Positions 1 to 64,000 of a stretch of DNA of 64,000 bases are shown here, piece by piece. This DNA is from Streptomyces sp. NBC_01198 (GTDB lineage: Bacteria; Actinomycetota; Actinomycetes; Streptomycetales; Streptomycetaceae): NCBI RefSeq assembly GCF_036010485.1, contig NZ_CP108568.1, positions 6,100,501 to 6,164,500 of the forward strand. The letters run 5' to 3'. The notes beneath the pieces were generated by a model. It was not told the origin of the DNA. It was given only the letters and a program-made list of their open reading frames with translations, and did not search any database. Position 1 is the stretch's first letter; every line of letters starts with the position of its first letter. The translations under genes and the position numbers were made by a program.

Positions 1-374
1 AAGGTGTCCTGCCAGGCCCGGTTGGTCCGCCACAGCTCGGCCACGTAGAGCTGGGTGAAGGACGGGTGGCGGACGATGAAGCCCAACCCGGCGTGGATCA
101 GCGCGTCCAGCGCGTCCACCCCGCCGCCGCCGCAGGCCGTGGCGGCGGTCGCCGCCTGCCGCAGCGCGTCGCGCAGCCGGCCCACACCGTCCCGCAGCAG
201 CTCCTCGAACAGGTCGTTCTTGCTGGCGAAGTTGTAGTAGACGGTGCCCTTGGCGACCCCCGCCCGCTCGGCGATCTCCTCGACGGTGGTGGCGGAGAAA
301 CCCTGCTCGGCGATGAGAGTGACGGCCGCCGCGTAGAGCTTGCGGCGGGTGGCCTGGCGTCGTGCGGTGCTCAT
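1..374 (-). CDS. TetR/AcrR-family transcriptional regulator (C-terminus cut by window edge)
   Basis: The reading frame runs off the left edge, so only about 124 N-terminal residues are seen. It begins MSTARRQATRRKLYAAA and then shows a classic TetR helix-turn-helix: residues about 20-50 include EEIAERAGVAKG followed by TVYYNFASKNDLF. Such proteins are dimeric repressors whose C-terminal half binds a ligand, and that half is mostly missing here. The ATG at 374 directly precedes the conserved region. The gene is divergent from the HEPN gene at 516, with about 140 nt between them that may hold both promoters. The ligand and targets cannot be judged. Confidence 0.85.
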   Translation of the reverse strand, partial: MSTARRQATRRKLYAAAVTLIAEQGFSATTVEEIAERAGVAKGTVYYNFASKNDLFEELLRDGVGRLRDALRQAATAATACGGGGVDALDALIHAGLGFIVRHPSFTQLYVAELWRTNRAWQDT

Positions 375-515
375 GGCACCCGATTCTGCCCGCCCGCGCC
401 GGGCCGTGGCCCGATCATCGGGGAAGAGGCGGTGTTCCCAGGTCGGAGCCGATTGTCAGTGGTGGGCCCCAGTATGGGGGGTACGGACACACGTACGGAG
501 AAAGTGAGGCTCGCC

Positions 516-989
516 ATGGCAATCCCGGTCAGCGACGTCCACCCTGTGCTGCGCCGCGCCGCCGCGTCACCCGCCGCCCTGGACCTGCTCACCCAGGCAC
601 ACCACGGACTCACCGAGGCCGCCGGGCTCGACGCCCCCCACGAGAGGTACGCCACCGCCCACCTCGCCGCCCTGCACACCGCCGCCGCGGTGCTCGCCGC
701 CCGCGGCAGGCCCGAGGACACCCCGCGAAACCGCCGCAGGATCCGCAGCGTCTGGGAGGTGCTGCCCGAGATCGCGCCCGAACTGTCCGAGTGGAGCGCG
801 CTGTTCGCCGCCGGCGCCGAGCGCCGGGCCAGGGCGGACGCCGGCATAGCCACCGCTGCCGGACCGCGGGAGGCCGACGACCTGGTCCGTGCCGTCACGG
901 TGTTCCTGCGGCTGGTGGAGCGCATGCTGCTGCTCAGCCCCGCCCTGGACGGCGCACCGCCGCTGGTGGCCGCGCCCGCGGCGGAGTGA
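516..989 (+). CDS. SAV_6107-type HEPN-domain protein
   Basis: A 157-residue, all-helical, alanine-rich protein that matches my memory of the streptomycete SAV_6107 HEPN family. HEPN domains are small helical bundles often linked to nucleotide or RNA processing, but I do not see a clear catalytic RxxxxH motif, so activity is open. The reading frame is open far upstream. I chose ATG 516 because conserved sequence begins there (MAIPVSDVHPVLRRAAASP) and a GTGAGG purine stretch lies 6 nt before it. GTG 504 is a possible alternative. It may be monocistronic; the methyltransferase follows 87 nt later in the same direction. Confidence 0.7.
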   Translation: MAIPVSDVHPVLRRAAASPAALDLLTQAHHGLTEAAGLDAPHERYATAHLAALHTAAAVLAARGRPEDTPRNRRRIRSVWEVLPEIAPELSEWSALFAAGAERRARADAGIATAAGPREADDLVRAVTVFLRLVERMLLLSPALDGAPPLVAAPAAE

Positions 990-1076
990 CCGGCGCGCGG
1001 CCCCACGGGTATCCCGTCGACAGGCCATAGAGTTGGAGCCGCACCAGTCACCCGCAGCCGCGAGGAGCCGTCCGCC

Positions 1077-1847
1077 ATGTCCCGTCAAGGAGGGGTGGAC
1101 CCGATGCGTCCCCGAGCCAGCCTGCGAACCGCCGTGGTCTGGGAAGTGCTGCGTGACGCGCTGGAGCGGCGGGCCAAGGCGGCCGACACCGAGGTCCTCG
1201 ACGTGCTGGACACCGGCGGCGGCACCGGCAACTTCGCGGTGCCCGTCGCTCGCCTCGGCCACCGGGTCACCGTCGTCGACCCCAGCCCCGACGCGCTCTT
1301 CGCCCTGGAGCGGCGGGCCGCCGAGGCCGGCGTCACGGAGCGGGTCAGCGGCGTCCAGGGCGACGTCCAGGGGCTGCTCGACGTGATCACCCCCGCCGGT
1401 TACGACATGGTGCTCTGCCACGGGGTGCTGGAATACGTCGACGACCCGGCCGAGGGCGTCAGCCACGTCGCCGGCGCGCTGCGGCCGGCCGGGGCGCTCA
1501 GCCTGCTCGCTGCGGGCCGCGGCGGGGCCGTCCTGGCCAGGGCACTGGCCGGGCACTTCGCCGAGGCCCAGCACGCCCTGGGCGACCCGGACGGGCGATG
1601 GGGCAGCGGGGACTCGCTGCCCCGCCGCTTCACCGCGGAGGAGCTCACCCGGCTGGTGACCGACGCGGGGCTGCGGGCCGCCGCCGTGCACGGCGTGCGG
1701 ATCTTCGCCGACCTGGTGCCGGGGGTCCTGGTCGACACCGAGCCGGGCGCGCTGGACGCGCTGCTCAGGCTGGAGCTGGCGGCCGCGGAGGACCCCGGTT
1801 TCCATGCTGTCGCCACCCAGCTGCATGTGCTCGCCGAACGGGACTGA
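1077..1847 (+). CDS. Class I SAM-dependent methyltransferase
   Basis: 256 residues with a Rossmann-type methyltransferase fold. Motif I is DVLDTGGGTGNFAVPVA near residues 41-57, followed by the acidic strand end VTVVDPSP that binds the SAM ribose. A later VLCHGVLEYVDDP segment fits motif IV, and ALRPAGALSLLAAGR fits the strand after it. The substrate is unknown; the C-terminal part with its RRFTAEEL stretch resembles SmtA/UbiE-like enzymes that act on small molecules. A GAGGAG ribosome site at 1062-1067 supports ATG 1077. The position next to DUF3040 and the dcw cluster is, from memory, usual in streptomycetes. Confidence 0.85.
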   Translation: MSRQGGVDPMRPRASLRTAVVWEVLRDALERRAKAADTEVLDVLDTGGGTGNFAVPVARLGHRVTVVDPSPDALFALERRAAEAGVTERVSGVQGDVQGLLDVITPAGYDMVLCHGVLEYVDDPAEGVSHVAGALRPAGALSLLAAGRGGAVLARALAGHFAEAQHALGDPDGRWGSGDSLPRRFTAEELTRLVTDAGLRAAAVHGVRIFADLVPGVLVDTEPGALDALLRLELAAAEDPGFHAVATQLHVLAERD

Positions 1848-2102
1848 GCGGCCGCCCCGCGCCCCCGTACGGGCCGGCCACGGTCCCGGCCCCGCCGCCA
1901 CGTGCGGGGTGGCGTCCGGGGACTGCGTCACAGCCCGCCCGTCGCGCCATTCCTGACCGTATGCTGGCATGACGCGGCAGCGGACGGGGAATGAAGCACC
2001 CGTCGGGTTGGCGCACCGGGGTGGGTTTCACGGGGGCGATTCCCTGCCTATCCTGAAAGGGTCGGACCGGTCGCCTCAGCGACCGACGAGTAGGAGGTCT
2101 CC

Positions 2103-2504
2103 GTGCCGCTCTCGGAGCACGAGCAGCGCATGCTCGAGCAGATGGAGCGAGCGCTGTACGCCGAAGATCCCAAGTTCGCGTCGGCGCTTGAGGGAACCGG
2201 GCTGCGCACGTTCACCCGGCGCCGGATCTACCTGGCCGTCGCAGGGTTTCTGGTCGGTGTCGCGCTGCTCATGGGCGGCATGATCGCCAAGCTGACCTGG
2301 GTCGGCGTGGCAGGCTTCCTCGTCATGCTCGTGTGCGCGGTGCTCGCCGTGACCGGGTGGCGCAAGGCCGGCAAGCCGGGGGAGCAGCCGGCTCCCGCCG
2401 CTGCCCGCGGCCGGCTCGCCCGCCGGCACCAGCCCCGCAAGGGCAAGGTCATGGACCGCATCGAGGAGCGGTGGCAGCGCCGCCGCGACGAACAGGGCCA
2501 GTAG
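2103..2504 (+). CDS. DUF3040 family membrane protein
   Basis: 133 residues. The start MPLSEHEQRMLEQMERALY is the typical DUF3040 signature, followed by a short amphipathic stretch. Two adjacent membrane segments (about 44-62 and 66-86) are joined by a very short loop, then comes a basic Arg/Lys/Pro tail rich in predicted cytoplasmic residues. The family is actinobacterial and its role is not established; nearness to the dcw cluster suggests envelope work, which is inference. Translation starts at GTG 2103 behind an excellent AGGAGG site. A repeat-filled gap follows the stop. Confidence 0.85.
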   Translation: MPLSEHEQRMLEQMERALYAEDPKFASALEGTGLRTFTRRRIYLAVAGFLVGVALLMGGMIAKLTWVGVAGFLVMLVCAVLAVTGWRKAGKPGEQPAPAAARGRLARRHQPRKGKVMDRIEERWQRRRDEQGQ

Positions 2505-2529
2505 CCCTTCCCCCCGCCCGGGTACCCAC

Positions 2530-2676
2530 CCGCTGGCCGCGGTGCCTCGACGGTTCCCCTTCCGCAGGGGCTGCCCATCCGCTGGCCGCGGTGGCTTCGC
2601 GGTTCCCCTCGCGTAGGGGGCGCCCTTCCCCGCGCTGCGCGAGGCTTGCGGTTCCCCTTCAGCAAGGGGGTGCCCA
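2530..2676. repeat. Three tandem copies of a 49-bp unit
   Basis: Copies start at 2530, 2579 and 2628, each 49 nt. The first two begin CCGCTGGCCGCGGTG; all three carry GCGGTTCCCCT or CGGTTCCCCTT, with GGTTCCCC at 2552, 2601 and 2650, then a CAGGGG or TAGGGG arm and GCCC. Each unit can fold into a CCCC/GGGG hairpin. The third copy is the most diverged at its left end. Confidence 0.8.
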
Positions 2677-2677
2677 C

Positions 2678-2808
2678 CAGGGGCGCGGCGAACTGCGCGC
2701 TCAGCCCACCACCGGCCGGTGGTCCGGCTTCGACAGCAACAGCCCCTTTCGGCCGGTGACGATCCGCGCCCCCGGTAGTGGCTTGTCGCGCAGTTCCCCG
2801 CGCCCCTG
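2678..2808. repeat. Dispersed inverted-repeat element, copy A
   Basis: A 131-bp element bounded by CAGGGGCGCGGCGAACTGCG on the left and CAGTTCCCCGCGCCCCTG on the right, so its ends pair. The middle carries ACCGGCCGGTGGTCCGG and TTCGGCCGGTGACGATCCGC, both nearly repeated in copy B at 27312. It has no ORF of its own. From memory this end sequence is frequent between streptomycete genes. Confidence 0.8.
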
Positions 2809-3010
2809 AGGGGCACCCTCCAGCGTCAGGGGATCGCTGGCCTCGCGCGGCGCGCGGAAGGGCACCCCCAGCGGAAAAGGCGCCCCTGAGGGCCCCCCGG
2901 TGTCGGGGAACCGCTGGCGTCGCGCGGCGCGCGGAAGGGCGCCCCCAGCCGGGAGGGTCCCCGCCCCGGGGGGGCACCCCGGACCGGAAAGGGCGCCCCC
3001 GGCGGTTTGT

Positions 3011-5419
3011 TCAGGGCTGGCGGGCCCAGCGGCGGCGGACGGGGGTTGTCAGGCGGTCGGTCGTGCGGGCCAGGCGCTCGGACGCCGCCGAGGCGGAGGC
3101 CGACAGCTGCCACACGACCCGGGCGAAGGAGCGCGGGAAGAAGCGGGCGCGGAAGCGGGCGCCGCGGGACGCGGAGGCGTAGAGCCCGGCCCGGACGGCG
3201 TGGACGTCGGCCGCCAGCCCCGTCGCGGGCTGCGGCCTCGGCGCGTACAGCGTGCGCTCCACCGCCGTGGCCAGCGAGCCGGCCCCCTCGGCGGCGGAAC
3301 CGCTGAGGTGACCCTCGGTGACCAGCCGGGCCATCGCCCGCCGTGGCGTCTCGGACTCGTCCGGTGGGATGCCGTAGTCCCACCCGGTGTCGAGCACCTC
3401 CTCCCAGGCGGACAGCGCCAGCCCGGCGCCCTTCTCCCGGCCACCGCCCAGGCGTCTGGACCGCACCCGGCTGCGCCACAGCACTGGCAGCGTGGGCAAC
3501 AGCAGCACAAGCAGCGCGAGCAGCAAGATCCCTGCCAGCCGCGGGCCGTCCACGCCGGAGCCGCCAGAACCGCCGCTGCCGGCGGCAGCAGCCGCCCCGC
3601 AGCTGGGCTGGTCGAGGTTGTGCCCGCCGCAGTTCGACGGGGCGGTCGGGGTAGGCCGGGCCGTGCTGCCCTGGCCGTGCTGGCTCGGGTCGGGGGTGTC
3701 GCTGCCGCCCGCGGTGCTGGTCGCCAGCGTGTAGGACGGCGGGGTGCCGCGGTAGGGCGTCGGCTCGAAGCGGGTCCAGCCGATGCCCTGGAAGTACAGC
3801 TCGGGCCAGGCGTGGGCGTCCTTGAGGCCGACCGACATCGAACCGTCGGTGGTCAGCGAGCCGGGGGTGAAGCCGACCGCGACCCGCGCCGGGATGTGCA
3901 GGGTGCGTGCCATCGCCGCCATGGTGAAGGCGAAGTGCACGCAGAAGCCCTTCTTGGTCTGCAGGAAGCGGGCGATGGCGTCCACGCCGGTACCGGACTT
4001 GGCCTCGGTGTCGTAGACGAACTGCCCCGAGGTGAAGTACCGCTGGAGGTCCAGGGCCCGCTGGTAGTCGGTGGTCGCCGACTGCGTCACCTGCCGGGCG
4101 GTGGCCGCCACGATCCCCGGCAGCGAGTCCGGCACCTTCTCGTACTGCTCGGCGATCCGCCCGCTGGCCGGCGGCGCCGTCGCGAGCTGGGCGGCGGTCG
4201 GGTTCAGCTGCATGCTGGTGACCTGGTACTGCAGGCCCGCCGTGGTCTGCCCGTGGTCCCCGATGACCATCCGGCCCTCGGGCTGGTAGCGCCAGTCACC
4301 GCTGACCTGCACGCTGCTCGCCGGGTACGGCATCGGCAGCCAGCCCTGCGAGTAGTCCCGGTCCACCGACACGGAGGTGTCGACGTCGGTGTACTTCACA
4401 TCCGCGCCCTGGCCCTGCGGCGTCGGCAGCGTCTCGGGGATGTCCAGCTTGTCGTCCTTGGAGGCCGACCACTGGGTGCCGTCGAACTGGTCGAGCGAGA
4501 CGATCCGCAGGTACATCGCGCTGGCGTCGGGGGAGCTGGTCTTGTAGGTCATCACCTCGCGGTTGTCCGGCTGGTTCAGGTAGTCCTGCAGCGCCACCTC
4601 GGGGCGTACCGAGGTGACGTTGCCGACCCCGCCGCCCAGGCCGTCACCGCTGCCGCCGCCGGTGGAGCCCAGCAGGCCGCCGCTCAGCGACGGCAGCACC
4701 ACGGGCAGTACCACAGCGATACCCAGCGCCATCGCGCCGATCCGCCGGCCGGTACGCACCGGGGCCAGCGGCGCGCCGCCGCCCGCCGCGCCGGCCGGAC
4801 CGGCCCAGCTGCCCTGCCGGGGCGCGCCACCGAAGACCCGCCCCCAGCGGGACAGCCGGTCGCGGCCCTCGGCGAGCAGCAGCAGCAGATAGCCTGCGGC
4901 GGCGATCAGGAAGTACAGCCACTGGCTGCCGCCCTCCTCCAGGCCCGCGGCGACCGCGTAGAGGGCCAGCAGCGGCAGCCCGGCCGGTGCCGCGCTGTTG
5001 TACGTCACCGCGATCGCGTCGACCGCGAGTGCGATCAGCAGCACCCCGCCGACCAGCAGGAACCTGATGCCGGGGGTGACCGGCGCCGGGATCGCGAAGT
5101 TCGTGACGTCGTTCATCCCGTCCTGGACCAGCTGGCCGAGCTGCCGGAAGGCCTGCGGACCCGGCAGCACACCGCCGACCGCCTGGTGCGGGGCGAACAT
5201 CACGGTCAGCACCAGCACCGAGACCAGCAGTTGGGCCGCTATCGTCAGCGGCCTGGCCAGCGGCACCCGGCGGGCCGCGGCGCCCACCCCGGCCTGCAGC
5301 ACCACGCACAGCAGCGCCTTGACATACCAGCCGCGGGGGCTGGCCAGCGGCAGCAGCGCGGCCGCCGCCATCAGCGAGGCCAGTGCCGCGAAAACCGTCA
5401 GCCGCGCGCGTCCGCTCAT
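3011..5419 (-). CDS. TgpA-like transglutaminase-domain membrane protein
   Basis: 802 residues. Several N-terminal membrane segments (about 7-25, 32-48, 58-75, 118-137, 140-160, 165-183, 228-245) precede a large extracytoplasmic region. There the transglutaminase-like core shows the catalytic Cys in KGFCVHFAF (about residue 493) and His in DAHAWPELYF (about 536), followed by GWTRFEPTP. A Gly/Ser/Pro linker, one more membrane helix near 655-675 and a cytoplasmic tail complete the protein. The family pairs with MoxR ATPases and DUF58 proteins; the substrate is not known. ATG 5419 overlaps the DUF58 stop by 4 nt (ATGA), so it is the third gene of a coupled operon. Confidence 0.88.
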   Translation of the reverse strand: MSGRARLTVFAALASLMAAAALLPLASPRGWYVKALLCVVLQAGVGAAARRVPLARPLTIAAQLLVSVLVLTVMFAPHQAVGGVLPGPQAFRQLGQLVQDGMNDVTNFAIPAPVTPGIRFLLVGGVLLIALAVDAIAVTYNSAAPAGLPLLALYAVAAGLEEGGSQWLYFLIAAAGYLLLLLAEGRDRLSRWGRVFGGAPRQGSWAGPAGAAGGGAPLAPVRTGRRIGAMALGIAVVLPVVLPSLSGGLLGSTGGGSGDGLGGGVGNVTSVRPEVALQDYLNQPDNREVMTYKTSSPDASAMYLRIVSLDQFDGTQWSASKDDKLDIPETLPTPQGQGADVKYTDVDTSVSVDRDYSQGWLPMPYPASSVQVSGDWRYQPEGRMVIGDHGQTTAGLQYQVTSMQLNPTAAQLATAPPASGRIAEQYEKVPDSLPGIVAATARQVTQSATTDYQRALDLQRYFTSGQFVYDTEAKSGTGVDAIARFLQTKKGFCVHFAFTMAAMARTLHIPARVAVGFTPGSLTTDGSMSVGLKDAHAWPELYFQGIGWTRFEPTPYRGTPPSYTLATSTAGGSDTPDPSQHGQGSTARPTPTAPSNCGGHNLDQPSCGAAAAAGSGGSGGSGVDGPRLAGILLLALLVLLLPTLPVLWRSRVRSRRLGGGREKGAGLALSAWEEVLDTGWDYGIPPDESETPRRAMARLVTEGHLSGSAAEGAGSLATAVERTLYAPRPQPATGLAADVHAVRAGLYASASRGARFRARFFPRSFARVVWQLSASASAASERLARTTDRLTTPVRRRWARQP

Positions 5420-6890
5420 GTCGTCGCCCCCGCTTCGTGCCGTCCCTGGGGCGAGTCCGGGGACTCCTCCCGCGTGCGGTAACGGTCGGCCCGCTGCCAC
5501 AGTTCCGGCAGCGCGTCGCCGGCCGCGACCTCCACCACCGTCCAACCCGCCTCGCGCAGCATCCGCACCGCGCGCCTGGTGCCGTTCTGCTCCTCGGCGG
5601 GTACGGCCTGCGCGTCGTCGACCGGCACCAGCCGCCCGGCGTCGTCCACGGCCACCCAGCCGTCGCTGTCCAGCACGAACGCGACCGCGCCGCCCGCCCG
5701 TTGCCTTATCCGGGCGACACCGGCCGCCTGCTCCTCGTCCAGGTCGCCGAGGAAGGCCACGACCAGTCCCTCGCTCGCCGACCGCAGCGTCTCGTACGCC
5801 GCCGACAGTGTCTCGCCGTCTGAATGGGTCACCACCGCGAGGGTGTCGAGCAGGACGCCCGCCATGTCCGAGGAGTCGCCGCCGAATCCGGCGGTGCCCT
5901 CGGGCCCGGGCACGCTGCTGCCGGTGTCGGTCAGCAGCCGGACCGCGTAGCCGCGCTCCAGCATGTGGGTGGACACCGACGCGGCGCCGGACACCGCCCA
6001 TTCGAAGGCCGAGTCGGGTCCGGAGCCGAAGTAGGCCCGGGCGCGGGTGTCGAGCAGCACCGTGCAGCGCGCCCGGTGCGGCTGCTCCTCGCGGCGCACC
6101 ATCAGCTCGCCGTACTTCGCGGTCGAGCGCCAGTGCACCCGGCGCAGGTCGTCGCCGTGCCGGTAGCCGCGCGGGATGACGTCGTCCTCGCCGGCGAAGG
6201 CCAGCGCCCTGGTGCGGCTCTCGCCGTAGCCGTTGGCCTCGCCGGCCAGCCGCACCGGCGGCAGCGGCTCGACCCGCGGGACGACGGTGAGGGTGTCGTA
6301 GGAGCTGAAGGAGCGGGTCAGCTCGCACATGCCGAACGGGTCGGTGAGCCGCAGTTGCAGCGGCCCGAGCGGGTAGCGGCCGCGCAGGTCGGAGCGCACC
6401 CGGTAGGACACCTCGCGGTGCCCGCCGGGCTCGACCCGGTCGAGGACGAAGCGCGGGCGCGGCCCGAGGACGTACGGCACCCGGTCCTGGAGCATCAGCA
6501 GGCCGGTGGGGATCCGCGAGACGTTGTCCACCCGCAGGTGCACCCGGGCCTCCGACATCGCGGGCACCCGGGACGGCGACAGGCGGCGGCTGCCCGCGAC
6601 CCGGTAGCGGGTGCGGTAGAGCACCGCGACGCACACCAGCGGCAGCACCGCGAGCAGCAGGCCGACCCGCAGCAGGTCGGGCTGCCCGAGCACGTACGCG
6701 CATATCGCGGCGGCGACACCGGCGGCCACGAAGGACCTGCCGCGGGTGGTGAGCCCGCCGAGGGCGGTACGGAAGCCGCCGGTGCCCGCGGGGCGCCCGC
6801 CGCCGGGGTCGCCGGGCTCGCCCGCCTGCGGCGGCTGCGGGGGCTGCCACGGCGGGTGCGCGGGCGGCGGGGGAACGGCGGGGGAGGCCA

Positions 6891-6894
<4 letters not shown>
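5416..6894 (-). CDS. DUF58 domain-containing protein
   Basis: 492 residues. A proline-rich cytoplasmic start is followed by two membrane helices (about 57-75 and 79-95). The conserved DUF58 core comes next: RGRYPLGPLQLRLTDPFGM and, near the middle, RALAFAGEDDVIPRGYRHGDDLRRVHWRST. A von Willebrand A-like second half follows, with LLDTRARAYFG. DUF58 proteins accompany MoxR AAA+ ATPases and are thought to anchor metal-dependent assembly of a partner. The start is GTG 6894, overlapping the MoxR stop (GTGA), or ATG 6891 one codon later. The stop overlaps the transglutaminase start. Confidence 0.88.
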
Positions 6895-7916
<1,022 letters not shown>

Positions 7917-8040
7917 GTTCCGCGGGACACGGTCATCCCTGGACCGGCCCTCCCCGATGTGCGTCCCGCTCGCTTCGAGCGAGGCGGTGCCGCACTGTGC
8001 ATTCTTCCCTTACGCGGCACCCCACGTCACTCGCCTGCCG

Positions 8041-8586
8041 TTACTTGTTCGTGATTTCCCGCAGCAGGCCGGTGTGGACGTCGAAGACGAAGCCCCTGAC
8101 GTCGTCGGTGTGGGCGAGGAAGGGCGAGGTCCTGACCCTGGCGATGGACTGCCTGACGTCCTGGTCGAGGTCGGTGAACGACTCCACCGCCCAGGTCGGC
8201 CGCTGGCCGACCTCGCGCTCCAGCTCGCCGCGGAAGTCCTCGGTGATGCTCTGCATCCCGCAGTTGGTGTGGTGGATCAGCACGACCGACCGGGTGCCCA
8301 GGGCGCGCTGGCTGATGGTCAGCGAGCGGATCGTGTCGTCGGTGACCACCCCGCCGGCGTTGCGGATGGTGTGGCAGTCGCCGAGAGCGAGGCCGAGGGC
8401 CTTGTGCAGGTCGATCCGGGCGTCCATGCAGGCCACGACGGCGACCTTGAGCACCGGCCTGGCGTCCATGCCCGGGTCGTGGAATTCGGCGGCGTACCGC
8501 GCGTTGGCGTCAACCAGTCGGTCGGTGACCGACGCGGTGGCGGGTGCCGAGGTCTCGGAGGGCCCGCCTGCAGCAGATATCGACAT
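8041..8586 (-). CDS. Beta-class carbonic anhydrase
   Basis: 181 residues. Zinc ligands are visible: Cys53 in ACMDARID, then His106 and Cys109 in IHHTNCGM. Asp55 and Arg57 form the usual dyad beside the first ligand. The enzyme interconverts CO2 and bicarbonate in the cytoplasm and supplies bicarbonate for carboxylations. The N-terminal 20 residues are Ser/Ala-rich and not conserved, so a downstream start is possible. It ends with a TAA stop, unusual in this GC-rich window. It is divergent from mraZ, with 233 nt between them. Confidence 0.93.
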   Translation of the reverse strand: MSISAAGGPSETSAPATASVTDRLVDANARYAAEFHDPGMDARPVLKVAVVACMDARIDLHKALGLALGDCHTIRNAGGVVTDDTIRSLTISQRALGTRSVVLIHHTNCGMQSITEDFRGELEREVGQRPTWAVESFTDLDQDVRQSIARVRTSPFLAHTDDVRGFVFDVHTGLLREITNK

Positions 8587-8748
8587 GGCTCTGACGGTAC
8601 GGCCCGGACACCGCGGTCACCTGCTGTGAGATCCGACGAAACGGCAAAATAACCGGTCAATCGCGCGGGGTGTGATGTAACCCACAGGGGTGGCAGGGCG
8701 CGCTGCGGGGGTCGCCCGGCAGGGTGACGCGCCCGCCCCTGCCGAACG

Positions 8749-8804
8749 TTGACCGTGGGGCATGGTGGAGTAAAGTGGCGCGAAGTGGTGCGTGAAAAGT
8801 GGCG
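8749..8804 (+). promoter_or_regulatory. mraZ/dcw promoter with MraZ-box-like repeats
   Basis: TTGACC at 8749-8754 and TAAAGT at 8771-8776 with a 16-nt spacer make a good sigma-70-type promoter. Overlapping it, GTGGNG occurs at 8755, 8765, 8775 and 8785, exactly 10 bp apart, with a fifth copy at 8799. MraZ proteins bind short direct repeats at about 10-bp spacing in their own promoters, so autoregulation is the natural reading. The expected RNA start is near 8783, some 37 nt before mraZ. Confidence 0.7.
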
Positions 8805-8819
8805 TTCGCGGGAGGTGCG

Positions 8820-9251
8820 ATGTTCCTCGGGACGTACACCCCGCGGCTGGACGACAAGCATCGCCTGGTGCTGCCCGCCCGCTTCCGCGAGCCCCTGGCC
8901 GAGGGGCTGGTGATCACCCGCGGGCAGGAGCGGTGCCTGTGCGTCTGGCCGGTCGACGGCTTCAAGGCGGCCACCGAGCAGCTGTCCGCGGCACCGCTGA
9001 CCTCGAAGTCCGCCCGTGACTACCTGCGGGTGCTGTTCGCCGGCGCGCACGACGAGATCCCCGACCGGCAGGGCCGGGTGACCGTCCCGCAGCCGCTGCG
9101 GGAGTACGCGGGTCTGGTCCGCGACTGCGCGGTGATCGGTGCCAACAGCCGGGTGGAGATCTGGTCGGCGACCGCCTGGGCCGATTATCTGGCGGCGCAG
9201 GAGGACACGTTTTCGGCCCTGTCGAAGGAGGTTCCGCCCGGATTACTGTGA
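8820..9251 (+). CDS. mraZ: Transcriptional regulator MraZ
   Basis: 143 residues with two SpoVT/AbrB-like MraZ repeats: [20 protein letters not shown] at the start and [17 protein letters not shown] near the middle, each with the DxxxR signature. MraZ forms a ring-shaped oligomer that binds repeats upstream of its own gene and controls the dcw cluster. A GGAGGTG ribosome site at 8811-8817 fixes ATG 8820. The next-to-last sense codon is TTA (9243-9245), the rarest leucine codon in streptomycetes and read only by the bldA tRNA. It is the only in-frame TTA I found in a confident gene of this window. rsmH follows after 212 nt. Confidence 0.95.
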
Positions 9252-9463
9252 GCGCGGCCCCGCACCCGCGTGCTCGTCCCGAGAAATCACCCGCGCGGAC
9301 GTACGGCTCGGCCTCCTCCCGCTCCACCGTTGCGCTGGCACCACTTCCCCGGTGCCAGGGGAACGTTTCTGCCGAGCGGGCGGGGACCAGGTTCTACGTC
9401 CACCCGTCGGCCGCCACCCCCGGGCCGGCCGCGCGCCAGCACCGTCCGAGAAGGGCCGGCCCC

Positions 9464-10441
9464 ATGAGCGACACCTCCCCGCAGCCACCGGAGCCACGGC
9501 ACGTCCCGGTGATGCTGCGGCGCTGCCTCGACCTGCTGGGGCCCGCGCTGGCTGCACCCGGCGCCGTCGTCGTGGACGCCACGCTGGGCCTCGGCGGGCA
9601 CAGCGAGGCGCTGCTGAGCACCTTCCCCGCCGTCCGGCTGATCGCGCTGGACCGCGACCCCGAGGCGCTCAAGCTCTCGGGCCGGCGGCTGGCCCGCTTC
9701 GGCGACCGGGCCACCCTGGTGCACGCGGTCTACGACGAGCTGCCTGACGTCCTGGCCGGGCTGTCGGTGCCGCGCGTGCAGGGCGTGCTCTTCGACCTCG
9801 GCGTGTCGTCCATGCAGCTCGACGAGGCCGACCGCGGCTTCGCCTACGCGCAGGACGCCCCGCTGGACATGCGGATGGACCAGACCACCGGGATCAGCGC
9901 CGCCGAGGTGCTCAACACCTACCCGCCGGGCGACCTGGTCCGCATCCTGCGCAGCTACGGCGAGGAGAAGTTCGCCCGCAAGATCGTGGACGCGGTGGTG
10001 CGGCAGCGGGACGCCGAGCCGTTCGGCAACAGCGCCAGGCTGGTCGAACTGATCAGGGACGCGCTGCCGCAGGCCGCCAAGCGCACCGGCGGCAATCCGG
10101 CCAAGCGCACCTTCCAGGCGCTGCGGATCGAGGTCAACGGCGAGCTGACGGTGCTGGAGCGGGCCGTGCCCGCTGCGGTCGGCGCGCTCGCGGTGGGCGG
10201 CCGGATCGCGGTGCTCGCCTACCACTCGCTGGAGGACCGGCTGGTCAAGCAGGTCTTCGCGGCCGGCGCGGCGAACACCGCACCGCCGGGGCTGCCCGTG
10301 GTGCCCGAGCAGTACCAGCCGCGGTTGCGGCTGCTCACCCGTGGCGCGGAACTGCCCACCGAGGACGAGATCGCCGAGAACCGGCGGGCCGCGCCCGCCC
10401 GGCTGCGCGGCGCCGAGCGGATCCGCGAGGAGGCCAGGTGA
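9464..10441 (+). CDS. rsmH: 16S rRNA (cytosine-1402-N4)-methyltransferase
   Basis: 325 residues. [14 protein letters not shown] opens the conserved region, followed by the SAM loop [16 protein letters not shown] (about 36-51), then ALDRDPEA, then [19 protein letters not shown], and near the C-terminus [15 protein letters not shown]. The enzyme methylates N4 of C1402 in 16S rRNA at the ribosomal P site. The frame is open upstream to 9248, but the conserved region starts at ATG 9464. The gap after mraZ contains a small TGGCACC/GGTGCCA hairpin (9336-9357) and nothing else clear. The stop overlaps the ftsL start by 4 nt. Confidence 0.95.
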
Positions 10442-10839
10442 GCCCGGTCCGCGGCCGGGCCGGAACCGCGGCCCGTGCCCCGTTCGTCATCCTTGTCGTG
10501 ACACTGCTCGCCGGTGGCCTGATCTCGCTGCTGCTGCTCAACGCCGCGGTCAACCAGGACTCCTTCCAGCTGAACAAGCTGGAGAACGAGACCACGGGGT
10601 ACACGGACGAGCAGCAGCAACTGCAGCAGGAGGTCGACCAGTACGGGGCTCCGGCCACGCTGGAGCGCAAGGCCAGGCAGCTCGGCATGGTCCCCGGCGG
10701 CAACCCGGCCTTCCTCGGCCCCGGCGGTTCCGTGCTGGGCACGCCGGAACGGGCCACGGCCCCGCCGGCCCCGCCGAGGCCCCCCGCGTCCGCACCTCCG
10801 GGGACGCCCCCGGCCCCACCGACGACTCCTGGCAGGTGA
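10438..10839 (+). CDS. ftsL: Cell division protein FtsL-like (septum formation initiator)
   Basis: 133 residues. A short basic N-terminus, one membrane helix (about 15-37, [20 protein letters not shown]), then a heptad-like coiled coil with [19 protein letters not shown] and [20 protein letters not shown] Pro/Ala-rich tail ends the protein. FtsL with DivIC and FtsQ links the early Z-ring to septal wall synthesis. GTG 10438 overlaps the rsmH stop (GTGA), implying coupling. Identity rests on topology and location, since FtsL sequences are weakly conserved. Confidence 0.85.
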
Positions 10840-10948
10840 TCCGCGTGAACCGCTCGTTCAGGCCGGCCCCCCTCGCGGCGGCCCGCGGCGCCCACCCGGG
10901 CCCGCGGGTGACGGCCGGCCCGGCCGCCACGCGGTGCGGAGGTGACCG

Positions 10949-12949
10949 GTGAGCGCGCCCCGGCCGCCGGCCGGCGGGCGCCGGCCGGGGCCAGGGCCCC
11001 GGCCGAGGCCCGCGGTGCGGGCGGGGGCGCCGCAGGGCGGCAGGCGGCGCCCCGTACCGCCACCGCGGCGGCCGCGGCCGCCGCGGGTGGTCAGGCTCGG
11101 CCGGCCCCGCCCGCGGCTCCGCCTGGTGGCGGTGGCGCTCACGCTGGTGATGGGCGTGTTCGTGGTGCGCCTGCTCCAGGTGCAGGCGGTCGACGCGTCG
11201 GCGTACGCGTCGAAGGCCGCGGTGAACCGCTGGGTCACCCACGACGTGACCGCGGACCGCGGCACGATCACCGACCGCTCGGGCGTGGCGCTGGCCGCCA
11301 CCGTGGACGCGTACGACATCACCGCTGACCCGTATCTGTTCACCCCCGAGCAGGCGAAGGTCAAGGACGCCCCGGCGCAGGCGGCGGAGCTGCTCGCGCC
11401 GATCGTCGGCGGCGACCCGACGACGATCGCCCGGCAGCTGTCCACCCCGGGCTCGCGCTACCAGCTGCTGGCCCGGCAGCAGTCCCCGCAGGCCTGGAAC
11501 CAGATCTCCGACCTGAAGAAGGCGCTCGCCGCCAAGGCGGTGAACCATCCCGGCGCCGACGTGCTGGCCGGGGTGTTCAGCGAGCCGCACACCAAGCGGG
11601 TCTACCCCGGCGGCGACCTCGCCGCCGGAGTGCTCGGCTTCGTCAACGGCAAGGGCAGCGGCGGCGGCGGCCTGGAGACGATGCTGGACAAGCAGCTGGC
11701 CGGCCGGAACGGCAAGATCCGCTACGCCCAGTCCAACGGCCGCCAGGTCCCCACCGCCGGCGTCCAGGAGCAGCCCGCGGTGCCCGGTTCTGACGTGGAG
11801 CTGACCTTGGACCGGGACATCCAGTGGGCGGCGCAGAGCGCGATCAGCGCCCAGGTGACCAAGTCCAGGGCCGACCGCGGCTACGTCACCGTGATGGACA
11901 ACAGGACCGGCCAGGTGCTGGCGATGGCCGACGCCCCCGGCTTCGACCCGGGCGACCTGACGCACGCCGACCCCGAGGCGCTCGGCAACGCCGCGATGCA
12001 GGACGCGTACGAGCCGGGCAGCGTCAGCAAGCTGATGTCGATGGCCGCGATCATCGACACCGGCACCGCGACGCCCACCACCCACGTCGTCGTGCCCGGC
12101 ACCCTGCCGCGCGCGGACCGGGTCTTCCACGACGACGTCGACCACGGCACCTGGTATCTGACGCTGAACGGGGTGCTCGCCAAGTCCAGCAACATCGGCA
12201 CGATCGAGGCCAGCGGGCGGCTCGGCAAGACCCAGCCGGAGGCCAACCGGGTGCTGTACTCGTACCTGAAGAAGTTCGGCCTCGGCGAGCCCAGCGGCGT
12301 CGGCTTCCCCGGCGAGACCCCCGGCATCCTGGCCAAGCCGCAGGACTGGAACGCCTCGCAGCAGTACACGATCCCGTTCGGCCAGGGCCTGTCGCTGAAC
12401 GCGCTGCAGGCCACCTCGGTCTACGCGACCATCGCCAACGGCGGCGTCCGGGTCGAGCCGAGCCTGATCCGCGGCATCACCGGACCCGACGGGCGCTTCG
12501 TGCCGGCCGCGCCGCCGAAGAAGACCCGGGTGGTCAGCACGCAGACCGCCAGGACGCTCTCCACCATGCTGGAGTCGGTCGTCGGCAGCGAGCAGGGCAC
12601 CGGCGTCAACGCCCGGATCGACGGCTACCGGGTCGCCGGCAAGACCGGTACGGCCAACCGGGTGGACCCGAAAACCGGCACGTACAAGGGCTACACCGCG
12701 TCCTTCATGGGCTTCGCGCCGGCCGACGACCCGCGGGTCACCGTCTCCTGCGTCATCCAGAACCCGACGAAGGGCAGCTACTTCGGCGGCTCGATCTGCG
12801 GCCCGGTCTTCAAACAGGTGATGGAATTCGCCCTCAAGACGCTCCAGGTGCCGCCGTCCGGCGTCCCCGCGCCGAAGCTGCCGATCACCTTCGACCCGGC
12901 GGACGCGGTGGCCCCCGCGACCCAGCCGACCGGCGCCAGGGCGCGGTGA
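10949..12949 (+). CDS. ftsI: Penicillin-binding protein, FtsI/PBP3 class (septal transpeptidase)
   Basis: 666 residues. A long Pro/Arg-rich cytoplasmic start precedes one membrane anchor (about 57-78). The dimerisation domain begins near TADRGTITDRSGVALAA. The transpeptidase domain has all three motifs: SxxK as Ser358-V-S-Lys361, SxN as Ser413-S-Asn415, and Lys565-T-Gly567. No PASTA repeats are seen. With FtsW it cross-links septal peptidoglycan. GGAGGTG at 10938-10944 supports GTG 10949. The gap of 109 nt after ftsL shows no clear promoter. Its stop at 12947-12949 lies close to two alternative murE starts. Confidence 0.94.
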   Translation: MSAPRPPAGGRRPGPGPRPRPAVRAGAPQGGRRRPVPPPRRPRPPRVVRLGRPRPRLRLVAVALTLVMGVFVVRLLQVQAVDASAYASKAAVNRWVTHDVTADRGTITDRSGVALAATVDAYDITADPYLFTPEQAKVKDAPAQAAELLAPIVGGDPTTIARQLSTPGSRYQLLARQQSPQAWNQISDLKKALAAKAVNHPGADVLAGVFSEPHTKRVYPGGDLAAGVLGFVNGKGSGGGGLETMLDKQLAGRNGKIRYAQSNGRQVPTAGVQEQPAVPGSDVELTLDRDIQWAAQSAISAQVTKSRADRGYVTVMDNRTGQVLAMADAPGFDPGDLTHADPEALGNAAMQDAYEPGSVSKLMSMAAIIDTGTATPTTHVVVPGTLPRADRVFHDDVDHGTWYLTLNGVLAKSSNIGTIEASGRLGKTQPEANRVLYSYLKKFGLGEPSGVGFPGETPGILAKPQDWNASQQYTIPFGQGLSLNALQATSVYATIANGGVRVEPSLIRGITGPDGRFVPAAPPKKTRVVSTQTARTLSTMLESVVGSEQGTGVNARIDGYRVAGKTGTANRVDPKTGTYKGYTASFMGFAPADDPRVTVSCVIQNPTKGSYFGGSICGPVFKQVMEFALKTLQVPPSGVPAPKLPITFDPADAVAPATQPTGARAR

Positions 12950-13030
12950 GCATGGCAGGCACCGACCGTGACCAGCCCGGCGCTGTCAGCGGCACGCGGC
13001 GCGACCCGCGCCGGCCGCACCCGGCCTGTT

Positions 13031-13069
13031 TTGGCCCGGAGCCCGGCCCGCCCGGTAACCTCACCGCCG
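13031..13069 (+). promoter_or_regulatory. Candidate leaderless promoter for murE
   Basis: TAACCT at 13056-13061 ends 7 nt before GTG 13069, the distance expected when the RNA starts at the first coding base. A TTGGCC at 13031-13036 lies 19 nt further up, a loose fit. No Shine-Dalgarno sequence precedes the GTG, in agreement with leaderless translation. Confidence 0.45.
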
Positions 13070-14625
13070 TGCCCAACCCTGATCAAGCCACCCTCACCCA
13101 GCCGGGCCCGCCGCGCCCGACACGGGTCCGGCCGAAACCGCTGGCGGACCTCGCCCGGCGGCTCGGCATCCCGGACCCCGGCGGTGACGCCGCTGTCACC
13201 GGCATCACCCACGACTCGCGCGCGGTCCGCCCGGGCGACCTCTACACCGCCTTGCCCGGCGCCCGTTTCCACGGCGCCGACTTCGCGGCCCAGGCGGCCG
13301 CCGCGGGAGCCGCGGCCGTGCTCACCGATCCGGCGGGCGCCGAGCGGGCCGCCGCGACCGGCCTGCCGGTGCTGACCGTCGCCGACCCCAGATCGGAGAT
13401 GGGCGCGCTGGCCGCGGCCGTCTACGACGGGCCCGGCGAGGCGCTGCTGAAGATCGGCATCACCGGGACCTCCGGTAAGACCACGACCGCGTATCTGGTC
13501 GAGGGCGGGCTGCGGGCCGCCACCGGCGGCGGTACGGGCCTGGTCGGCACGGTCGAGACCCGGATCGGCGACGAGCGCATCAAGAGCGAGCGCACCACGC
13601 CGGAGGCCACCGACCTGCAGGCGCTGTTCGCGGTGATGCGCGAGCGCGGTGTCGGCTCGCTCGTCATGGAGGTCTCCAGCCACGCCCTGGTGCTCGGCCG
13701 GGTCGACGGCGCCGTCTTCGACGTGGCCGTCTTCACCAACCTCAGCCCGGAGCACATGGAGTTCCACTCCGGCATGGAGGACTACTTCCAGGCCAAGGCG
13801 CAGCTGTTCACCCCGCGGCGCAGCCGGCTCGGCGTGGTGAACCTGGACGACGAGTACGGCCGCCGGCTGGTCGCCGAGGCCACCGTGCCGCTGGTGACCT
13901 TCTCGGCGCAGGGCCGGCTGGACGCCGACTGGCGGGCCGAGGACGTCGAGGCCGACCTGGCGGGCAGCACCTTCACGGTGATCGGCCCCAAGGGCGAGCG
14001 GCTGGCGGCCACCGCGCCGCTGCCCGGCCCCTTCAACGTCGCGAACACCCTCGCCGCCGTCACCGCGCTGGCCGCCGCCGGCCTGGACCCGCAGAGCGCC
14101 GCCGAGGGCGTCGCCGCCGTCCCCGGGGTGCCGGGCCGGCTGGAGCGGGTCGACGCCGGGCAGCCGTATCTCGCCGTGGTGGACTACGCGCACAAGACCG
14201 ACGCCGTGGAGTCCGTGCTGCGGGCGCTGCGCAAGACCACCCGCGGCCGGATCCACGCCGTGCTGGGCTGCGGCGGCGACCGCGACACCACCAAGCGCGG
14301 CCCGATGGGCGCCGCGCTGGCCAGGCTGGCCGACACCGCCGTCCTGACGTCGGACAACCCGCGTTCCGAGGACCCGCTGGCGATCCTCGCCACGATGCTG
14401 GCAGGGGCCTCCGAGGTGCCCGCCGAGCAGCGCGCCCGGGTCGTCGTCGAACCCGACAGGGCCGCCGCGGTGGCCGCCGCCGTCGCCGCGGCCGAGCCCG
14501 GCGACATCGTGCTGGTGGCGGGCAAGGGCCACGAGCAGGGCCAGGACATCGCCGGAGAGGTGCGCCCCTTCGACGACCGAGAGGTGCTGCGCGCCGCGAT
14601 CGAGAAGGACCGGAAAGCATCGTGA
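13069..14625 (+). CDS. murE: UDP-MurNAc-dipeptide:diaminopimelate ligase
   Basis: 518 residues from GTG 13069. The ATP loop is GITGTSGKTTTAY (about 130-142). VMEVSSHAL and VFTNLSPEHMEFH follow, and near the C-terminus GCGGDRDTTKRGPMG and the DNPRSEDP motif typical of enzymes adding diaminopimelate (LL-DAP in streptomycetes). It acts in the cytoplasm before MurF. The frame is open upstream, and GTG 12946 (overlapping the PBP stop) or ATG 12952 would add about 40 low-complexity residues. I prefer 13069 because the added stretch looks non-conserved and a -10-like TAACCT sits just upstream. The stop overlaps murF (GTGA). Confidence 0.92.
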   Translation: MPNPDQATLTQPGPPRPTRVRPKPLADLARRLGIPDPGGDAAVTGITHDSRAVRPGDLYTALPGARFHGADFAAQAAAAGAAAVLTDPAGAERAAATGLPVLTVADPRSEMGALAAAVYDGPGEALLKIGITGTSGKTTTAYLVEGGLRAATGGGTGLVGTVETRIGDERIKSERTTPEATDLQALFAVMRERGVGSLVMEVSSHALVLGRVDGAVFDVAVFTNLSPEHMEFHSGMEDYFQAKAQLFTPRRSRLGVVNLDDEYGRRLVAEATVPLVTFSAQGRLDADWRAEDVEADLAGSTFTVIGPKGERLAATAPLPGPFNVANTLAAVTALAAAGLDPQSAAEGVAAVPGVPGRLERVDAGQPYLAVVDYAHKTDAVESVLRALRKTTRGRIHAVLGCGGDRDTTKRGPMGAALARLADTAVLTSDNPRSEDPLAILATMLAGASEVPAEQRARVVVEPDRAAAVAAAVAAAEPGDIVLVAGKGHEQGQDIAGEVRPFDDREVLRAAIEKDRKAS

Positions 14626-16064
14626 TCCCCCTTTCCCTCGCCGAGGTCGCACGTGCGGTCGGCGGGAGCACGCACGACATACCGGACGACAGCCTGATGG
14701 TGACGGGGCCGGTGATCCGGGACTCCCGAGAGGCGGTGCCCGGCGCGCTCTTCGTGGCCTTCGCCGGTGAGCGGGCCGACGGCCACGACTTCGCCGCCCA
14801 GGTGGTCCAGGCGGGCGCGGTGGCGGTGCTCGCCTCCCGCCCGGTCGGTGTGCCCGCGATCGTGGTCGAGGACGTGCAGGCCGCGCTGGGCGCCCTGGCC
14901 CGGCACGTCATCGACCGGCTGGGCGCCACCGTGGTCGCACTGACCGGCTCCGCGGGCAAGACCAGCACCAAGGACCTGATGGCGCAGCTGCTCGAGCGGC
15001 TGGCGCCGACCGTCTACACCCCCGGGTCGCTGAACAACGAGATCGGCCTGCCGCTGACCGCGCTGCAGGCCGACGAGGGCACCCGGCACCTGGTGCTGGA
15101 GATGGGCGCCCGCGGCATCGGCCACATCGCGTATCTGACCGGGCTGACACCGCCGCGCATCGGTGTGGTCCTCAACGTCGGAAGTGCCCACATCGGCGAG
15201 TTCGGCGGCAAGGAGCAGATCGCCCAGGCCAAGGGCGAACTGGTCGAGTCGCTGCCGGACGGGCACGACGGTGGCATCGCCGTACTGAACGCCGACGATC
15301 CGCTGGTGCTGGCCATGGCGGCTCGTACAAAGGCCCGGGTGGTGCTCTTCGGGGAGAGCGAGCAGGCGGACGTCCGGGCGACCGATATCACCCTCAACGA
15401 CCGAGGTCAGGCGGTCTTCAGCCTCCGAACACCCACCGGGTGCGCCGACGTGACCTTGCGCCTGTACGGTGAGCACCACGTGTCGAACGCGCTCGCCGCA
15501 GCCGCCGTCGCCAGTGAACTCGGCATGCCCGCAGGGGAGATCGCCATCGCGCTCTCCGCGGCAGGACCGTTGTCGCACTGGCGGATGGAGGTCACCGAGC
15601 GCCCCGACGGCGTGACGGTCGTCAACGACGCCTACAACGCGAACCCCGAATCCATGAGGGCAGCCCTGCGCGCACTCGCCGCGATGGGCAGGTCCGCACA
15701 GGCCGCGGGGGGACGGACGTGGGCGGTGCTGGGAAAGATGGCCGAACTGGGCGGGGAAGCTCTCGCCGAGCACGACGCGGTGGGGCGGCTGGTCGTCCGG
15801 CTCAACGTCAGCAAGCTCGTTGCGGTCGGCGGTACGGAAGCCGGGTGGCTGCAATTGGGCGCCTATAACGAGGGTTCGTGGGGTGAGGAGTCGGTGCACG
15901 TGTCCGACGCGGAGGCGGCGATCGACCTGTTGCGCGCAGAGGTGCGCCCAGGTGACGTCGTGCTGGTGAAGGCATCACGGTCGGTCGGTCTCGAGGCCGT
16001 CGCCCTGGCGCTGACCGGGGGCGGTTCCGGCGGTACGGCGGCACGCGAGGGTGCCGCGCGATGA
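14622..16064 (+). CDS. murF: UDP-MurNAc-tripeptide:D-Ala-D-Ala ligase
   Basis: 480 residues. ATP loop [13 protein letters not shown] (about 106-118), then [24 protein letters not shown] and, in the C-terminal domain, [15 protein letters not shown]. It adds D-Ala-D-Ala to make UDP-MurNAc-pentapeptide. GTG 14622 overlaps the murE stop by 4 nt, and its own stop overlaps mraY (ATGA), so murE-murF-mraY-murD are translationally chained. The third-position GC of the 3' half is slightly lower than in the neighbours, with no sign of a break. Confidence 0.95.
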
Positions 16065-17125
16065 AGCAGATCCTCGTCTCCGGGGTGATCGCGCTGTTCC
16101 TGTCGCTGATCGGCACCCCGCTGCTGATCCGTCTGCTGGCCCGCAAGGGCTACGGGCAGATGATCCGCGACGACGGCCCGCAGAACCACCACAGCAAGCG
16201 CGGGACGCCCACCATGGGCGGTATCGCGTTCATCCTGGCCACCCTGGTCGCGTACGCCTCGACCAAGGTGATCACCGGTGACAAGCCGTCCATGTCGGGC
16301 GTGCTGGTGCTGTTCCTGACCGCGGGGCTCGGGCTCGTCGGCTTCCTCGACGACTACATCAAGATCGTCAAGCAGCGCAGCCTGGGCCTGCGGGCCAAGG
16401 CGAAGATGGCGGGCCAGCTCATCGTCGGCATCACCTTCGCGGTGCTGGCGCTGAACTTCCACGACTCGCGCAACCAGACGCCGGCCTCCACCAAGCTGTC
16501 CTTCACCACGGACTTCGGCTGGTCGATCGGCCCGGTGATCTTCGTGATCTGGGCGCTGTTCATGATCCTGGCGATGTCCAACGGCGTGAACCTCACCGAC
16601 GGCCTGGACGGCCTGGCCACCGGCGCCTCGGTGATGGTCTTCGCCGCCTACACCGTCATCGGCGTGTGGCAGTACGGCCAGTGGTGCGGGGCCCAGGTCA
16701 GCGCCAACGGAGCCTGCTACGAGGTGCGCGACCCGCTGGACCTCGCGGTGGTCGCGGCGGCCCTGGTGGGCGCCCTGTTCGGCTTCCTGTGGTGGAACAC
16801 CTCGCCGGCCAAGATCTTCATGGGCGACACCGGTTCGCTCGCGCTGGGCGGCGCGCTCGCCGGCCTGGCGATCTGCTCGCGCACCGAGCTGCTGCTCGCC
16901 ATCCTCGGCGGCCTGTTCGTCCTGATCACCATGTCGGTGGTCATCCAGGTCGGCTCCTTCCGGCTGACCGGCAAGCGGGTCTTCCGGATGGCACCCCTCC
17001 AGCACCACTTCGAGCTCAAGGGCTGGAGCGAGGTCCTGGTGGTGGTCAGATTCTGGATCATCCAGGGCATGTGCATGGCCGTGGGGCTCGGCATCTTCTA
17101 CGCCGCGTGGGTGGCCGCGTCATGA
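16061..17125 (+). CDS. mraY: Phospho-MurNAc-pentapeptide translocase
   Basis: 354 residues, about ten membrane helices. The catalytic acidic pair is Asp97-Asp98 in [13 protein letters not shown]. Other family motifs are [24 protein letters not shown] and [11 protein letters not shown]. MraY transfers phospho-MurNAc-pentapeptide to undecaprenyl phosphate to form lipid I at the inner face of the membrane. Starts at ATG 16061 overlapping murF, and ends overlapping murD by 4 nt. Confidence 0.96.
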
Positions 17126-18564
17126 CGCAGGGGCACGCCGGGCCCGGCGGATTCAAGGACGCGGCGGTCACCGTCGCCGGGCTCGGCGTGTCCGGGGTGC
17201 CCGCGGCCAGGGCGCTGCACGCGCTCGGCGCCCGCGTCACCGTGGTCAACGGCGTCGCGGGGGAGCGGCAGCAGGCCGAGGCGGCGGAGCTGGAGGCGCT
17301 GGGCATCACCGTGCGCCTCGGCGACGGCGAGACCCTGCCCGAGGGCACCGAGCTCGTCGTCACCTCGCCCGGCTGGCCGCCGTCCAGCCCGCTGTTCGCC
17401 GCGGCGGCGCAGGCCGGCGTCGAGGTCATCGGCGACGTGGAGCTGGCCTGGCGGCTGCGGGGCCCGGACGCCGCGCCCTGGCTGGCGGTCACCGGCACCA
17501 ACGGCAAGACGACCACCACCCGCATGCTCGCCGCCATGCTCACCGCGGCGGGCCTGCGTACCGCGGCGGTCGGCAACATCGGCGTCTCGCTGCTCGACGC
17601 GGTCCTCGGCGAGGAGCAGTACGACGTCCTCGCCGTGGAGCTGTCCAGCTACCAGCTGCACTGGGCGCCCGGCATCCGCCCGCACTCCGCCGCGGTGCTC
17701 AACCTGGCCCCCGACCACCTCGACTGGCACGGCTCGATGGACGCCTATGTCGCCGACAAGGGCCGTATCTACCACGGCAACACGGTCGCCTGCGTCTACA
17801 ACGCGGCCGACCCCGCGACCGAGCGGCTGGTCGAACAGGCCGACGTCGAGGAGGGCTGCCGGGCGATCGGCTTCACCCTGGACGCGCCCCGGATGTCGGA
17901 GCTGGGGGTGGTCGACGGGCTGCTGGTGGACCGGGCCTTCGTCGAGGACCGCCGCAACAGCGCGCAGGAGCTGGCAGAGGCCGCCGACGTGCAGCCGCTC
18001 GCCCCGCACAACATCGCCAACGCCCTGGCGGCCGCCGCGCTGGCCCGCGCCTACGGGGTGCCGGCCGGCGCGGTCCGCGAGGGCCTGCGGGCCTTCCGCC
18101 CGGACGCCCACCGGATCGCCGAGGTCGCCGTGCTTGACGGGGTGGCCTACGTCGACGACTCCAAGGCCACCAACACCCATGCCGCGCAGGCGTCGCTGAC
18201 GTCGTACGAGCACGTGGTGTGGATCGCCGGCGGGCTCGCCAAGGGCGCCGAGTTCGACGAGCTGGTGACCGCGGCCGCCGGACGGCTGCGCGGGGCGGTG
18301 CTGCTCGGCGCCGACCGCGCGCTGATCCGCGAAGCCCTGGCGCGACACGCCCCCCAGGTGCCGGTGGTGGACCTGGAACGGACCGACACTGGGGCGATGT
18401 CCGCGGCGGTGGCCGCGGCACGGCAGTTGGCCACCGCGGGCGACACCGTCCTGCTGGCGCCCGCCTGCGCGTCGATGGACATGTTCAGCAACTACAACCA
18501 GCGCGGCGACCTGTTCGCGGACGCCGTACGCGCCGCCCTGCCGGACTCCGCGGCGCACTCCTAG
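17122..18564 (+). CDS. murD: UDP-MurNAc-L-Ala:D-Glu ligase
   Basis: 480 residues from ATG 17122. The N-terminal UDP-binding part includes [17 protein letters not shown]; the ATP loop is [13 protein letters not shown] (about 123-135); then [23 protein letters not shown] and [17 protein letters not shown], where the lysine matches the usual Mur ligase position. The C-terminal domain ends [16 protein letters not shown]. It adds D-glutamate, the second residue of the stem peptide. The frame extends about 150 codons upstream inside mraY, but that part is a shadow. ftsW follows after a 54-nt gap. Confidence 0.95.
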
Positions 18565-18618
18565 CCGCCGGGGCCCGCCCCCGCAGGCCGCGGCGCACCG
18601 CACCGACGGAGGGGACGC

Positions 18619-19932
18619 ATGACGGCACACGGCTCCACCCCGCGCGGCGCCGCACGCCCCGCCAGGGCGCCCAGCGCCCTGCGCGGGGCCGCCCGGCTGC
18701 CCGGCAGGCTGCGGGAGGCCTGGGACCGGCCGCTGACGGCGTACTACGTGATCCTCGGCGGCAGCCTGCTGATCACCGTGCTCGGCCTGGTGATGGTCTA
18801 CTCGGCGTCGATGATCCAGGCGCTGCGCTACGGGCTCCCGTCCACGTACTACTTCCGCAAGCAGCTGCTCGCGGTCGCGCTCGGCTCGGTGCTGCTCTAC
18901 GCCGCCGCCAGGATGCCGGTCAGGCTGCACCGGGCGCTGGCGTATCCGCTGCTGCTGGGCTCGGTCTTCCTGATGTGCCTGGTGCAGGTGCCCGGGATAG
19001 GGCAGTCGGTCCACGGCAACACCAACTGGATCTCCGTGGGCGGCCCCTTCCAGCTGCAGCCCAGCGAGTTCGGCAAGCTCGCGCTGGTGCTGTGGGGCGC
19101 CGACCTGCTGGCCCGCAAGGGCGACAAGGGCCTGCTGGTGCAGTGGAAGCACCTGCTGGTGCCGCTCATCCCGGTCACCGTGCTGCTGCTCGGACTCATC
19201 ATGCTCGGCGGCGACATGGGCACCACGGTGATCCTGACCGCGATCCTCTTCGGCATGCTGTGGCTGGCCGGCGCGCCGACCCGGCTGTTCGCCGGCGTGC
19301 TGGGCGGCGCCTCCGTGCTGGCCGGGCTCGCCATCGTCACCAGCCCCAACCGGATGGACCGGCTGCACTGCATCGCCGCCTCCGACCCCGACAACGGCTG
19401 CTGGCAGGCCGTGCACGGGATCTACGCCCTCGCCTCGGGCGGCTGGTTCGGCTCAGGACTCGGGGCGAGCGTGGAGAAATGGGGCGAACTCCCGGAGCCG
19501 CACACCGACTTCATCTTCGCCGTGACCGGGGAGGAACTGGGCCTGGCGGGGACGCTGTCGGTACTCGCCCTCTTCGCGGCACTAGGCTACGCGGGTATCC
19601 GCGTGGCCGGTCGTACGGAGGACCCCTTCGTCAGGTTCGCAGCGGGTGGCGTGACCACCTGGATCACGGCCCAGGCCGTGATCAACATCGGTGCGGTGCT
19701 CGGCCTGCTGCCGATCGCCGGGGTCCCGCTCCCGCTGTTCTCCTACGGAGGTTCAGCCCTGCTGCCGACCATGTTCGCGATCGGGCTGCTGATCTCCTTC
19801 GCCAGGAGCGAGCCGGCGGCACGAGCCGCGCTGGCCGTGCGGGGGCGGCGGAGCGGGCGTAAACCCCCGACCCGGGCAATGACACGGACGATGCGACGGT
19901 ACGTCACCCGACGGCCGTCCGGAGAGCGGTGA
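18619..19932 (+). CDS. ftsW: Septal peptidoglycan polymerase FtsW (SEDS family)
   Basis: 437 residues with about ten membrane helices. SEDS signatures are visible: VMVYSAS near residue 57, NTNWISVGGPFQLQPSEF with the conserved PSE near 150, GGDMGTTVI, and SYGGSALL near 375. The loop PEPHTDFIFAVTGEELGL holds the conserved region before the last helices. It polymerises lipid II with its partner PBP at the septum. GGAGGGG at 18608-18614 supports ATG 18619. A basic Arg-rich tail ends the protein. murG starts 6 nt after the stop. Confidence 0.95.
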   Translation: MTAHGSTPRGAARPARAPSALRGAARLPGRLREAWDRPLTAYYVILGGSLLITVLGLVMVYSASMIQALRYGLPSTYYFRKQLLAVALGSVLLYAAARMPVRLHRALAYPLLLGSVFLMCLVQVPGIGQSVHGNTNWISVGGPFQLQPSEFGKLALVLWGADLLARKGDKGLLVQWKHLLVPLIPVTVLLLGLIMLGGDMGTTVILTAILFGMLWLAGAPTRLFAGVLGGASVLAGLAIVTSPNRMDRLHCIAASDPDNGCWQAVHGIYALASGGWFGSGLGASVEKWGELPEPHTDFIFAVTGEELGLAGTLSVLALFAALGYAGIRVAGRTEDPFVRFAAGGVTTWITAQAVINIGAVLGLLPIAGVPLPLFSYGGSALLPTMFAIGLLISFARSEPAARAALAVRGRRSGRKPPTRAMTRTMRRYVTRRPSGER

Positions 19933-19938
19933 ATTTCG

Positions 19939-21033
19939 GTGCATGTCGTACTCGCCGGTGGGGGGACCGCCGGCCACATCGAGCCTGCGCTCGCGCTCGC
20001 CGATGCCCTGCGCAGGCAGGACCCGACCGTGGGCATCACCGCCCTCGGCACCGAGAAGGGCCTGGAGACCAGGCTGGTGCCGGAGCGCGGCTATGAACTG
20101 GCGCTGATCCCGGCTGTTCCGCTGCCGCGCAGGCCCACCCCCGAACTGATCACCGTTCCCGGGCGGCTGCGCGGCACCATCAAGGCCGCCGAGCAGGTCC
20201 TTGAGCGCACCAAGGCCGACTGCGTGGTCGGCTTCGGCGGCTACGTGGCGCTGCCCGGCTACCTGGCCGCCAAGCGGCTCGGCGTGCCGATCGTGGTGCA
20301 CGAGGCCAACGCCCGCCCCGGCCTCGCCAACAAGATCGGCTCGCGGTACGCGCACGCCGTCGCCGTCTCCACCCCGGACAGCAAGCTGCGCGACTCGCGC
20401 TACATCGGCATCCCGCTGCGCCGCTCCATCGCCACCCTGGACCGCGCCGCGGCCCGCCCGGAGGCCAGGCACGCCTTCGGCCTGGACCAGAACCTGCCGA
20501 CCCTGCTGGTCTCCGGCGGTTCGCAGGGCGCCCGCCGGCTCAACGAGGTGATCGCCGCGGTCGCCCCCAGGCTGCAGCAGTCCGGGGTGCAGATCCTGCA
20601 CGCGGTGGGCCCGAAGAACGAACTGCCCAGGGCCGACAACATGCCGGGCATGCCGCCGTACCGCCCGGTGCCCTACGTCGACCGGATGGATCTCGCCTAC
20701 GCGGCCGCCGACATGATGCTGTGCCGGGCCGGCGCCATGACCGTGGCGGAACTGTCCGCGGTCGGGCTGCCCGCCGCCTACGTCCCGCTGCCGATCGGCA
20801 ACGGCGAACAGCGGCTCAACGCGCAGCCGGTGGTCAAGGCCGGCGGCGGTCTGCTGGTGGACGACGCGGAGCTGACCCCGGAGTGGGTGCTCGGCAACGT
20901 GCTGCCGGTGCTCACCGACCCGCACCGCCTCTACGACATGTCCCGCGCCGCCGCCGAGTTCGGCCGCCGCGACGCGGACGACCTGCTCGTCGGCATGGTG
21001 TACGAGGCGGTGGCCGCCCGCCGGGCACGATAG
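19939..21033 (+). CDS. murG: Lipid II synthase (UDP-GlcNAc transferase MurG)
   Basis: 364 residues. The glycine-rich loop [19 protein letters not shown] lies at the very N-terminus, then [15 protein letters not shown] with [13 protein letters not shown]. The C-terminal half has [15 protein letters not shown] and [18 protein letters not shown], the donor-binding region. MurG is a peripheral membrane GT-B enzyme that converts lipid I to lipid II. Start GTG 19939 is chosen because the glycine loop begins right after it, with GGAGAG at 19921 rather far upstream. An ATG at 19943 is out of frame. Confidence 0.95.
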
Positions 21034-21069
21034 ACACCCCGCCGGGGCGTCAACACACGGGAGGCCGAC

Positions 21070-21888
21070 GTGACAGGACCGGGAGCCGGTACCGGAGCCA
21101 GACCCGCCGAACGCGGCGGCGACCGTACGCGGGTACCGCCCGTCGCGCCCCGGCCGCCCGGCGCCGGCCGCCCGCGGCTGACACCGCAGGCCCGGCGCGC
21201 GCTGCTGATCGCCCTGGTCGCGCTCACCGTGCTGCTGGGCGGCGGCACCTGGGCGGTCTACGGGTCCTCGTGGCTGCGGGCCGACCGGGTCGCGGTCACC
21301 GGCGCCGACGTGCTGACCCCGCGGCAGATCCAGCGGGCCGCCGCCGTACCCCTCGGCGGCCCGCTGGTCTCGGTCGACACCGGCGCGGTCAGGAAACGGC
21401 TGCTCAAGGTGCTGCCCCGGCTGCGCGACGCCCAGGTGCACCGCTCCTGGCCGCACACGATCCGGGTGGAGGTCAGCGAACGCACGCCGTCCGCGATCCT
21501 GAAAAGTGGCGGGAAGTTCACCGAAGTCGACAAGGAAGGTGTCAGGTTCGCCACCGTCGATCAGCCGCCGCACGGAGTGCCGCTGGTGCAATTGACACCC
21601 GATCAGACAGCGAGCTTTCGGCATTTCGGAACAAAGAGACTTCTGCAGGCCGCGATTACCGTCGCGGGACGGCTGCCGGAATCGCTGACCGGCCGGGCGA
21701 CCGCGATCCGGGTACGTTCCTACGACGCGATCACCGTCGAACTCACCAGCGGACGGGACGTGATGTGGGGCAGCCAGGAGGACTGCGCCCGCAAGGCGGC
21801 GGTGCTCACCGCGCTGATGAAAGCCGAGCCGCACGCCACGCACTACGACGTCAGCGCCCCCACCGCCCCTGCGGCTTCCGGAAGTTGA
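21070..21888 (+). CDS. ftsQ: Cell division protein FtsQ
   Basis: 272 residues. A basic, proline-rich cytoplasmic start, one membrane helix (about 44-65), then a POTRA domain (about 69-138) with LRADRVAVTGADVLTP, ending in the SWPHTIRVEVSERTPSA motif typical of FtsQ/DivIB. The remainder is the beta domain that contacts FtsL and FtsB/DivIC. GTG 21070 has a GGGAGG-like site upstream. The stretch from about 21500 to 21660 is clearly lower in GC than its surroundings but stays in frame. Confidence 0.93.
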   Translation: MTGPGAGTGARPAERGGDRTRVPPVAPRPPGAGRPRLTPQARRALLIALVALTVLLGGGTWAVYGSSWLRADRVAVTGADVLTPRQIQRAAAVPLGGPLVSVDTGAVRKRLLKVLPRLRDAQVHRSWPHTIRVEVSERTPSAILKSGGKFTEVDKEGVRFATVDQPPHGVPLVQLTPDQTASFRHFGTKRLLQAAITVAGRLPESLTGRATAIRVRSYDAITVELTSGRDVMWGSQEDCARKAAVLTALMKAEPHATHYDVSAPTAPAASGS

Positions 21889-21990
21889 CGTGTGCGGGAC
21901 GCCCGGTTCGGTAGTATTCGACCCCTGGCTCACCGAGCGCCCGCGTGATCACATAGGGTCAAAAGAAAAACGGGAGGTTCGGCGTGTTCG

Positions 21991-22020
21991 TTGAACCATC
22001 ACCGCTTGTCGACTTAGTGT
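21991..22020 (+). promoter_or_regulatory. Candidate ftsZ promoter
   Basis: TTGAAC at 21991-21996 and TAGTGT at 22015-22020 with an 18-nt spacer, about 130 nt upstream of ftsZ. Streptomycete ftsZ is known to use several promoters in this interval, one of them raised during sporulation. I cannot tell which this is. A second weaker pair is TTGACG at 21885 with TAGTAT at 21912, but its spacer of 21 nt is too long. Confidence 0.5.
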
Positions 22021-22057
22021 CTCGTCCCAAAGGAACACATGGGACAGGCATACTGGT

Positions 22058-22082
22058 AACCCTAAACCTGAGGGTCAGGGTT
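22058..22082 (+). promoter_or_regulatory. Inverted repeat in the ftsZ leader
   Basis: AACCCT (22058-22063) pairs with AGGGTT (22077-22082), and ACCCT can also pair with AGGGT at 22071-22075, so two alternative small hairpins are possible. It lies downstream of the candidate promoter and about 70 nt before the ftsZ start. It could be an operator or an RNA element. Confidence 0.4.
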
Positions 22083-22150
22083 CGGAACGGCCCCGGCGAG
22101 CGTACCGACCGTCCCACACGATTCGTAAATCGAGGCGAGAGGCCTTCGAC

Positions 22151-23374
22151 GTGGCAGCACCGCAGAACTACCTCGCAGTCATCAAGGTCGTCGGCATCGG
22201 CGGCGGTGGCGTCAACGCCATCAACCGGATGATCGAGGTCGGTCTCAAGGGCGTCGAGTTCATCGCGATCAACACCGATGCGCAGGCCCTGCTGATGAGC
22301 GACGCCGACGTCAAGCTCGACGTCGGCCGGGAGCTGACCCGGGGACTCGGCGCCGGCGCGAACCCCGACGTCGGCCGCAAGGCCGCCGAGGACCACCGCG
22401 AGGAGATCGAAGAGGTGCTCAAGGGCGCCGACATGGTCTTCGTCACCGCGGGAGAGGGCGGCGGCACCGGCACCGGCGGCGCCCCCGTGGTCGCCAACAT
22501 CGCCCGCTCGCTGGGCGCCCTGACCATCGGGGTGGTCACCCGCCCCTTCACCTTCGAGGGCCGCCGCCGCGCCAACCAGGCCGAGGACGGCATCGCCGGG
22601 CTGCGCGAGAACGTCGACACCCTGATCGTCATCCCCAACGACCGTCTGCTGTCCATCTCGGACCGCCAGGTCAGCGTGCTCGACGCCTTCCGCTCCGCCG
22701 ACCAGGTGCTGCTGTCCGGCGTGCAGGGCATCACCGACCTGATCACCACCCCCGGCCTGATCAACCTGGACTTCGCCGACGTGAAGTCCGTGATGTCGGA
22801 AGCGGGTTCCGCCCTCATGGGCATCGGCTCGGCCCGCGGCGACGACCGGGCCGTCGCCGCCGCGGAGATGGCGATCTCCTCGCCGCTGCTCGAAGCGTCC
22901 ATCGACGGGGCGCGCGGAGTGCTGCTGTCCATCTCCGGCGGCTCCGACCTCGGGCTGTTCGAGATCAACGAGGCGGCCCAGCTGGTCAGCGAGGCCGCGC
23001 ACCCCGAGGCCAACATCATCTTCGGCGCGGTCATCGACGACGCGCTCGGCGACGAGGTCCGGGTCACCGTCATCGCGGCCGGCTTCGACGGCGGGCAGCC
23101 GCCCACCAAGGGCAGCCGCGACAAGGTGCTGAACTCGCCCTACGCCGCCAGTGACAGCGGCTCGGCAAGCACGGGCGCGGGCCGCCCGGTCGAACCGCCG
23201 CGTCCGGCACCCTCCTTCGGCGGCCTGGGCAGCGTCCCGGCGCCCGGCGAGCGGGAGCCGGAGCCGGTTGCCGAGGCCCCGGCCACCCCGGCCACCCCGC
23301 CGGTGGTACCGCCGGCCCGGCCGTATCAGGACAGCGCGGCGGAAGAGCTCGACGTCCCCGACTTCCTGAAGTGA
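22151..23374 (+). CDS. ftsZ: Cell division GTPase FtsZ
   Basis: 407 residues. The tubulin-type G-loop is [14 protein letters not shown] (about 101-114), the T7 loop is NLDFADV (about 206-212), and the C-terminal peptide that binds partners such as SepF is DVPDFLK at the very end. A Pro/Ala-rich linker of some 60 residues joins core and tail. FtsZ polymerises into the Z-ring; in streptomycetes it is needed for hyphal cross-walls and sporulation septa but not for growth. Translation starts at GTG 22151. The long upstream region carries promoter-like sequences. Confidence 0.98.
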
Positions 23375-23384
23375 TCGCCAGGTC

Positions 23385-24122
23385 GTGATAGGACACCGCA
23401 TTTCAGCGAACGGCGCGCACTTCGCCTTCACCGACCGGTGGGGCGGGGTGAGCGCCGTTCCGTACGACAGCCTCAACCTCGGCGGCGCGGTCGGCGACGA
23501 TCCCGCCGCCGTCCGCGGCAACCGCGAGCTGTCCGCCCGCGCGCTCGGCCGCGACCCGGGCCGGGTGGTCTGGATGAACCAGGTGCACGGCCGCGACGTC
23601 GCCGTCGTGCACGAACCGTGGGGCGACGCCCCCGCGCCGGACGTCGACGCCGTCGTCACCACCCGCGGCGACCTGACCCTCGGGGTGCTCACCGCGGACT
23701 GCGTCCCGGTGCTGCTCGCCGACCCGGTGGCGAGGGTGGCCGCCGCCGCGCACGCCGGACGGCCCGGGATGGTCGCCGGTATCGCCACCGCCGTAATTGA
23801 GACGATGATCACACAGGGCGCCGATCCGGCCGCCACAACGGCCGTCCTCGGCCCGTCGGTTTGCGGTAAATGCTACGAAGTGCCCGCGTCGCTCCGCGAC
23901 GAGGTCGCGGCGGTCGAACCGGCGGCGTACGCCGAGACGAGTTGGGGCACGCCGGCGGTCGATGTGGCCGCCGGGGTGCGCGCCCAACTGCTGCGCGCCG
24001 GGGTGCGGGCGGTCGAGGGCCCGGTGGTGTGCACCCGGGAATCCGCCGACCATTTCTCCTACCGCCGCGACCGGGTCACCGGCCGACTGGCCGGCTACGT
24101 ATGGCTGGACGGCAGCGCATGA
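23385..24122 (+). CDS. pgeF: Peptidoglycan editing factor PgeF (YfiH/laccase-domain family)
   Basis: 245 residues. The metal-binding residues of the family are visible: His in WMNQVHGRD, Cys in LTADCVPVLLAD and His in AAAHAGRPGM, followed by SVCGKCYEVP. Members were long called multicopper polyphenol oxidases, but the E. coli protein removes wrongly incorporated residues from muropeptide precursors, which fits this location. GTG 23385 lies 10 nt after ftsZ with only a weak ribosome site, so translation probably depends on ftsZ. The usual HAGWRG is changed to HAGRPG. The stop overlaps yggS (ATGA). Confidence 0.88.
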   Translation: MIGHRISANGAHFAFTDRWGGVSAVPYDSLNLGGAVGDDPAAVRGNRELSARALGRDPGRVVWMNQVHGRDVAVVHEPWGDAPAPDVDAVVTTRGDLTLGVLTADCVPVLLADPVARVAAAAHAGRPGMVAGIATAVIETMITQGADPAATTAVLGPSVCGKCYEVPASLRDEVAAVEPAAYAETSWGTPAVDVAAGVRAQLLRAGVRAVEGPVVCTRESADHFSYRRDRVTGRLAGYVWLDGSA

Positions 24123-24868
24123 GCAGCACGGAAGCGACCGGCGCGGCGGACGGCGGACGCGGCGGGCAGCTCGCGGCGAATCTCGCCCGGGTCGAGCAGC
24201 GGATCGCCGACGCCTGCCTGGCCGCGGGCCGGGACCGCAAGGAGGTGACCCTCATCGTGGTCACCAAGACCTACCCGGCGAGCGACGTCCGGCTGCTGTC
24301 GGGACTGGGCGTGCGCGAGGTCGCCGAGAACCGCGACCAGGACGCCGCGGCCAAGGCAGCCGAGACCGCCGACCTGCCGCTGAGCTGGCACTTCGTGGGC
24401 CAGCTGCAGACCAACAAGGCCCGCTCGGTGGTCGGTTACGCTGATCATGTGCACTCCGTCGACCGGCTCAGGCTGGTCACCGCCCTGTCCTCGGCGGCCA
24501 CCGCCGCCCAGCGGCAGGTGGGTTGCCTGGTCCAGGTCGCGCTGGACGCGGAGGCGGGGGACCGCGGGGAGCGCGGCGGGGTGGCACCCGGCGCGGTGTT
24601 CGAACTGGCAGACGCCCTCGCGGCGGCTCCGGGGCTGCGGCTCGACGGGCTGATGACGGTGGCGCCGCTGGCCGGCGCGTACGCCGGCCAACCCCGCGCG
24701 GCCTTCGACCGGTTGATGGAAATCTCATCCCGCCTGCGCCAAACGCATCCGGCTGCCACCATGGTCTCGGCAGGGATGAGCCAGGACCTCGACGAAGCGG
24801 TGACGGCCGGAGCGACACATGTACGCGTCGGAACGGCGGTACTCGGAGTCCGTCCCGGGCTCCGGTAA
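24119..24868 (+). CDS. PLP-binding protein YggS/YlmE (PROSC family)
   Basis: 249 residues. The PLP lysine sits in [15 protein letters not shown] (about 42-56). [38 protein letters not shown] and the C-terminal [19 protein letters not shown] with GTAVLG are family motifs. Usually Asn-Tyr-x-Gln-Glu occurs where this protein has NRDQD. The protein buffers pyridoxal phosphate and affects amino-acid and vitamin B6 balance. ATG 24119 overlaps pgeF by 4 nt. Its 3' end is followed by AT-rich operator-like sequence before sepF. Confidence 0.92.
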
Positions 24869-24887
24869 CGTCACCAAACAAGTCGGA

Positions 24888-24909
24888 CCACAGCATAAAT
24901 ATGGTGTGG
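24888..24909. promoter_or_regulatory. 22-bp near-perfect palindrome upstream of sepF
   Basis: Arms CCACAGCATA and TATGGTGTGG flank a central AA; only one position per arm fails to pair. It lies 54 nt before sepF in an unusually AT-rich patch that also offers a -10-like TAAATA. Immediately upstream is GGTAACGTCACC (24864-24875), another imperfect palindrome. The form is that of a dimeric regulator operator; the regulator is unknown. Confidence 0.55.
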
Positions 24910-24962
24910 CGGCCGTCCCCGAGGCGGCCGAGGACCGCAACCCCGCTGAGAGGACGCAGAGC

Positions 24963-25580
24963 ATGGCCGGCGCGATGCGCAAGATGGCGGTCTACCTCGG
25001 CCTCGTGGAGGACGACGGATACGACGGCCCGGGCTTCGACCCGGATGACGAGTTCGAGCCGGAGATGGCAGCGCCGCCGGCGCGGGCCGTCACCGAGCAG
25101 GAGCGCGTCCCCCGCCGCCCGCACAGCCAGCACGTGCCACCGAGCCAGCACCAGCCACAGCAGGACGAGCCGCCCCGGCTCGTGCACGCCCCGGCACCCC
25201 GCGAACCGCGGATCGCCCCCGTGGCATCCATCACACCCGAACGTCACAGCCTGGAGAAGAACGCAGCGGTGATCATGCCCAAGGTCGTGTCAGAACGCGA
25301 GCCGTACCGGATCACGACACTCCACCCCCGGACCTACAACGAAGCCCGTACGATCGGGGAACACTTCCGCGAAGGCACCCCGGTGATCATGAACTTGACG
25401 GAGATGGACGACACGGATGCGAAGCGGCTTGTCGACTTCGCAGCCGGTCTGGTCTTCGGCCTCCATGGGAGCATCGAGCGGGTGACGCAGAAGGTCTTTC
25501 TGCTGTCGCCTGCTAACGTCGATGTCACGGCGGAGGACAAGGCCCGGATCGCCGAGGGCGGGTTCTTCAACCAGAGCTGA
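24963..25580 (+). CDS. sepF: Cell division protein SepF
   Basis: 205 residues from ATG 24963. The start [19 protein letters not shown] is the membrane-binding amphipathic helix of streptomycete SepF. A Glu/Pro/Gln/His-rich linker follows. The C-terminal YlmF domain (about 110-205) contains [39 protein letters not shown] and [16 protein letters not shown]. SepF anchors FtsZ to the membrane and is essential in actinobacteria that lack FtsA and ZipA. The frame is open back to 24819, but conservation begins at 24963. Confidence 0.95.
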
Positions 25581-25638
25581 GCGATCGCAACCGTAGGGAC
25601 CGGCCAACTGGCCGACGAGCAGGGGAGAGGGAAGCGCG

Positions 25639-25926
25639 ATGAGTGTCGCACTCCAGGTGCTGTACATCGCGTTGTACTGCTTCCTCTTTGTGCTGATTTT
25701 CCGATTGGTGATGGATTACGTCTTCCAGTTCGCCCGTTCATGGCACCCTGGGAAGCCGATGGTGGTGGTCCTGGAGGGCACCTACACTGTCACCGATCCG
25801 CCACTCAAGCTTCTGCGGCGGTTCATCCCGCCGCTGCGCCTCGGGGGCGTGGCGCTCGACCTGTCCTTCTTCGTATTGATGATCATCGTTTACATCCTGA
25901 TCTACGTTGTTGGGAGCTTCATGTGA
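25639..25926 (+). CDS. YggT-family membrane protein
   Basis: 95 residues with two membrane stretches (about 4-26 and 74-93) around a loop containing FQFARSWHPGKPMVVVLEG and TDPPLKLLRRFIPPLRLGG, the YggT signature. The function is not settled; links to osmotic tolerance and to cell shape have been suggested in other bacteria. It lies between sepF and divIVA, the usual order in actinobacteria. A GGGGAGAGGGAAG site precedes ATG 25639. Codon use has somewhat more A and T than the neighbours, as is common for small membrane proteins. Confidence 0.9.
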   Translation: MSVALQVLYIALYCFLFVLIFRLVMDYVFQFARSWHPGKPMVVVLEGTYTVTDPPLKLLRRFIPPLRLGGVALDLSFFVLMIIVYILIYVVGSFM

Positions 25927-25972
25927 ACGGTGCAAGCTCCCGATATGTCGACGATCACGTTGAGGTGAAGAG

Positions 25973-27220
25973 ATGCCGTTGACCCCCGAGGACGTTCGGA
26001 ACAAGCAGTTCACGACCGTCCGCCTCCGAGAGGGCTATGACGAGGATGAGGTCGACGCCTTCCTCGACGAGGTGGAGTCGGAGCTGACCCGACTGCTCCG
26101 CGAGAACGAGGACCTGCGGGCCAAGCTGGCCGCAGCCACTCGTGCCGCCGCCCAGAACCAGCAGGGCATGCGCAAACCGGAACCGCAGGACCGACCGGTC
26201 CCCGCGGCCATATCCGGACCGCAGCCCGTGCAGCAGCAGATGCCGCAGCAGATGGGCCCGCCGCAGCAGCAGGGCGGTATGCAGCAGGGCGGTATGCAGC
26301 AGGGCGGCATGCCGCAACTGCCGCCCGGCCCCAGCTCGCAGCAGCACGGTCCCGGCCCCGGGCAGCATCCGATGCAGCAGCAGGGACCTGGCCCGATGGG
26401 GCAGCATCCGATGCAGCAGCAGGGTCCCGGCCCGATGGGGCAGCATCCGATGCAGCAGCAGGGTCCCGGCCCGATGGGGCAGCACCCCATGCAGCAGCAG
26501 GGGCACCCGATGCAGCAGCAGGGTCCCGGTGGCGACAGCGCCGCCCGGGTGCTCTCGCTCGCCCAGCAGACCGCCGACCAGGCCATCGCCGAGGCGCGTT
26601 CCGAGGCCAACAAGATCGTCGGCGAGGCCCGCAGCCGCGCCGAGGGTCTGGAGCGGGACGCCCGCGCCAAGGCCGACGCGTTGGAGCGGGACGCCCAGGA
26701 GAAGCACCGCGTAGCGATGGGCTCGCTGGAGTCCGCCCGCGCCACGCTGGAGCGCAAGGTCGAGGACCTGCGCGGCTTCGAGCGGGAGTACCGCACGCGG
26801 CTGAAGTCCTACCTGGAGTCCCAGCTGCGCCAGCTGGAGAACCAGGCGGACGACTCGCTCGCCCCGCCGCGCACCTCCCCGCCCGCGCCGTCCCTGCCGT
26901 CCCCGTCGCCGATGGGCGGCAGCATGGGGGGCAGCTCCATGGGCAACGGCTCGATGGGGAACGGCTCGATGAGCAACGGCATGAGCGGGATGGCTCCCGC
27001 CGGGGCAGGCGCCATGGGCCACAACGCCTCGGCGCCCTCCTACGGCGGCGGCCAGGGCATGGGGGGCCACACCCCCGGCCCGACGTACGGCGGCCAGCAG
27101 CAGATGTCCCCCGCGATGACCCAGCCGATGGCGCCGGTCCGCCCGCAGGGCGGCCCCTCGCCGCTCCAGCAGGCCCCGACGCCGATGCGCGGCTTCCTCA
27201 TCGACGAGGACGACAACTAG
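25973..27220 (+). CDS. divIVA: Polar growth and division protein DivIVA
   Basis: 415 residues. The N-terminal lipid-binding domain begins MPLTPEDVRNKQFTTVRLRE and includes DEDEVDAFLDEVESELTRLL. A Gln/Met/Pro/Gly-rich insert (about 85-185) contains three full copies of a 13-residue unit QHPMQQQGPGPMG. A long coiled coil follows (about 190-295, AQQTADQAIAEARSEANKI onward) and a disordered Gly/Ser/Met tail. DivIVA marks hyphal tips and directs apical growth; it is essential in streptomycetes. A GAGGTGAAGAG site supports ATG 25973. A clear terminator hairpin follows at 27242. Confidence 0.96.
   Translation: MPLTPEDVRNKQFTTVRLREGYDEDEVDAFLDEVESELTRLLRENEDLRAKLAAATRAAAQNQQGMRKPEPQDRPVPAAISGPQPVQQQMPQQMGPPQQQGGMQQGGMQQGGMPQLPPGPSSQQHGPGPGQHPMQQQGPGPMGQHPMQQQGPGPMGQHPMQQQGPGPMGQHPMQQQGHPMQQQGPGGDSAARVLSLAQQTADQAIAEARSEANKIVGEARSRAEGLERDARAKADALERDAQEKHRVAMGSLESARATLERKVEDLRGFEREYRTRLKSYLESQLRQLENQADDSLAPPRTSPPAPSLPSPSPMGGSMGGSSMGNGSMGNGSMSNGMSGMAPAGAGAMGHNASAPSYGGGQGMGGHTPGPTYGGQQQMSPAMTQPMAPVRPQGGPSPLQQAPTPMRGFLIDEDDN
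26363..26479 (+). repeat. 39-bp tandem repeat inside divIVA (three copies)
   Basis: Copies begin at 26363, 26402 and 26441, and a partial one at 26480. Each starts CAGCATCCGATGCAGCAGCA and encodes QHPMQQQGPGPMG. Copies two and three are identical over 39 nt, while copy one differs at a few positions (GGACCT for GGTCCC). A 15-bp MQQGG-type repeat lies just upstream (about 26278-26310). Such near-identical repeats can change number by slippage. Confidence 0.85.
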
Positions 27221-27241
27221 CCGCCCGCGGCGCGCTTTTCA

Positions 27242-27288
27242 GGGCCGGGCCTCCCGGGGATCTTCCCCCGGCGAGGCCCGGCCCTTTT
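27242..27288 (+). terminator. Intrinsic terminator after divIVA
   Basis: GGGCCGGGCCT (27242-27252) pairs perfectly with AGGCCCGGCCC (27274-27284), with a further CCCGGGG/CCCCCGG pairing in the loop, and TTTT follows at 27285-27288. It ends the dcw transcript and could also act against ileS read-through. Confidence 0.8.
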
Positions 27289-27311
27289 GCGCGCCCAGCG
27301 CGCGAGCGCTT

Positions 27312-27441
27312 CAGGGGCGCGGGGAGCTGCGCGCTCAGCCGACCACTGGCCGGTGGTCCGGTACGGACCCGACAGCCCGTTCGGGCCGGTGACGACCCGC
27401 GCCCCGGTGGGGCGCGGGTCGCGCAGTTCCCCGCCCCCCTG
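27312..27441. repeat. Dispersed inverted-repeat element, copy B
   Basis: 130 bp with ends CAGGGGCGCGGGGAGCTGCG and GCGCAGTTCCCCGCCCCCCT, and an internal GGCCGGTGGTCCGGTACGG. It shares most of its length with copy A at 2678-2808, including GGCCGGTGACGA and CCGCGCCCC. It lies between the convergent divIVA and ileS genes, again at the 3' ends of genes. Confidence 0.8.
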
Positions 27442-27463
27442 GTGGGCGCCGCCCGGCGCCGAC

Positions 27464-30610
<3,147 letters not shown>

Positions 30611-30870
30611 CGGGGACTTCCTCCGGCGGACACTGGGACAGACTCCGTCGAAGGGACGAGGACGCCGACGCGCCGGCGCTCCCGCGGTACCACCCTTCTT
30701 GGCGGTGGAGGACTTCCCACCGCCCCCTCATTGGGGTCAGCGATGCCGGTTCTACTCGCCCGAGGGCTTTCTTCCGACGGCTCCGGGCTGATCTTCACCC
30801 CGCGCACACCCCCGGGCTTCCACCGTCCCCAGGTCGCTCATGGCTGCGTGCGGCGCTACTGGTCCCATCC
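30611..30870 (-). promoter_or_regulatory. T-box leader of ileS
   Basis: Read on the minus strand, AAGGGTGGTACCGCGGG (30681-30697) matches the T-box consensus that pairs with the acceptor end of uncharged tRNA. Upstream, GGGGTGAAGATCAGCCC places an ATC isoleucine codon (30790-30792) in a specifier-loop context. Between the T-box and ileS, TCCTC (30658-30662) can pair with the GAGGA of the ribosome site (30617-30624), and there is no run of T. This suggests translational control, as described for actinobacterial ileS T-boxes. Boundaries are approximate. Confidence 0.88.
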
Positions 30871-31184
30871 ACGCCGGTTCGCTGCCGCTCAGTGTACGGC
30901 GGCGGGAGGAGGTGCGTCGCCGCGGTTTCGCGCCGCCGCGGCGGGTGGGCCGGCTGAGCCGAATGGCCTGCTCCGCGCGCCGTGGCGGCGCTCGTCACGC
31001 ATCGTTACGGCCAGGTACCGGAATACCCGGCGGTCAGCTGGGCACAACGGATGCAGACCGGTCCGCCCCGCCTTTTCCCGGGCGGCCGGGTCGGCCAGCC
31101 AGTGCCCCGTTGCCGCAGGTCCGGAGCGGACGGCCCGCTCCGGGTGCGATCCGCGCACAGGATCACAGAGGTGAAGGGGTCGCG
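30871..31184. promoter_or_regulatory. Divergent promoter region between ileS and the DksA-like gene
   Basis: About 314 nt with no credible gene. On the minus strand a TACACT (30891-30896) could be the -10 of the ileS leader, but no good -35 is seen. Near the plus-strand gene a perfect inverted repeat CCGGAGCGG (31121-31129) / CCGCTCCGG (31135-31143) lies about 40 nt before the start codon. A GTATTCC/GGAATAC-like AT-richer patch occurs near 31018-31026. Confidence 0.4.
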
Positions 31185-32066
31185 GTGGTCGTGAAGAAGT
31201 CGGCGGAGCAGCCTCCGGCCGGGGACGGGCCCGACCCGGCCGCCGGGGGTACGGCCGCCGGGTCGCACCAACCTCCCGCCCCCCAGAAGAAGACGGCCGC
31301 CAGGGCCCGGAAGTCCGCCGCGGCGGGACGTACGCCCGGCAAGAAGGCGGCGGCCAAATCGGCCGCTCCGGGGAAAGCGGCGGCAAGTGCCGCGGCTTCC
31401 GCGGCGGAGCCGCCCGCCGTGGGTAAGAAGAAGGCCGCGGGCAAGAAGACCGCAGGCAAGAAGGCCGCGGTCAGGCGGGCCGCCTCGGGCAAGGGTGCGG
31501 AAGGGGCGGGGCAGCAGGCCGCGGGCGGGACGGCTGCGGATGAGGGGAAAGCGGCGGGCGCGGAGCCCGCCGGTCAGGATGGGTCCATGACGGGAGCTGG
31601 CACTGTGGGTGTGGAGAAGACGGCGGCCGGTACGGCCGCGAGCGGCGTGCCCGCGGCACGCGGGGCCGCCGGCGCCGAGGCGCTTGCGGTGCTGCCGGGG
31701 GAGGACCCCTGGACCGCGGAGGAGGCCGAGGAGGCGAGAGCCGAGCTGGTCTCCGAGGTCGAGCGGCTCAAGGCGGAGATCGCCTCCTCCGAGGCGGCCG
31801 TCGCGGGGATGCTCCGCGACTCCGCCGACAGCGGCGGCGACGAGGCCGACACCGGGTCGAAGAACATCAACCGGGAGTCCGAGCTGGCGCTCGCCGCGAA
31901 CACCCGCGACATGCTGGTGCAGGCCGAGCACGCGCTGCAGCGGCTCGACGAGGGCACGTACGGGCTGTGCGAGGTGTGCGGCAACCCGATCGGCAAGGCC
32001 AGGATGCAGGCCTTCCCGCGGGCGACGCTGTGCCTGGACGACAAGCAGCGCCAGGAGCGCCGATGA
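31185..32066 (+). CDS. TraR/DksA-like zinc-finger protein with a basic Lys/Ala-rich N-terminus
   Basis: About 293 residues. The first 130 or so are a histone-H1-like Lys/Ala/Pro tail with repeats such as [17 protein letters not shown] coiled-coil segment ([19 protein letters not shown]) and the DksA-type end [20 protein letters not shown] follow. DksA proteins bind RNA polymerase through its secondary channel. The second half of the zinc finger reads [12 protein letters not shown], so the fourth Cys of the usual CxxC-CxxC is Asp. GAGGTGAAGGGG at 31168-31179 supports GTG 31185, with GTG 31191 also possible. lspA follows 76 nt later. Confidence 0.85.
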
Positions 32067-32142
32067 CCCCTTCCCGGGGTGTGCCGTACCCTCGTCACCA
32101 GGCGGGCGACGGAGCACACACGGGCTGAGGGCTGAGGACCAC

Positions 32143-32754
32143 GTGACGGAAGCGGAGCGCATCATCATCACGCCGGACGACGACGCCGCGGGCGGGGCCG
32201 GGGAGTCGGTGCGGTCCGCTGCGTCCGCTGAACCCGAGGCGTCCGGGGCCGACGAGGCCGCGTCCCGGCGCAGGCGCCGCGTCACCGTGCTGATCGGTGT
32301 CGCGGCCTTCGCGTACCTGCTCGACCTGCTGTCGAAGATCTGGGTGGTCACCAGCCTGGAGAACCACGCGCCCATCACCGTCTTCGGCCACTACCTGCGG
32401 CTGGACGCGATCAGGAACGCGGGGGCGGCCTTCGGGCTCGGGCAGGGCATGACGATCATCTTCACGGTGATCGCGGTCGGCGTGATCGTGATGATCGCCC
32501 GGCTGTCCCGCCGCCTCTACAGCGTGCCGTGGGCGATCGCCCTGGGCCTGCTGCTGGGCGGCGCCTTCGGGAACCTCACGGACAGGGTCTTCCGCGCCCC
32601 CGGCGGCTTCCAGGGCCGCGTGGTCGACTTCGTCGCCCCGGCCCACTTCGCCGTCTTCAACCTCGCCGACTCGGCGATCACCTGCGGCGGCGTGCTGATC
32701 GTCCTGCTCTCCTTCCGCGGCATCGAACCCGACGGCACCCACCACCGCGACTGA
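32143..32754 (+). CDS. lspA: Lipoprotein signal peptidase
   Basis: 203 residues with four membrane helices after a 45-residue acidic, then Arg-rich, cytoplasmic start. The catalytic aspartates are Asp147 in GNLTDRVF and Asp176 in [19 protein letters not shown] is the family motif between helices. It removes signal peptides from prolipoproteins in the membrane. The aspartic protease pair is complete. GTG 32143 was chosen within a frame open far upstream because it follows a GAGG-containing leader and gives a normal length. It is followed by the pseudouridine synthase gene. Confidence 0.95.
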
Positions 32755-32804
32755 CGGGAGCCGGGTGGAGAAGGGACCCCCGGAGGGTCCGGCATACTCG
32801 TCGG

Positions 32805-33746
32805 GTGAGTACCGTTCCGGAAGTCCGCTCTCTGCCCGTGCCCGACGGCCTCGAAGGCGAGCGGGTCGACGCCGCCCTGGCCCGTATGTTCGGCTTCTCC
32901 CGCACCAAGGCCGCGGAGCTGGCCGCCGGCGGGAAGGTGTCGCTGGACGGGTCGGTCGCGGGCAAGTCGGAGCGGGTCCGCGGCGGTGCGTGGCTGGAGG
33001 TCGAGATGCCCGCGGCCGCGACCCCGGTGCGTATCGTCGCCGAGCCCGTCGAGGGCATGGAGATCGTCCACGACGACGACGACATCGTGGTCATCGTCAA
33101 GCCGGTCGGTGTCGCCGCCCACCCCAGCCCCGGCTGGACCGGGACCACCGTGATCGGCGGCCTGGCCGCGGCGGGCTACCGCATCTCCACCTCGGGCGCC
33201 GCGGAGCGCCAGGGCATCGTGCACCGGCTCGACGTGGGCACGTCGGGCCTGATGGTGGTGGCCAAGTCGGAGCGCGCCTACACCCGGCTCAAGCAGCAGT
33301 TCCGTGACCGGGTGGTGGACAAGCGCTACCACGCCCTGGTCCAGGGCCACCCGGACCCGATGAGCGGGACCATCGACGCCCCGATCGGCCGGCACCCCAC
33401 CCACGACTACAAGTGGGCGGTCACCGCCGAGGGCAAGCCGTCGGTGACGCACTACGACCTCATCGAGGCGTTCCGCTCCGCGAGCCTGCTGGACATCAAG
33501 CTGGAGACCGGCCGTACGCACCAGATCCGGGTGCACATGTCCGCCCACCGCCACCCGTGCGTCGGCGACCTCACCTACGGCGCCGACCCGACGATGGCCA
33601 AGCGGCTCGGCCTGACCCGCCAGTGGCTGCACGCCAAGCGGCTGGGCTTCGAGCACCCGGCGGACGGCGAGTGGGTGGAGTTCGAGAGCGGCTACCCCGA
33701 CGACCTCCAGCGCGCGCTCGAGGTCGTACGGGCGGACAGCCGGTGA
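32805..33746 (+). CDS. RluA/RluD-family pseudouridine synthase
   Basis: 313 residues. An S4 RNA-binding domain (about 15-70, [20 protein letters not shown]) precedes the catalytic domain. The catalytic residue is Asp143 in [20 protein letters not shown], and the C-terminal motif is [18 protein letters not shown]. The family makes pseudouridines in 23S rRNA; RluD is the nearest E. coli form. The lspA-rluD pairing is widespread. No Shine-Dalgarno precedes GTG 32805, and CATACT ends 6 nt upstream, so a leaderless message is plausible. The stop overlaps the acetyltransferase (GTGA). Confidence 0.93.
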
Positions 33747-34207
33747 TCACCGACCACGGCGTCCTGGTGGTCGCGGCGGACGACGCCGAGGCGATGGTCG
33801 CGGTGCGCGCGATCCGGCACGAGGTCTTCGTGGTGGAGCAGAACGTACCGCCCGAGCTGGAATGGGACGGCAAGGACGGCAGGGCCGTGCACCTGCTGGC
33901 GCCGGGGGCCGGCACCGGGCGGCTGCTGCTGGGCGCGGACGCGGCCGCCAAGAACGGCGGCGACCCGGAGCTCGCGGTGCTCGGCAGGCTCGCGGTGGTC
34001 ACGCCCGCCCGGGGGAGGGGCGTGGGCGCCCGGCTGGTGCGGGCGCTGGAGGACGAGGCCGCCCGGCTCGGGCTGGCCGGCGTCTACCTGGAGGCCCAGG
34101 TCCACGCCCTCGGCTTCTACCGCAAGCTCGGCTACACCCCCTTCGGGCCGGAGTTCCAGGACGCCGGCATCGCCCATCGCGCCATGCGCCGCACCTGGCG
34201 GCAGTAG
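33743..34207 (+). CDS. GNAT-family N-acetyltransferase
   Basis: 154 residues. The acetyl-CoA loop is [18 protein letters not shown] (motif A, Arg/Gln-x-x-Gly-x-Gly/Ala), followed by [29 protein letters not shown] near the C-terminus. The N-terminal [21 protein letters not shown] segment is the ElaA-like substrate side, so a small-molecule or unknown amine substrate is possible. GTG 33743 overlaps the pseudouridine synthase stop, giving a coupled operon. A hairpin follows the stop. Confidence 0.88.
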
Positions 34208-34219
34208 GGCGCGGGCGCC

Positions 34220-34242
34220 GCGCGCCGCCCGGTGCGGCGCGC
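34220..34242 (+). terminator. Possible terminator after the acetyltransferase gene
   Basis: GCGCGCCGC (34220-34228) pairs perfectly with GCGGCGCGC (34234-34242) around the loop CCGGT. There is no T-run, as is common for streptomycete terminators. It separates the lspA-rluD-GNAT unit from the antiporter gene. Confidence 0.5.
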
Positions 34243-34281
34243 CCCACCTCCGTGCCGCCACCGCGTGGCACGCTGACGGGC

Positions 34282-35871
34282 GTGGATCAGCTCGCCCTGT
34301 TCTTCTCGCTCATGCTCGCGGCCGTCGTGACGGTGCCGCTCGGGGACCGTACTGGCCTTCCGTCGCCGGTCCTGATGACGCTGCTCGGCGGGGTGCTCGC
34401 GCTGATCCCGCAGGTCCCGAACGTGCGGATCGACCCGGATCTGATCCTCCCGCTGGTGCTGCCGCCGCTGCTGTACGCCGCCGTGCAGCGCACCTCCTGG
34501 CGGCAGTTCGCGGTGAACCGGCGGGCGATCTTCCTGCTCGCGGTGGCGCTGGTCTTCGTCACCACCGCGGCCGTCGCCGCGGTCGTGGACGCGGTGGTGC
34601 CCGGCATCACCCTGGCCGCCGCCTTCACGCTGGGCGCGCTGGTGGCGCCGCCGGACCCGGTGGCGGCGACCGCGGTGGCCGGGGCGCTGGGCCTGCCGCG
34701 CCGGATGATCTCCATCCTGGAGGGCGAGGGGCTGTTCAACGACGTCACCGCGATCGTGATCTACCACGTGGCGGTCGCCGCGGCGGTGTCCGGGCACTTC
34801 TCGCTGCCGCACGCCGTGCTGGAACTGGTGCTGTCCGCGGTGGTCGCGGTCGCCGTCGGCCTGGTTCTCGGCTGGGGCGCCAACAAGCTGATGGGAATCG
34901 TCGGCGACCCGACGCTGCAGATCGGCCTGTCCCTGCTGGTGCCCTTCGTGTCCTACGCCCTCGCCGAGGAGTTCGCAGGCTCCGGCGTCCTCGCGGTCCT
35001 CACCAGCGCGCTCTTCCTGGCGGAACACGCGCTGTCCGCCGACGACGTGACCGCGCGGCTGGCCGGCACCACCTTCTGGGAGATCGTCGACACCCTGGTG
35101 ACGGGGATCGCGTTCGGGCTGATCGGCCTCGAACTGCACCACGTGTTCAGCGTCGGCGCGGGCAACTGGGGGCCGATGACCCGGCACGCGGCGCTGGTGG
35201 TGGTCGTGGTGGTCGGCGTACGGCTGCTCTACCTGCTGCCGGCCGCCTGGATCGCGCGGAAGCTGCACAAGCTGCGGGACATGGACGAGGACATCCCGAT
35301 GACCTGGCGGGAGACCGTCATCATGTGGTGGTCGGGGATGCGCGGGGTGGCGTCGGTCGCGCTGGCGCTGGCCATCCCGCTCAGCACCCACCACGACGGG
35401 CCCTTCCCGGCCCGCGCCGAACTGCTTTTCATCGCCTTCGCGGTGGTGCTCGCCACCCTGGTCGTGCAGGGCCTGACCCTGCCCTGGCTGGTCGGACGGC
35501 TGGGGGTGAGCAGCGACATCGACGCCGAGCACGCCCTGGAACACGCGCTCGCGGTGCGGGCGATGGCCGCGGCCCGCAGCAGGCTCAAGGAGATCGAGCA
35601 GAGCGAGCCCATCGACGAGGACCTCTCGGAGATGCTGCACCGCAGGGCCTTCGACCTGGGCGCCCGGATCTCGCCCGACATCGTGGACGAGGAGCGCCGC
35701 GAGTCGCATGCCCGCCGGGTCAAGCGGGTCAGGGCGCTGCGCCGCATCCAGGACGACATGATGTCCGCCGCCCGCCACGAGGTGCTTGCGGCCCGCAGCG
35801 AACCGGGCAACGACCCGGAGGTGGTCGACCGCGTGCTGCGGCATCTCGACCTGCGCTCGATACGGGGCTGA
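34282..35871 (+). CDS. Sodium/proton antiporter, CPA1 family
   Basis: 529 residues. About twelve membrane helices span residues 5-420. The ion-binding region is visible as LGALVAPPDPVAATAVAGAL and EGEGLFNDVTAIVIYHVAV, with the conserved FND. A conserved WWSGMRGVASVALALAIP occurs in a late helix. A cytoplasmic tail of about 100 charged residues ends the protein. It exchanges Na+ or K+ for H+ across the membrane. GTG 34282 lies 7 nt after a CACGCT element with no ribosome site. It faces the MscS gene, with only 18 nt between the stops. Confidence 0.9.
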   Translation: MDQLALFFSLMLAAVVTVPLGDRTGLPSPVLMTLLGGVLALIPQVPNVRIDPDLILPLVLPPLLYAAVQRTSWRQFAVNRRAIFLLAVALVFVTTAAVAAVVDAVVPGITLAAAFTLGALVAPPDPVAATAVAGALGLPRRMISILEGEGLFNDVTAIVIYHVAVAAAVSGHFSLPHAVLELVLSAVVAVAVGLVLGWGANKLMGIVGDPTLQIGLSLLVPFVSYALAEEFAGSGVLAVLTSALFLAEHALSADDVTARLAGTTFWEIVDTLVTGIAFGLIGLELHHVFSVGAGNWGPMTRHAALVVVVVVGVRLLYLLPAAWIARKLHKLRDMDEDIPMTWRETVIMWWSGMRGVASVALALAIPLSTHHDGPFPARAELLFIAFAVVLATLVVQGLTLPWLVGRLGVSSDIDAEHALEHALAVRAMAAARSRLKEIEQSEPIDEDLSEMLHRRAFDLGARISPDIVDEERRESHARRVKRVRALRRIQDDMMSAARHEVLAARSEPGNDPEVVDRVLRHLDLRSIRG

Positions 35872-35889
35872 CCGGCCCCGGCGGTACGG

Positions 35890-36927
35890 TCAGGCGGCGC
35901 CCGGCGCAGGGGTGGTGCTCACCCGCGGCAGCGCGTAGGGGTGCTCGCGGCGCAGCCATTCGATCAGCTGCTCGCGCACCAGGCAGCGCAGGTTGAAGAC
36001 GTCGTCGGCGTCCTTGGCGGTGAGCAGGGCCCGCAACTGGACGGTGGTGGGAGTGGTGTCGATCACCACCAGGCCCCACGCCCGGCGGTCCCACTCCTGC
36101 GTCTGTTCGAGCACCTCGTACAGCTGCTTGCGCATCGCGTCGACCGGCACCGCGTGGTCCAGGTGGAAGAAGACCGTGCCGGTCATCCGCGCGTCGCCCC
36201 GCGACCAGTTCTCGAACGGCCTGCTGGTGAAGTACGACACCGGCATGGTGATCCGCCGCTCGTCCCAGGTGCGCACGCTCAGATACGTCAGGGTGATCTC
36301 CTCGACCGTCCCCCACTCGCCGTCCACCACCACGGTGTCGCCGATCCGCACCATGTCGCCGAAGGCGATCTGCAGCCCGGCGAAGAGGTTGCCCAAGGTG
36401 GCCTGCGCGGCCACACCGGCGACGATGCCGATGATGCCGGCCGAGGCGAGCATCGACGCCCCGACGGTGCGCATCGCCGGGAAGCTGAACAGCATCGAGG
36501 CGACCGCGATCACCCCGACGATCGCGGTGAACACCCGCTGGATCAGCGTCGACTGGGTCCGCAGCCGGCGGATCTTCGCCACGTCCCGGGAGACCGCGGC
36601 GTAGCGCGCGTAGGAGGAGTCGGTCACGGCGGTCGCGACCCGGACAAGCAGCCAGGCGGCGGCGCCGATCAGCACCAGGGTCAGGGTCTGCCCGACGGCC
36701 GCGGAGTGCCCGGTCCCGACGTGCGCGGCCCGGTAGGCGCCGCGCAGCACGGCGGTGCACATCCCCACCTGCAACGGCAGCCGGCAGCGGCGCAGCAGGT
36801 GCCATAGCGGGGTCTCCGGGTGCCGCGCGTCGGCCGCGCGCAACGCTCTGTCGACGACCACGCCCACGGCGAGGGTGAGAGCGAGCGCCACTCCCACCAC
36901 CAGTAGCGGCCGCAACGCGCCTTCCAT
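35890..36927 (-). CDS. Mechanosensitive ion channel, MscS family
   Basis: 345 residues. Membrane segments lie near 6-25, 70-95 and 130-150, and the pore-lining helix with the MscS beta domain is seen in LASAGIIGIVAGVAAQATLG and NLFAGLQIAFGDMVRIGDTV, followed by VEEITLTYLSVRTWDERRI. It opens under membrane tension to release solutes after osmotic downshift. ATG 36927 has GAGAGG 5 nt upstream; GTG 36933 two codons earlier is possible but too close to that site. Divergent from the hydrolase gene at 36996. Confidence 0.9.
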   Translation of the reverse strand: MEGALRPLLVVGVALALTLAVGVVVDRALRAADARHPETPLWHLLRRCRLPLQVGMCTAVLRGAYRAAHVGTGHSAAVGQTLTLVLIGAAAWLLVRVATAVTDSSYARYAAVSRDVAKIRRLRTQSTLIQRVFTAIVGVIAVASMLFSFPAMRTVGASMLASAGIIGIVAGVAAQATLGNLFAGLQIAFGDMVRIGDTVVVDGEWGTVEEITLTYLSVRTWDERRITMPVSYFTSRPFENWSRGDARMTGTVFFHLDHAVPVDAMRKQLYEVLEQTQEWDRRAWGLVVIDTTPTTVQLRALLTAKDADDVFNLRCLVREQLIEWLRREHPYALPRVSTTPAPGAA

Positions 36928-36995
36928 GGTCACCTCTCAGGTCCGACGTCCCAATGGCACCATGGACGCGTACCCGACCTGCCGGAGGAAACCCT

Positions 36996-37562
36996 GTGAC
37001 GATCGTCCTGTTCCACTCCATGTACGGCCTGCGACCGGCCGTGCACGCGGCCGCCGACCGGCTGCGGGCCGCCGGGCACGAGGTGATCGTGCCCGACCTC
37101 TACGACGGCAGGACCGCCGCCGACGCGGAGGAGGGGATGCGTGTCAAGGACGAGATCGGCAAGGACGAGCTGCTGCGCCGCGCGGTCGCCGCGGCGGCGC
37201 CGCTGTCCGACCAGGGCCTGGTCTACGCCGGGTTCTCGCTCGGCGGCTCGGTCGCGCAGAATCTGGCGCTAGGCGACGAGCGCGCCCGCGGGCTGCTGCT
37301 CCTGCACGGCACGTCTGACATCGCCGACGACGCGGCGACCGACATCCCGGTGCAGCTGCATGTCGCCGACCCCGACCCGTTCGAGCCGGACGACTGGCTG
37401 AACGCCTGGTATCTGGGGATGCGCAAGGCCGGCGCGGAGGTGGAGGTGCACCGCTACCGGGGCGCCGGCCACCTGTTCACCGACCCCGACCTGCCCGACT
37501 ACGACGCCGAGGCCGCGGAGCGCACCTGGGCGATCGCGCTGGACTTCCTCCGGGAGCTGTAG
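36996..37562 (+). CDS. Dienelactone hydrolase-like alpha/beta hydrolase
   Basis: 188 residues from GTG 36996. The nucleophile elbow is YAGFSLGGSVAQNLAL, with Ser where classical dienelactone hydrolase has Cys. The catalytic His is in RGAGHLFTDPDLPDY near the C-terminus, and the acid is likely in VADPDPFEPDDW. The start MTIVLFHSMYGLRPAV carries the oxyanion region. The substrate is unknown. GGAGGAA at 36984-36990 fixes the start. The upstream frame from 36954 is not conserved. Confidence 0.85.
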   Translation: MTIVLFHSMYGLRPAVHAAADRLRAAGHEVIVPDLYDGRTAADAEEGMRVKDEIGKDELLRRAVAAAAPLSDQGLVYAGFSLGGSVAQNLALGDERARGLLLLHGTSDIADDAATDIPVQLHVADPDPFEPDDWLNAWYLGMRKAGAEVEVHRYRGAGHLFTDPDLPDYDAEAAERTWAIALDFLREL

Positions 37563-37589
37563 CCCGCCGGAGGAAGCCGCGCGCGCCGG

Positions 37590-38399
37590 CTACTTCTTCA
37601 GCTGGGCCGCGAAGGCGGCCGTCACCTGGTCGGCGGTCAGCCCGGGGACCTTCACCTGGGTGCCGTTGACCAGGACGAAGGGAGTGCCGCCATGCACCAC
37701 GTCCTGCGGCGCGGTGTCGTAGGTGTGGCTCATGGCCAGCGCCCACCGGTCGAAGGTGCCCTTCTTGACCGCGTCGGAGAACTTGGCGTTGCCCTTGAGG
37801 GCGGGTACCTTCTGCGCCAGCGAGATCAGCTTGTCGGCGCTGTTGAACTCGTCCTTCTTCTCGTCCGGGTGCACGTCCTTGGAGTACAGCAGCTTGTGGT
37901 ACTGCTCGAAGGCGTCCACGGACACGTTCAGGGCCGCGCCGACCGCGCTGAGCGCCTTCTTGGAGCCCGAGCCGCCCTGCACGTCGTCCAGGAAGGTGGC
38001 GAAGGTGTAGTTGATCTGGTATTTGCCGTCCTTGGCACCCTGGAGCACCGCGTCGCCCGCCGCCTGCTCGTAGCTGGCGCAGATCGGGCAGCGCAGGTCC
38101 TCGTACTCCTTGACGATGTTCTTGTTCTTCGGGTCGCCGACGATGATCGTGGTGCCGTCGGTGCCCGTGGTGTTGGCCGGCTTGACCAGGGTGTTGTTGG
38201 CGGCGTCCGACCAGTAGCTGGGCTTGTTCATCTCGTTGACGGCGAAGGCGACGCCGCCCGCTATCGCCAGCAGGGCCACGACGCCGCCGCCGACCAGCAG
38301 CTGCCGGCGGACCTTGGCCTTCTTGGCCTCCTTCTCGCGCTGGGCGCGCAGCCGCTCGCGGGCGGCTTCCTTGCTGGCCTTGCTGTTGCGGTTGCTCAT
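37590..38399 (-). CDS. DsbA-like thioredoxin-fold protein, membrane anchored
   Basis: 269 residues. A highly charged cytoplasmic start with a coiled coil (ERLRAQREKEAKKAKVRR), one membrane helix (about 34-54) and then an extracytoplasmic thioredoxin fold. The active site is Cys104-Pro-Ile-Cys107 in YEDLRCPICASYEQ, and the cis-proline loop is HGGTPFVLVNGTQV. Proteins of this type form or isomerise disulfides in exported proteins, or act as scaffolds. It is divergently separate from the hydrolase and is followed upstream by a membrane protein that may be co-transcribed. Confidence 0.9.
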   Translation of the reverse strand: MSNRNSKASKEAARERLRAQREKEAKKAKVRRQLLVGGGVVALLAIAGGVAFAVNEMNKPSYWSDAANNTLVKPANTTGTDGTTIIVGDPKNKNIVKEYEDLRCPICASYEQAAGDAVLQGAKDGKYQINYTFATFLDDVQGGSGSKKALSAVGAALNVSVDAFEQYHKLLYSKDVHPDEKKDEFNSADKLISLAQKVPALKGNAKFSDAVKKGTFDRWALAMSHTYDTAPQDVVHGGTPFVLVNGTQVKVPGLTADQVTAAFAAQLKK

Positions 38400-38453
38400 G
38401 ACGGATCTCCGTGAATACGCGTGGTGGGTGTGGGGTGTGTGCCGGTCCTGCGG

Positions 38454-39146
38454 TCAGGCGCTGACCTGGACGGGCGGACCACGGCGTACGACGGCATGGT
38501 GCAGCCGGTGGGCGCCCGGCCTCGAGACCCGGTCGCGGGTGGCGGGGCGGGTGCGGGGCGGCACCGCGGTGAGCACGCTGCGGATGGCGGCAGCGGCGAA
38601 CAGCAGCGGGCGGAAGGCGGCCAGCGCCACCGACCGTACGGCCAGGTGCAGGGCGGCCTCGCCGCGCCGCAGCCACCAGGCGGCCAGCAGGCCCACGGAC
38701 ACGTGCACGGCAAGCAGCAGCCACGGCAGGGCGCTGGACGGCAGCCGGGCGGCCGCGTCGGCGCCTCCCGGCACTGCGGCGAGCGGGGTGTCGGGAGCGG
38801 GGCCGACGTGTCCGTTGTGGCACAGGAAGGCCTCGTTGAACGACCGCCACGGACCGGTCACCGGGCCGCCGAAAGCGCCGTAACAGGCCTGCTGGCCGGT
38901 GGTCAGGAGGGTGTCGACGGCAAGTTCAAGCGGCACCATCAGGCCGGCCAGCGTCCAGAAGCCGGCCTCCGGGCGGGCGGTGGCCAGATACACCAGCGCG
39001 AAGACCGCGGCGAAGGCCCCGGCCACCGCGGGCAGCGGCAGCGGGGCCTTGGCCATCAGGACGTGCGAGGTCGAGGAGAGCGTGACGCACAACGCGGCGA
39101 AGAGGGCGGCACGCAGTGCCCTCAGCCGCGGTCGTATCGCCTCCAT
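38454..39146 (-). CDS. Predicted integral membrane protein
   Basis: 230 residues from ATG 39146. Five hydrophobic stretches lie near 12-32, 38-58, 64-84, 142-165 and 172-195, with a loop holding CYGAFGGPVTGPWRSFNEAF and a further Cys. I do not recognise the family. The C-terminus is basic, with TRPATRDRVSRPGAHRLHH. The frame is open further upstream in non-conserved sequence, so the start is a best guess. It lies 55 nt upstream of the DsbA-like gene on the same strand, which suggests a joint role with exported proteins, but that is inference. Confidence 0.6.
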   Translation of the reverse strand: MEAIRPRLRALRAALFAALCVTLSSTSHVLMAKAPLPLPAVAGAFAAVFALVYLATARPEAGFWTLAGLMVPLELAVDTLLTTGQQACYGAFGGPVTGPWRSFNEAFLCHNGHVGPAPDTPLAAVPGGADAAARLPSSALPWLLLAVHVSVGLLAAWWLRRGEAALHLAVRSVALAAFRPLLFAAAAIRSVLTAVPPRTRPATRDRVSRPGAHRLHHAVVRRGPPVQVSA

Positions 39147-39435
39147 GGCGACAGAGTGTGCCACGCGTACCTGTATGTGTGACCTAAGAGTGGATAACGG
39201 ATGTGGTACACGAGGCGGCGGGGACCGCTTACAGGCCCGGAATCCGGCCGTTGCGGAACAGGTCCACGAAGATCCGGTGGTCGGAGCGGACCCGGTCGCC
39301 GTAGGAGTGGGCGAACCGCTCGCCGCCCGCTCGCCGCCGGGTTGCGACCCGCGGTGTCGTACCCGGGTCGTAGACTTCCCGACGCCGCCAGACAACCCGT
39401 TCCGATGGCCCGTTCTCGCCGGAGGTGTCGCCGCC

Positions 39436-42400
39436 TTGACCGATCAGCCCTTCACTCACCTGCACGTCCACACCCAGTATTCGCTGCTGGACGGAGCCGC
39501 GAGACTGAAGGACATGTTCAAGGCGTGCAACGAGATGGGGATGAGCCATGTGGCCATCACCGATCACGGCAATCTGCACGGCGCCTACGACTTCTTCCAC
39601 CAGGCCGAGGCCGCCGGAGTGACCCCGGTGATGGGCATCGAGGCGTATCTGGCCCCCGAGTCGCGGCGGTACAACAAGCCGGTCAAGTGGGGCGCCCCGC
39701 ACCAGAAGGGCGACGACGTGTCCGGCGCGGGCGCGTATACGCACATGACCATCTGGGCCCGTGACCAGGTCGGCCTGCACAACCTGTTCCGTGCCCAGTC
39801 GCGCGCGTCCTTCGAGGGCTACTTCCGCAAGCCCCGGATGGACCGCGAACTGCTCAGCGAGTACGCCGAGGGCCTGATGGGCACCACCGGCTGCCCCTCG
39901 GGCGAGGTCTCCACCCGGATCAGGCTGGGACAGATGGACGAGGCGATCAAGGCCGCGTCCGACTACCAGGACATCTTCGGCAAGGAGAACTTCTTCGTCG
40001 AGATCATGGACCACGGCATCGACATCGACCGCAGGGCCAGGGACGGCCTGATGGAGATCTCGAAGAAGCTCAAGGCGCCGTTCGTGGTCACCAACGACTC
40101 GCACTACACCTACGCGGGGGAGTCGTCCGCGCACGACACCCTGCTGTGCATCCAGACCGGCTCCAACATGTCGGACCCGGGCCGCTTCAAGTTCGACGGC
40201 TCCGGGTACTACCTCAAGTCCGCCGCCGAGATGTACGCGATCGACTCCTCCGACGCCTGGCAGGAGGGCTGCCGCAACAGCCAGCTGCTGATCGCCGACC
40301 GGGTCGACACCAAGGGCATGTTCCAGTTCAGGAACCTGATGCCGAAGTTCGACGTGCCCGACGGCTACTCCGAGGTCACCTGGTTCCGCGAGGAGGTCGC
40401 CCGCGGCATGGGCCGCCGCTTCCCCGGCGGCATCCCCGAGGACCGGCAGAAGCTCGCCGACTACGAGATGGACACCATCGTCCAGATGGGCTTTCCCGGG
40501 TACTTCCTGGTGGTCGCCGACTTCATCATGTGGGCGAAGAACAACGGCATCGCGGTCGGCCCTGGCCGCGGCTCCGCGGCCGGCTCGATCGTCGCCTACG
40601 CGATGGGCATCACCGACCTCGACCCGGTCCCGCACGGGCTGATCTTCGAGCGGTTCCTGAACCCCGAGCGCGTGTCCATGCCCGATGTCGACATCGACTT
40701 CGACGAGCGCAGGCGCGGCGAGGTCATCCGGTACGTGACCGAGAAGTACGGCTCGGACAAGGTCGCGCAGATCGCCACCTACGGCACCATCAAGGCCAAG
40801 GCCGCGATCAAGGACTCGGCCCGCGTGCTGGGGTATCCGTTCTCGATGGGCGACCGGATCACCAAGGCGATGCCCGCCGACGTCCTGGGCAAGGGCATCC
40901 CGCTGTCCGGGATCACCGACAAGGACCACCCCCGCTACAGCGAGGCGGGCGAGGTCCGGGCGATGTACGAGAACGAGCCGGACGTCACCAAGGTGATCGA
41001 CTCGGCCAAGGGCATCGAGGGCCTGGTCCGGCAGATGGGCGTGCACGCCGCCGGTGTGATCATGTCCGCCGAGCCGCTGATCGACCACGTGCCGATCTTC
41101 TCGCCGAAGAACGACGGCGCCGTCGTGACGCAGTGGGACTACCCGAGCTGCGAGTCGCTCGGCCTGCTCAAGATGGACTTCCTCGGCCTGCGCAACCTGA
41201 CGATCATGGATGACGCGGTCAAGTCGATCAAGGCCAACAAGGGCATCGACATCGACCTGCTCGCGCTGCCGCTGGACGACCCCGACACCTACGCCCTGCT
41301 GGGCCGCGGCGACACCCTGGGCGTCTTCCAGTTCGACGGCGGGCCCATGCGCGCCCTGCTGCGGATGATGAAGCCCGACAACTTCGAGGACATCTCCGCC
41401 GTCTCGGCCCTCTACCGGCCGGGCCCGATGGGCATGAACTCGCACATCAACTACGCCCTGCGCAAGAACAAGCAGCAGGAGATCACCCCGATCCACAAGG
41501 AGCTGGAAGAGCCGCTCCGCGAGGTGCTCGAAGTCACCTACGGCCTGATCGTCTACCAGGAGCAGGTGCAGAAGGCCGCCCAGGTGCTGGCCGGGTACTC
41601 GCTGGGCCAGGCCGACCTGCTGCGCCGGGCGATGGGCAAGAAGAAGAAAGAGGTCCTGGACAAGGAGTTCATCCCCTTCCAGGCCGGCATGCGCGAGCGC
41701 GGCTACTCCGACCAGGCCATCCAGGCGGTCTGGGACGTGCTGGTGCCCTTCGCGGGATACGCCTTCAACAAGGCGCACTCCGCCGCGTACGGCCTGGTGT
41801 CGTACTGGACGGCCTACCTCAAGGCGAACTACCCGGCCGAGTACATGGCGGGTCTGCTGACGTCGGTGAAGGACGACAAGGACAAGATGGCGCTCTATCT
41901 CAACGAGTGCCGCCGGATGGGCATCAAGGTGCTGCCCCCGGACGTGAACGAGTCCAACGCCAACTTCACCCCGCGCGGCGACGACACGATCGTCTTCGGC
42001 CTCACCGCGGTCCGCAACGTCGGGCAGAACGTGGTGGACTCCGTCGTCAGGTGCCGCAAGTCCAAGGGCCGTTACGCGAACTTCCCGGACTTCCTGGACA
42101 AGGTCGAGGTCGTGGTCTGCAACAAGCGGACCGTCGAGTCGCTGATCAAGGCGGGCGCCTTCGACACCATGCAGCACACCAGGCGCGGCCTGACCGAGCA
42201 CTTCGAGACGATGATCGACAACGTGGTGCAGGTCAAGCGCAAGGAGGCCGAGGGGCAGTTCGACCTCTTCGGCGGCATGGGCGAGGCCGACGCGGACGAC
42301 GGGCCCGCCTTCGGCATGGACGTGGTCTTCTCCGACATCGAGTGGGACAAGACCTATCTGCTCGCCCAGGAGCGCGAGATGCTCGGGCTGTACGTCTCCG

Positions 42401-42990
42401 ACCACCCGCTGTTCGGCATCGAGCACATCCTCGGCGACAAGACCGACGCCGCCATCGCCGCCCTGGCCGGCGACTACCAGGACGGTGCGATCGTCACCAT
42501 CGGCGGCATCATCTCCGGGCTGCAGCGCAAGATGACCAAGCAGGGCAACGCCTGGGCCATCGCCACCGTCGAGGATCTGGCCGGCTCGGTCGACTGCATG
42601 TTCTTCCCCGCGACCTACCAGCTGGTGTCCACCCAGCTGATGGAGGACGCGGTGGTCTTCGTCAAGGGACGGCTGGACAAGCGCGAGGACATCCCGCGGC
42701 TGGTCGCCATGGAGTTGATGGTCCCCGACCTGACCGACGTCGGCACCAACGCGCCGGTGAGCATCTCCATCCCGACCGTCAAGGTCACCCCGCCGCTGGT
42801 GGCCAGGCTCGGCGAGGTGCTGGCCAGCCACAAGGGCAACACCGAGGTAAGGGTGCGGCTGCAGGGCGCCAGGTCCACCACGGTGCTGCGCCTCGACCGG
42901 CACCGGGTGAGCGCTGATCCCTCGCTGTTCGGCGACCTCAAGGCGCTGCTGGGCCCGGCCTGCCTGGGCGCGGGCCAGCAGGCGGGCTGA
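39436..42990 (+). CDS. dnaE: DNA polymerase III alpha subunit
   Basis: 1184 residues. The N-terminal PHP domain has HLHVHTQYSLLDGAARL and AITDHGNLHGAY with its metal-binding histidines intact. The polymerase core carries Asp417 and Asp419 in MPDVDIDFDERR and Asp581 in KMDFLGLRNL. The C-terminal OB-fold is in VTIGGIISGLQRKMTKQGN. It is the replicative DNA polymerase, with proofreading likely by PHP. The frame is open far upstream, but TTG 39436 is chosen: GGAGGTG (39421-39427) lies 8 nt before it and conserved sequence (TDQPFTHLHVHTQYSLL) begins there. Confidence 0.96.
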   Translation: MTDQPFTHLHVHTQYSLLDGAARLKDMFKACNEMGMSHVAITDHGNLHGAYDFFHQAEAAGVTPVMGIEAYLAPESRRYNKPVKWGAPHQKGDDVSGAGAYTHMTIWARDQVGLHNLFRAQSRASFEGYFRKPRMDRELLSEYAEGLMGTTGCPSGEVSTRIRLGQMDEAIKAASDYQDIFGKENFFVEIMDHGIDIDRRARDGLMEISKKLKAPFVVTNDSHYTYAGESSAHDTLLCIQTGSNMSDPGRFKFDGSGYYLKSAAEMYAIDSSDAWQEGCRNSQLLIADRVDTKGMFQFRNLMPKFDVPDGYSEVTWFREEVARGMGRRFPGGIPEDRQKLADYEMDTIVQMGFPGYFLVVADFIMWAKNNGIAVGPGRGSAAGSIVAYAMGITDLDPVPHGLIFERFLNPERVSMPDVDIDFDERRRGEVIRYVTEKYGSDKVAQIATYGTIKAKAAIKDSARVLGYPFSMGDRITKAMPADVLGKGIPLSGITDKDHPRYSEAGEVRAMYENEPDVTKVIDSAKGIEGLVRQMGVHAAGVIMSAEPLIDHVPIFSPKNDGAVVTQWDYPSCESLGLLKMDFLGLRNLTIMDDAVKSIKANKGIDIDLLALPLDDPDTYALLGRGDTLGVFQFDGGPMRALLRMMKPDNFEDISAVSALYRPGPMGMNSHINYALRKNKQQEITPIHKELEEPLREVLEVTYGLIVYQEQVQKAAQVLAGYSLGQADLLRRAMGKKKKEVLDKEFIPFQAGMRERGYSDQAIQAVWDVLVPFAGYAFNKAHSAAYGLVSYWTAYLKANYPAEYMAGLLTSVKDDKDKMALYLNECRRMGIKVLPPDVNESNANFTPRGDDTIVFGLTAVRNVGQNVVDSVVRCRKSKGRYANFPDFLDKVEVVVCNKRTVESLIKAGAFDTMQHTRRGLTEHFETMIDNVVQVKRKEAEGQFDLFGGMGEADADDGPAFGMDVVFSDIEWDKTYLLAQEREMLGLYVSDHPLFGIEHILGDKTDAAIAALAGDYQDGAIVTIGGIISGLQRKMTKQGNAWAIATVEDLAGSVDCMFFPATYQLVSTQLMEDAVVFVKGRLDKREDIPRLVAMELMVPDLTDVGTNAPVSISIPTVKVTPPLVARLGEVLASHKGNTEVRVRLQGARSTTVLRLDRHRVSADPSLFGDLKALLGPACLGAGQQAG

Positions 42991-43087
42991 CTTCAGGACA
43001 ATCCGACCGGCCGGCCCCGGTGGCCACCGGCCGGTACGACAAGCGCGGGGGCGCCCCCGAAGGGGCACCCCCGCTCAAGCCGTGCTC

Positions 43088-43122
43088 TGAGCTGTGCCGC
43101 ACCGCAGGTGCGGCACAGCTCA
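43088..43122. terminator. Strong hairpin between dnaE and the small basic gene
   Basis: TGAGCTGTGCCGCACC (43088-43103) and GGTGCGGCACAGCTCA (43107-43122) form a perfect 16-bp stem with a GCA loop. It overlaps the stop codon of the minus-strand small gene (43120-43122) and lies about 100 nt after dnaE, so it can end both convergent transcripts. A second hairpin, GCGGGGGCG.../...CACCCCCGC, lies just before it. Confidence 0.75.
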
Positions 43123-43299
43123 GTTGTGGCCGAACCGCTTCTGCTGCTTGTGCGACACCGGCGTGCTCGCGGGCATCATGCGCTCCTCGGACTGGCCGCG
43201 GTCGCGGTCCTGCTCCTGGCCCTCCGGGGCGGAGTTGCGCTGCGGGTCCTGGTGCTGCTCGGACCGGCGGTTCTGGTTCTGGTTCCGGTTCTTCGCCAC
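43120..43299 (-). CDS. Small basic conserved protein of unknown function
   Basis: 59 residues from GTG 43299, behind a GGAAGG site. The start MAKNRNQNQNRRSEQHQD and the end SHKQQKRFGHN match a small Gln/Asn/Arg-rich streptomycete family I recall but whose role is unknown. It has no membrane segment and is strongly hydrophilic, probably disordered. The frame continues upstream in non-conserved sequence. It is divergent from the NYN gene, with 272 nt between them, in which I see no clear promoter. Its stop codon is part of the terminator stem. Confidence 0.7.
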   Translation of the reverse strand: MAKNRNQNQNRRSEQHQDPQRNSAPEGQEQDRDRGQSEERMMPASTPVSHKQQKRFGHN

Positions 43300-43571
43300 T
43301 GTCGTGCCTTCCTGATGAGGGGATGTCGGCCGAACGGCCTGCCACCCTGCGGGCTTGGCGCCCCGGGGGCTTCGTGGCCGAGCGGCCGCCATCAGATTTG
43401 CACGGGAGTACGAAGCGCGCATTTCGGGCAGTTGGTGGGGTAGGAGTGGCAGAAATGGACCGACCGCCACGCCGAAGATCGTGTTCGAGCTCATAACGCC
43501 CCGGCATTCGGGCAGACTCGGGGAAACCTGGGGGCATTCAGGGCCGAGGGGGCGACCGGAAGAGGTGCGAG

Positions 43572-44828
43572 ATGGACCGCTGCGTCGTCCTGGTGGACGC
43601 TGGATATCTACTGGGCGCAGCAGCAAGCCTTCTGGCCGGTGAGCCGTCTCGTTCCCGGATCATCGTCGATCATGCCGCCGTCGTGGCTGGCCTGCGGGAA
43701 AGGGCCGAACGCGAGACCGGTCAGCCGCTGCTGCGGATCTACTGGTTCGACGGCGCACCCGACCGGGTTCCGCAACCCGAGCACCGCAGGCTGCGGGTGA
43801 TGCCCCGGGTGACGGTACGGCTCGGCGCGCTCACCCGGACGGACGGCCGGTGGGCGCAGAAGGGCGTCGACGCCGCCATGCACGCGGAGCTGTCGGAACT
43901 GGCCCGCAACCGGGCCTGCTCCGACATCGTGCTGGTCACCGGCGACGGCGATCTGCTGCCCGGCATGATGTCCGCCAAGGAGCACGGCGTCGCCGTCCAC
44001 CTGTGGGCCGTCCAGGCGGCGGACGGCGACTACAACCAGTCGGAGGACCTGGTCGCCGAGGCCGACGAGCGCCGGGTGCTTGACCGGGAGTGGATCACCG
44101 CAGCGATCAGGGCCAGGGACGGGATCTGCGCCCCCGCGGGCAGCACGCGGCCCGACATCGGCCCGGAGATCGCCGCGATCCTGTCCGCCCCGCTGCCCGA
44201 GTCCGCCGCCGCGCCCCCGCAGGAACCGCACCCGGCGCACCCCGACCACCCCCCGAACTCCCCGCACCCCGGCGAGAACGGCGCGGCGCCCGCCGTGGAG
44301 CCCGCCGAGCCCGCGGGCGCCGGCGGCAAGGGCGTGCCCACCCCCAAGGACCTGGCGAGCCTCGGCAAGCCGCACCCCGCCCCGCCGCCCCCGCACCAGG
44401 CCCCGAACGCCACCCTGCGCTGGTCCTCCGACAAAGGCTGGACCGACCGGGGCGCCGGCGGCCCCGACGTGCCCGACACCAGCGGCCTGCCCACCCTGGC
44501 CCAGCTGACCACCGCCGAGCAGCGCTGGGCGGACCGGGAGGCCGACATCACGGCGGTCAGCGGCGACCCCTACGAGGTCGGCCAGGTCTTCGCCCGCCGC
44601 TGGACCGCCCGCCTCGCCGACTCCGGCCAGCTCCAGCAGCTGTCCACCCACTACCCCCGGGTGCCGCACCGGATCGACGGCGAGCTGCTGCGGTACGCCG
44701 CCAGGTTCGGCCTGCTGGCCCACAAGGACGACCAGATCGACGAGCACGACCGGTACGCGATCAGGGCCGGATTCTGGCGCGAGGTCGACACGCGTACCGG
44801 CGTCGAGCACGGCCCGGGCGGCGACTGA
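43572..44828 (+). CDS. NYN-domain (PIN-like) putative RNase
   Basis: 418 residues. The N-terminal domain shows NYN features: MDRCVVLVDAGYLLGAA with a conserved acidic residue, KGVDAAMHAELSELA, then SDIVLVTGDGDLLPGMMSAKEHG carrying the Asp pair. NYN domains are PIN-like nucleases acting on RNA. The middle is a long Pro/Ala/His linker (about 205-290). A conserved C-terminal domain follows (about 315-410, LTTAEQRWADREADI to FWREVDTRTGVEHG). A GAAGAGGTG site precedes ATG 43572. Targets are unknown. Confidence 0.82.
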   Translation: MDRCVVLVDAGYLLGAAASLLAGEPSRSRIIVDHAAVVAGLRERAERETGQPLLRIYWFDGAPDRVPQPEHRRLRVMPRVTVRLGALTRTDGRWAQKGVDAAMHAELSELARNRACSDIVLVTGDGDLLPGMMSAKEHGVAVHLWAVQAADGDYNQSEDLVAEADERRVLDREWITAAIRARDGICAPAGSTRPDIGPEIAAILSAPLPESAAAPPQEPHPAHPDHPPNSPHPGENGAAPAVEPAEPAGAGGKGVPTPKDLASLGKPHPAPPPPHQAPNATLRWSSDKGWTDRGAGGPDVPDTSGLPTLAQLTTAEQRWADREADITAVSGDPYEVGQVFARRWTARLADSGQLQQLSTHYPRVPHRIDGELLRYAARFGLLAHKDDQIDEHDRYAIRAGFWREVDTRTGVEHGPGGD

Positions 44829-44906
44829 CCACGGGGAGCGACCGGGGAAAGGCCGCAGCGGTCCTTTCGTACAACCCCCCTTGCGCCACAAGCCGTCCGC
44901 GCCGCG

Positions 44907-44920
44907 TAGTCTCGATCCTC

Positions 44921-44921
<1 letters not shown>
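44907..44921 (+). promoter_or_regulatory. Candidate leaderless promoter of the ABC operon
   Basis: TAGTCT at 44907-44912 ends 8 nt before GTG 44921. TTGCGC at 44881-44886 could be the -35 but its 20-nt spacer is long. No Shine-Dalgarno sequence precedes the GTG. Confidence 0.45.
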
Positions 44922-45969
<1,048 letters not shown>

Positions 45970-45973
<4 letters not shown>

Positions 45974-46086
45974 CCACGGGCACGACCACGACCGCGGGCA
46001 CGGTCCCAGGTACGACGGCGGGCCCGGCCACGGGACGCCGCCCGGCCGCCCCGGGTCCGACCGCCAGGCCGGGAGGCCGCCGATGA
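45970..46086 (+). CDS. Coupled 38-codon ORF between ABC genes
   Basis: ATG 45970 overlaps the ATPase stop (ATGA), and its TGA at 46084-46086 overlaps the permease ATG 46083 (ATGA). The peptide is Thr/Gly/Pro/Arg-rich (MTTGTTTTAGTVPGTTAG and an Arg-rich end) and low complexity, with no membrane segment. It could only serve to pass ribosomes to the permease, or be the remnant of a longer permease start broken by a frameshift. GGGAGG at 46071-46076 gives the permease its own ribosome site. Confidence 0.45.
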
Positions 46087-46916
46087 CCGTCATCGCCCAG
46101 GCCGGCCCCGACCGCGGCGGCGCCGCCGTCGGCGCCCCGGAGGACGACGCGGCGCCGCTCGCCCCCCGGGCGCGGCTGTGGCCGTCCTTCGCCGCCGTCT
46201 ACCGGGCGCAGCTCTCCCGCGCCCGGGTGGCCCGGATCCCGCTGCTGTTCGTGGCCACCTTCCAGTCCGTCGGGATCATGGTCATGATGCGCGGGGTCGT
46301 CGAGGCCGGAGACGGCGAGGCCGCGCGGGCCGTCGTCGCCGGGTCAAGCGTCCTGGTGGTCGCCTTCGTCGCCCTCAACCTGCTGGCGCAGTATTTCGGC
46401 CAGCTGCGGGCCTCCGGCGGCCTCGACCACTACGCGACCCTGCCGGTGCCGCCCGCCGCCGTCGTCCTCGGCGCGGCCGGCGCCTACGCGTCCTTCACGG
46501 TGCCCGGCACCCTGCTCACCGCGGTCGTCGGATGCGTGCTCTTCCACCTGACCCTCACCACGCTGTGGGTGCTCGCCATCGTGATCCCGCTGGCCGGCGC
46601 CGCCCTGTCCGGCCTCGGCGCCGCCCTCGGGCTGCTCGCGCCCCGGCAGGAGATCGCCACGCTCTTCGGCCAGCTCGGCATGTCCGCGGCCCTGCTGCTC
46701 GGCGTGCTGCCCGCCTCGCACCTGCCAGGGCCCATCGGCTGGGTCCGCGACCTGCTGCCGTCCACCTACGGCGTCGAGGCCTTCGCCCGCACGCTCGGCG
46801 GCAGCTCCGGTACGGACTGGGCCGCGGTCCTCGGCGACCTGTCGGTCTGCGCCGCTGTCGGCGTCGGCTCGCTGGCCGTCGCCACCTGGGCCTACCGCAG
46901 GGCCGCCTGCCGGTGA
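46083..46916 (+). CDS. ABC-2 type transporter permease
   Basis: 277 residues with six membrane segments (about 54-75, 85-108, 128-150, 158-183, 195-215, 245-268) after a 45-residue start rich in Asp, Pro and Ala. The family motif region is QLRASGGLDHYATLPVPPAA and LLPSTYGVEAFARTLGG. With the upstream ATPase it forms an exporter of unknown substrate. GGGAGG lies 6 nt before ATG 46083. DUF2567-type gene follows after 34 nt. Confidence 0.9.
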   Translation: MTVIAQAGPDRGGAAVGAPEDDAAPLAPRARLWPSFAAVYRAQLSRARVARIPLLFVATFQSVGIMVMMRGVVEAGDGEAARAVVAGSSVLVVAFVALNLLAQYFGQLRASGGLDHYATLPVPPAAVVLGAAGAYASFTVPGTLLTAVVGCVLFHLTLTTLWVLAIVIPLAGAALSGLGAALGLLAPRQEIATLFGQLGMSAALLLGVLPASHLPGPIGWVRDLLPSTYGVEAFARTLGGSSGTDWAAVLGDLSVCAAVGVGSLAVATWAYRRAACR

Positions 46917-46950
46917 GGCGTCCCGCGCCCGGACCTGGCACGATGGGCAG

Positions 46951-47634
46951 GTGACCGCTCCCTTGACTCCCCACGACCACTCACCGGACCTCCCGCCCTA
47001 TCCCGGGTCGGGATCCGGCCCCGGCAAGGGCGAGGTCCGATCCAGGGCGGCGCTCGCCGAGCTGCGCAAAGGCGCGCTGGTGGCACTGCTGGTCACGGTC
47101 TGCGGCATCGCGCTCGGCCTGCTGTGGCTGTGGCTGTCGCCCCGGGTGCCGCTGGTCTCCGACGGCAAGGCCGTCTACCTCAAGGACACCGAGGGCGAGG
47201 AGGCCATCGGCGGCGACGGCACCTTCGCGCTCATCGCGGCCGGCCTCGGCGTGCTGACCGCCGCCGTGGTCTTCTGGCGCTACCGCCGCGGCGGGATCGG
47301 CGTCGTCCTCGGCCTCGCGGCGGGCGGTGTGCTGGCCTCCGTCGTGGGCTGGCGGCTCGGCGTCTGGCTCGGCCCCGACACCGACATCGTCAAGCACGCC
47401 ACCGCGGTCGGCCCGAAAGTCGTCTTCGACGCCCCGCTGGAGCTGCGGGCCAAATCCGCGCTGGTGGCCTGGTCGGTGGCGGCGATGATCGTCCACCTGG
47501 TGCTGACGTCCGCGTTCGGTCCGCGGGACCCGGAGGGCGGCGACCACGCGATGGTGCCGCAGCCGTATCCGGTGCCGCCCGCGCCCCCCGCCCCGCCGCC
47601 GGCGCCCCCCGCGGACCCGCCGTCCAAGGAGTAG
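46951..47634 (+). CDS. DUF2567-type membrane protein
   Basis: 227 residues. Four membrane segments (about 42-62, 91-110, 114-138, 168-188) with a loop of VSDGKAVYLKDTEGEEAIGG between the first two, and a proline-rich cytoplasmic tail. I recognise this as the streptomycete DUF2567 family from topology and the loop, but with some doubt. Function unknown. No ribosome site precedes GTG 46951, and CACGAT ends 7 nt before it, so the message may be leaderless. It converges with the YbaK gene across a hairpin. Confidence 0.65.
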   Translation: MTAPLTPHDHSPDLPPYPGSGSGPGKGEVRSRAALAELRKGALVALLVTVCGIALGLLWLWLSPRVPLVSDGKAVYLKDTEGEEAIGGDGTFALIAAGLGVLTAAVVFWRYRRGGIGVVLGLAAGGVLASVVGWRLGVWLGPDTDIVKHATAVGPKVVFDAPLELRAKSALVAWSVAAMIVHLVLTSAFGPRDPEGGDHAMVPQPYPVPPAPPAPPPAPPADPPSKE

Positions 47635-47636
47635 GG

Positions 47637-47658
47637 CGCCCGCGCTCAGGCGCGGGCG
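47637..47658. terminator. Bidirectional terminator hairpin
   Basis: CGCCCGCGC (47637-47645) and GCGCGGGCG (47650-47658) pair perfectly around a 4-nt loop (TCAG) that contains the stop codon of the minus-strand YbaK gene. It lies between the converging DUF2567 and YbaK genes and is short, lacking a T-run. Confidence 0.6.
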
Positions 47659-48146
47659 ATCGGGGCCGCGGTCGCCGAGGTCAGCGTTCGCAGGTCCGCG
47701 GGGGCGAGTTCGACTTCGAGGCCGCGCTTGCCCGCGGAGACGAAGACCGTGGCGAAGGCCAGCGCCGAGCTGTCGAGCACCGTCGGCAGGGCCTTGCGCT
47801 GGCCCAGCGGCGAGATGCCGCCGAGCACGTAACCGGTGCTGCGCTCCGCCGCCGCCGGGTCGGCCATCGCGGCCCGCTTGCCGCCCGCCGCGGCGGCCAG
47901 CGCCTTCAGGTCAAGCGACCCGGCCACCGGGACGACCGCGACGGTCAGCGTGCCGTCGACCTCCGCCACCAGCGTCTTGAACACCCGCTCAGGACTCGTG
48001 CCGAGCGCGGCGGCGGCCTCGTCCCCGTACGACAGCCCGGACGCCGGGTCGTGCTCGTAGGCGTGCACGGTGAAGGGCACGCCCGCCTTCTCCAGCGCGA
48101 CGGTGGCCGGCGTGCCCCCGGCGGCGCCGGTCTTCTTCCTGGCCAC
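47646..48146 (-). CDS. YbaK/EbsC family aminoacyl-tRNA deacylase
   Basis: 166 residues. ATVALEKAGVPFTVHAYEHDP opens the fold. The conserved Lys is in SPERVFKTLVAEVDG, and VLGGISPLGQRKALPTVLD is the family motif near the end. YbaK removes Cys wrongly attached to tRNA-Pro. GTG 48146 lies 1 nt beyond the LON-domain gene stop, so the two genes are coupled. No second domain is present. Confidence 0.93.
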   Translation of the reverse strand: MARKKTGAAGGTPATVALEKAGVPFTVHAYEHDPASGLSYGDEAAAALGTSPERVFKTLVAEVDGTLTVAVVPVAGSLDLKALAAAAGGKRAAMADPAAAERSTGYVLGGISPLGQRKALPTVLDSSALAFATVFVSAGKRGLEVELAPADLRTLTSATAAPIARA

Positions 48147-48147
48147 G

Positions 48148-48867
48148 TCAGTTCGCGCTGATCGGCTGGCTGGTCAGGTCGACCGCGGGCAGCGACGGCA
48201 GCTTGTCGATCACGGCCGACTCGCGGCGCAGCAGCCGCAGCTCCGCGGCCAGCCGGGCCGCGCTGTCCGGCTCCTCGAGCAGCGCCTGCTTCACCGCCGT
48301 CTCGGCGATCAGCGCGGCCGCCACCAGGTAGGACAGCACGGTCGGATCGTCGGGGAACTCCTGGCCCGGAGCCAGGGTGCGCTCCCGCGCCCCCGCCAGC
48401 CGCTTCTGGTACGTGCTGAACACCCGGGTGACCTCGGACGCCAGCGCGCCCGCGCCGCCGCCCGGGTCCTCCTGGATCTCCTCGATCTCCGCGGTCAGAT
48501 ACGGGCCGCTGACGTCGAGCGAGAGCAGCTTGAACTTGAGCAGGCCGGTGGCGACGAGCTCGTAGCCGCCGTCGTCGCGCTCGGCGATGCCGGTCGCGTC
48601 CGCGATGCAGCCGATGGCGTGGAGGGCGGCGAGCGGGTCCTCGCCCAGGCCCGCGGCCGGACCCGCGCTCCTGCCCTCCTGGCCCGTGGGTGCGACCTCC
48701 TGGCCGTTCTTGATCGCGACCACGCCGAAGCGGCGCGGGGCGTCCTCCGGAAGCGCCAGCAGATCCGCGACCAGGGCGCGGTAGCGCTCTTCGAAGACGT
48801 TCAGCGGGAGTACGAGGCCGGGGAAGAGGGTGGCGCCCAGGGGGAAGAGCGGAATCCGATCGGTCAC
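48148..48867 (-). CDS. LON N-terminal substrate-binding domain protein
   Basis: 239 residues. The start RIPLFPLGATLFPGLVLPL is the classic LON substrate domain, with FEERYRALVADLL and FGVVAI following. There is no ATPase or peptidase domain, so it is a stand-alone LON-domain protein whose exact role in bacteria is not known. GTG 48867 gives the conserved start. Its stop sits 1 nt before the YbaK start. Repeat-rich sequence of about 277 nt separates it from the next gene. Confidence 0.9.
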   Translation of the reverse strand: MTDRIPLFPLGATLFPGLVLPLNVFEERYRALVADLLALPEDAPRRFGVVAIKNGQEVAPTGQEGRSAGPAAGLGEDPLAALHAIGCIADATGIAERDDGGYELVATGLLKFKLLSLDVSGPYLTAEIEEIQEDPGGGAGALASEVTRVFSTYQKRLAGARERTLAPGQEFPDDPTVLSYLVAAALIAETAVKQALLEEPDSAARLAAELRLLRRESAVIDKLPSLPAVDLTSQPISAN

Positions 48868-49144
48868 AGTGAGCCAGCGTACGGCCTCCGGCCGGGGGTT
48901 ACGCGGCTTCCCCCCGGGCTGCCCCTCCCCGCTCCCCGGGACCTTCCCCCGGCGGGGTGGCCTGCCGCGCCGTTCCCCGCGCCCCTGGGTGCTTGCCCCT
49001 TGCGCCGCGCGCTTGCCTGCGGGGTCGTCGTGGCCTGTCGCGCAGTTCCCCGCGCCCCTGAAAATCGCTCACCCTCCGCGCGGAGAGCAACCCCGCAGGG
49101 GCGCGGGGAACTGCGCGGGGTCCGTGGTTGGCGGGCCGTCGGGG
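48868..49144. repeat. Repeat-rich gap with a perfect 22-bp inverted repeat (copy C)
   Basis: CGCGCAGTTCCCCGCGCCCC plus TG (49039-49060) and its exact complement (49096-49117) form a 22-bp stem with a 35-nt loop. A further partial copy, GTTCCCCGCGCCCCTG, lies at 48972-48987. These are the ends of the same dispersed element as copies A and B. The gap follows the 3' end of the beta-helix gene and may terminate it. Confidence 0.8.
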
Positions 49145-50725
49145 CTACGACGTGCGGCGGAGGAGGCGGGTGGCGCCGGCGGCAGCCGTCGTGGCGAGCA
49201 TCCAGCCGAGGAGGGTGAGCAGCGAGGCGACCCATTGCGCGAGCCCGGCCTCGCGCCACGCGTTGTCCTGGCCCAGGTCGATGACCGGGAGCAGCAGGTC
49301 GAGGGCGTAGAGCGCCGGACTCCAGTGCGGCCGGTAACCCCCCGGGTCCGCCGCCGCGGGTATGTGGTGGAGGGCGAAATACGTGGCACCCAGCGCCCAC
49401 AGCACCGCCATCCAGACCGCGGCCCGGCCCGGCCGGTAGCCGTAGCCGACGGTGATGTCCTGGAGCCAGCCCCACACCCGCCCGGCGGCCGGCAGCGTCT
49501 CGCGGCGCCGCCGCTGCCGGGCCAGCAGCACCTCGCGGGCCTCCGCGTCCTCGCCCGCGGCCCGCAGCGCCGCCGCCAGCCGCTCGTACGGCTCGGGCCG
49601 GAATTCGGGGGTGGCGGCCTGGAGCCAGGCCAGCCGCCCGCGCAGCGGGAACTCGGCGAGGGGGGTGAGGGTGTCGTAGCTGAAGCCGGTCATCCTCAGC
49701 CGCCCGGCCCCGGGCCAGGCGCTGCGCGCGTCGTTGAGCTTGCCGACCCTCGCGCCGGACAGGACGACCGCCCCGTCCGGCGCCCGCGGCAGCGTGAAGC
49801 ACAGCTCGGGCGTCTGGATGCGCCGCAGCGAGACCTGCTGCTCGCCGGTGAGCAGGAAACGCGCCCGGCTGATGATCACCGCGTTGCCGAACCGCCCGTC
49901 GTCGAGCCGCAGCCCGCCGTGGCAGGTGAAGTCCCGCACGCCGACTCCGTCCGGCGGCGGCGCGGACCCGGCGCCGCCGCCCCGCGGGTTCCAGCCGCCG
50001 GACAGGTACAGCGTGTGCTCGACCGCTATCCGGGCGGCGTTGAGCGCCTGCCTCCCGCCGGGGTTGCGCAGGGTGGCGCCGCGCAGGCTGAGCCGGCCGC
50101 CTATGCGGGCGCTGCGCAGGCTGAACTCCCCGGTGATGTCGACGAGTTCGGCGTCCACGTCCTGGCCGACGGTGAGCCCGTCGGCGGCGAAGGCCTGGGC
50201 GGCCCGGCCGCGGCGGACGGTGAGCTGGTTGAGCAGCAGGTCGGTCCCTATGTGCGCGTCGGCCATCCGCACGCCCCCGGTGACCAGGCACTGCGGCAGG
50301 TGGAGGTCGCCGCCGACCTGGAGCCTGGCGGCGTCGAGCCGGGGCAGCCGGCAGCGCACCAGGCGCATGCTGCCGACCCGGCACTCCTGGAGCATCAGCG
50401 GGTCGTCGAAGCGGCAGTCGTCCAGCTGGACGTACGGCGTGACGGTGCCGCCGGCCAGCATGAGGCGCCCGGTGATCCGCACCCCGGCGAGTTTCAGCGC
50501 CGTGACCCGCCCGGGCACCGCGGCCGGCCCGTCCAGCAGCAGCTCGGCGACGGCCTGCGCCCGTACCGTACGGTCCGCGCCCCATTCGGGTCCGGCCAGC
50601 GGCTCGTCCTCGTCGGCGCGCCCGGTGCGCAGATCGCAGGTGCGGCCCTCCCTGAAGGCCTGCCACATGCGCCGCTCGACCGGTGTCCAGTCCCGTGGCG
50701 GTGTCCCGCCGGCCGTCGCTGCCAC
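49145..50725 (-). CDS. Membrane protein with a beta-helix-like repeat domain
   Basis: 526 residues from GTG 50725. The middle (about 60-330) is a run of short beta-strand repeats such as GVRITGRLMLAGGTVTPYV and ARIGGRLSLRGATLRNPGG, giving a right-handed beta-helix pattern like bactofilin or pentapeptide-type stacks. Three membrane stretches close the protein (about 425-445, 465-482, 495-515), with DLLLPVIDLGQDNAW between. Some annotations call this family a membrane-associated oxidoreductase, but I see no nucleotide or metal motif that supports it. GGGGAGGGG lies 6 nt before GTG 50725; GTG 50755 is an alternative. Confidence 0.7.
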   Translation of the reverse strand: MAATAGGTPPRDWTPVERRMWQAFREGRTCDLRTGRADEDEPLAGPEWGADRTVRAQAVAELLLDGPAAVPGRVTALKLAGVRITGRLMLAGGTVTPYVQLDDCRFDDPLMLQECRVGSMRLVRCRLPRLDAARLQVGGDLHLPQCLVTGGVRMADAHIGTDLLLNQLTVRRGRAAQAFAADGLTVGQDVDAELVDITGEFSLRSARIGGRLSLRGATLRNPGGRQALNAARIAVEHTLYLSGGWNPRGGGAGSAPPPDGVGVRDFTCHGGLRLDDGRFGNAVIISRARFLLTGEQQVSLRRIQTPELCFTLPRAPDGAVVLSGARVGKLNDARSAWPGAGRLRMTGFSYDTLTPLAEFPLRGRLAWLQAATPEFRPEPYERLAAALRAAGEDAEAREVLLARQRRRRETLPAAGRVWGWLQDITVGYGYRPGRAAVWMAVLWALGATYFALHHIPAAADPGGYRPHWSPALYALDLLLPVIDLGQDNAWREAGLAQWVASLLTLLGWMLATTAAAGATRLLRRTS

Positions 50726-50827
50726 CCGATTCCCCTCCCCGTCGTCGCGCCGCACACCGTAGCGGGTCGGTGCGACGGCGGCGTATCACGGAGTGGAACC
50801 TTGGAACGTCCCGCATGCCCGGGTCTC

Positions 50828-50841
50828 TACACTTGGCAGCG
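50828..50841 (+). promoter_or_regulatory. Candidate leaderless hisD promoter
   Basis: TACACT at 50828-50833 ends 7 nt before GTG 50841. The best -35 is TTGGAA at 50801-50806 with a 21-nt spacer, a poor fit, so the -10 carries the call. No ribosome site precedes the GTG. No attenuator or His-rich leader peptide is seen. Confidence 0.5.
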
Positions 50842-52154
50842 TGATCTCCCGAATCGATCTGCGCGGTGCCGCCTTCCCCGAGGGCGGGATCGACCGCGAC
50901 CTGCTGCCCCGTGCCGACTTCGACGTGGAGGCCGCCCTGGAGACGGTGCGGCCGATCTGCGAGGACGTCCGGCATCGGGGCTCGGTGGCGGTGCTCGATC
51001 ACGGGGAGCGGTTCGACGGGGTGCGCCCCGCCTCGCTGCGGGTCCCCGAGCAGGCGCTGGCGTCCGCGCTCGCCGAGCTCGACCCCGCGGTCAGGGCCGC
51101 GCTGGAGGAGTCGGTACGGCGGGCCAGGATCGTGCACCGCGAGCAGCGCCGCACCGATGTCACCACCCAGGTGGTGCCGGGCGGCACGGTCACCGAGCGC
51201 TGGGTGCCGGTCGAGCGGGTCGGGCTGTACGTGCCGGGCGGCCTCGCGGTCTACCCGTCGTCCGTGGTGATGAACGTGGTGCCCGCCCAGGAGGCCGGCG
51301 TCGAGGGCATCGCGGTGGCCTCGCCCGCGCAGAAGGACTTCGGCGGCCTGCCGCACCCCGCCATCCTGGCCGCGTGCGCCCTGCTCGGCGTCACCGAGGT
51401 CTACGCCGCGGGCGGCGCCCAGGCGGTCGCGATGTTCGCCTACGGCACCGAGGACTGCCGCCCGGTCACCCTGGTCACCGGGCCCGGCAACATCTACGTC
51501 GCCGCCGCCAAGCGGCTGCTCAAGGGCCGGATCGGCATCGACGCCGAGGCGGGGCCCACCGAGATCGCGATCCTCGCCGACGACGCCGCGGACCCCGCCT
51601 TCGTCGCCGCCGACCTGATCAGCCAGGCCGAGCACGACCCGCTGGCCGCCGCGGTGCTGGTCACGACCTCGCCCGAGCTGGCCGACGCGGTCGGCAAGGA
51701 GCTGGACGTCCAGGTCCCCGCCGCCCGGCACCGCGAGCGGATCACCGCCGCACTGTCAGGACGGCAGTCCGCGACCGTGCTCGTCGACACCCTCGACCAG
51801 GGTCTGGCCGTGGTGGACGCCTACGCCGCCGAGCACCTGGAGATCCAGACCAGGGACGCCGCCGCGGTCGCCGCCCGGGTGCGGAACGCGGGGGCGGTCT
51901 TCGTCGGCCCGCACGCCCCGGTCTCGCTCGGCGACTACTGCGCCGGGTCCAACCACGTGCTGCCCACCGGCGGCTGCGCCTGCCACTCCTCGGGCCTGTC
52001 GGTGCAGTCCTTCCTGCGCGGCATCCACGTCGTGGACTACTCGCGCGACGCCCTGGCCGACGTCGCCGCCCACGTGGTGACGCTGGCCGACGCCGAGGAC
52101 CTGCCGGCGCACGGGGAGGCCGTACGCGTGCGGTTCGGCGGTGACCTCGCGTGA
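50841..52154 (+). CDS. hisD: Histidinol dehydrogenase
   Basis: 437 residues. Motifs: [61 protein letters not shown] with zinc-binding His, and [20 protein letters not shown] near the C-terminus. It oxidises histidinol to histidine in two NAD-dependent steps, the last reactions of the pathway. The frame runs upstream to 50793, but conserved sequence starts at GTG 50841, 7 nt after a TACACT -10-like element. It is the first gene of the his operon. The stop overlaps hisC (GTGA). Confidence 0.96.
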
Positions 52155-53272
52155 CGGGCGTCGAGGACCTGCCCATCCGTGACGAGTTGCGCGGCCAGTC
52201 CCCCTACGGGGCCCCGCAGCTCGATGTCGCGGTGCGGCTGAACACCAACGAGAACCCGTACCCGCTGCCCGACGCCCTGGTGGCCAGGATCGCCGAGCGG
52301 GTCGCCGAGGCGGCCCGGGGCCTGAACCGCTACCCGGACCGGGACGCGGTCGAGCTGCGCACCGCGCTCGCGGCGTATCTGACCAGGACAGCCGGCCACC
52401 CGGTCGGCCTGGCCCAGGTGTGGGCGGCGAACGGCTCCAACGAGGTCATCCAGCAGCTGCTGCAGACCTTCGGCGGCCCCGGCCGCAGCGCGATGGGCTT
52501 CGAGCCGTCGTATTCGATGCACGCGCTCATCTCCCGCGGCACCGGCACCGGCTGGATCTCCGGGCCGCGGGCCACCGACTTCACCATCGACGTGGCCGCC
52601 GCCGTGCGGGAGATCGCCGAGCGCCGCCCCGAGGTGGTGTTCATCTGCTCGCCCAACAACCCGACCGGCACCGCGGTGGACGCCGCCACCGTCGTGGCGC
52701 TCTACGAGGCCGCGCAGGCCGCCCGGCCGTCGCTGGTCGTGGTGGACGAGGCCTACGGCGAGTTCTCGCACCGGCCGTCGCTGCTGCCGCTGATCGAGGG
52801 CCGGCCCCGTCTGGTGCTGACCCGCACGATGTCCAAGGCCTTCGGCGCGGCCGGGCTGCGGCTCGGCTATCTGGCCGCCGACCCCGCGGTGGTCGACGCC
52901 GTGCAGATCGTCAGGCTGCCCTACCACCTGTCCGCCGTCACCCAGGCGACCGCGCTGGCCGCGCTGGAGTACACCGACACGCTGCTCGGCTACGTCCAGC
53001 AGTTGAAGGCGGAACGCGACCGGCTGGTCCGGGAGCTGCGTGCCACCGGCTACCAGGTGGTCGACTCGGACGCCAACTTCGTGCAGTTCGGCCGGTTCGC
53101 CGACAGCCACACCGCCTGGGAGGCGGTGCTCGCGCACGGCGTGCTGGTACGGGACAACGGTGTGCCCGGCTGGCTGCGGGTCTCGGTCGGCACCCCCGCC
53201 GAGAACGACGCGTTCCTGGACGCGGCGCGAGCGGTCTTCAAGGAGCACAGCACTACGGAGGAGCAGGTATGA
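52151..53272 (+). CDS. hisC: Histidinol-phosphate aminotransferase
   Basis: 373 residues, fold type I PLP enzyme. The PLP lysine is Lys229 in [34 protein letters not shown] near the start, [11 protein letters not shown] and [18 protein letters not shown] are family motifs. It transaminates imidazole-acetol phosphate to histidinol phosphate. GTG 52151 overlaps the hisD stop, and the stop overlaps hisB (ATGA). It could also serve aromatic amino acids, as some HisC proteins do. Confidence 0.95.
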
Positions 53273-53862
53273 CCCGCGTGGGCCGCGTCGAGCGCACCAC
53301 CAAGGAGACCTCGGTGGTCGTCGAGATCGACCTCGACGGCGCCGGGCAGGTGTCCGTGTCCACCGGCGTCGGCTTCTACGACCACATGCTGGACCAGCTG
53401 GGCAGGCACGGGCTGTTCGACCTGTCGGTGAAGACCGAGGGCGACCTGCACATCGACACCCACCACACCATCGAGGACACCGCCCTCGCGCTGGGCGCCG
53501 CCTTCAAGCAGGCGCTCGGTGACAAGGTCGGCATCTACCGCTTCGGCAACTGCACGGTCCCGCTGGACGAATCGCTCGCCCAGGTCACCGTGGACCTCTC
53601 CGGCCGCCCGTATCTGGTGCACACCGAGCCGGAGCAGATGGCGCCGATGATCGGCTCGTACGACACCACGATGACCCGGCATATCCTGGAGTCCTTCGTC
53701 GCCCAGGCCCAGATCGCCCTGCACGTCCACGTGCCGTACGGGCGCAACGCGCACCACATCGTGGAGTGCCAGTTCAAGGCCCTTGCCAGGGCGCTGCGTT
53801 ACGCCAGCGAGCGCGACCCGCGCGCCGCGGGAATCCTGCCGTCTACGAAGGGCGCACTGTGA
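53269..53862 (+). CDS. hisB: Imidazoleglycerol-phosphate dehydratase
   Basis: 197 residues, the monofunctional form with no N-terminal phosphatase as in E. coli. The metal-binding repeats are [19 protein letters not shown] and [36 protein letters not shown] is the start of the fold. It dehydrates imidazoleglycerol phosphate. ATG 53269 overlaps hisC, and the stop overlaps a small membrane protein gene (GTGA). The frame upstream of 53269 is a shadow within hisC. Confidence 0.97.
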
Positions 53863-54011
53863 GCAAGGGATCGACCCTCTTCATCCTCTTGGGGCTCTTC
53901 CTCGCCGGAGGCGTCTACTCCTTCTGGCAGCAGAAGCACTCCAAGAGCCTGATCGCGCTGCTGGCCATCGGATCGGTGATGGCCCTGGTCACCGGTCTGC
54001 TGCAGCTCTAG
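53859..54011 (+). CDS. 50-residue membrane protein in the his operon
   Basis: [20 protein letters not shown] begins the protein, followed by SFWQQKHSKSL and a second hydrophobic stretch ending LVTGLLQL, so two membrane helices with a short polar turn. GTG 53859 overlaps the hisB stop and the gene ends 9 nt before hisH, so it is embedded between two his genes. No family is recognised beyond a likely actinobacterial his-operon conservation. The function is unknown. It may be missed by automated gene calls because of its size. Confidence 0.7.
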   Translation: MSKGSTLFILLGLFLAGGVYSFWQQKHSKSLIALLAIGSVMALVTGLLQL

Positions 54012-54020
54012 GGAGCCGGG

Positions 54021-54656
54021 ATGAGCAAGAGCGTCGTCGTCCTCGACTACGGATTCGGCAACGTCCGATCGGCCGAGCGGGCCCTCGCGCACGCCGGCGC
54101 CGACGTCGAGATCACGGCTGACTTCGACCGGGCGATGCGGGCCGACGGCCTGCTGGTGCCCGGCGTCGGCGCGTTCGAGGCGTGCATGGCCGGCCTCAAG
54201 GGCGTGCGCGGCGACTGGATCGTCGGGCGCCGGCTCGCGGGCGGCCGGCCGGTGCTCGGCATCTGCGTCGGCATGCAGATCCTCTTCGCCCGCGGCATCG
54301 AGCACGGTGTCGAGACCGAGGGCCTGGAGGAGTGGCCCGGCACGGTGGGGCCGCTCAAGGCCCCCGTCGTGCCGCACATGGGCTGGAACACCGTCGAGGC
54401 CGCCGAGGACTCCCGGCTGTTCGCGGGCGTGGACGAGGACGCCCGCTTCTACTTCGTGCACTCCTACGCCGTCCACAGCTGGGACCTGGAGTCGCAGAGC
54501 GAACGCATGAGCAGCCCGAAGGTCAGCTGGACCACCCACGGCGAGCCGTTCGTCGCCGCGGTGGAGAACGGGCCGCTGTGGGCCACCCAGTTCCACCCGG
54601 AGAAGTCCGGCGAGGCCGGCGCCCTGCTGCTCGCCAACTGGCTCGACACCCTCTAG
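54021..54656 (+). CDS. hisH: Imidazole glycerol phosphate synthase, glutaminase subunit
   Basis: 211 residues, class I glutamine amidotransferase. The catalytic Cys82 is in [12 protein letters not shown], and His192 and Glu194 are in [25 protein letters not shown] holds the oxyanion strand. HisH feeds ammonia to HisF to make the imidazole ring and release AICAR. A GGGAGCCGGG region precedes ATG 54021. The partner hisF lies 1.2 kb downstream after priA and ridA. Confidence 0.96.
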
Positions 54657-54690
54657 ACCCACCGAACCCACCCGCGAGGAACGCGATCCG

Positions 54691-55416
54691 ATGACCAAGC
54701 TCGAACTGCTTCCCGCCGTCGACGTCAGGGACGGCCAGGCCGTCCGCCTCGTGCACGGCGAGTCCGGCTCGGAGACCTCGTACGGCGACCCGCTCGCCGC
54801 GGCGCTCGCCTGGCAGGGCGCGGGCGCCGAGTGGCTGCATCTGGTGGACCTCGACGCCGCCTTCGGCACCGGCGACAACCGGGCGCGGATCGCCGAGGTG
54901 GCCCGCACCATGGACATCAAGGTCGAGCTGTCCGGCGGCATCCGCGACGACGACACGCTCGCCGCGGCCCTGGACACCGGCTGCACGCGGGTCAACCTCG
55001 GCACGGCCGCGCTGGAGACCCCGGAGTGGGTGGCCAAGGTCATCGCCCGGCACGGCGACCGGATCGCGGTCGGCCTGGACGTGCGCGGCACCACCCTGCG
55101 CGGCCGCGGCTGGACCCGGGACGGCGGCGACCTCTACAAGACGCTGGCACGGCTGGACTCGGAAGGCTGCGCCCGTTACGTCGTCACCGACATCGCCAAG
55201 GACGGCACCTTGCAGGGACCCAACCTGGAGCTGCTGTCGAGCGTGTGCGCCGCCACCGACCGCCCGGTCGTGGCGTCCGGCGGTGTCTCCAGCCTTGACG
55301 ATCTGCGCGCGATCGCGTCTCTTGTTCCGCAGGGTGTGGAGGGCGCGATCGTCGGCAAGGCGCTCTACGCGAAGGCGTTCACCCTCGAAGAGGCCTTGGA
55401 GGCAGTGTCACGATGA
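54691..55416 (+). CDS. priA: Bifunctional HisA/TrpF isomerase PriA
   Basis: 241 residues, TIM barrel with a half-barrel repeat. Catalytic Asp11 is in [13 protein letters not shown] and Asp130 in [25 protein letters not shown] carries Trp141 and Arg143 used by actinobacterial PriA for its two substrates. The enzyme isomerises ProFAR in histidine synthesis and PRA in tryptophan synthesis. Actinobacteria usually lack a separate trpF, and none is seen here, so the dual role is likely. The stop overlaps ridA (ATGA). Confidence 0.94.
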
Positions 55417-55826
55417 CCACAACCCCCGCAGTACGGCGCGATCAGTCCGAGAGCCCGCTGGAGGAGACCATCGGCTTCGCCCGGGCCGTCGCCGCGGGGG
55501 ACATGGTGCTGGTCTCCGGCACCATGCCGCTGGTCGACGGTGAAGTACGCGGCGAGGGCAGCCCGTACGAGCAGGCGCTGCTGGCGTTCGGCAACGCGCT
55601 GGCCGCCCTGGAGCCGTTCGGCCTGGGACCGGACAGCGTCATCCGCACCCGCATGTACATGAGCCACGCCAGGGACGCCGACGACGTGGGCCGCGCCCAC
55701 CGCGAGCTGTTCGGCGCCGTCCGCCCGGCGATGACGATGGTCGTGGTGGCCGGCTTCATGGACTCCCGGGTGCTGGTGGAGGTCGAGATCGAAGCTTTCC
55801 GGGAAGTCGGAGGAGACACCCCATGA
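55413..55826 (+). CDS. RidA-family protein
   Basis: 137 residues. [21 protein letters not shown] and [30 protein letters not shown] are typical of RidA (YjgF/YER057c/UK114). RidA deaminates reactive imine and enamine intermediates formed by PLP enzymes. ATG 55413 overlaps priA and the stop overlaps hisF, so it is fully coupled inside the his operon. The Arg that binds the substrate carboxylate is at the expected place in the middle ([10 protein letters not shown]). Confidence 0.88.
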
Positions 55827-56581
55827 CCCTCGCGGTGCGCGTCATCCCCTGCCTCGACGTGGACGCGGGACGGGTCGTCAAGGGCGTCAACTTCCAGAAC
55901 CTGCGGGACGCGGGCGACCCGGTCGAGATGGCCAGGCTCTACGACGCCGAGGGCGCCGACGAGCTGACCTTCCTTGACATCACCGCGTCCTCCGGCGACC
56001 GGGAGACCACCTACGACGTGGTCCGCCGCACCGCAGAGCAGGTCTTCATCCCGCTGACCGTAGGCGGCGGGGTGCGCAGCGCCGACGATGTCGACAGGCT
56101 GCTGCGGGCCGGCGCCGACAAGGTCGGCGTCAACACCGCGGCCATCGCCCGCCCGGAGCTGATCCGCGAGATCGCCGAGCGCTTCGGGCGGCAGGTGCTC
56201 GTGCTGTCCGTGGACGCGCGGCGGGCGGCCTCCGGCAAGGGGTTCGAGGTCACGACGCACGGCGGCCGGCGCGGCACCGGGATCGACGCCGTCGAGTGGG
56301 CCGAGCGGGCGGCGGAGCTCGGCGCCGGGGAGATCCTGCTCAACTCCATGGACGCGGACGGCACGAAGGACGGCTACGACACGGAGATGATCGCCGCCGT
56401 CCGCTCGCGGGTGTCGGTGCCGGTCGTCGCCTCCGGCGGCGCCGGGCGGCTCGACGACTTCGCACCGGCGGTCGCCGCCGGGGCGGACGCGGTGCTCGCG
56501 GCGTCCGTCTTCCACTTCGGCGACCTCCGCATCCCCCAGGTCAAGTCGGCGCTGCGCTCCGCCGGGCACCCCGTGCGCTGA
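55823..56581 (+). CDS. hisF: Imidazole glycerol phosphate synthase, cyclase subunit
   Basis: 252 residues, TIM barrel. Catalytic Asp11-equivalent is in [17 protein letters not shown] and the second Asp is in [39 protein letters not shown] is the phosphate loop. With HisH it makes imidazole glycerol phosphate and AICAR. ATG 55823 overlaps ridA. The stop is followed after 4 nt by the convergent stop of a methyltransferase gene, so there is no room for a separate terminator. Confidence 0.97.
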
Positions 56582-56585
56582 GCGG

Positions 56586-57188
56586 TCAGCCGGACCTGGT
56601 GCACAGCAGCACCGCGAGGTCCGGGGCCAGCGGGACCTCCACCGCGCGCAGCGCCGGGTGGTCGAGCCAGTGCAGCCGTGCGGTGTCCGGCCGCCCGCCG
56701 TGGACGGGGGGCCGCCCCTGCGACGGGGTGAAGTCGTCGATGACCAGCACCCCGCCCGGCCGGAGCAGGGCGACCGGGTCGGCCGGGCGCCCGTCCCCCT
56801 TGCCCTGGCCGCCGCCGTCGAGGACGAGCAGGTCGAAGGGGCCGTCCTCGGCGATGGCCGTCCAGTCGGCGTGCCGCACGGTGACCGAGGGGGCGAGCGC
56901 GCCGAAGAGCCCGGCCGCGACCGCGGCACGGTCGGCGTCCGTCTCGACGCTCACCGCCGTGGCCCCGCCGCGCATGCCGGAGACCAGCCAGGCCAGCCCC
57001 ACCCCGCAGCCGGTGCCGGTCTCGCCGATACGTTCCGCGCCGGCGGCCAGCGCGTACAGCAGCCGACCCTGCTCAGGGCGGCAGGAGTAGGGGAAGTCGA
57101 GCCGGGTCGCGGTCAGGGCGGCGCGTTCCACCAGCGGCGGCAGATCACCGGAGCCGGTGAGGTGCGCACGGGTGCCGTCAAGGGACAT
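56586..57188 (-). CDS. Class I SAM-dependent methyltransferase (O-methyltransferase type)
   Basis: 200 residues. ERIGETGTGCGVGLAWLVSGM is motif I and VSVETDADRAAVAAGL follows. FDLLVLDGGGQGKGDGRPAD holds the acidic post-I and motif IV, and LLRPGGVLVIDDFTPSQGRPP the next strand. The pattern resembles small catechol-type methyltransferases, but the substrate is unknown. ATG 57188 has AGGA 8 nt before it; ATG 57197 is an alternative. It is divergent from the ArsR-like regulator, with about 110 nt between. Confidence 0.8.
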   Translation of the reverse strand: MSLDGTRAHLTGSGDLPPLVERAALTATRLDFPYSCRPEQGRLLYALAAGAERIGETGTGCGVGLAWLVSGMRGGATAVSVETDADRAAVAAGLFGALAPSVTVRHADWTAIAEDGPFDLLVLDGGGQGKGDGRPADPVALLRPGGVLVIDDFTPSQGRPPVHGGRPDTARLHWLDHPALRAVEVPLAPDLAVLLCTRSG

Positions 57189-57246
57189 GCGGGTCATCCT
57201 GCCAGTGCGGCGGCGGCGGAAGAGGGCGATCAGGTGAGAAAGAAAG

Positions 57247-57288
57247 TTTGCACAAATCTAGTTGCGCAAATTTAGTTGCACATCTAGC
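57247..57288. promoter_or_regulatory. Three tandem 14-bp operator-like repeats
   Basis: TTTGCACAAATCTA (57247-57260), GTTGCGCAAATTTA (57261-57274) and GTTGCACATCTAGC (57275-57288). The core TTGCRCAA is itself nearly palindromic. TTGCGC at 57262-57267 and TAGCCT at 57285-57290 with a 17-nt spacer form a good promoter whose RNA would start at GTG 57298. The repeats cover this promoter, pointing to autoregulation by the ArsR-like protein. Confidence 0.65.
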
Positions 57289-57297
57289 CTGGACGAT

Positions 57298-57891
57298 GTG
57301 ACCGACAAGGACCGCTCCCAGCGCATCACCGACCTCGACGCACTCAAGGTCTTCACCCACCCGCTGCGCATCCGGCTCTACCGCGCGCTGTTCACCGCCC
57401 GGTCCGCGACCGCCTCGCACCTGGCCGACCAGGTCGACGAGGCGGTCTCGCTGGTCAGCTACCACCTGCGGAAGATGGCCGCGCACGGCTTCATCGTCGA
57501 GGACCCCGGCCACGGCACGGACGGCCGGGAACGCTGGTGGACGGTCTCGGCGGAGCGCGGATTCTCCTTCCGCAACGCCGACTTCGACGACCGGCCGGAA
57601 GGCGCGGCCGTCCTCGCGCAGGTCACCAGGCAGCTGCTTGCCACCAGGGCCGAGCGCTACCAGCAGTATCTGGACGAGCAGGCCGCGTGGTCCCGCGAGT
57701 GGACCAGCGCCGCCTTCTCCAGCGAGTTCATGCCGCTGCTCACCGCGGACGAACTGCAGCAGATGGCCGACGAGATCGTCGAGCTGATGCAGCGCTGGAC
57801 CGACCGCGGCAGGACCGCGGAGGACTCGGGCGACACCGAGGGCCGCGAGCACGTGGCCGTCCAGATGTACGGCTTCCCCTTCCGTCCCTGA
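57298..57891 (+). CDS. ArsR-like winged-helix regulator
   Basis: 197 residues from GTG 57298. The winged helix is seen in LKVFTHPLRIRLYRALFTARS and ASHLADQVDEAVSLVSYHLRKMAAHGFI. No obvious metal-binding Cys cluster is present, so it is closer to the multidrug or small-molecule ArsR group (HTH_20 type). The C-terminal part is helical. Translation is probably leaderless: TAGCCT ends 7 nt before the GTG, and no Shine-Dalgarno exists. The MFS exporter starts 18 nt downstream, a classic regulator-exporter pair. Confidence 0.88.
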   Translation: MTDKDRSQRITDLDALKVFTHPLRIRLYRALFTARSATASHLADQVDEAVSLVSYHLRKMAAHGFIVEDPGHGTDGRERWWTVSAERGFSFRNADFDDRPEGAAVLAQVTRQLLATRAERYQQYLDEQAAWSREWTSAAFSSEFMPLLTADELQQMADEIVELMQRWTDRGRTAEDSGDTEGREHVAVQMYGFPFRP

Positions 57892-57909
57892 GCACAGGAA
57901 GGCCGGTCC

Positions 57910-59148
57910 ATGACCACGACAGCGAGCGCGACCGCCCGACCCGCCGGCGGCAGGCCCGCGTACCGCGACGGCAACGTCCTGCGCTGGCTCACCGCCTACA
58001 CCGCGTCCCTGCTGGGCGACTCCGTCTACTTCGTCGCCCTCGGCTTCGCTGCCGCCAAGGTCGCCCCACCCGCCCAGGTCGGGCTGGTGATGGCCGCCGG
58101 CGCGGTGCCGCGCGCCATCCTGATGCTCGGCGGGGGAGTGGTCGCCGACCGCTTCGGCCCGCGCCTGGTCGTCATCGGCAGCGACACCGTCCGCTGCGCG
58201 CTGATCCTCGCGGCGGCCGCGGCGCTCGCGCTGGCGTCACCAGGGCTGTGGCTGCTGGTCGCCGTCGCCCTGGTCTTCGGCGTCGTCGACGCGCTGTTCA
58301 TGCCCGCGGTCGGCGCGCTGCCGCCCCGGATCACCACGCCCGACCAGCTCGTACGCCTCCAGGGGCTGCGCGCGCTGTCGGTACGCCTCGGCACCGTCGT
58401 GGGGCCGCCGGTCGGCGGGCTCGCGATGGGACTCGGCGGGGGCGCCGCGGCCTTCACGGTGGCCGGCCTGCTCTTCGCCACCTCCGTCCCGCTGCTGATC
58501 GGCACCCGGATCGCGTCGCTGCCCCCCGCCGAACGCGCGCCCGCCGGGCGGGAGTTGCGCGACGGGCTGGCCTACATCCGCCGCCACCGGGTGGTCGGCC
58601 CGCTGGTCCTGTCCGGCGCGCTGTGCGAACTCGGCCTGGTCGGCCCGCTCAACGTCGGCATGGTGCTGCTCGCCGACGAGCGCGGCTGGGGCGCCGCGGG
58701 ATACGGCTGGATCATCGCCGGGTTCGGCGTCGGCTCCGCGGTCAGCGCGCTGCTGCTGGCCGTGCACGGGCGAATACGGCGGGCCGGCGCGGTGCAGATC
58801 GGCACGCTGCTCGTGGGATCCGTGGGCATCGGCTTCATCGGTGTCGCCCACCAGTTGGCGGTCGCCGTCGCGGTGGCCTTCCTGTCCGGCCTCATCTGCG
58901 GCGTCTGCGGCGGCCTGGCCACCGCGCTCATCCAGACGGCGACCGAGCCGGCCTATCTCGGCCGGGTCACGTCAGTGATGAGCCTCACGGGCTTCGGCCT
59001 GGCGCCCCTGGTCTACCCCCTCTTCGCCACGGCCGTCGGAGCGTTCGGGGCAGCCCCCGTCTTCCTCACCAGCGCCGCCCTCGCCGCCCTTGGCGGCGCG
59101 TTCACCGCTTTCCTCCCCGCCATCCGCCACGCCGAACTCCCCACCTGA
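57910..59148 (+). CDS. MFS transporter, drug-efflux type
   Basis: 412 residues with about twelve membrane helices. The start YRDGNVLRWLTAYTASLLGDSVYFVALGFAA and the motif VADRFGPRLVVIGSD (motif A, between helices 2 and 3) are typical of MFS exporters of the EntS/YfiS kind. The second half has DELG-like LADERGWGAAGYGWI. The gene follows the ArsR-like regulator directly, so induced efflux of a compound that releases the regulator is likely. The substrate is unknown. Confidence 0.9.
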   Translation: MTTTASATARPAGGRPAYRDGNVLRWLTAYTASLLGDSVYFVALGFAAAKVAPPAQVGLVMAAGAVPRAILMLGGGVVADRFGPRLVVIGSDTVRCALILAAAAALALASPGLWLLVAVALVFGVVDALFMPAVGALPPRITTPDQLVRLQGLRALSVRLGTVVGPPVGGLAMGLGGGAAAFTVAGLLFATSVPLLIGTRIASLPPAERAPAGRELRDGLAYIRRHRVVGPLVLSGALCELGLVGPLNVGMVLLADERGWGAAGYGWIIAGFGVGSAVSALLLAVHGRIRRAGAVQIGTLLVGSVGIGFIGVAHQLAVAVAVAFLSGLICGVCGGLATALIQTATEPAYLGRVTSVMSLTGFGLAPLVYPLFATAVGAFGAAPVFLTSAALAALGGAFTAFLPAIRHAELPT

Positions 59149-59229
59149 CCCACCACGTTCCCCAGCGGCGCCAGGAACGGCGCGCCCAGCCACGGTCGGG
59201 GGAAGCCCCCGGGCCCCCGGTGGTGGGGG

Positions 59230-59862
59230 TCAGAAGCCCAGGCTGGCTTCGTACGCCGCCGCCACCGCGGCCTTGTCCCCTTCAGCCACCACATTCGCCG
59301 CCGCCTGGCGGCCGAGGGCGAAGAGGGTCAGCTCGGCGGGCTCGCCGGTGACCGTCACGACGGGGGAGCCGCGGTGGAGCACCGCGGTCTGGCCGTCGGG
59401 CCGGCGGAGCACCAGGCCGACGGTGCTGCGCCGCCCGAGCATGCGCGCGGCCCGCTCCACCCGCGACCAGAGCGCGTCCCCGAAGACCGGGTCGATCTCC
59501 CGCGGCGTCCAGTCCGGCTGCGCGCGCCGCACGTCCTCGGTGTGCACGTAGAACTCCACCGTGTTCGACGCCTCGTCCAACTGCTTGAGCGCGAAGGGCG
59601 ACAGCCGCGGCGGCCCGGTCCTGATCAGCCGGATCAGTTCTTCGTACGGCCGCCGCGCGTATTCGCCGCGCACCCGTTCCAGCCGGTCCGCGAGGCGCGG
59701 GACGATCAGCCCGGCGGCGGCGTCACCGCGGCGCTCGCGCACCACGGTGTGCGCGGCCAGGTCCCGGGTGGTCCAGCCCTCGCAGAGGGTGGGCGCATCG
59801 GGCCCCGAGCGTTCCAGGAGGTCGGCGAGGAGCAGACGTTCACGCTGTGCATGGGTCGTCAT
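59230..59862 (-). CDS. TIGR03085 family metal-binding protein
   Basis: 210 residues. The start RERLLLADLLERSGPDAPTL is followed by the metal-binding segment CEGWTTRDLAAHTVVRERR and, in the middle, NTVEFYVHTEDVRRAQPDW. These fit the DinB/MDMPI-like mycothiol-dependent metalloenzyme fold, with His ligands in AAHTVV and FYVHTED. Function unknown; relatives are thought to use mycothiol. ATG 59862 is a good start. It converges with the MFS gene across 81 nt with a CCCACCAC/GTGGTGGG pairing. Confidence 0.85.
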   Translation of the reverse strand: MTTHAQRERLLLADLLERSGPDAPTLCEGWTTRDLAAHTVVRERRGDAAAGLIVPRLADRLERVRGEYARRPYEELIRLIRTGPPRLSPFALKQLDEASNTVEFYVHTEDVRRAQPDWTPREIDPVFGDALWSRVERAARMLGRRSTVGLVLRRPDGQTAVLHRGSPVVTVTGEPAELTLFALGRQAAANVVAEGDKAAVAAAYEASLGF

Positions 59863-59914
59863 ACCGCCAGGTTAACGACCCGCGGCCGCCACGTCCGCTT
59901 CCCCCGCCCGGCCC

Positions 59915-60817
59915 TCAGCCGAGCTTGCTGTGCAGCTTTCTGCCGTTCGACCCGTCGTTGAGGGTGAGCGCGCAGGTCACGGTCCTGCGCCCCTGCACCT
60001 GATACGTGATCAGCTCCGGGAAGAGCACGTACGAGTAGTAGTCCCCGCCGGCCGGCGCGCGCCTGGTGGCGTCGGCCTCGCACAGCGAGAACGCCTTCTT
60101 CTCGATCTGGTCCTTGGTGGTGAAGGTCCCGGACAGCGTCTTGTCGGCGATCGACTGGGCGTCGTGGGCCGAGTCGCACGGCACGGTCTCGACGGTGTGG
60201 ATGCCGGGCGTCATCGACGGCATGTTGAAGCACTTGCCGGGATCGACGACCACGTACGGCATCTCCTCCCCGTCGCTGGCGGACGGATCCGGCGAGGCGC
60301 TGTCCGACGGGAAGTCGCTCGGCAGGTCCAGGCTCGGGAAGTCCGTGGGCAGCGTGAAGCTGGGAATTGGCACGGTCGGCAGCGTGGGCAGTGCCGGCAG
60401 CGCGGTGAGCGACGGCACCGCGGCGGAGTCCTTCGCGCTCGGCTCGCTCCGGTCGCCGTCACTGGACACGGCGACGACGCCGACGATCGCGGCGACCACG
60501 ACGACGGCTCCGACCGCGATCCACACCTTGCGCCCGGTGTGCTTCTGCGGCGGCCGCGGCGGACAGCCGCCGCCCGGGTGACCGCCGGGGTGGCCGTAGC
60601 CGCCGGGCGGGACCGGGTGTCCCGGCGGCACGGGCGGCCCGTAGCCGCCACCCTGCCTCGGGTGGCCGTAGCCGTCCGCCGGCGCGGGCGGCGGCCCGAA
60701 TCCGTCCGCCGGCGCCGGCGGGGGCGGCGGCCCGAAGCCCTGCGGCGGTGGGCCGAAACCGCCGCCCTGCCCGGGAGGCTGCGGCGGACCGTCGTGCGGC
60801 GGTGGAGGAAAACCCAT
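59915..60817 (-). CDS. Proline-rich membrane protein with extracytoplasmic Cys-containing domain
   Basis: 300 residues from ATG 60817. The first 90 residues are repeats of Gly/Pro/Phe/Tyr (GYGHPGGHPGGG, PPPPPAPADGFGPPP). One membrane helix (about 97-117, IAVGAVVVVAAIVGVVAV) leads into a Ser/Pro/Leu/Asp-rich linker. The C-terminal domain has VVVDPGKCFNMPSM, VETVPCDSAHDAQ, FSLCEADA and TVTCALTLND with four Cys. The domain resembles the actinobacterial septum-formation or DUF4333-like extracellular domains, but I am not sure. ATG 60835 is a possible alternative. Confidence 0.7.
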   Translation of the reverse strand: MGFPPPPHDGPPQPPGQGGGFGPPPQGFGPPPPPAPADGFGPPPAPADGYGHPRQGGGYGPPVPPGHPVPPGGYGHPGGHPGGGCPPRPPQKHTGRKVWIAVGAVVVVAAIVGVVAVSSDGDRSEPSAKDSAAVPSLTALPALPTLPTVPIPSFTLPTDFPSLDLPSDFPSDSASPDPSASDGEEMPYVVVDPGKCFNMPSMTPGIHTVETVPCDSAHDAQSIADKTLSGTFTTKDQIEKKAFSLCEADATRRAPAGGDYYSYVLFPELITYQVQGRRTVTCALTLNDGSNGRKLHSKLG

Positions 60818-60988
60818 GGTGGAAGGATGCCCCATACGGGTGACGCCGGTGGGTAACGAGCCAGCGACAGGTGGATGACGGCTCAACCCCCTTACCCGCT
60901 CGCGCGGTTCACGGCGATGTGCCGCGGCCCGCCGGCGTATCGGTCCGGCACCCGGACACCGTATTTCCGCCCGCGCCGGGTCCGGCGG

Positions 60989-61001
60989 CATGATGGACGC
61001 A
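60989..61001 (+). promoter_or_regulatory. Candidate leaderless hisI-trpE promoter
   Basis: CATGAT at 60989-60994 ends 6 nt before ATG 61001. No ribosome site precedes the ATG and no clear -35 is visible. The call rests on spacing alone. Confidence 0.35.
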
Positions 61002-61360
61002 TGCCCGCGACCCCGCTCGATCCCGCCATCGCCGCCCGGCTCAAGCGCACCCCCGACGGCCTGGTGCCCGCCATCGCCCAGCAGTACGACACCGGCGAGG
61101 TGCTGATGCTGGGCTGGATGGACGACGAGGCGCTGCGCCGCACGCTGACCACCGGCCGCTGCACGTACTGGAGCCGCAGCCGGCGCGAATACTGGGTCAA
61201 GGGCGACACCTCCGGGCACGTCCAGCACGTGAAGTCGGTCGCGCTGGACTGCGACGGCGACACCGTGCTGGTGAAGGTCGACCAGGTCGGCGCGGCCTGC
61301 CACAGCGGCGACCGCACCTGCTTCGATTCCGACCTCCTGCTGCCCGCCGCGGGCCAGTAA
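61001..61360 (+). CDS. hisI: Phosphoribosyl-AMP cyclohydrolase
   Basis: 119 residues, the cyclohydrolase alone without a fused pyrophosphohydrolase. Motifs [40 protein letters not shown], and the metal-binding residues in [16 protein letters not shown] and [11 protein letters not shown] are present. It opens the purine ring of phosphoribosyl-AMP. ATG 61001 is the first base after a -10-like CATGAT at 6-nt spacing, so it may be leaderless. The stop and the trpE start share one base (TAATG), and the upstream frame to 60875 is not conserved. Confidence 0.96.
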
Positions 61361-62877
61361 TGTCTGCGGCCATGGACCTCGATACGTTCCGCAAGCTGGC
61401 GGTCGACCGCCGCGTCATCCCGGTCAGCCGCCGGCTCCTCGCGGACGGCGACACGCCGGTCGGGCTGTACCGCAAGCTCGCGAACGAGCGGATCGGCACC
61501 TTCCTGCTGGAGTCGGCCGACACCAGTTCCAACAGCGGTGCGAGCGGCGGGTCCTGGTCGCGCTACTCCTTCGTCGGCGTGCGCTCCGCCGCCGCGCTGA
61601 CCGCGGTCGACGGGCAGGCCCACTGGCGGGGCACCCCGCCGGTCGGCGTCCCGGTCGACGGCGACCCGCTGGCCGCGCTGCGCGCCACCGTCGAGGCGCT
61701 GCACACCCCGCGCGACCTGACCGCGGGCATGCCGCCCTTCACCGGCGGCATGGTCGGCTACCTCGGCTACGACATCGTGCGCCGGCTGGAACGCATCGGC
61801 GACAGCACGCAGGACACGCTGCGGCTGCCGGAACTGACCATGCTGCTGACCTCCGACCTCGCGGTGCTCGACCACTGGGACGGCACCGTGCTGCTGATCG
61901 CCAACGCGATCAACCACAACGACGAGGACACCGGCGTCGACGAGGCCTACGCCGACGCGGTCGCCCGGCTGGACGCGATGGAGGCGGACCTGGCCAGGGA
62001 CGTACCGCAGCAGCCCGTCGCGCTGCCGGAGTCGGTGGACTTCGACGTCAGCTGGAGCTGGGGCGGCGAGCAGTTCATGGCCGCCGTCGAGGACATCAAG
62101 GAGCGCATCCACGCCGGCGACGCCTTCCAGGTCGTCGCCTCCCAGCGGCTGGAGACCGAGTGCTCCGCCAGCGCGCTGGACGTCTACCGGGTGCTGCGGA
62201 CCACCAACCCGTCGCCGTACATGTACCTGCTGCGCTTCGACGGCTTCGACGTCGTCGGGTCCAGCCCCGAGGCGCTGGTCAAGGTCGAGGACGGCCGGGC
62301 CATGCTGCACCCGATCGCCGGGACCAGGCCGCGCGGGGCGACCCCGCAGGCCGACGCGGCGCTCGCCGAGGAGCTGCTGGCCGACCCCAAGGAACGCGCC
62401 GAGCACCTGATGCTGGTCGACCTGGGGCGCAACGACCTGGGCCGGGTGTGCGAGCCGGGCAGCGTCGAGGTGGTCGACTTCATGTCGGTGGAGCGCTACT
62501 CGCACGTGATGCACATCGTCTCCACCGTCACCGGCCGGGTCGCGCCCGGCAGGACCGCCTTCGACGTGCTGACCGCGTGCTTCCCGGCCGGCACGCTGTC
62601 CGGCGCGCCCAAGCCGCGCGCCATGCAGATCATCGAGGAGCTGGAGCCGACCAGGCGCGGGGTCTACGGCGGCTGCATCGGCTATCTGGACTTCGCCGGC
62701 GACTCCGACACCGCCATCGCGATCCGTACGGCCGTGCTGCGCGACGGTGTCGCGTACGTGCAGGCCGGCGCGGGCATCGTCGCGGACTCCGACCCGGTCG
62801 CCGAGGACGCCGAGTGCCGCAACAAGGCCGCCGCGGTGCTGCGGGCGGTCGCGACGGCCAACGTGATGCACGGCTGA
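61360..62877 (+). CDS. trpE: Anthranilate synthase component I
   Basis: 505 residues. FLLESADTSSNSG near the start includes the LLES element that binds tryptophan for feedback inhibition. The chorismate-binding domain has LDVYRVLRTTNPSPYMYLLRF and GSSPEALVKVEDGRAMLHPIAGTRPRG, then DLGRNDLGRVCEPGS and GTLSGAPKPRAMQIIEELE. It forms anthranilate with a separate glutaminase (TrpG), not seen in this window. ATG 61360 overlaps the hisI stop by one base, so translation is coupled and there is no attenuator leader between them. Confidence 0.96.
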   Translation: MSAAMDLDTFRKLAVDRRVIPVSRRLLADGDTPVGLYRKLANERIGTFLLESADTSSNSGASGGSWSRYSFVGVRSAAALTAVDGQAHWRGTPPVGVPVDGDPLAALRATVEALHTPRDLTAGMPPFTGGMVGYLGYDIVRRLERIGDSTQDTLRLPELTMLLTSDLAVLDHWDGTVLLIANAINHNDEDTGVDEAYADAVARLDAMEADLARDVPQQPVALPESVDFDVSWSWGGEQFMAAVEDIKERIHAGDAFQVVASQRLETECSASALDVYRVLRTTNPSPYMYLLRFDGFDVVGSSPEALVKVEDGRAMLHPIAGTRPRGATPQADAALAEELLADPKERAEHLMLVDLGRNDLGRVCEPGSVEVVDFMSVERYSHVMHIVSTVTGRVAPGRTAFDVLTACFPAGTLSGAPKPRAMQIIEELEPTRRGVYGGCIGYLDFAGDSDTAIAIRTAVLRDGVAYVQAGAGIVADSDPVAEDAECRNKAAAVLRAVATANVMHG

Positions 62878-62893
62878 CCGGCCGCGGGCACGC

Positions 62894-62928
62894 GGGGGCG
62901 GGGCGGCCGTCACGCCCGCCCCGCCCCC
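62894..62928. terminator. Hairpin terminator between trpE and the S53 peptidase
   Basis: GGGGGCGGGGCGG (62894-62906) pairs perfectly with CCGCCCCGCCCCC (62916-62928), a 13-bp all-GC stem with a 9-nt loop. It lies between convergent genes and probably ends both. Confidence 0.75.
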
Positions 62929-62945
62929 CGCCCCCGGCCCGCGGG

Positions 62946-64000
62946 TCAGCCGGTGAAGGCGGCCACGCCGTCCGGGGTGCCGAGACCGGTCGGGCCGTCG
63001 TAACCGGCCGTGCCCGTGCACAGGTACGAGCCGGCGCACTCGCCGTTCGTCCCGCTCAGCACGTCGTTCAGGGCGCCGGTGTGCGCGTAGGGGAACGAGG
63101 CCGGATAGGAGCCCTCGGACGGCGTCCCGGCCAGCGCGTAGAGCGAGGCGATGATCGGCGCGGAGGCGCTGGTGCCGCCGAAGACCTCCCAGCCGGTGTC
63201 GTTGCCGTAGGTGTCGTTGACCGCGACACCGGTGGCCGGGTCGGCGACCGCGGAGACGTCGGCGACGGTACGGCCGGCGCATTCGGCGTCCTGCTGCCAG
63301 GCCGGCTTGGGGTCGTAGGCCGAGCAGCCGGAGCCCGCCCCGCCCCACCCGGTGTCCGTCCAGCCGCGCGAACCGCCGTCCTGCCGCAGCGAGGTGCCGC
63401 CGACCGCGGTCACGTACCGCGAACCCGCCGGGTACTCCACGCCGTAGCCGGCGTCGCCGGAACTGACGGTGATGGCCACGCCGGGGTGGTCGAAGAACTG
63501 GCTGTCGTAGCCGGTGTCCGCGCCGGACTCGCCGCCGCCGTAACTGTTGGACACGTACCTGGCGCCCAGCGCCACCGCGGTGTTGACGGACTCGCCGAGG
63601 TCGGTCATGACCGAGGAGTCCGCCTCGACCAGCAGGATGTGGCAGGCCGGGCAGACCGCGCTGACCATGTCCAGGTCGAGGGATATCTCCTCGGCCCAGC
63701 CCGGATCGGGCACCGGCAGCGCCGACGTGCCGCTCTGGCCGACCTTGCGGAAGCAGCCGTTGCCGGTGGTGCAGGCCGGCAGGCCGTACTGGGTGCGGTA
63801 CGTGGCCAGGTCCGCCTCGGCGTTCGGATTGTCGTAGGCGTCCACGATCGCCACGGTGGCGTCCGAGCCGCCGGCGTCGGGTACGGCGTAGGCGCTGCGC
63901 AGGTCGGCGGGTCCGTAACCCGACGGGATGGCCGCCGGGTGCGCGGAACGCGCCGAGGGCGCAAGGGAGTCGGCGCCGCTGGTGACCTTGAGCGCCTTGC
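62946..64000 (-). CDS. S53 (sedolisin/kumamolisin) serine-carboxyl peptidase, N-terminus cut by window edge
   Basis: About 351 residues are visible, and the frame continues beyond 64000. The catalytic Glu and Asp are in GWAEEISLDLDMVSAVCP, the oxyanion Asp in TVSSGDAGYGVEYPAG, and the catalytic Ser in FGGTSASAPIIASLYAL. A calcium-site-like end is LNDVLSGTNGECAG and YDGPTGLGTPDG. Enzymes of this kind are secreted and work at acid pH; the pro-region and signal peptide would lie beyond the edge. The visible start includes YGPADLRSAYAVPDAGGSDA, typical of the beginning of the mature part. It converges with trpE. Confidence 0.9.
   Translation of the reverse strand, partial: KALKVTSGADSLAPSARSAHPAAIPSGYGPADLRSAYAVPDAGGSDATVAIVDAYDNPNAEADLATYRTQYGLPACTTGNGCFRKVGQSGTSALPVPDPGWAEEISLDLDMVSAVCPACHILLVEADSSVMTDLGESVNTAVALGARYVSNSYGGGESGADTGYDSQFFDHPGVAITVSSGDAGYGVEYPAGSRYVTAVGGTSLRQDGGSRGWTDTGWGGAGSGCSAYDPKPAWQQDAECAGRTVADVSAVADPATGVAVNDTYGNDTGWEVFGGTSASAPIIASLYALAGTPSEGSYPASFPYAHTGALNDVLSGTNGECAGSYLCTGTAGYDGPTGLGTPDGVAAFTG

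Follow-up and report, generated by a model that had tools for sequence, protein, structure and literature searches.

A rare TTA codon kept near the end of mraZ in Actinacidiphila-like genomes may be held by a promoter element over the stop codon

The division gene regulator mraZ of a streptomycete carries a TTA codon directly before its last sense codon, and the question raised by this locus is what keeps so rare a codon at such a place. The original prediction, made from the letters of the window (the whole stretch of 64,000 nucleotides analysed, to which all coordinates refer unless a locus is named, plus strand unless stated otherwise), had proposed that reading of the codon by the late-maturing bldA tRNA could tie the level of MraZ to development. 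The gene (8820–9251, its start codon likely being the ATG at 8820) encodes 143 amino acids with two MraZ domains and was identified by TIGR00242 at 121.1 bits and by two matches to Pfam MraZ at 62.2 and 61.4 bits. Its 3' end reads in frame GGA (9240–9242), TTA (9243–9245), CTG (9246–9248), and TGA (9249–9251), which confirms TTA as the second last sense codon. The window belongs to a single-contig genome of 7.9 Mb. Among named organisms Actinacidiphila paucisporea has the closest MraZ (95% identity), and by its nearest named relatives the genome is Actinacidiphila-like, this being a genus separate from Streptomyces in the same family.

The rarity claimed for the codon was borne out by a sample of 286 crudely called genes, drawn from the window and 20 stretches of 20 kb elsewhere in its genome, in which TTA made up 18 of 111,054 codons (0.16 per thousand) and 17 genes had at least one. 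CTA and ATA occurred in this sample at 0.35 and 0.94 per thousand codons, respectively, and the only one of the 286 genes with any NTA codon at the second last sense position was mraZ itself. A further claim, that no other confident gene of the window has an in-frame TTA, held as far as tested, but among the 43 crudely called genes of the window two besides mraZ contain one. A TTA-bearing crude open reading frame at 13422–13775 lies on the minus strand, antisense to a long plus-strand frame read by eye as murE. The open frame of dnaE (38899–42990) has a TTA at codon 111 (39229–39231), which probably precedes the real start, as the dnaE family match begins only at residue 183.

MraZ was detected in 130 of 199 genomes searched, and the mraZ ends were read in 65 of these, comprising every one of the 54 family members and 11 of the 76 from farther away. 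A wider search of the family yielded an mraZ match in 55 of 394 genomes and no real mraZ beyond the 54, the extra match (G380) being a 38-residue partial with an E-value of 3.5e-4 which was not counted as mraZ. Loci L148–L177 duplicate genomes already counted, except for L168, L170, L174, and L176, and 80 named loci overlapping the genome set were tallied separately. The frame-broken mraZ of one genome (G018, loci L013 and L108) was kept out of codon counts and trees and retained in the count of operator boxes over 54 loci. This gene, which runs from position 1501 of its locus on, has one T too many in a run of Ts ahead of an intact site; the frameshift could be real or a sequencing error.

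Among the 53 in-frame mraZ genes of the family, 32 have TTA as second last sense codon, 10 have ATA, 4 CTA, 3 CTG, and 1 TTG, and 3 genes end earlier. All 32 TTA cases are confined to the genus of the window, where 32 of 34 in-frame genes carry this codon and the remaining two have one CTA and one ATA. The comparison of 3' ends across relatives, which had been suggested as a check, thus came out in favour of retention, and a patternless use of CTG or CTC, named beforehand as the outcome against it, was not what the 34 genes displayed. The 34 genes of the genus form, with 12 genomes of neighbouring genera, a clade of 46 genomes. In these neighbouring genera the codon is ATA, coding for isoleucine, in nine, CTA in three, and TTA in none of the 12, and NTA is found in 46 of 46 members of the clade (TTA 32, ATA 10, CTA 4). 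A tree built without the last 25 mraZ columns has the 46 NTA genomes on one side and the seven others (groups g2 and g5) on the other. Outside the clade NTA is absent from 7 of 7 family outgroups and from 11 of 11 farther genomes. The 80 named loci gave TTA in 14, ATA in 5, neither in 60, and a broken frame in 1.

Over the 46 rows the third base of the NTA codon shows no change and the first base at least five. For comparison, 93 columns whose most frequent residue is encoded by four or six codons have a median of 7 third-base changes, and in one other of them the third base does not change at all. Of 13 synonymously free columns lacking a third-base change, the NTA column alone ends in A or T; the other 12 have G or C as last base, in keeping with the preference of such GC-rich genes, which tend to avoid A at third positions. 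Since the third base is fixed while the first base varies and the amino acid differs, the unit being kept is the dinucleotide TA. As ATA and CTA occur in the neighbouring genera and TA alone is common to all 46, the constraint appears to act on the DNA letters and not on UUA. Judged from these alignments the retention of the codon is real and looks selected.

The most likely cause is, as far as the sequences can tell, an ordinary element in an unusual place. We think it rather probable that the kept TA belongs to the −10 element of a second promoter which overlaps the mraZ stop codon and would serve rsmH-ftsL-ftsI. The candidate element TACTGT (9244–9249) shares its TA with the TTA codon and its last T with the stop codon and conforms to the published motif TANNNT. 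Counting the T of TGA, this motif is present in 46 of 46 genes of the clade with CTG, GTG, TTG, CTC, CCG, or CCC as middle letters, and its final T comes free because all 46 genes stop with TGA. In a transcription start study of S. coelicolor (PMC4895711), 80.4% of 3,570 starts have TANNNT as their −10 motif, and the −35 motif is weaker, NTGACC being found at 58.6% of them. TANNNT is likewise given for S. lividans in a second report (PMC6742748). At the mraZ end a weak candidate −35 sequence, CTGTCG (9219–9224), was picked out by eye at a spacer of 19 bases; the Leu-Ser of the protein dictates most of it, and the same holds for its general form CTGTC[ACG]. The sigma-70 scan used requires a −35 element at 16–18 bases and made no call for TACTGT; it found no internal −35 at this spacing and called the upstream promoter P1 alone.

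Transcription by RNA polymerase carrying the housekeeping sigma factor would begin some seven bases past TACTGT, in a predicted start region at 9254–9258 which is placed by its distance to the −10 element. Given such a start, the transcript would cover the mraW leader RNA in full, followed by rsmH-ftsL-ftsI. The leader RNA (RF01746) was matched in full length at 9293–9409 with 47.7 bits (E 2.9e-8), 2.3 bits under the curated Rfam cut-off of 50. A scan of 20 related loci detected it at E ≤ 0.01 in 17 and over 50 bits in 2. Fourteen of the 16 NTA loci among them have the leader, in all 14 downstream of the NTA site, and it was not found at this threshold in the NTA loci L106 and L117. Its distance to the site varies among the loci scanned, the shortest gap being that of locus L107, where the leader begins at the 8th base past the mraZ stop. 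The leader is followed by rsmH (mraW), encoding a 16S rRNA methyltransferase (9464–10441; TIGR00006, 296.7 bits), by ftsL (10438–10839; NF053549, 100.9 bits), and by the gene of an ftsI-type penicillin-binding protein (10949–12949), which matched the SpoVD, PBP2, and FtsI models below their cut-offs and is assigned to ftsI by gene order. In a C. glutamicum transcriptome table the mraW RNA motif is marked as observed for cg2377 mraW (PMC3890552). An overlap with a start codon, the GTG inside CTGTGA being in frame with an extended rsmH reading frame at 9248–10441, was rejected because loci L107 (CTC TGA) and L127 (CCC TGA) are without this GTG yet keep NTA, and because the leader RNA occupies the gap between mraZ and rsmH.

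Ahead of mraZ the scan placed P1 (8749–8776), consisting of TTGACC (8749–8754), a spacer of 16 bases, and TAAAGT (8771–8776). P1 is overlapped by AGTGG repeats at 8774, 8784, and 8798 (8774–8802). Repeated boxes of this kind, the operator type of MraZ, are a probable MraZ operator here, judged by their pattern of occurrence and by earlier work on MraZ. By a raw pattern count, the double box A[AG]TGG-N5-A[AG]TGG is present at most 300 bases ahead of mraZ in 53 of the 54 mraZ-bearing family genomes (all but L127), and it occurs in none of the 16 mraZ-less loci examined. In L086, L112, L113, and L114 the 90 bases upstream of mraZ are strongly unlike those of the other members of the genus, and the double box lies farther upstream, within 300 bases, as if there were an insert between P1 and mraZ. 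Lying amid the probable boxes, P1 would be damped by MraZ, and expression of the division genes from the second promoter would escape its control. Transcription from the site, the sigma factor used, the binding of the boxes by MraZ, and the purpose of the arrangement are all points which we infer from the sequence.

Most of the family genomes searched are without mraZ, as 339 of the 394 gave no match and one more has the weak partial match. From these 340 mraZ-less genomes 16 loci were examined (20 upstream stretches minus 8 without an rsmH match, plus four loci). P1 stands there directly before rsmH with no mraZ between, and its core pattern is present in 14 of the 16 (not in L194 and L195) by a raw pattern count. 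Genomes lacking the regulator seem to let its operator decay. Group g9 of the mraZ-less genomes is probably Streptomyces proper. The rsmH protein tree is poorly resolved.

Several observations count against the promoter. Besides the weak −35, the final T supplied by TGA, and the two NTA loci in which no leader was detected, the genus also keeps the T of TTA, which TANNNT does not require, NTA lacks generality in the mraZ-rsmH arrangement, and an unpaired codon would suit an RNA explanation as well. A narrow literature search turned up no account of a promoter at the stop codon of mraZ. The letters might instead be held by a different DNA or RNA element in this place, such as the site of an unknown regulator, or a site of RNase cleavage in an open A/U-rich stretch separating mraZ from the rsmH leader; we regard this as unlikely. 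The raised A/T content in the genus extends over the last 16 codons, where A or T takes 29.8% of third positions in the 34 rows compared with 3.8–6.1% earlier, and is thus longer than a −10 element; over the 46 rows the free columns with at least 50% A/T number five, all within the last 16 of 149. The enrichment itself counts in favour of the promoter as well. The NTA is in addition predicted to be unpaired, its A having a mean RNA pairing of 0.09 in 46 sequences of 150 bases, and the lack of a −35 element in the sigma-70 scan points the same way. Outside the genus, however, the A/T-richness is mostly just NTA, often with GGA, which is short for most binding sites, and by eye no palindrome is kept throughout the aligned set. 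An inverted repeat TCACAG/CTGTGA noted by eye across the site in some rows was set aside, the TCA being present in only 16 of 46 rows and the mraZ of the window having TCG AAG there, and an RNA hairpin holding the TA was ruled out by the same pairing value of 0.09.

The reading from which the analysis started, that ribosomes are stalled at a UUA close to the mRNA end for as long as mature bldA tRNA is missing, so that full-length MraZ would appear late and division genes would run in step with development, is in our opinion improbable. Its premises stood: the codon is rare, it is kept in 32 of 34 genes of the genus, and the genome has a tRNA-Leu(taa), which we take to be of the bldA type. This tRNA was found by pattern search (locus L219, 1470–1554) and means that UUA could be limiting; the sole match of a first tRNA pattern was, as read by eye, not a UAA tRNA. 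The first-base T of TTA, moreover, changes little in the genus, with 2 changes over 34 rows, where 68 comparison columns have a median of 5 third-base changes, though no more than 2 in 16 of these columns. For adpA, control by bldA through its TTA is described in a review, where adpA is the only gene with a TTA in all streptomycetes analysed (PMC4255298). The same review states that TTA codons of streptomycetes lie preferentially at gene starts (PMC4255298), but that of mraZ stands at the very end. The proposed cause was not supported, as the genomes of other genera keep the A with ATA in nine and CTA in three; these are not UUA codons, and the sister genera would therefore not need the bldA tRNA at this site. 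One ATA and one CTA occur even within the genus itself. In the literature on TTA codons and bldA, mraZ was absent among the matches listed, and a search for Actinacidiphila together with bldA found nothing. Control by bldA is probably not the main cause; in Actinacidiphila it may act on top of the DNA signal, and it leaves the wider pattern unexplained.

A combination of both, in which the TA has two jobs, is a speculative scheme of low probability. The TA would be the −10 of an MraZ-independent promoter for rsmH-ftsL-ftsI and, in Actinacidiphila, part of a codon that makes completion of MraZ dependent on bldA; with little bldA tRNA there would be less repressor and the second promoter would keep the division genes on, and in lineages without mraZ P1 would have been joined directly to the rsmH leader and the MraZ boxes shed.

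Pausing at a rare codon of whatever tRNA is also quite doubtful. A rare UUA, AUA, or CUA before the stop would hold the ribosome, for example covering or shaping the rsmH leader RNA, and the low frequencies of TTA, CTA, and ATA (0.16, 0.35, and 0.94 per thousand) are in line with this, as is the clustering of uncommon GAA, TTT, TCA, GTT, and GGA codons in the last 16 codons in the genus. The 12 genomes of other genera, however, keep NTA without such a cluster, A or T taking 9.5% of third positions in columns 134–147 versus 100% at the NTA column, and the varying distance to the leader among the loci scanned also speaks against it. Finally, a codon merely inherited with too little time to change can hardly be the answer, for although the 46 genomes are all related, their codon states cluster on the rsmH tree, and one other four- or sixfold column is without a third-base change, the 93 such columns have a median of 7 third-base changes on the tree built without the last mraZ columns, five changes fall on the first base of the NTA codon itself, and an A in third position is disfavoured in GC-rich genes.

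With the −10 element over the stop codon as the preferred reading, a conserved TTA alone is not evidence for control by bldA, as a rare codon can be kept by a DNA signal that overlaps it. Should the internal promoter exist, a MraZ-controlled and a MraZ-independent promoter would both feed the division genes of these streptomycetes, a concrete setting for the question of why this widespread regulator is missing from most of the family.

Compared with bldA-controlled genes such as adpA, mraZ is alike in being a regulator gene with a TTA retained throughout the genus, and it differs by the position of the codon at the gene end and by the ATA or CTA of the sister genera. Division-cluster promoters autoregulated by MraZ are known, and P1 with its repeated AGTGG boxes before mraZ resembles them; here, however, a second candidate promoter follows mraZ, at which no AGTGG boxes were noted by eye. 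The mraW RNA motif (RF01746) is found here too as a leader between mraZ and rsmH, with a score in the window slightly below the Rfam cut-off. To the −10/−35 promoters of Streptomyces (TANNNT with NTGACC or TGAC) the site is related by a TANNNT in 46 of 46 genes ahead of the rsmH leader, but it has a weak −35 and a predicted start, and its −10 would lie over the stop codon between mraZ and rsmH.
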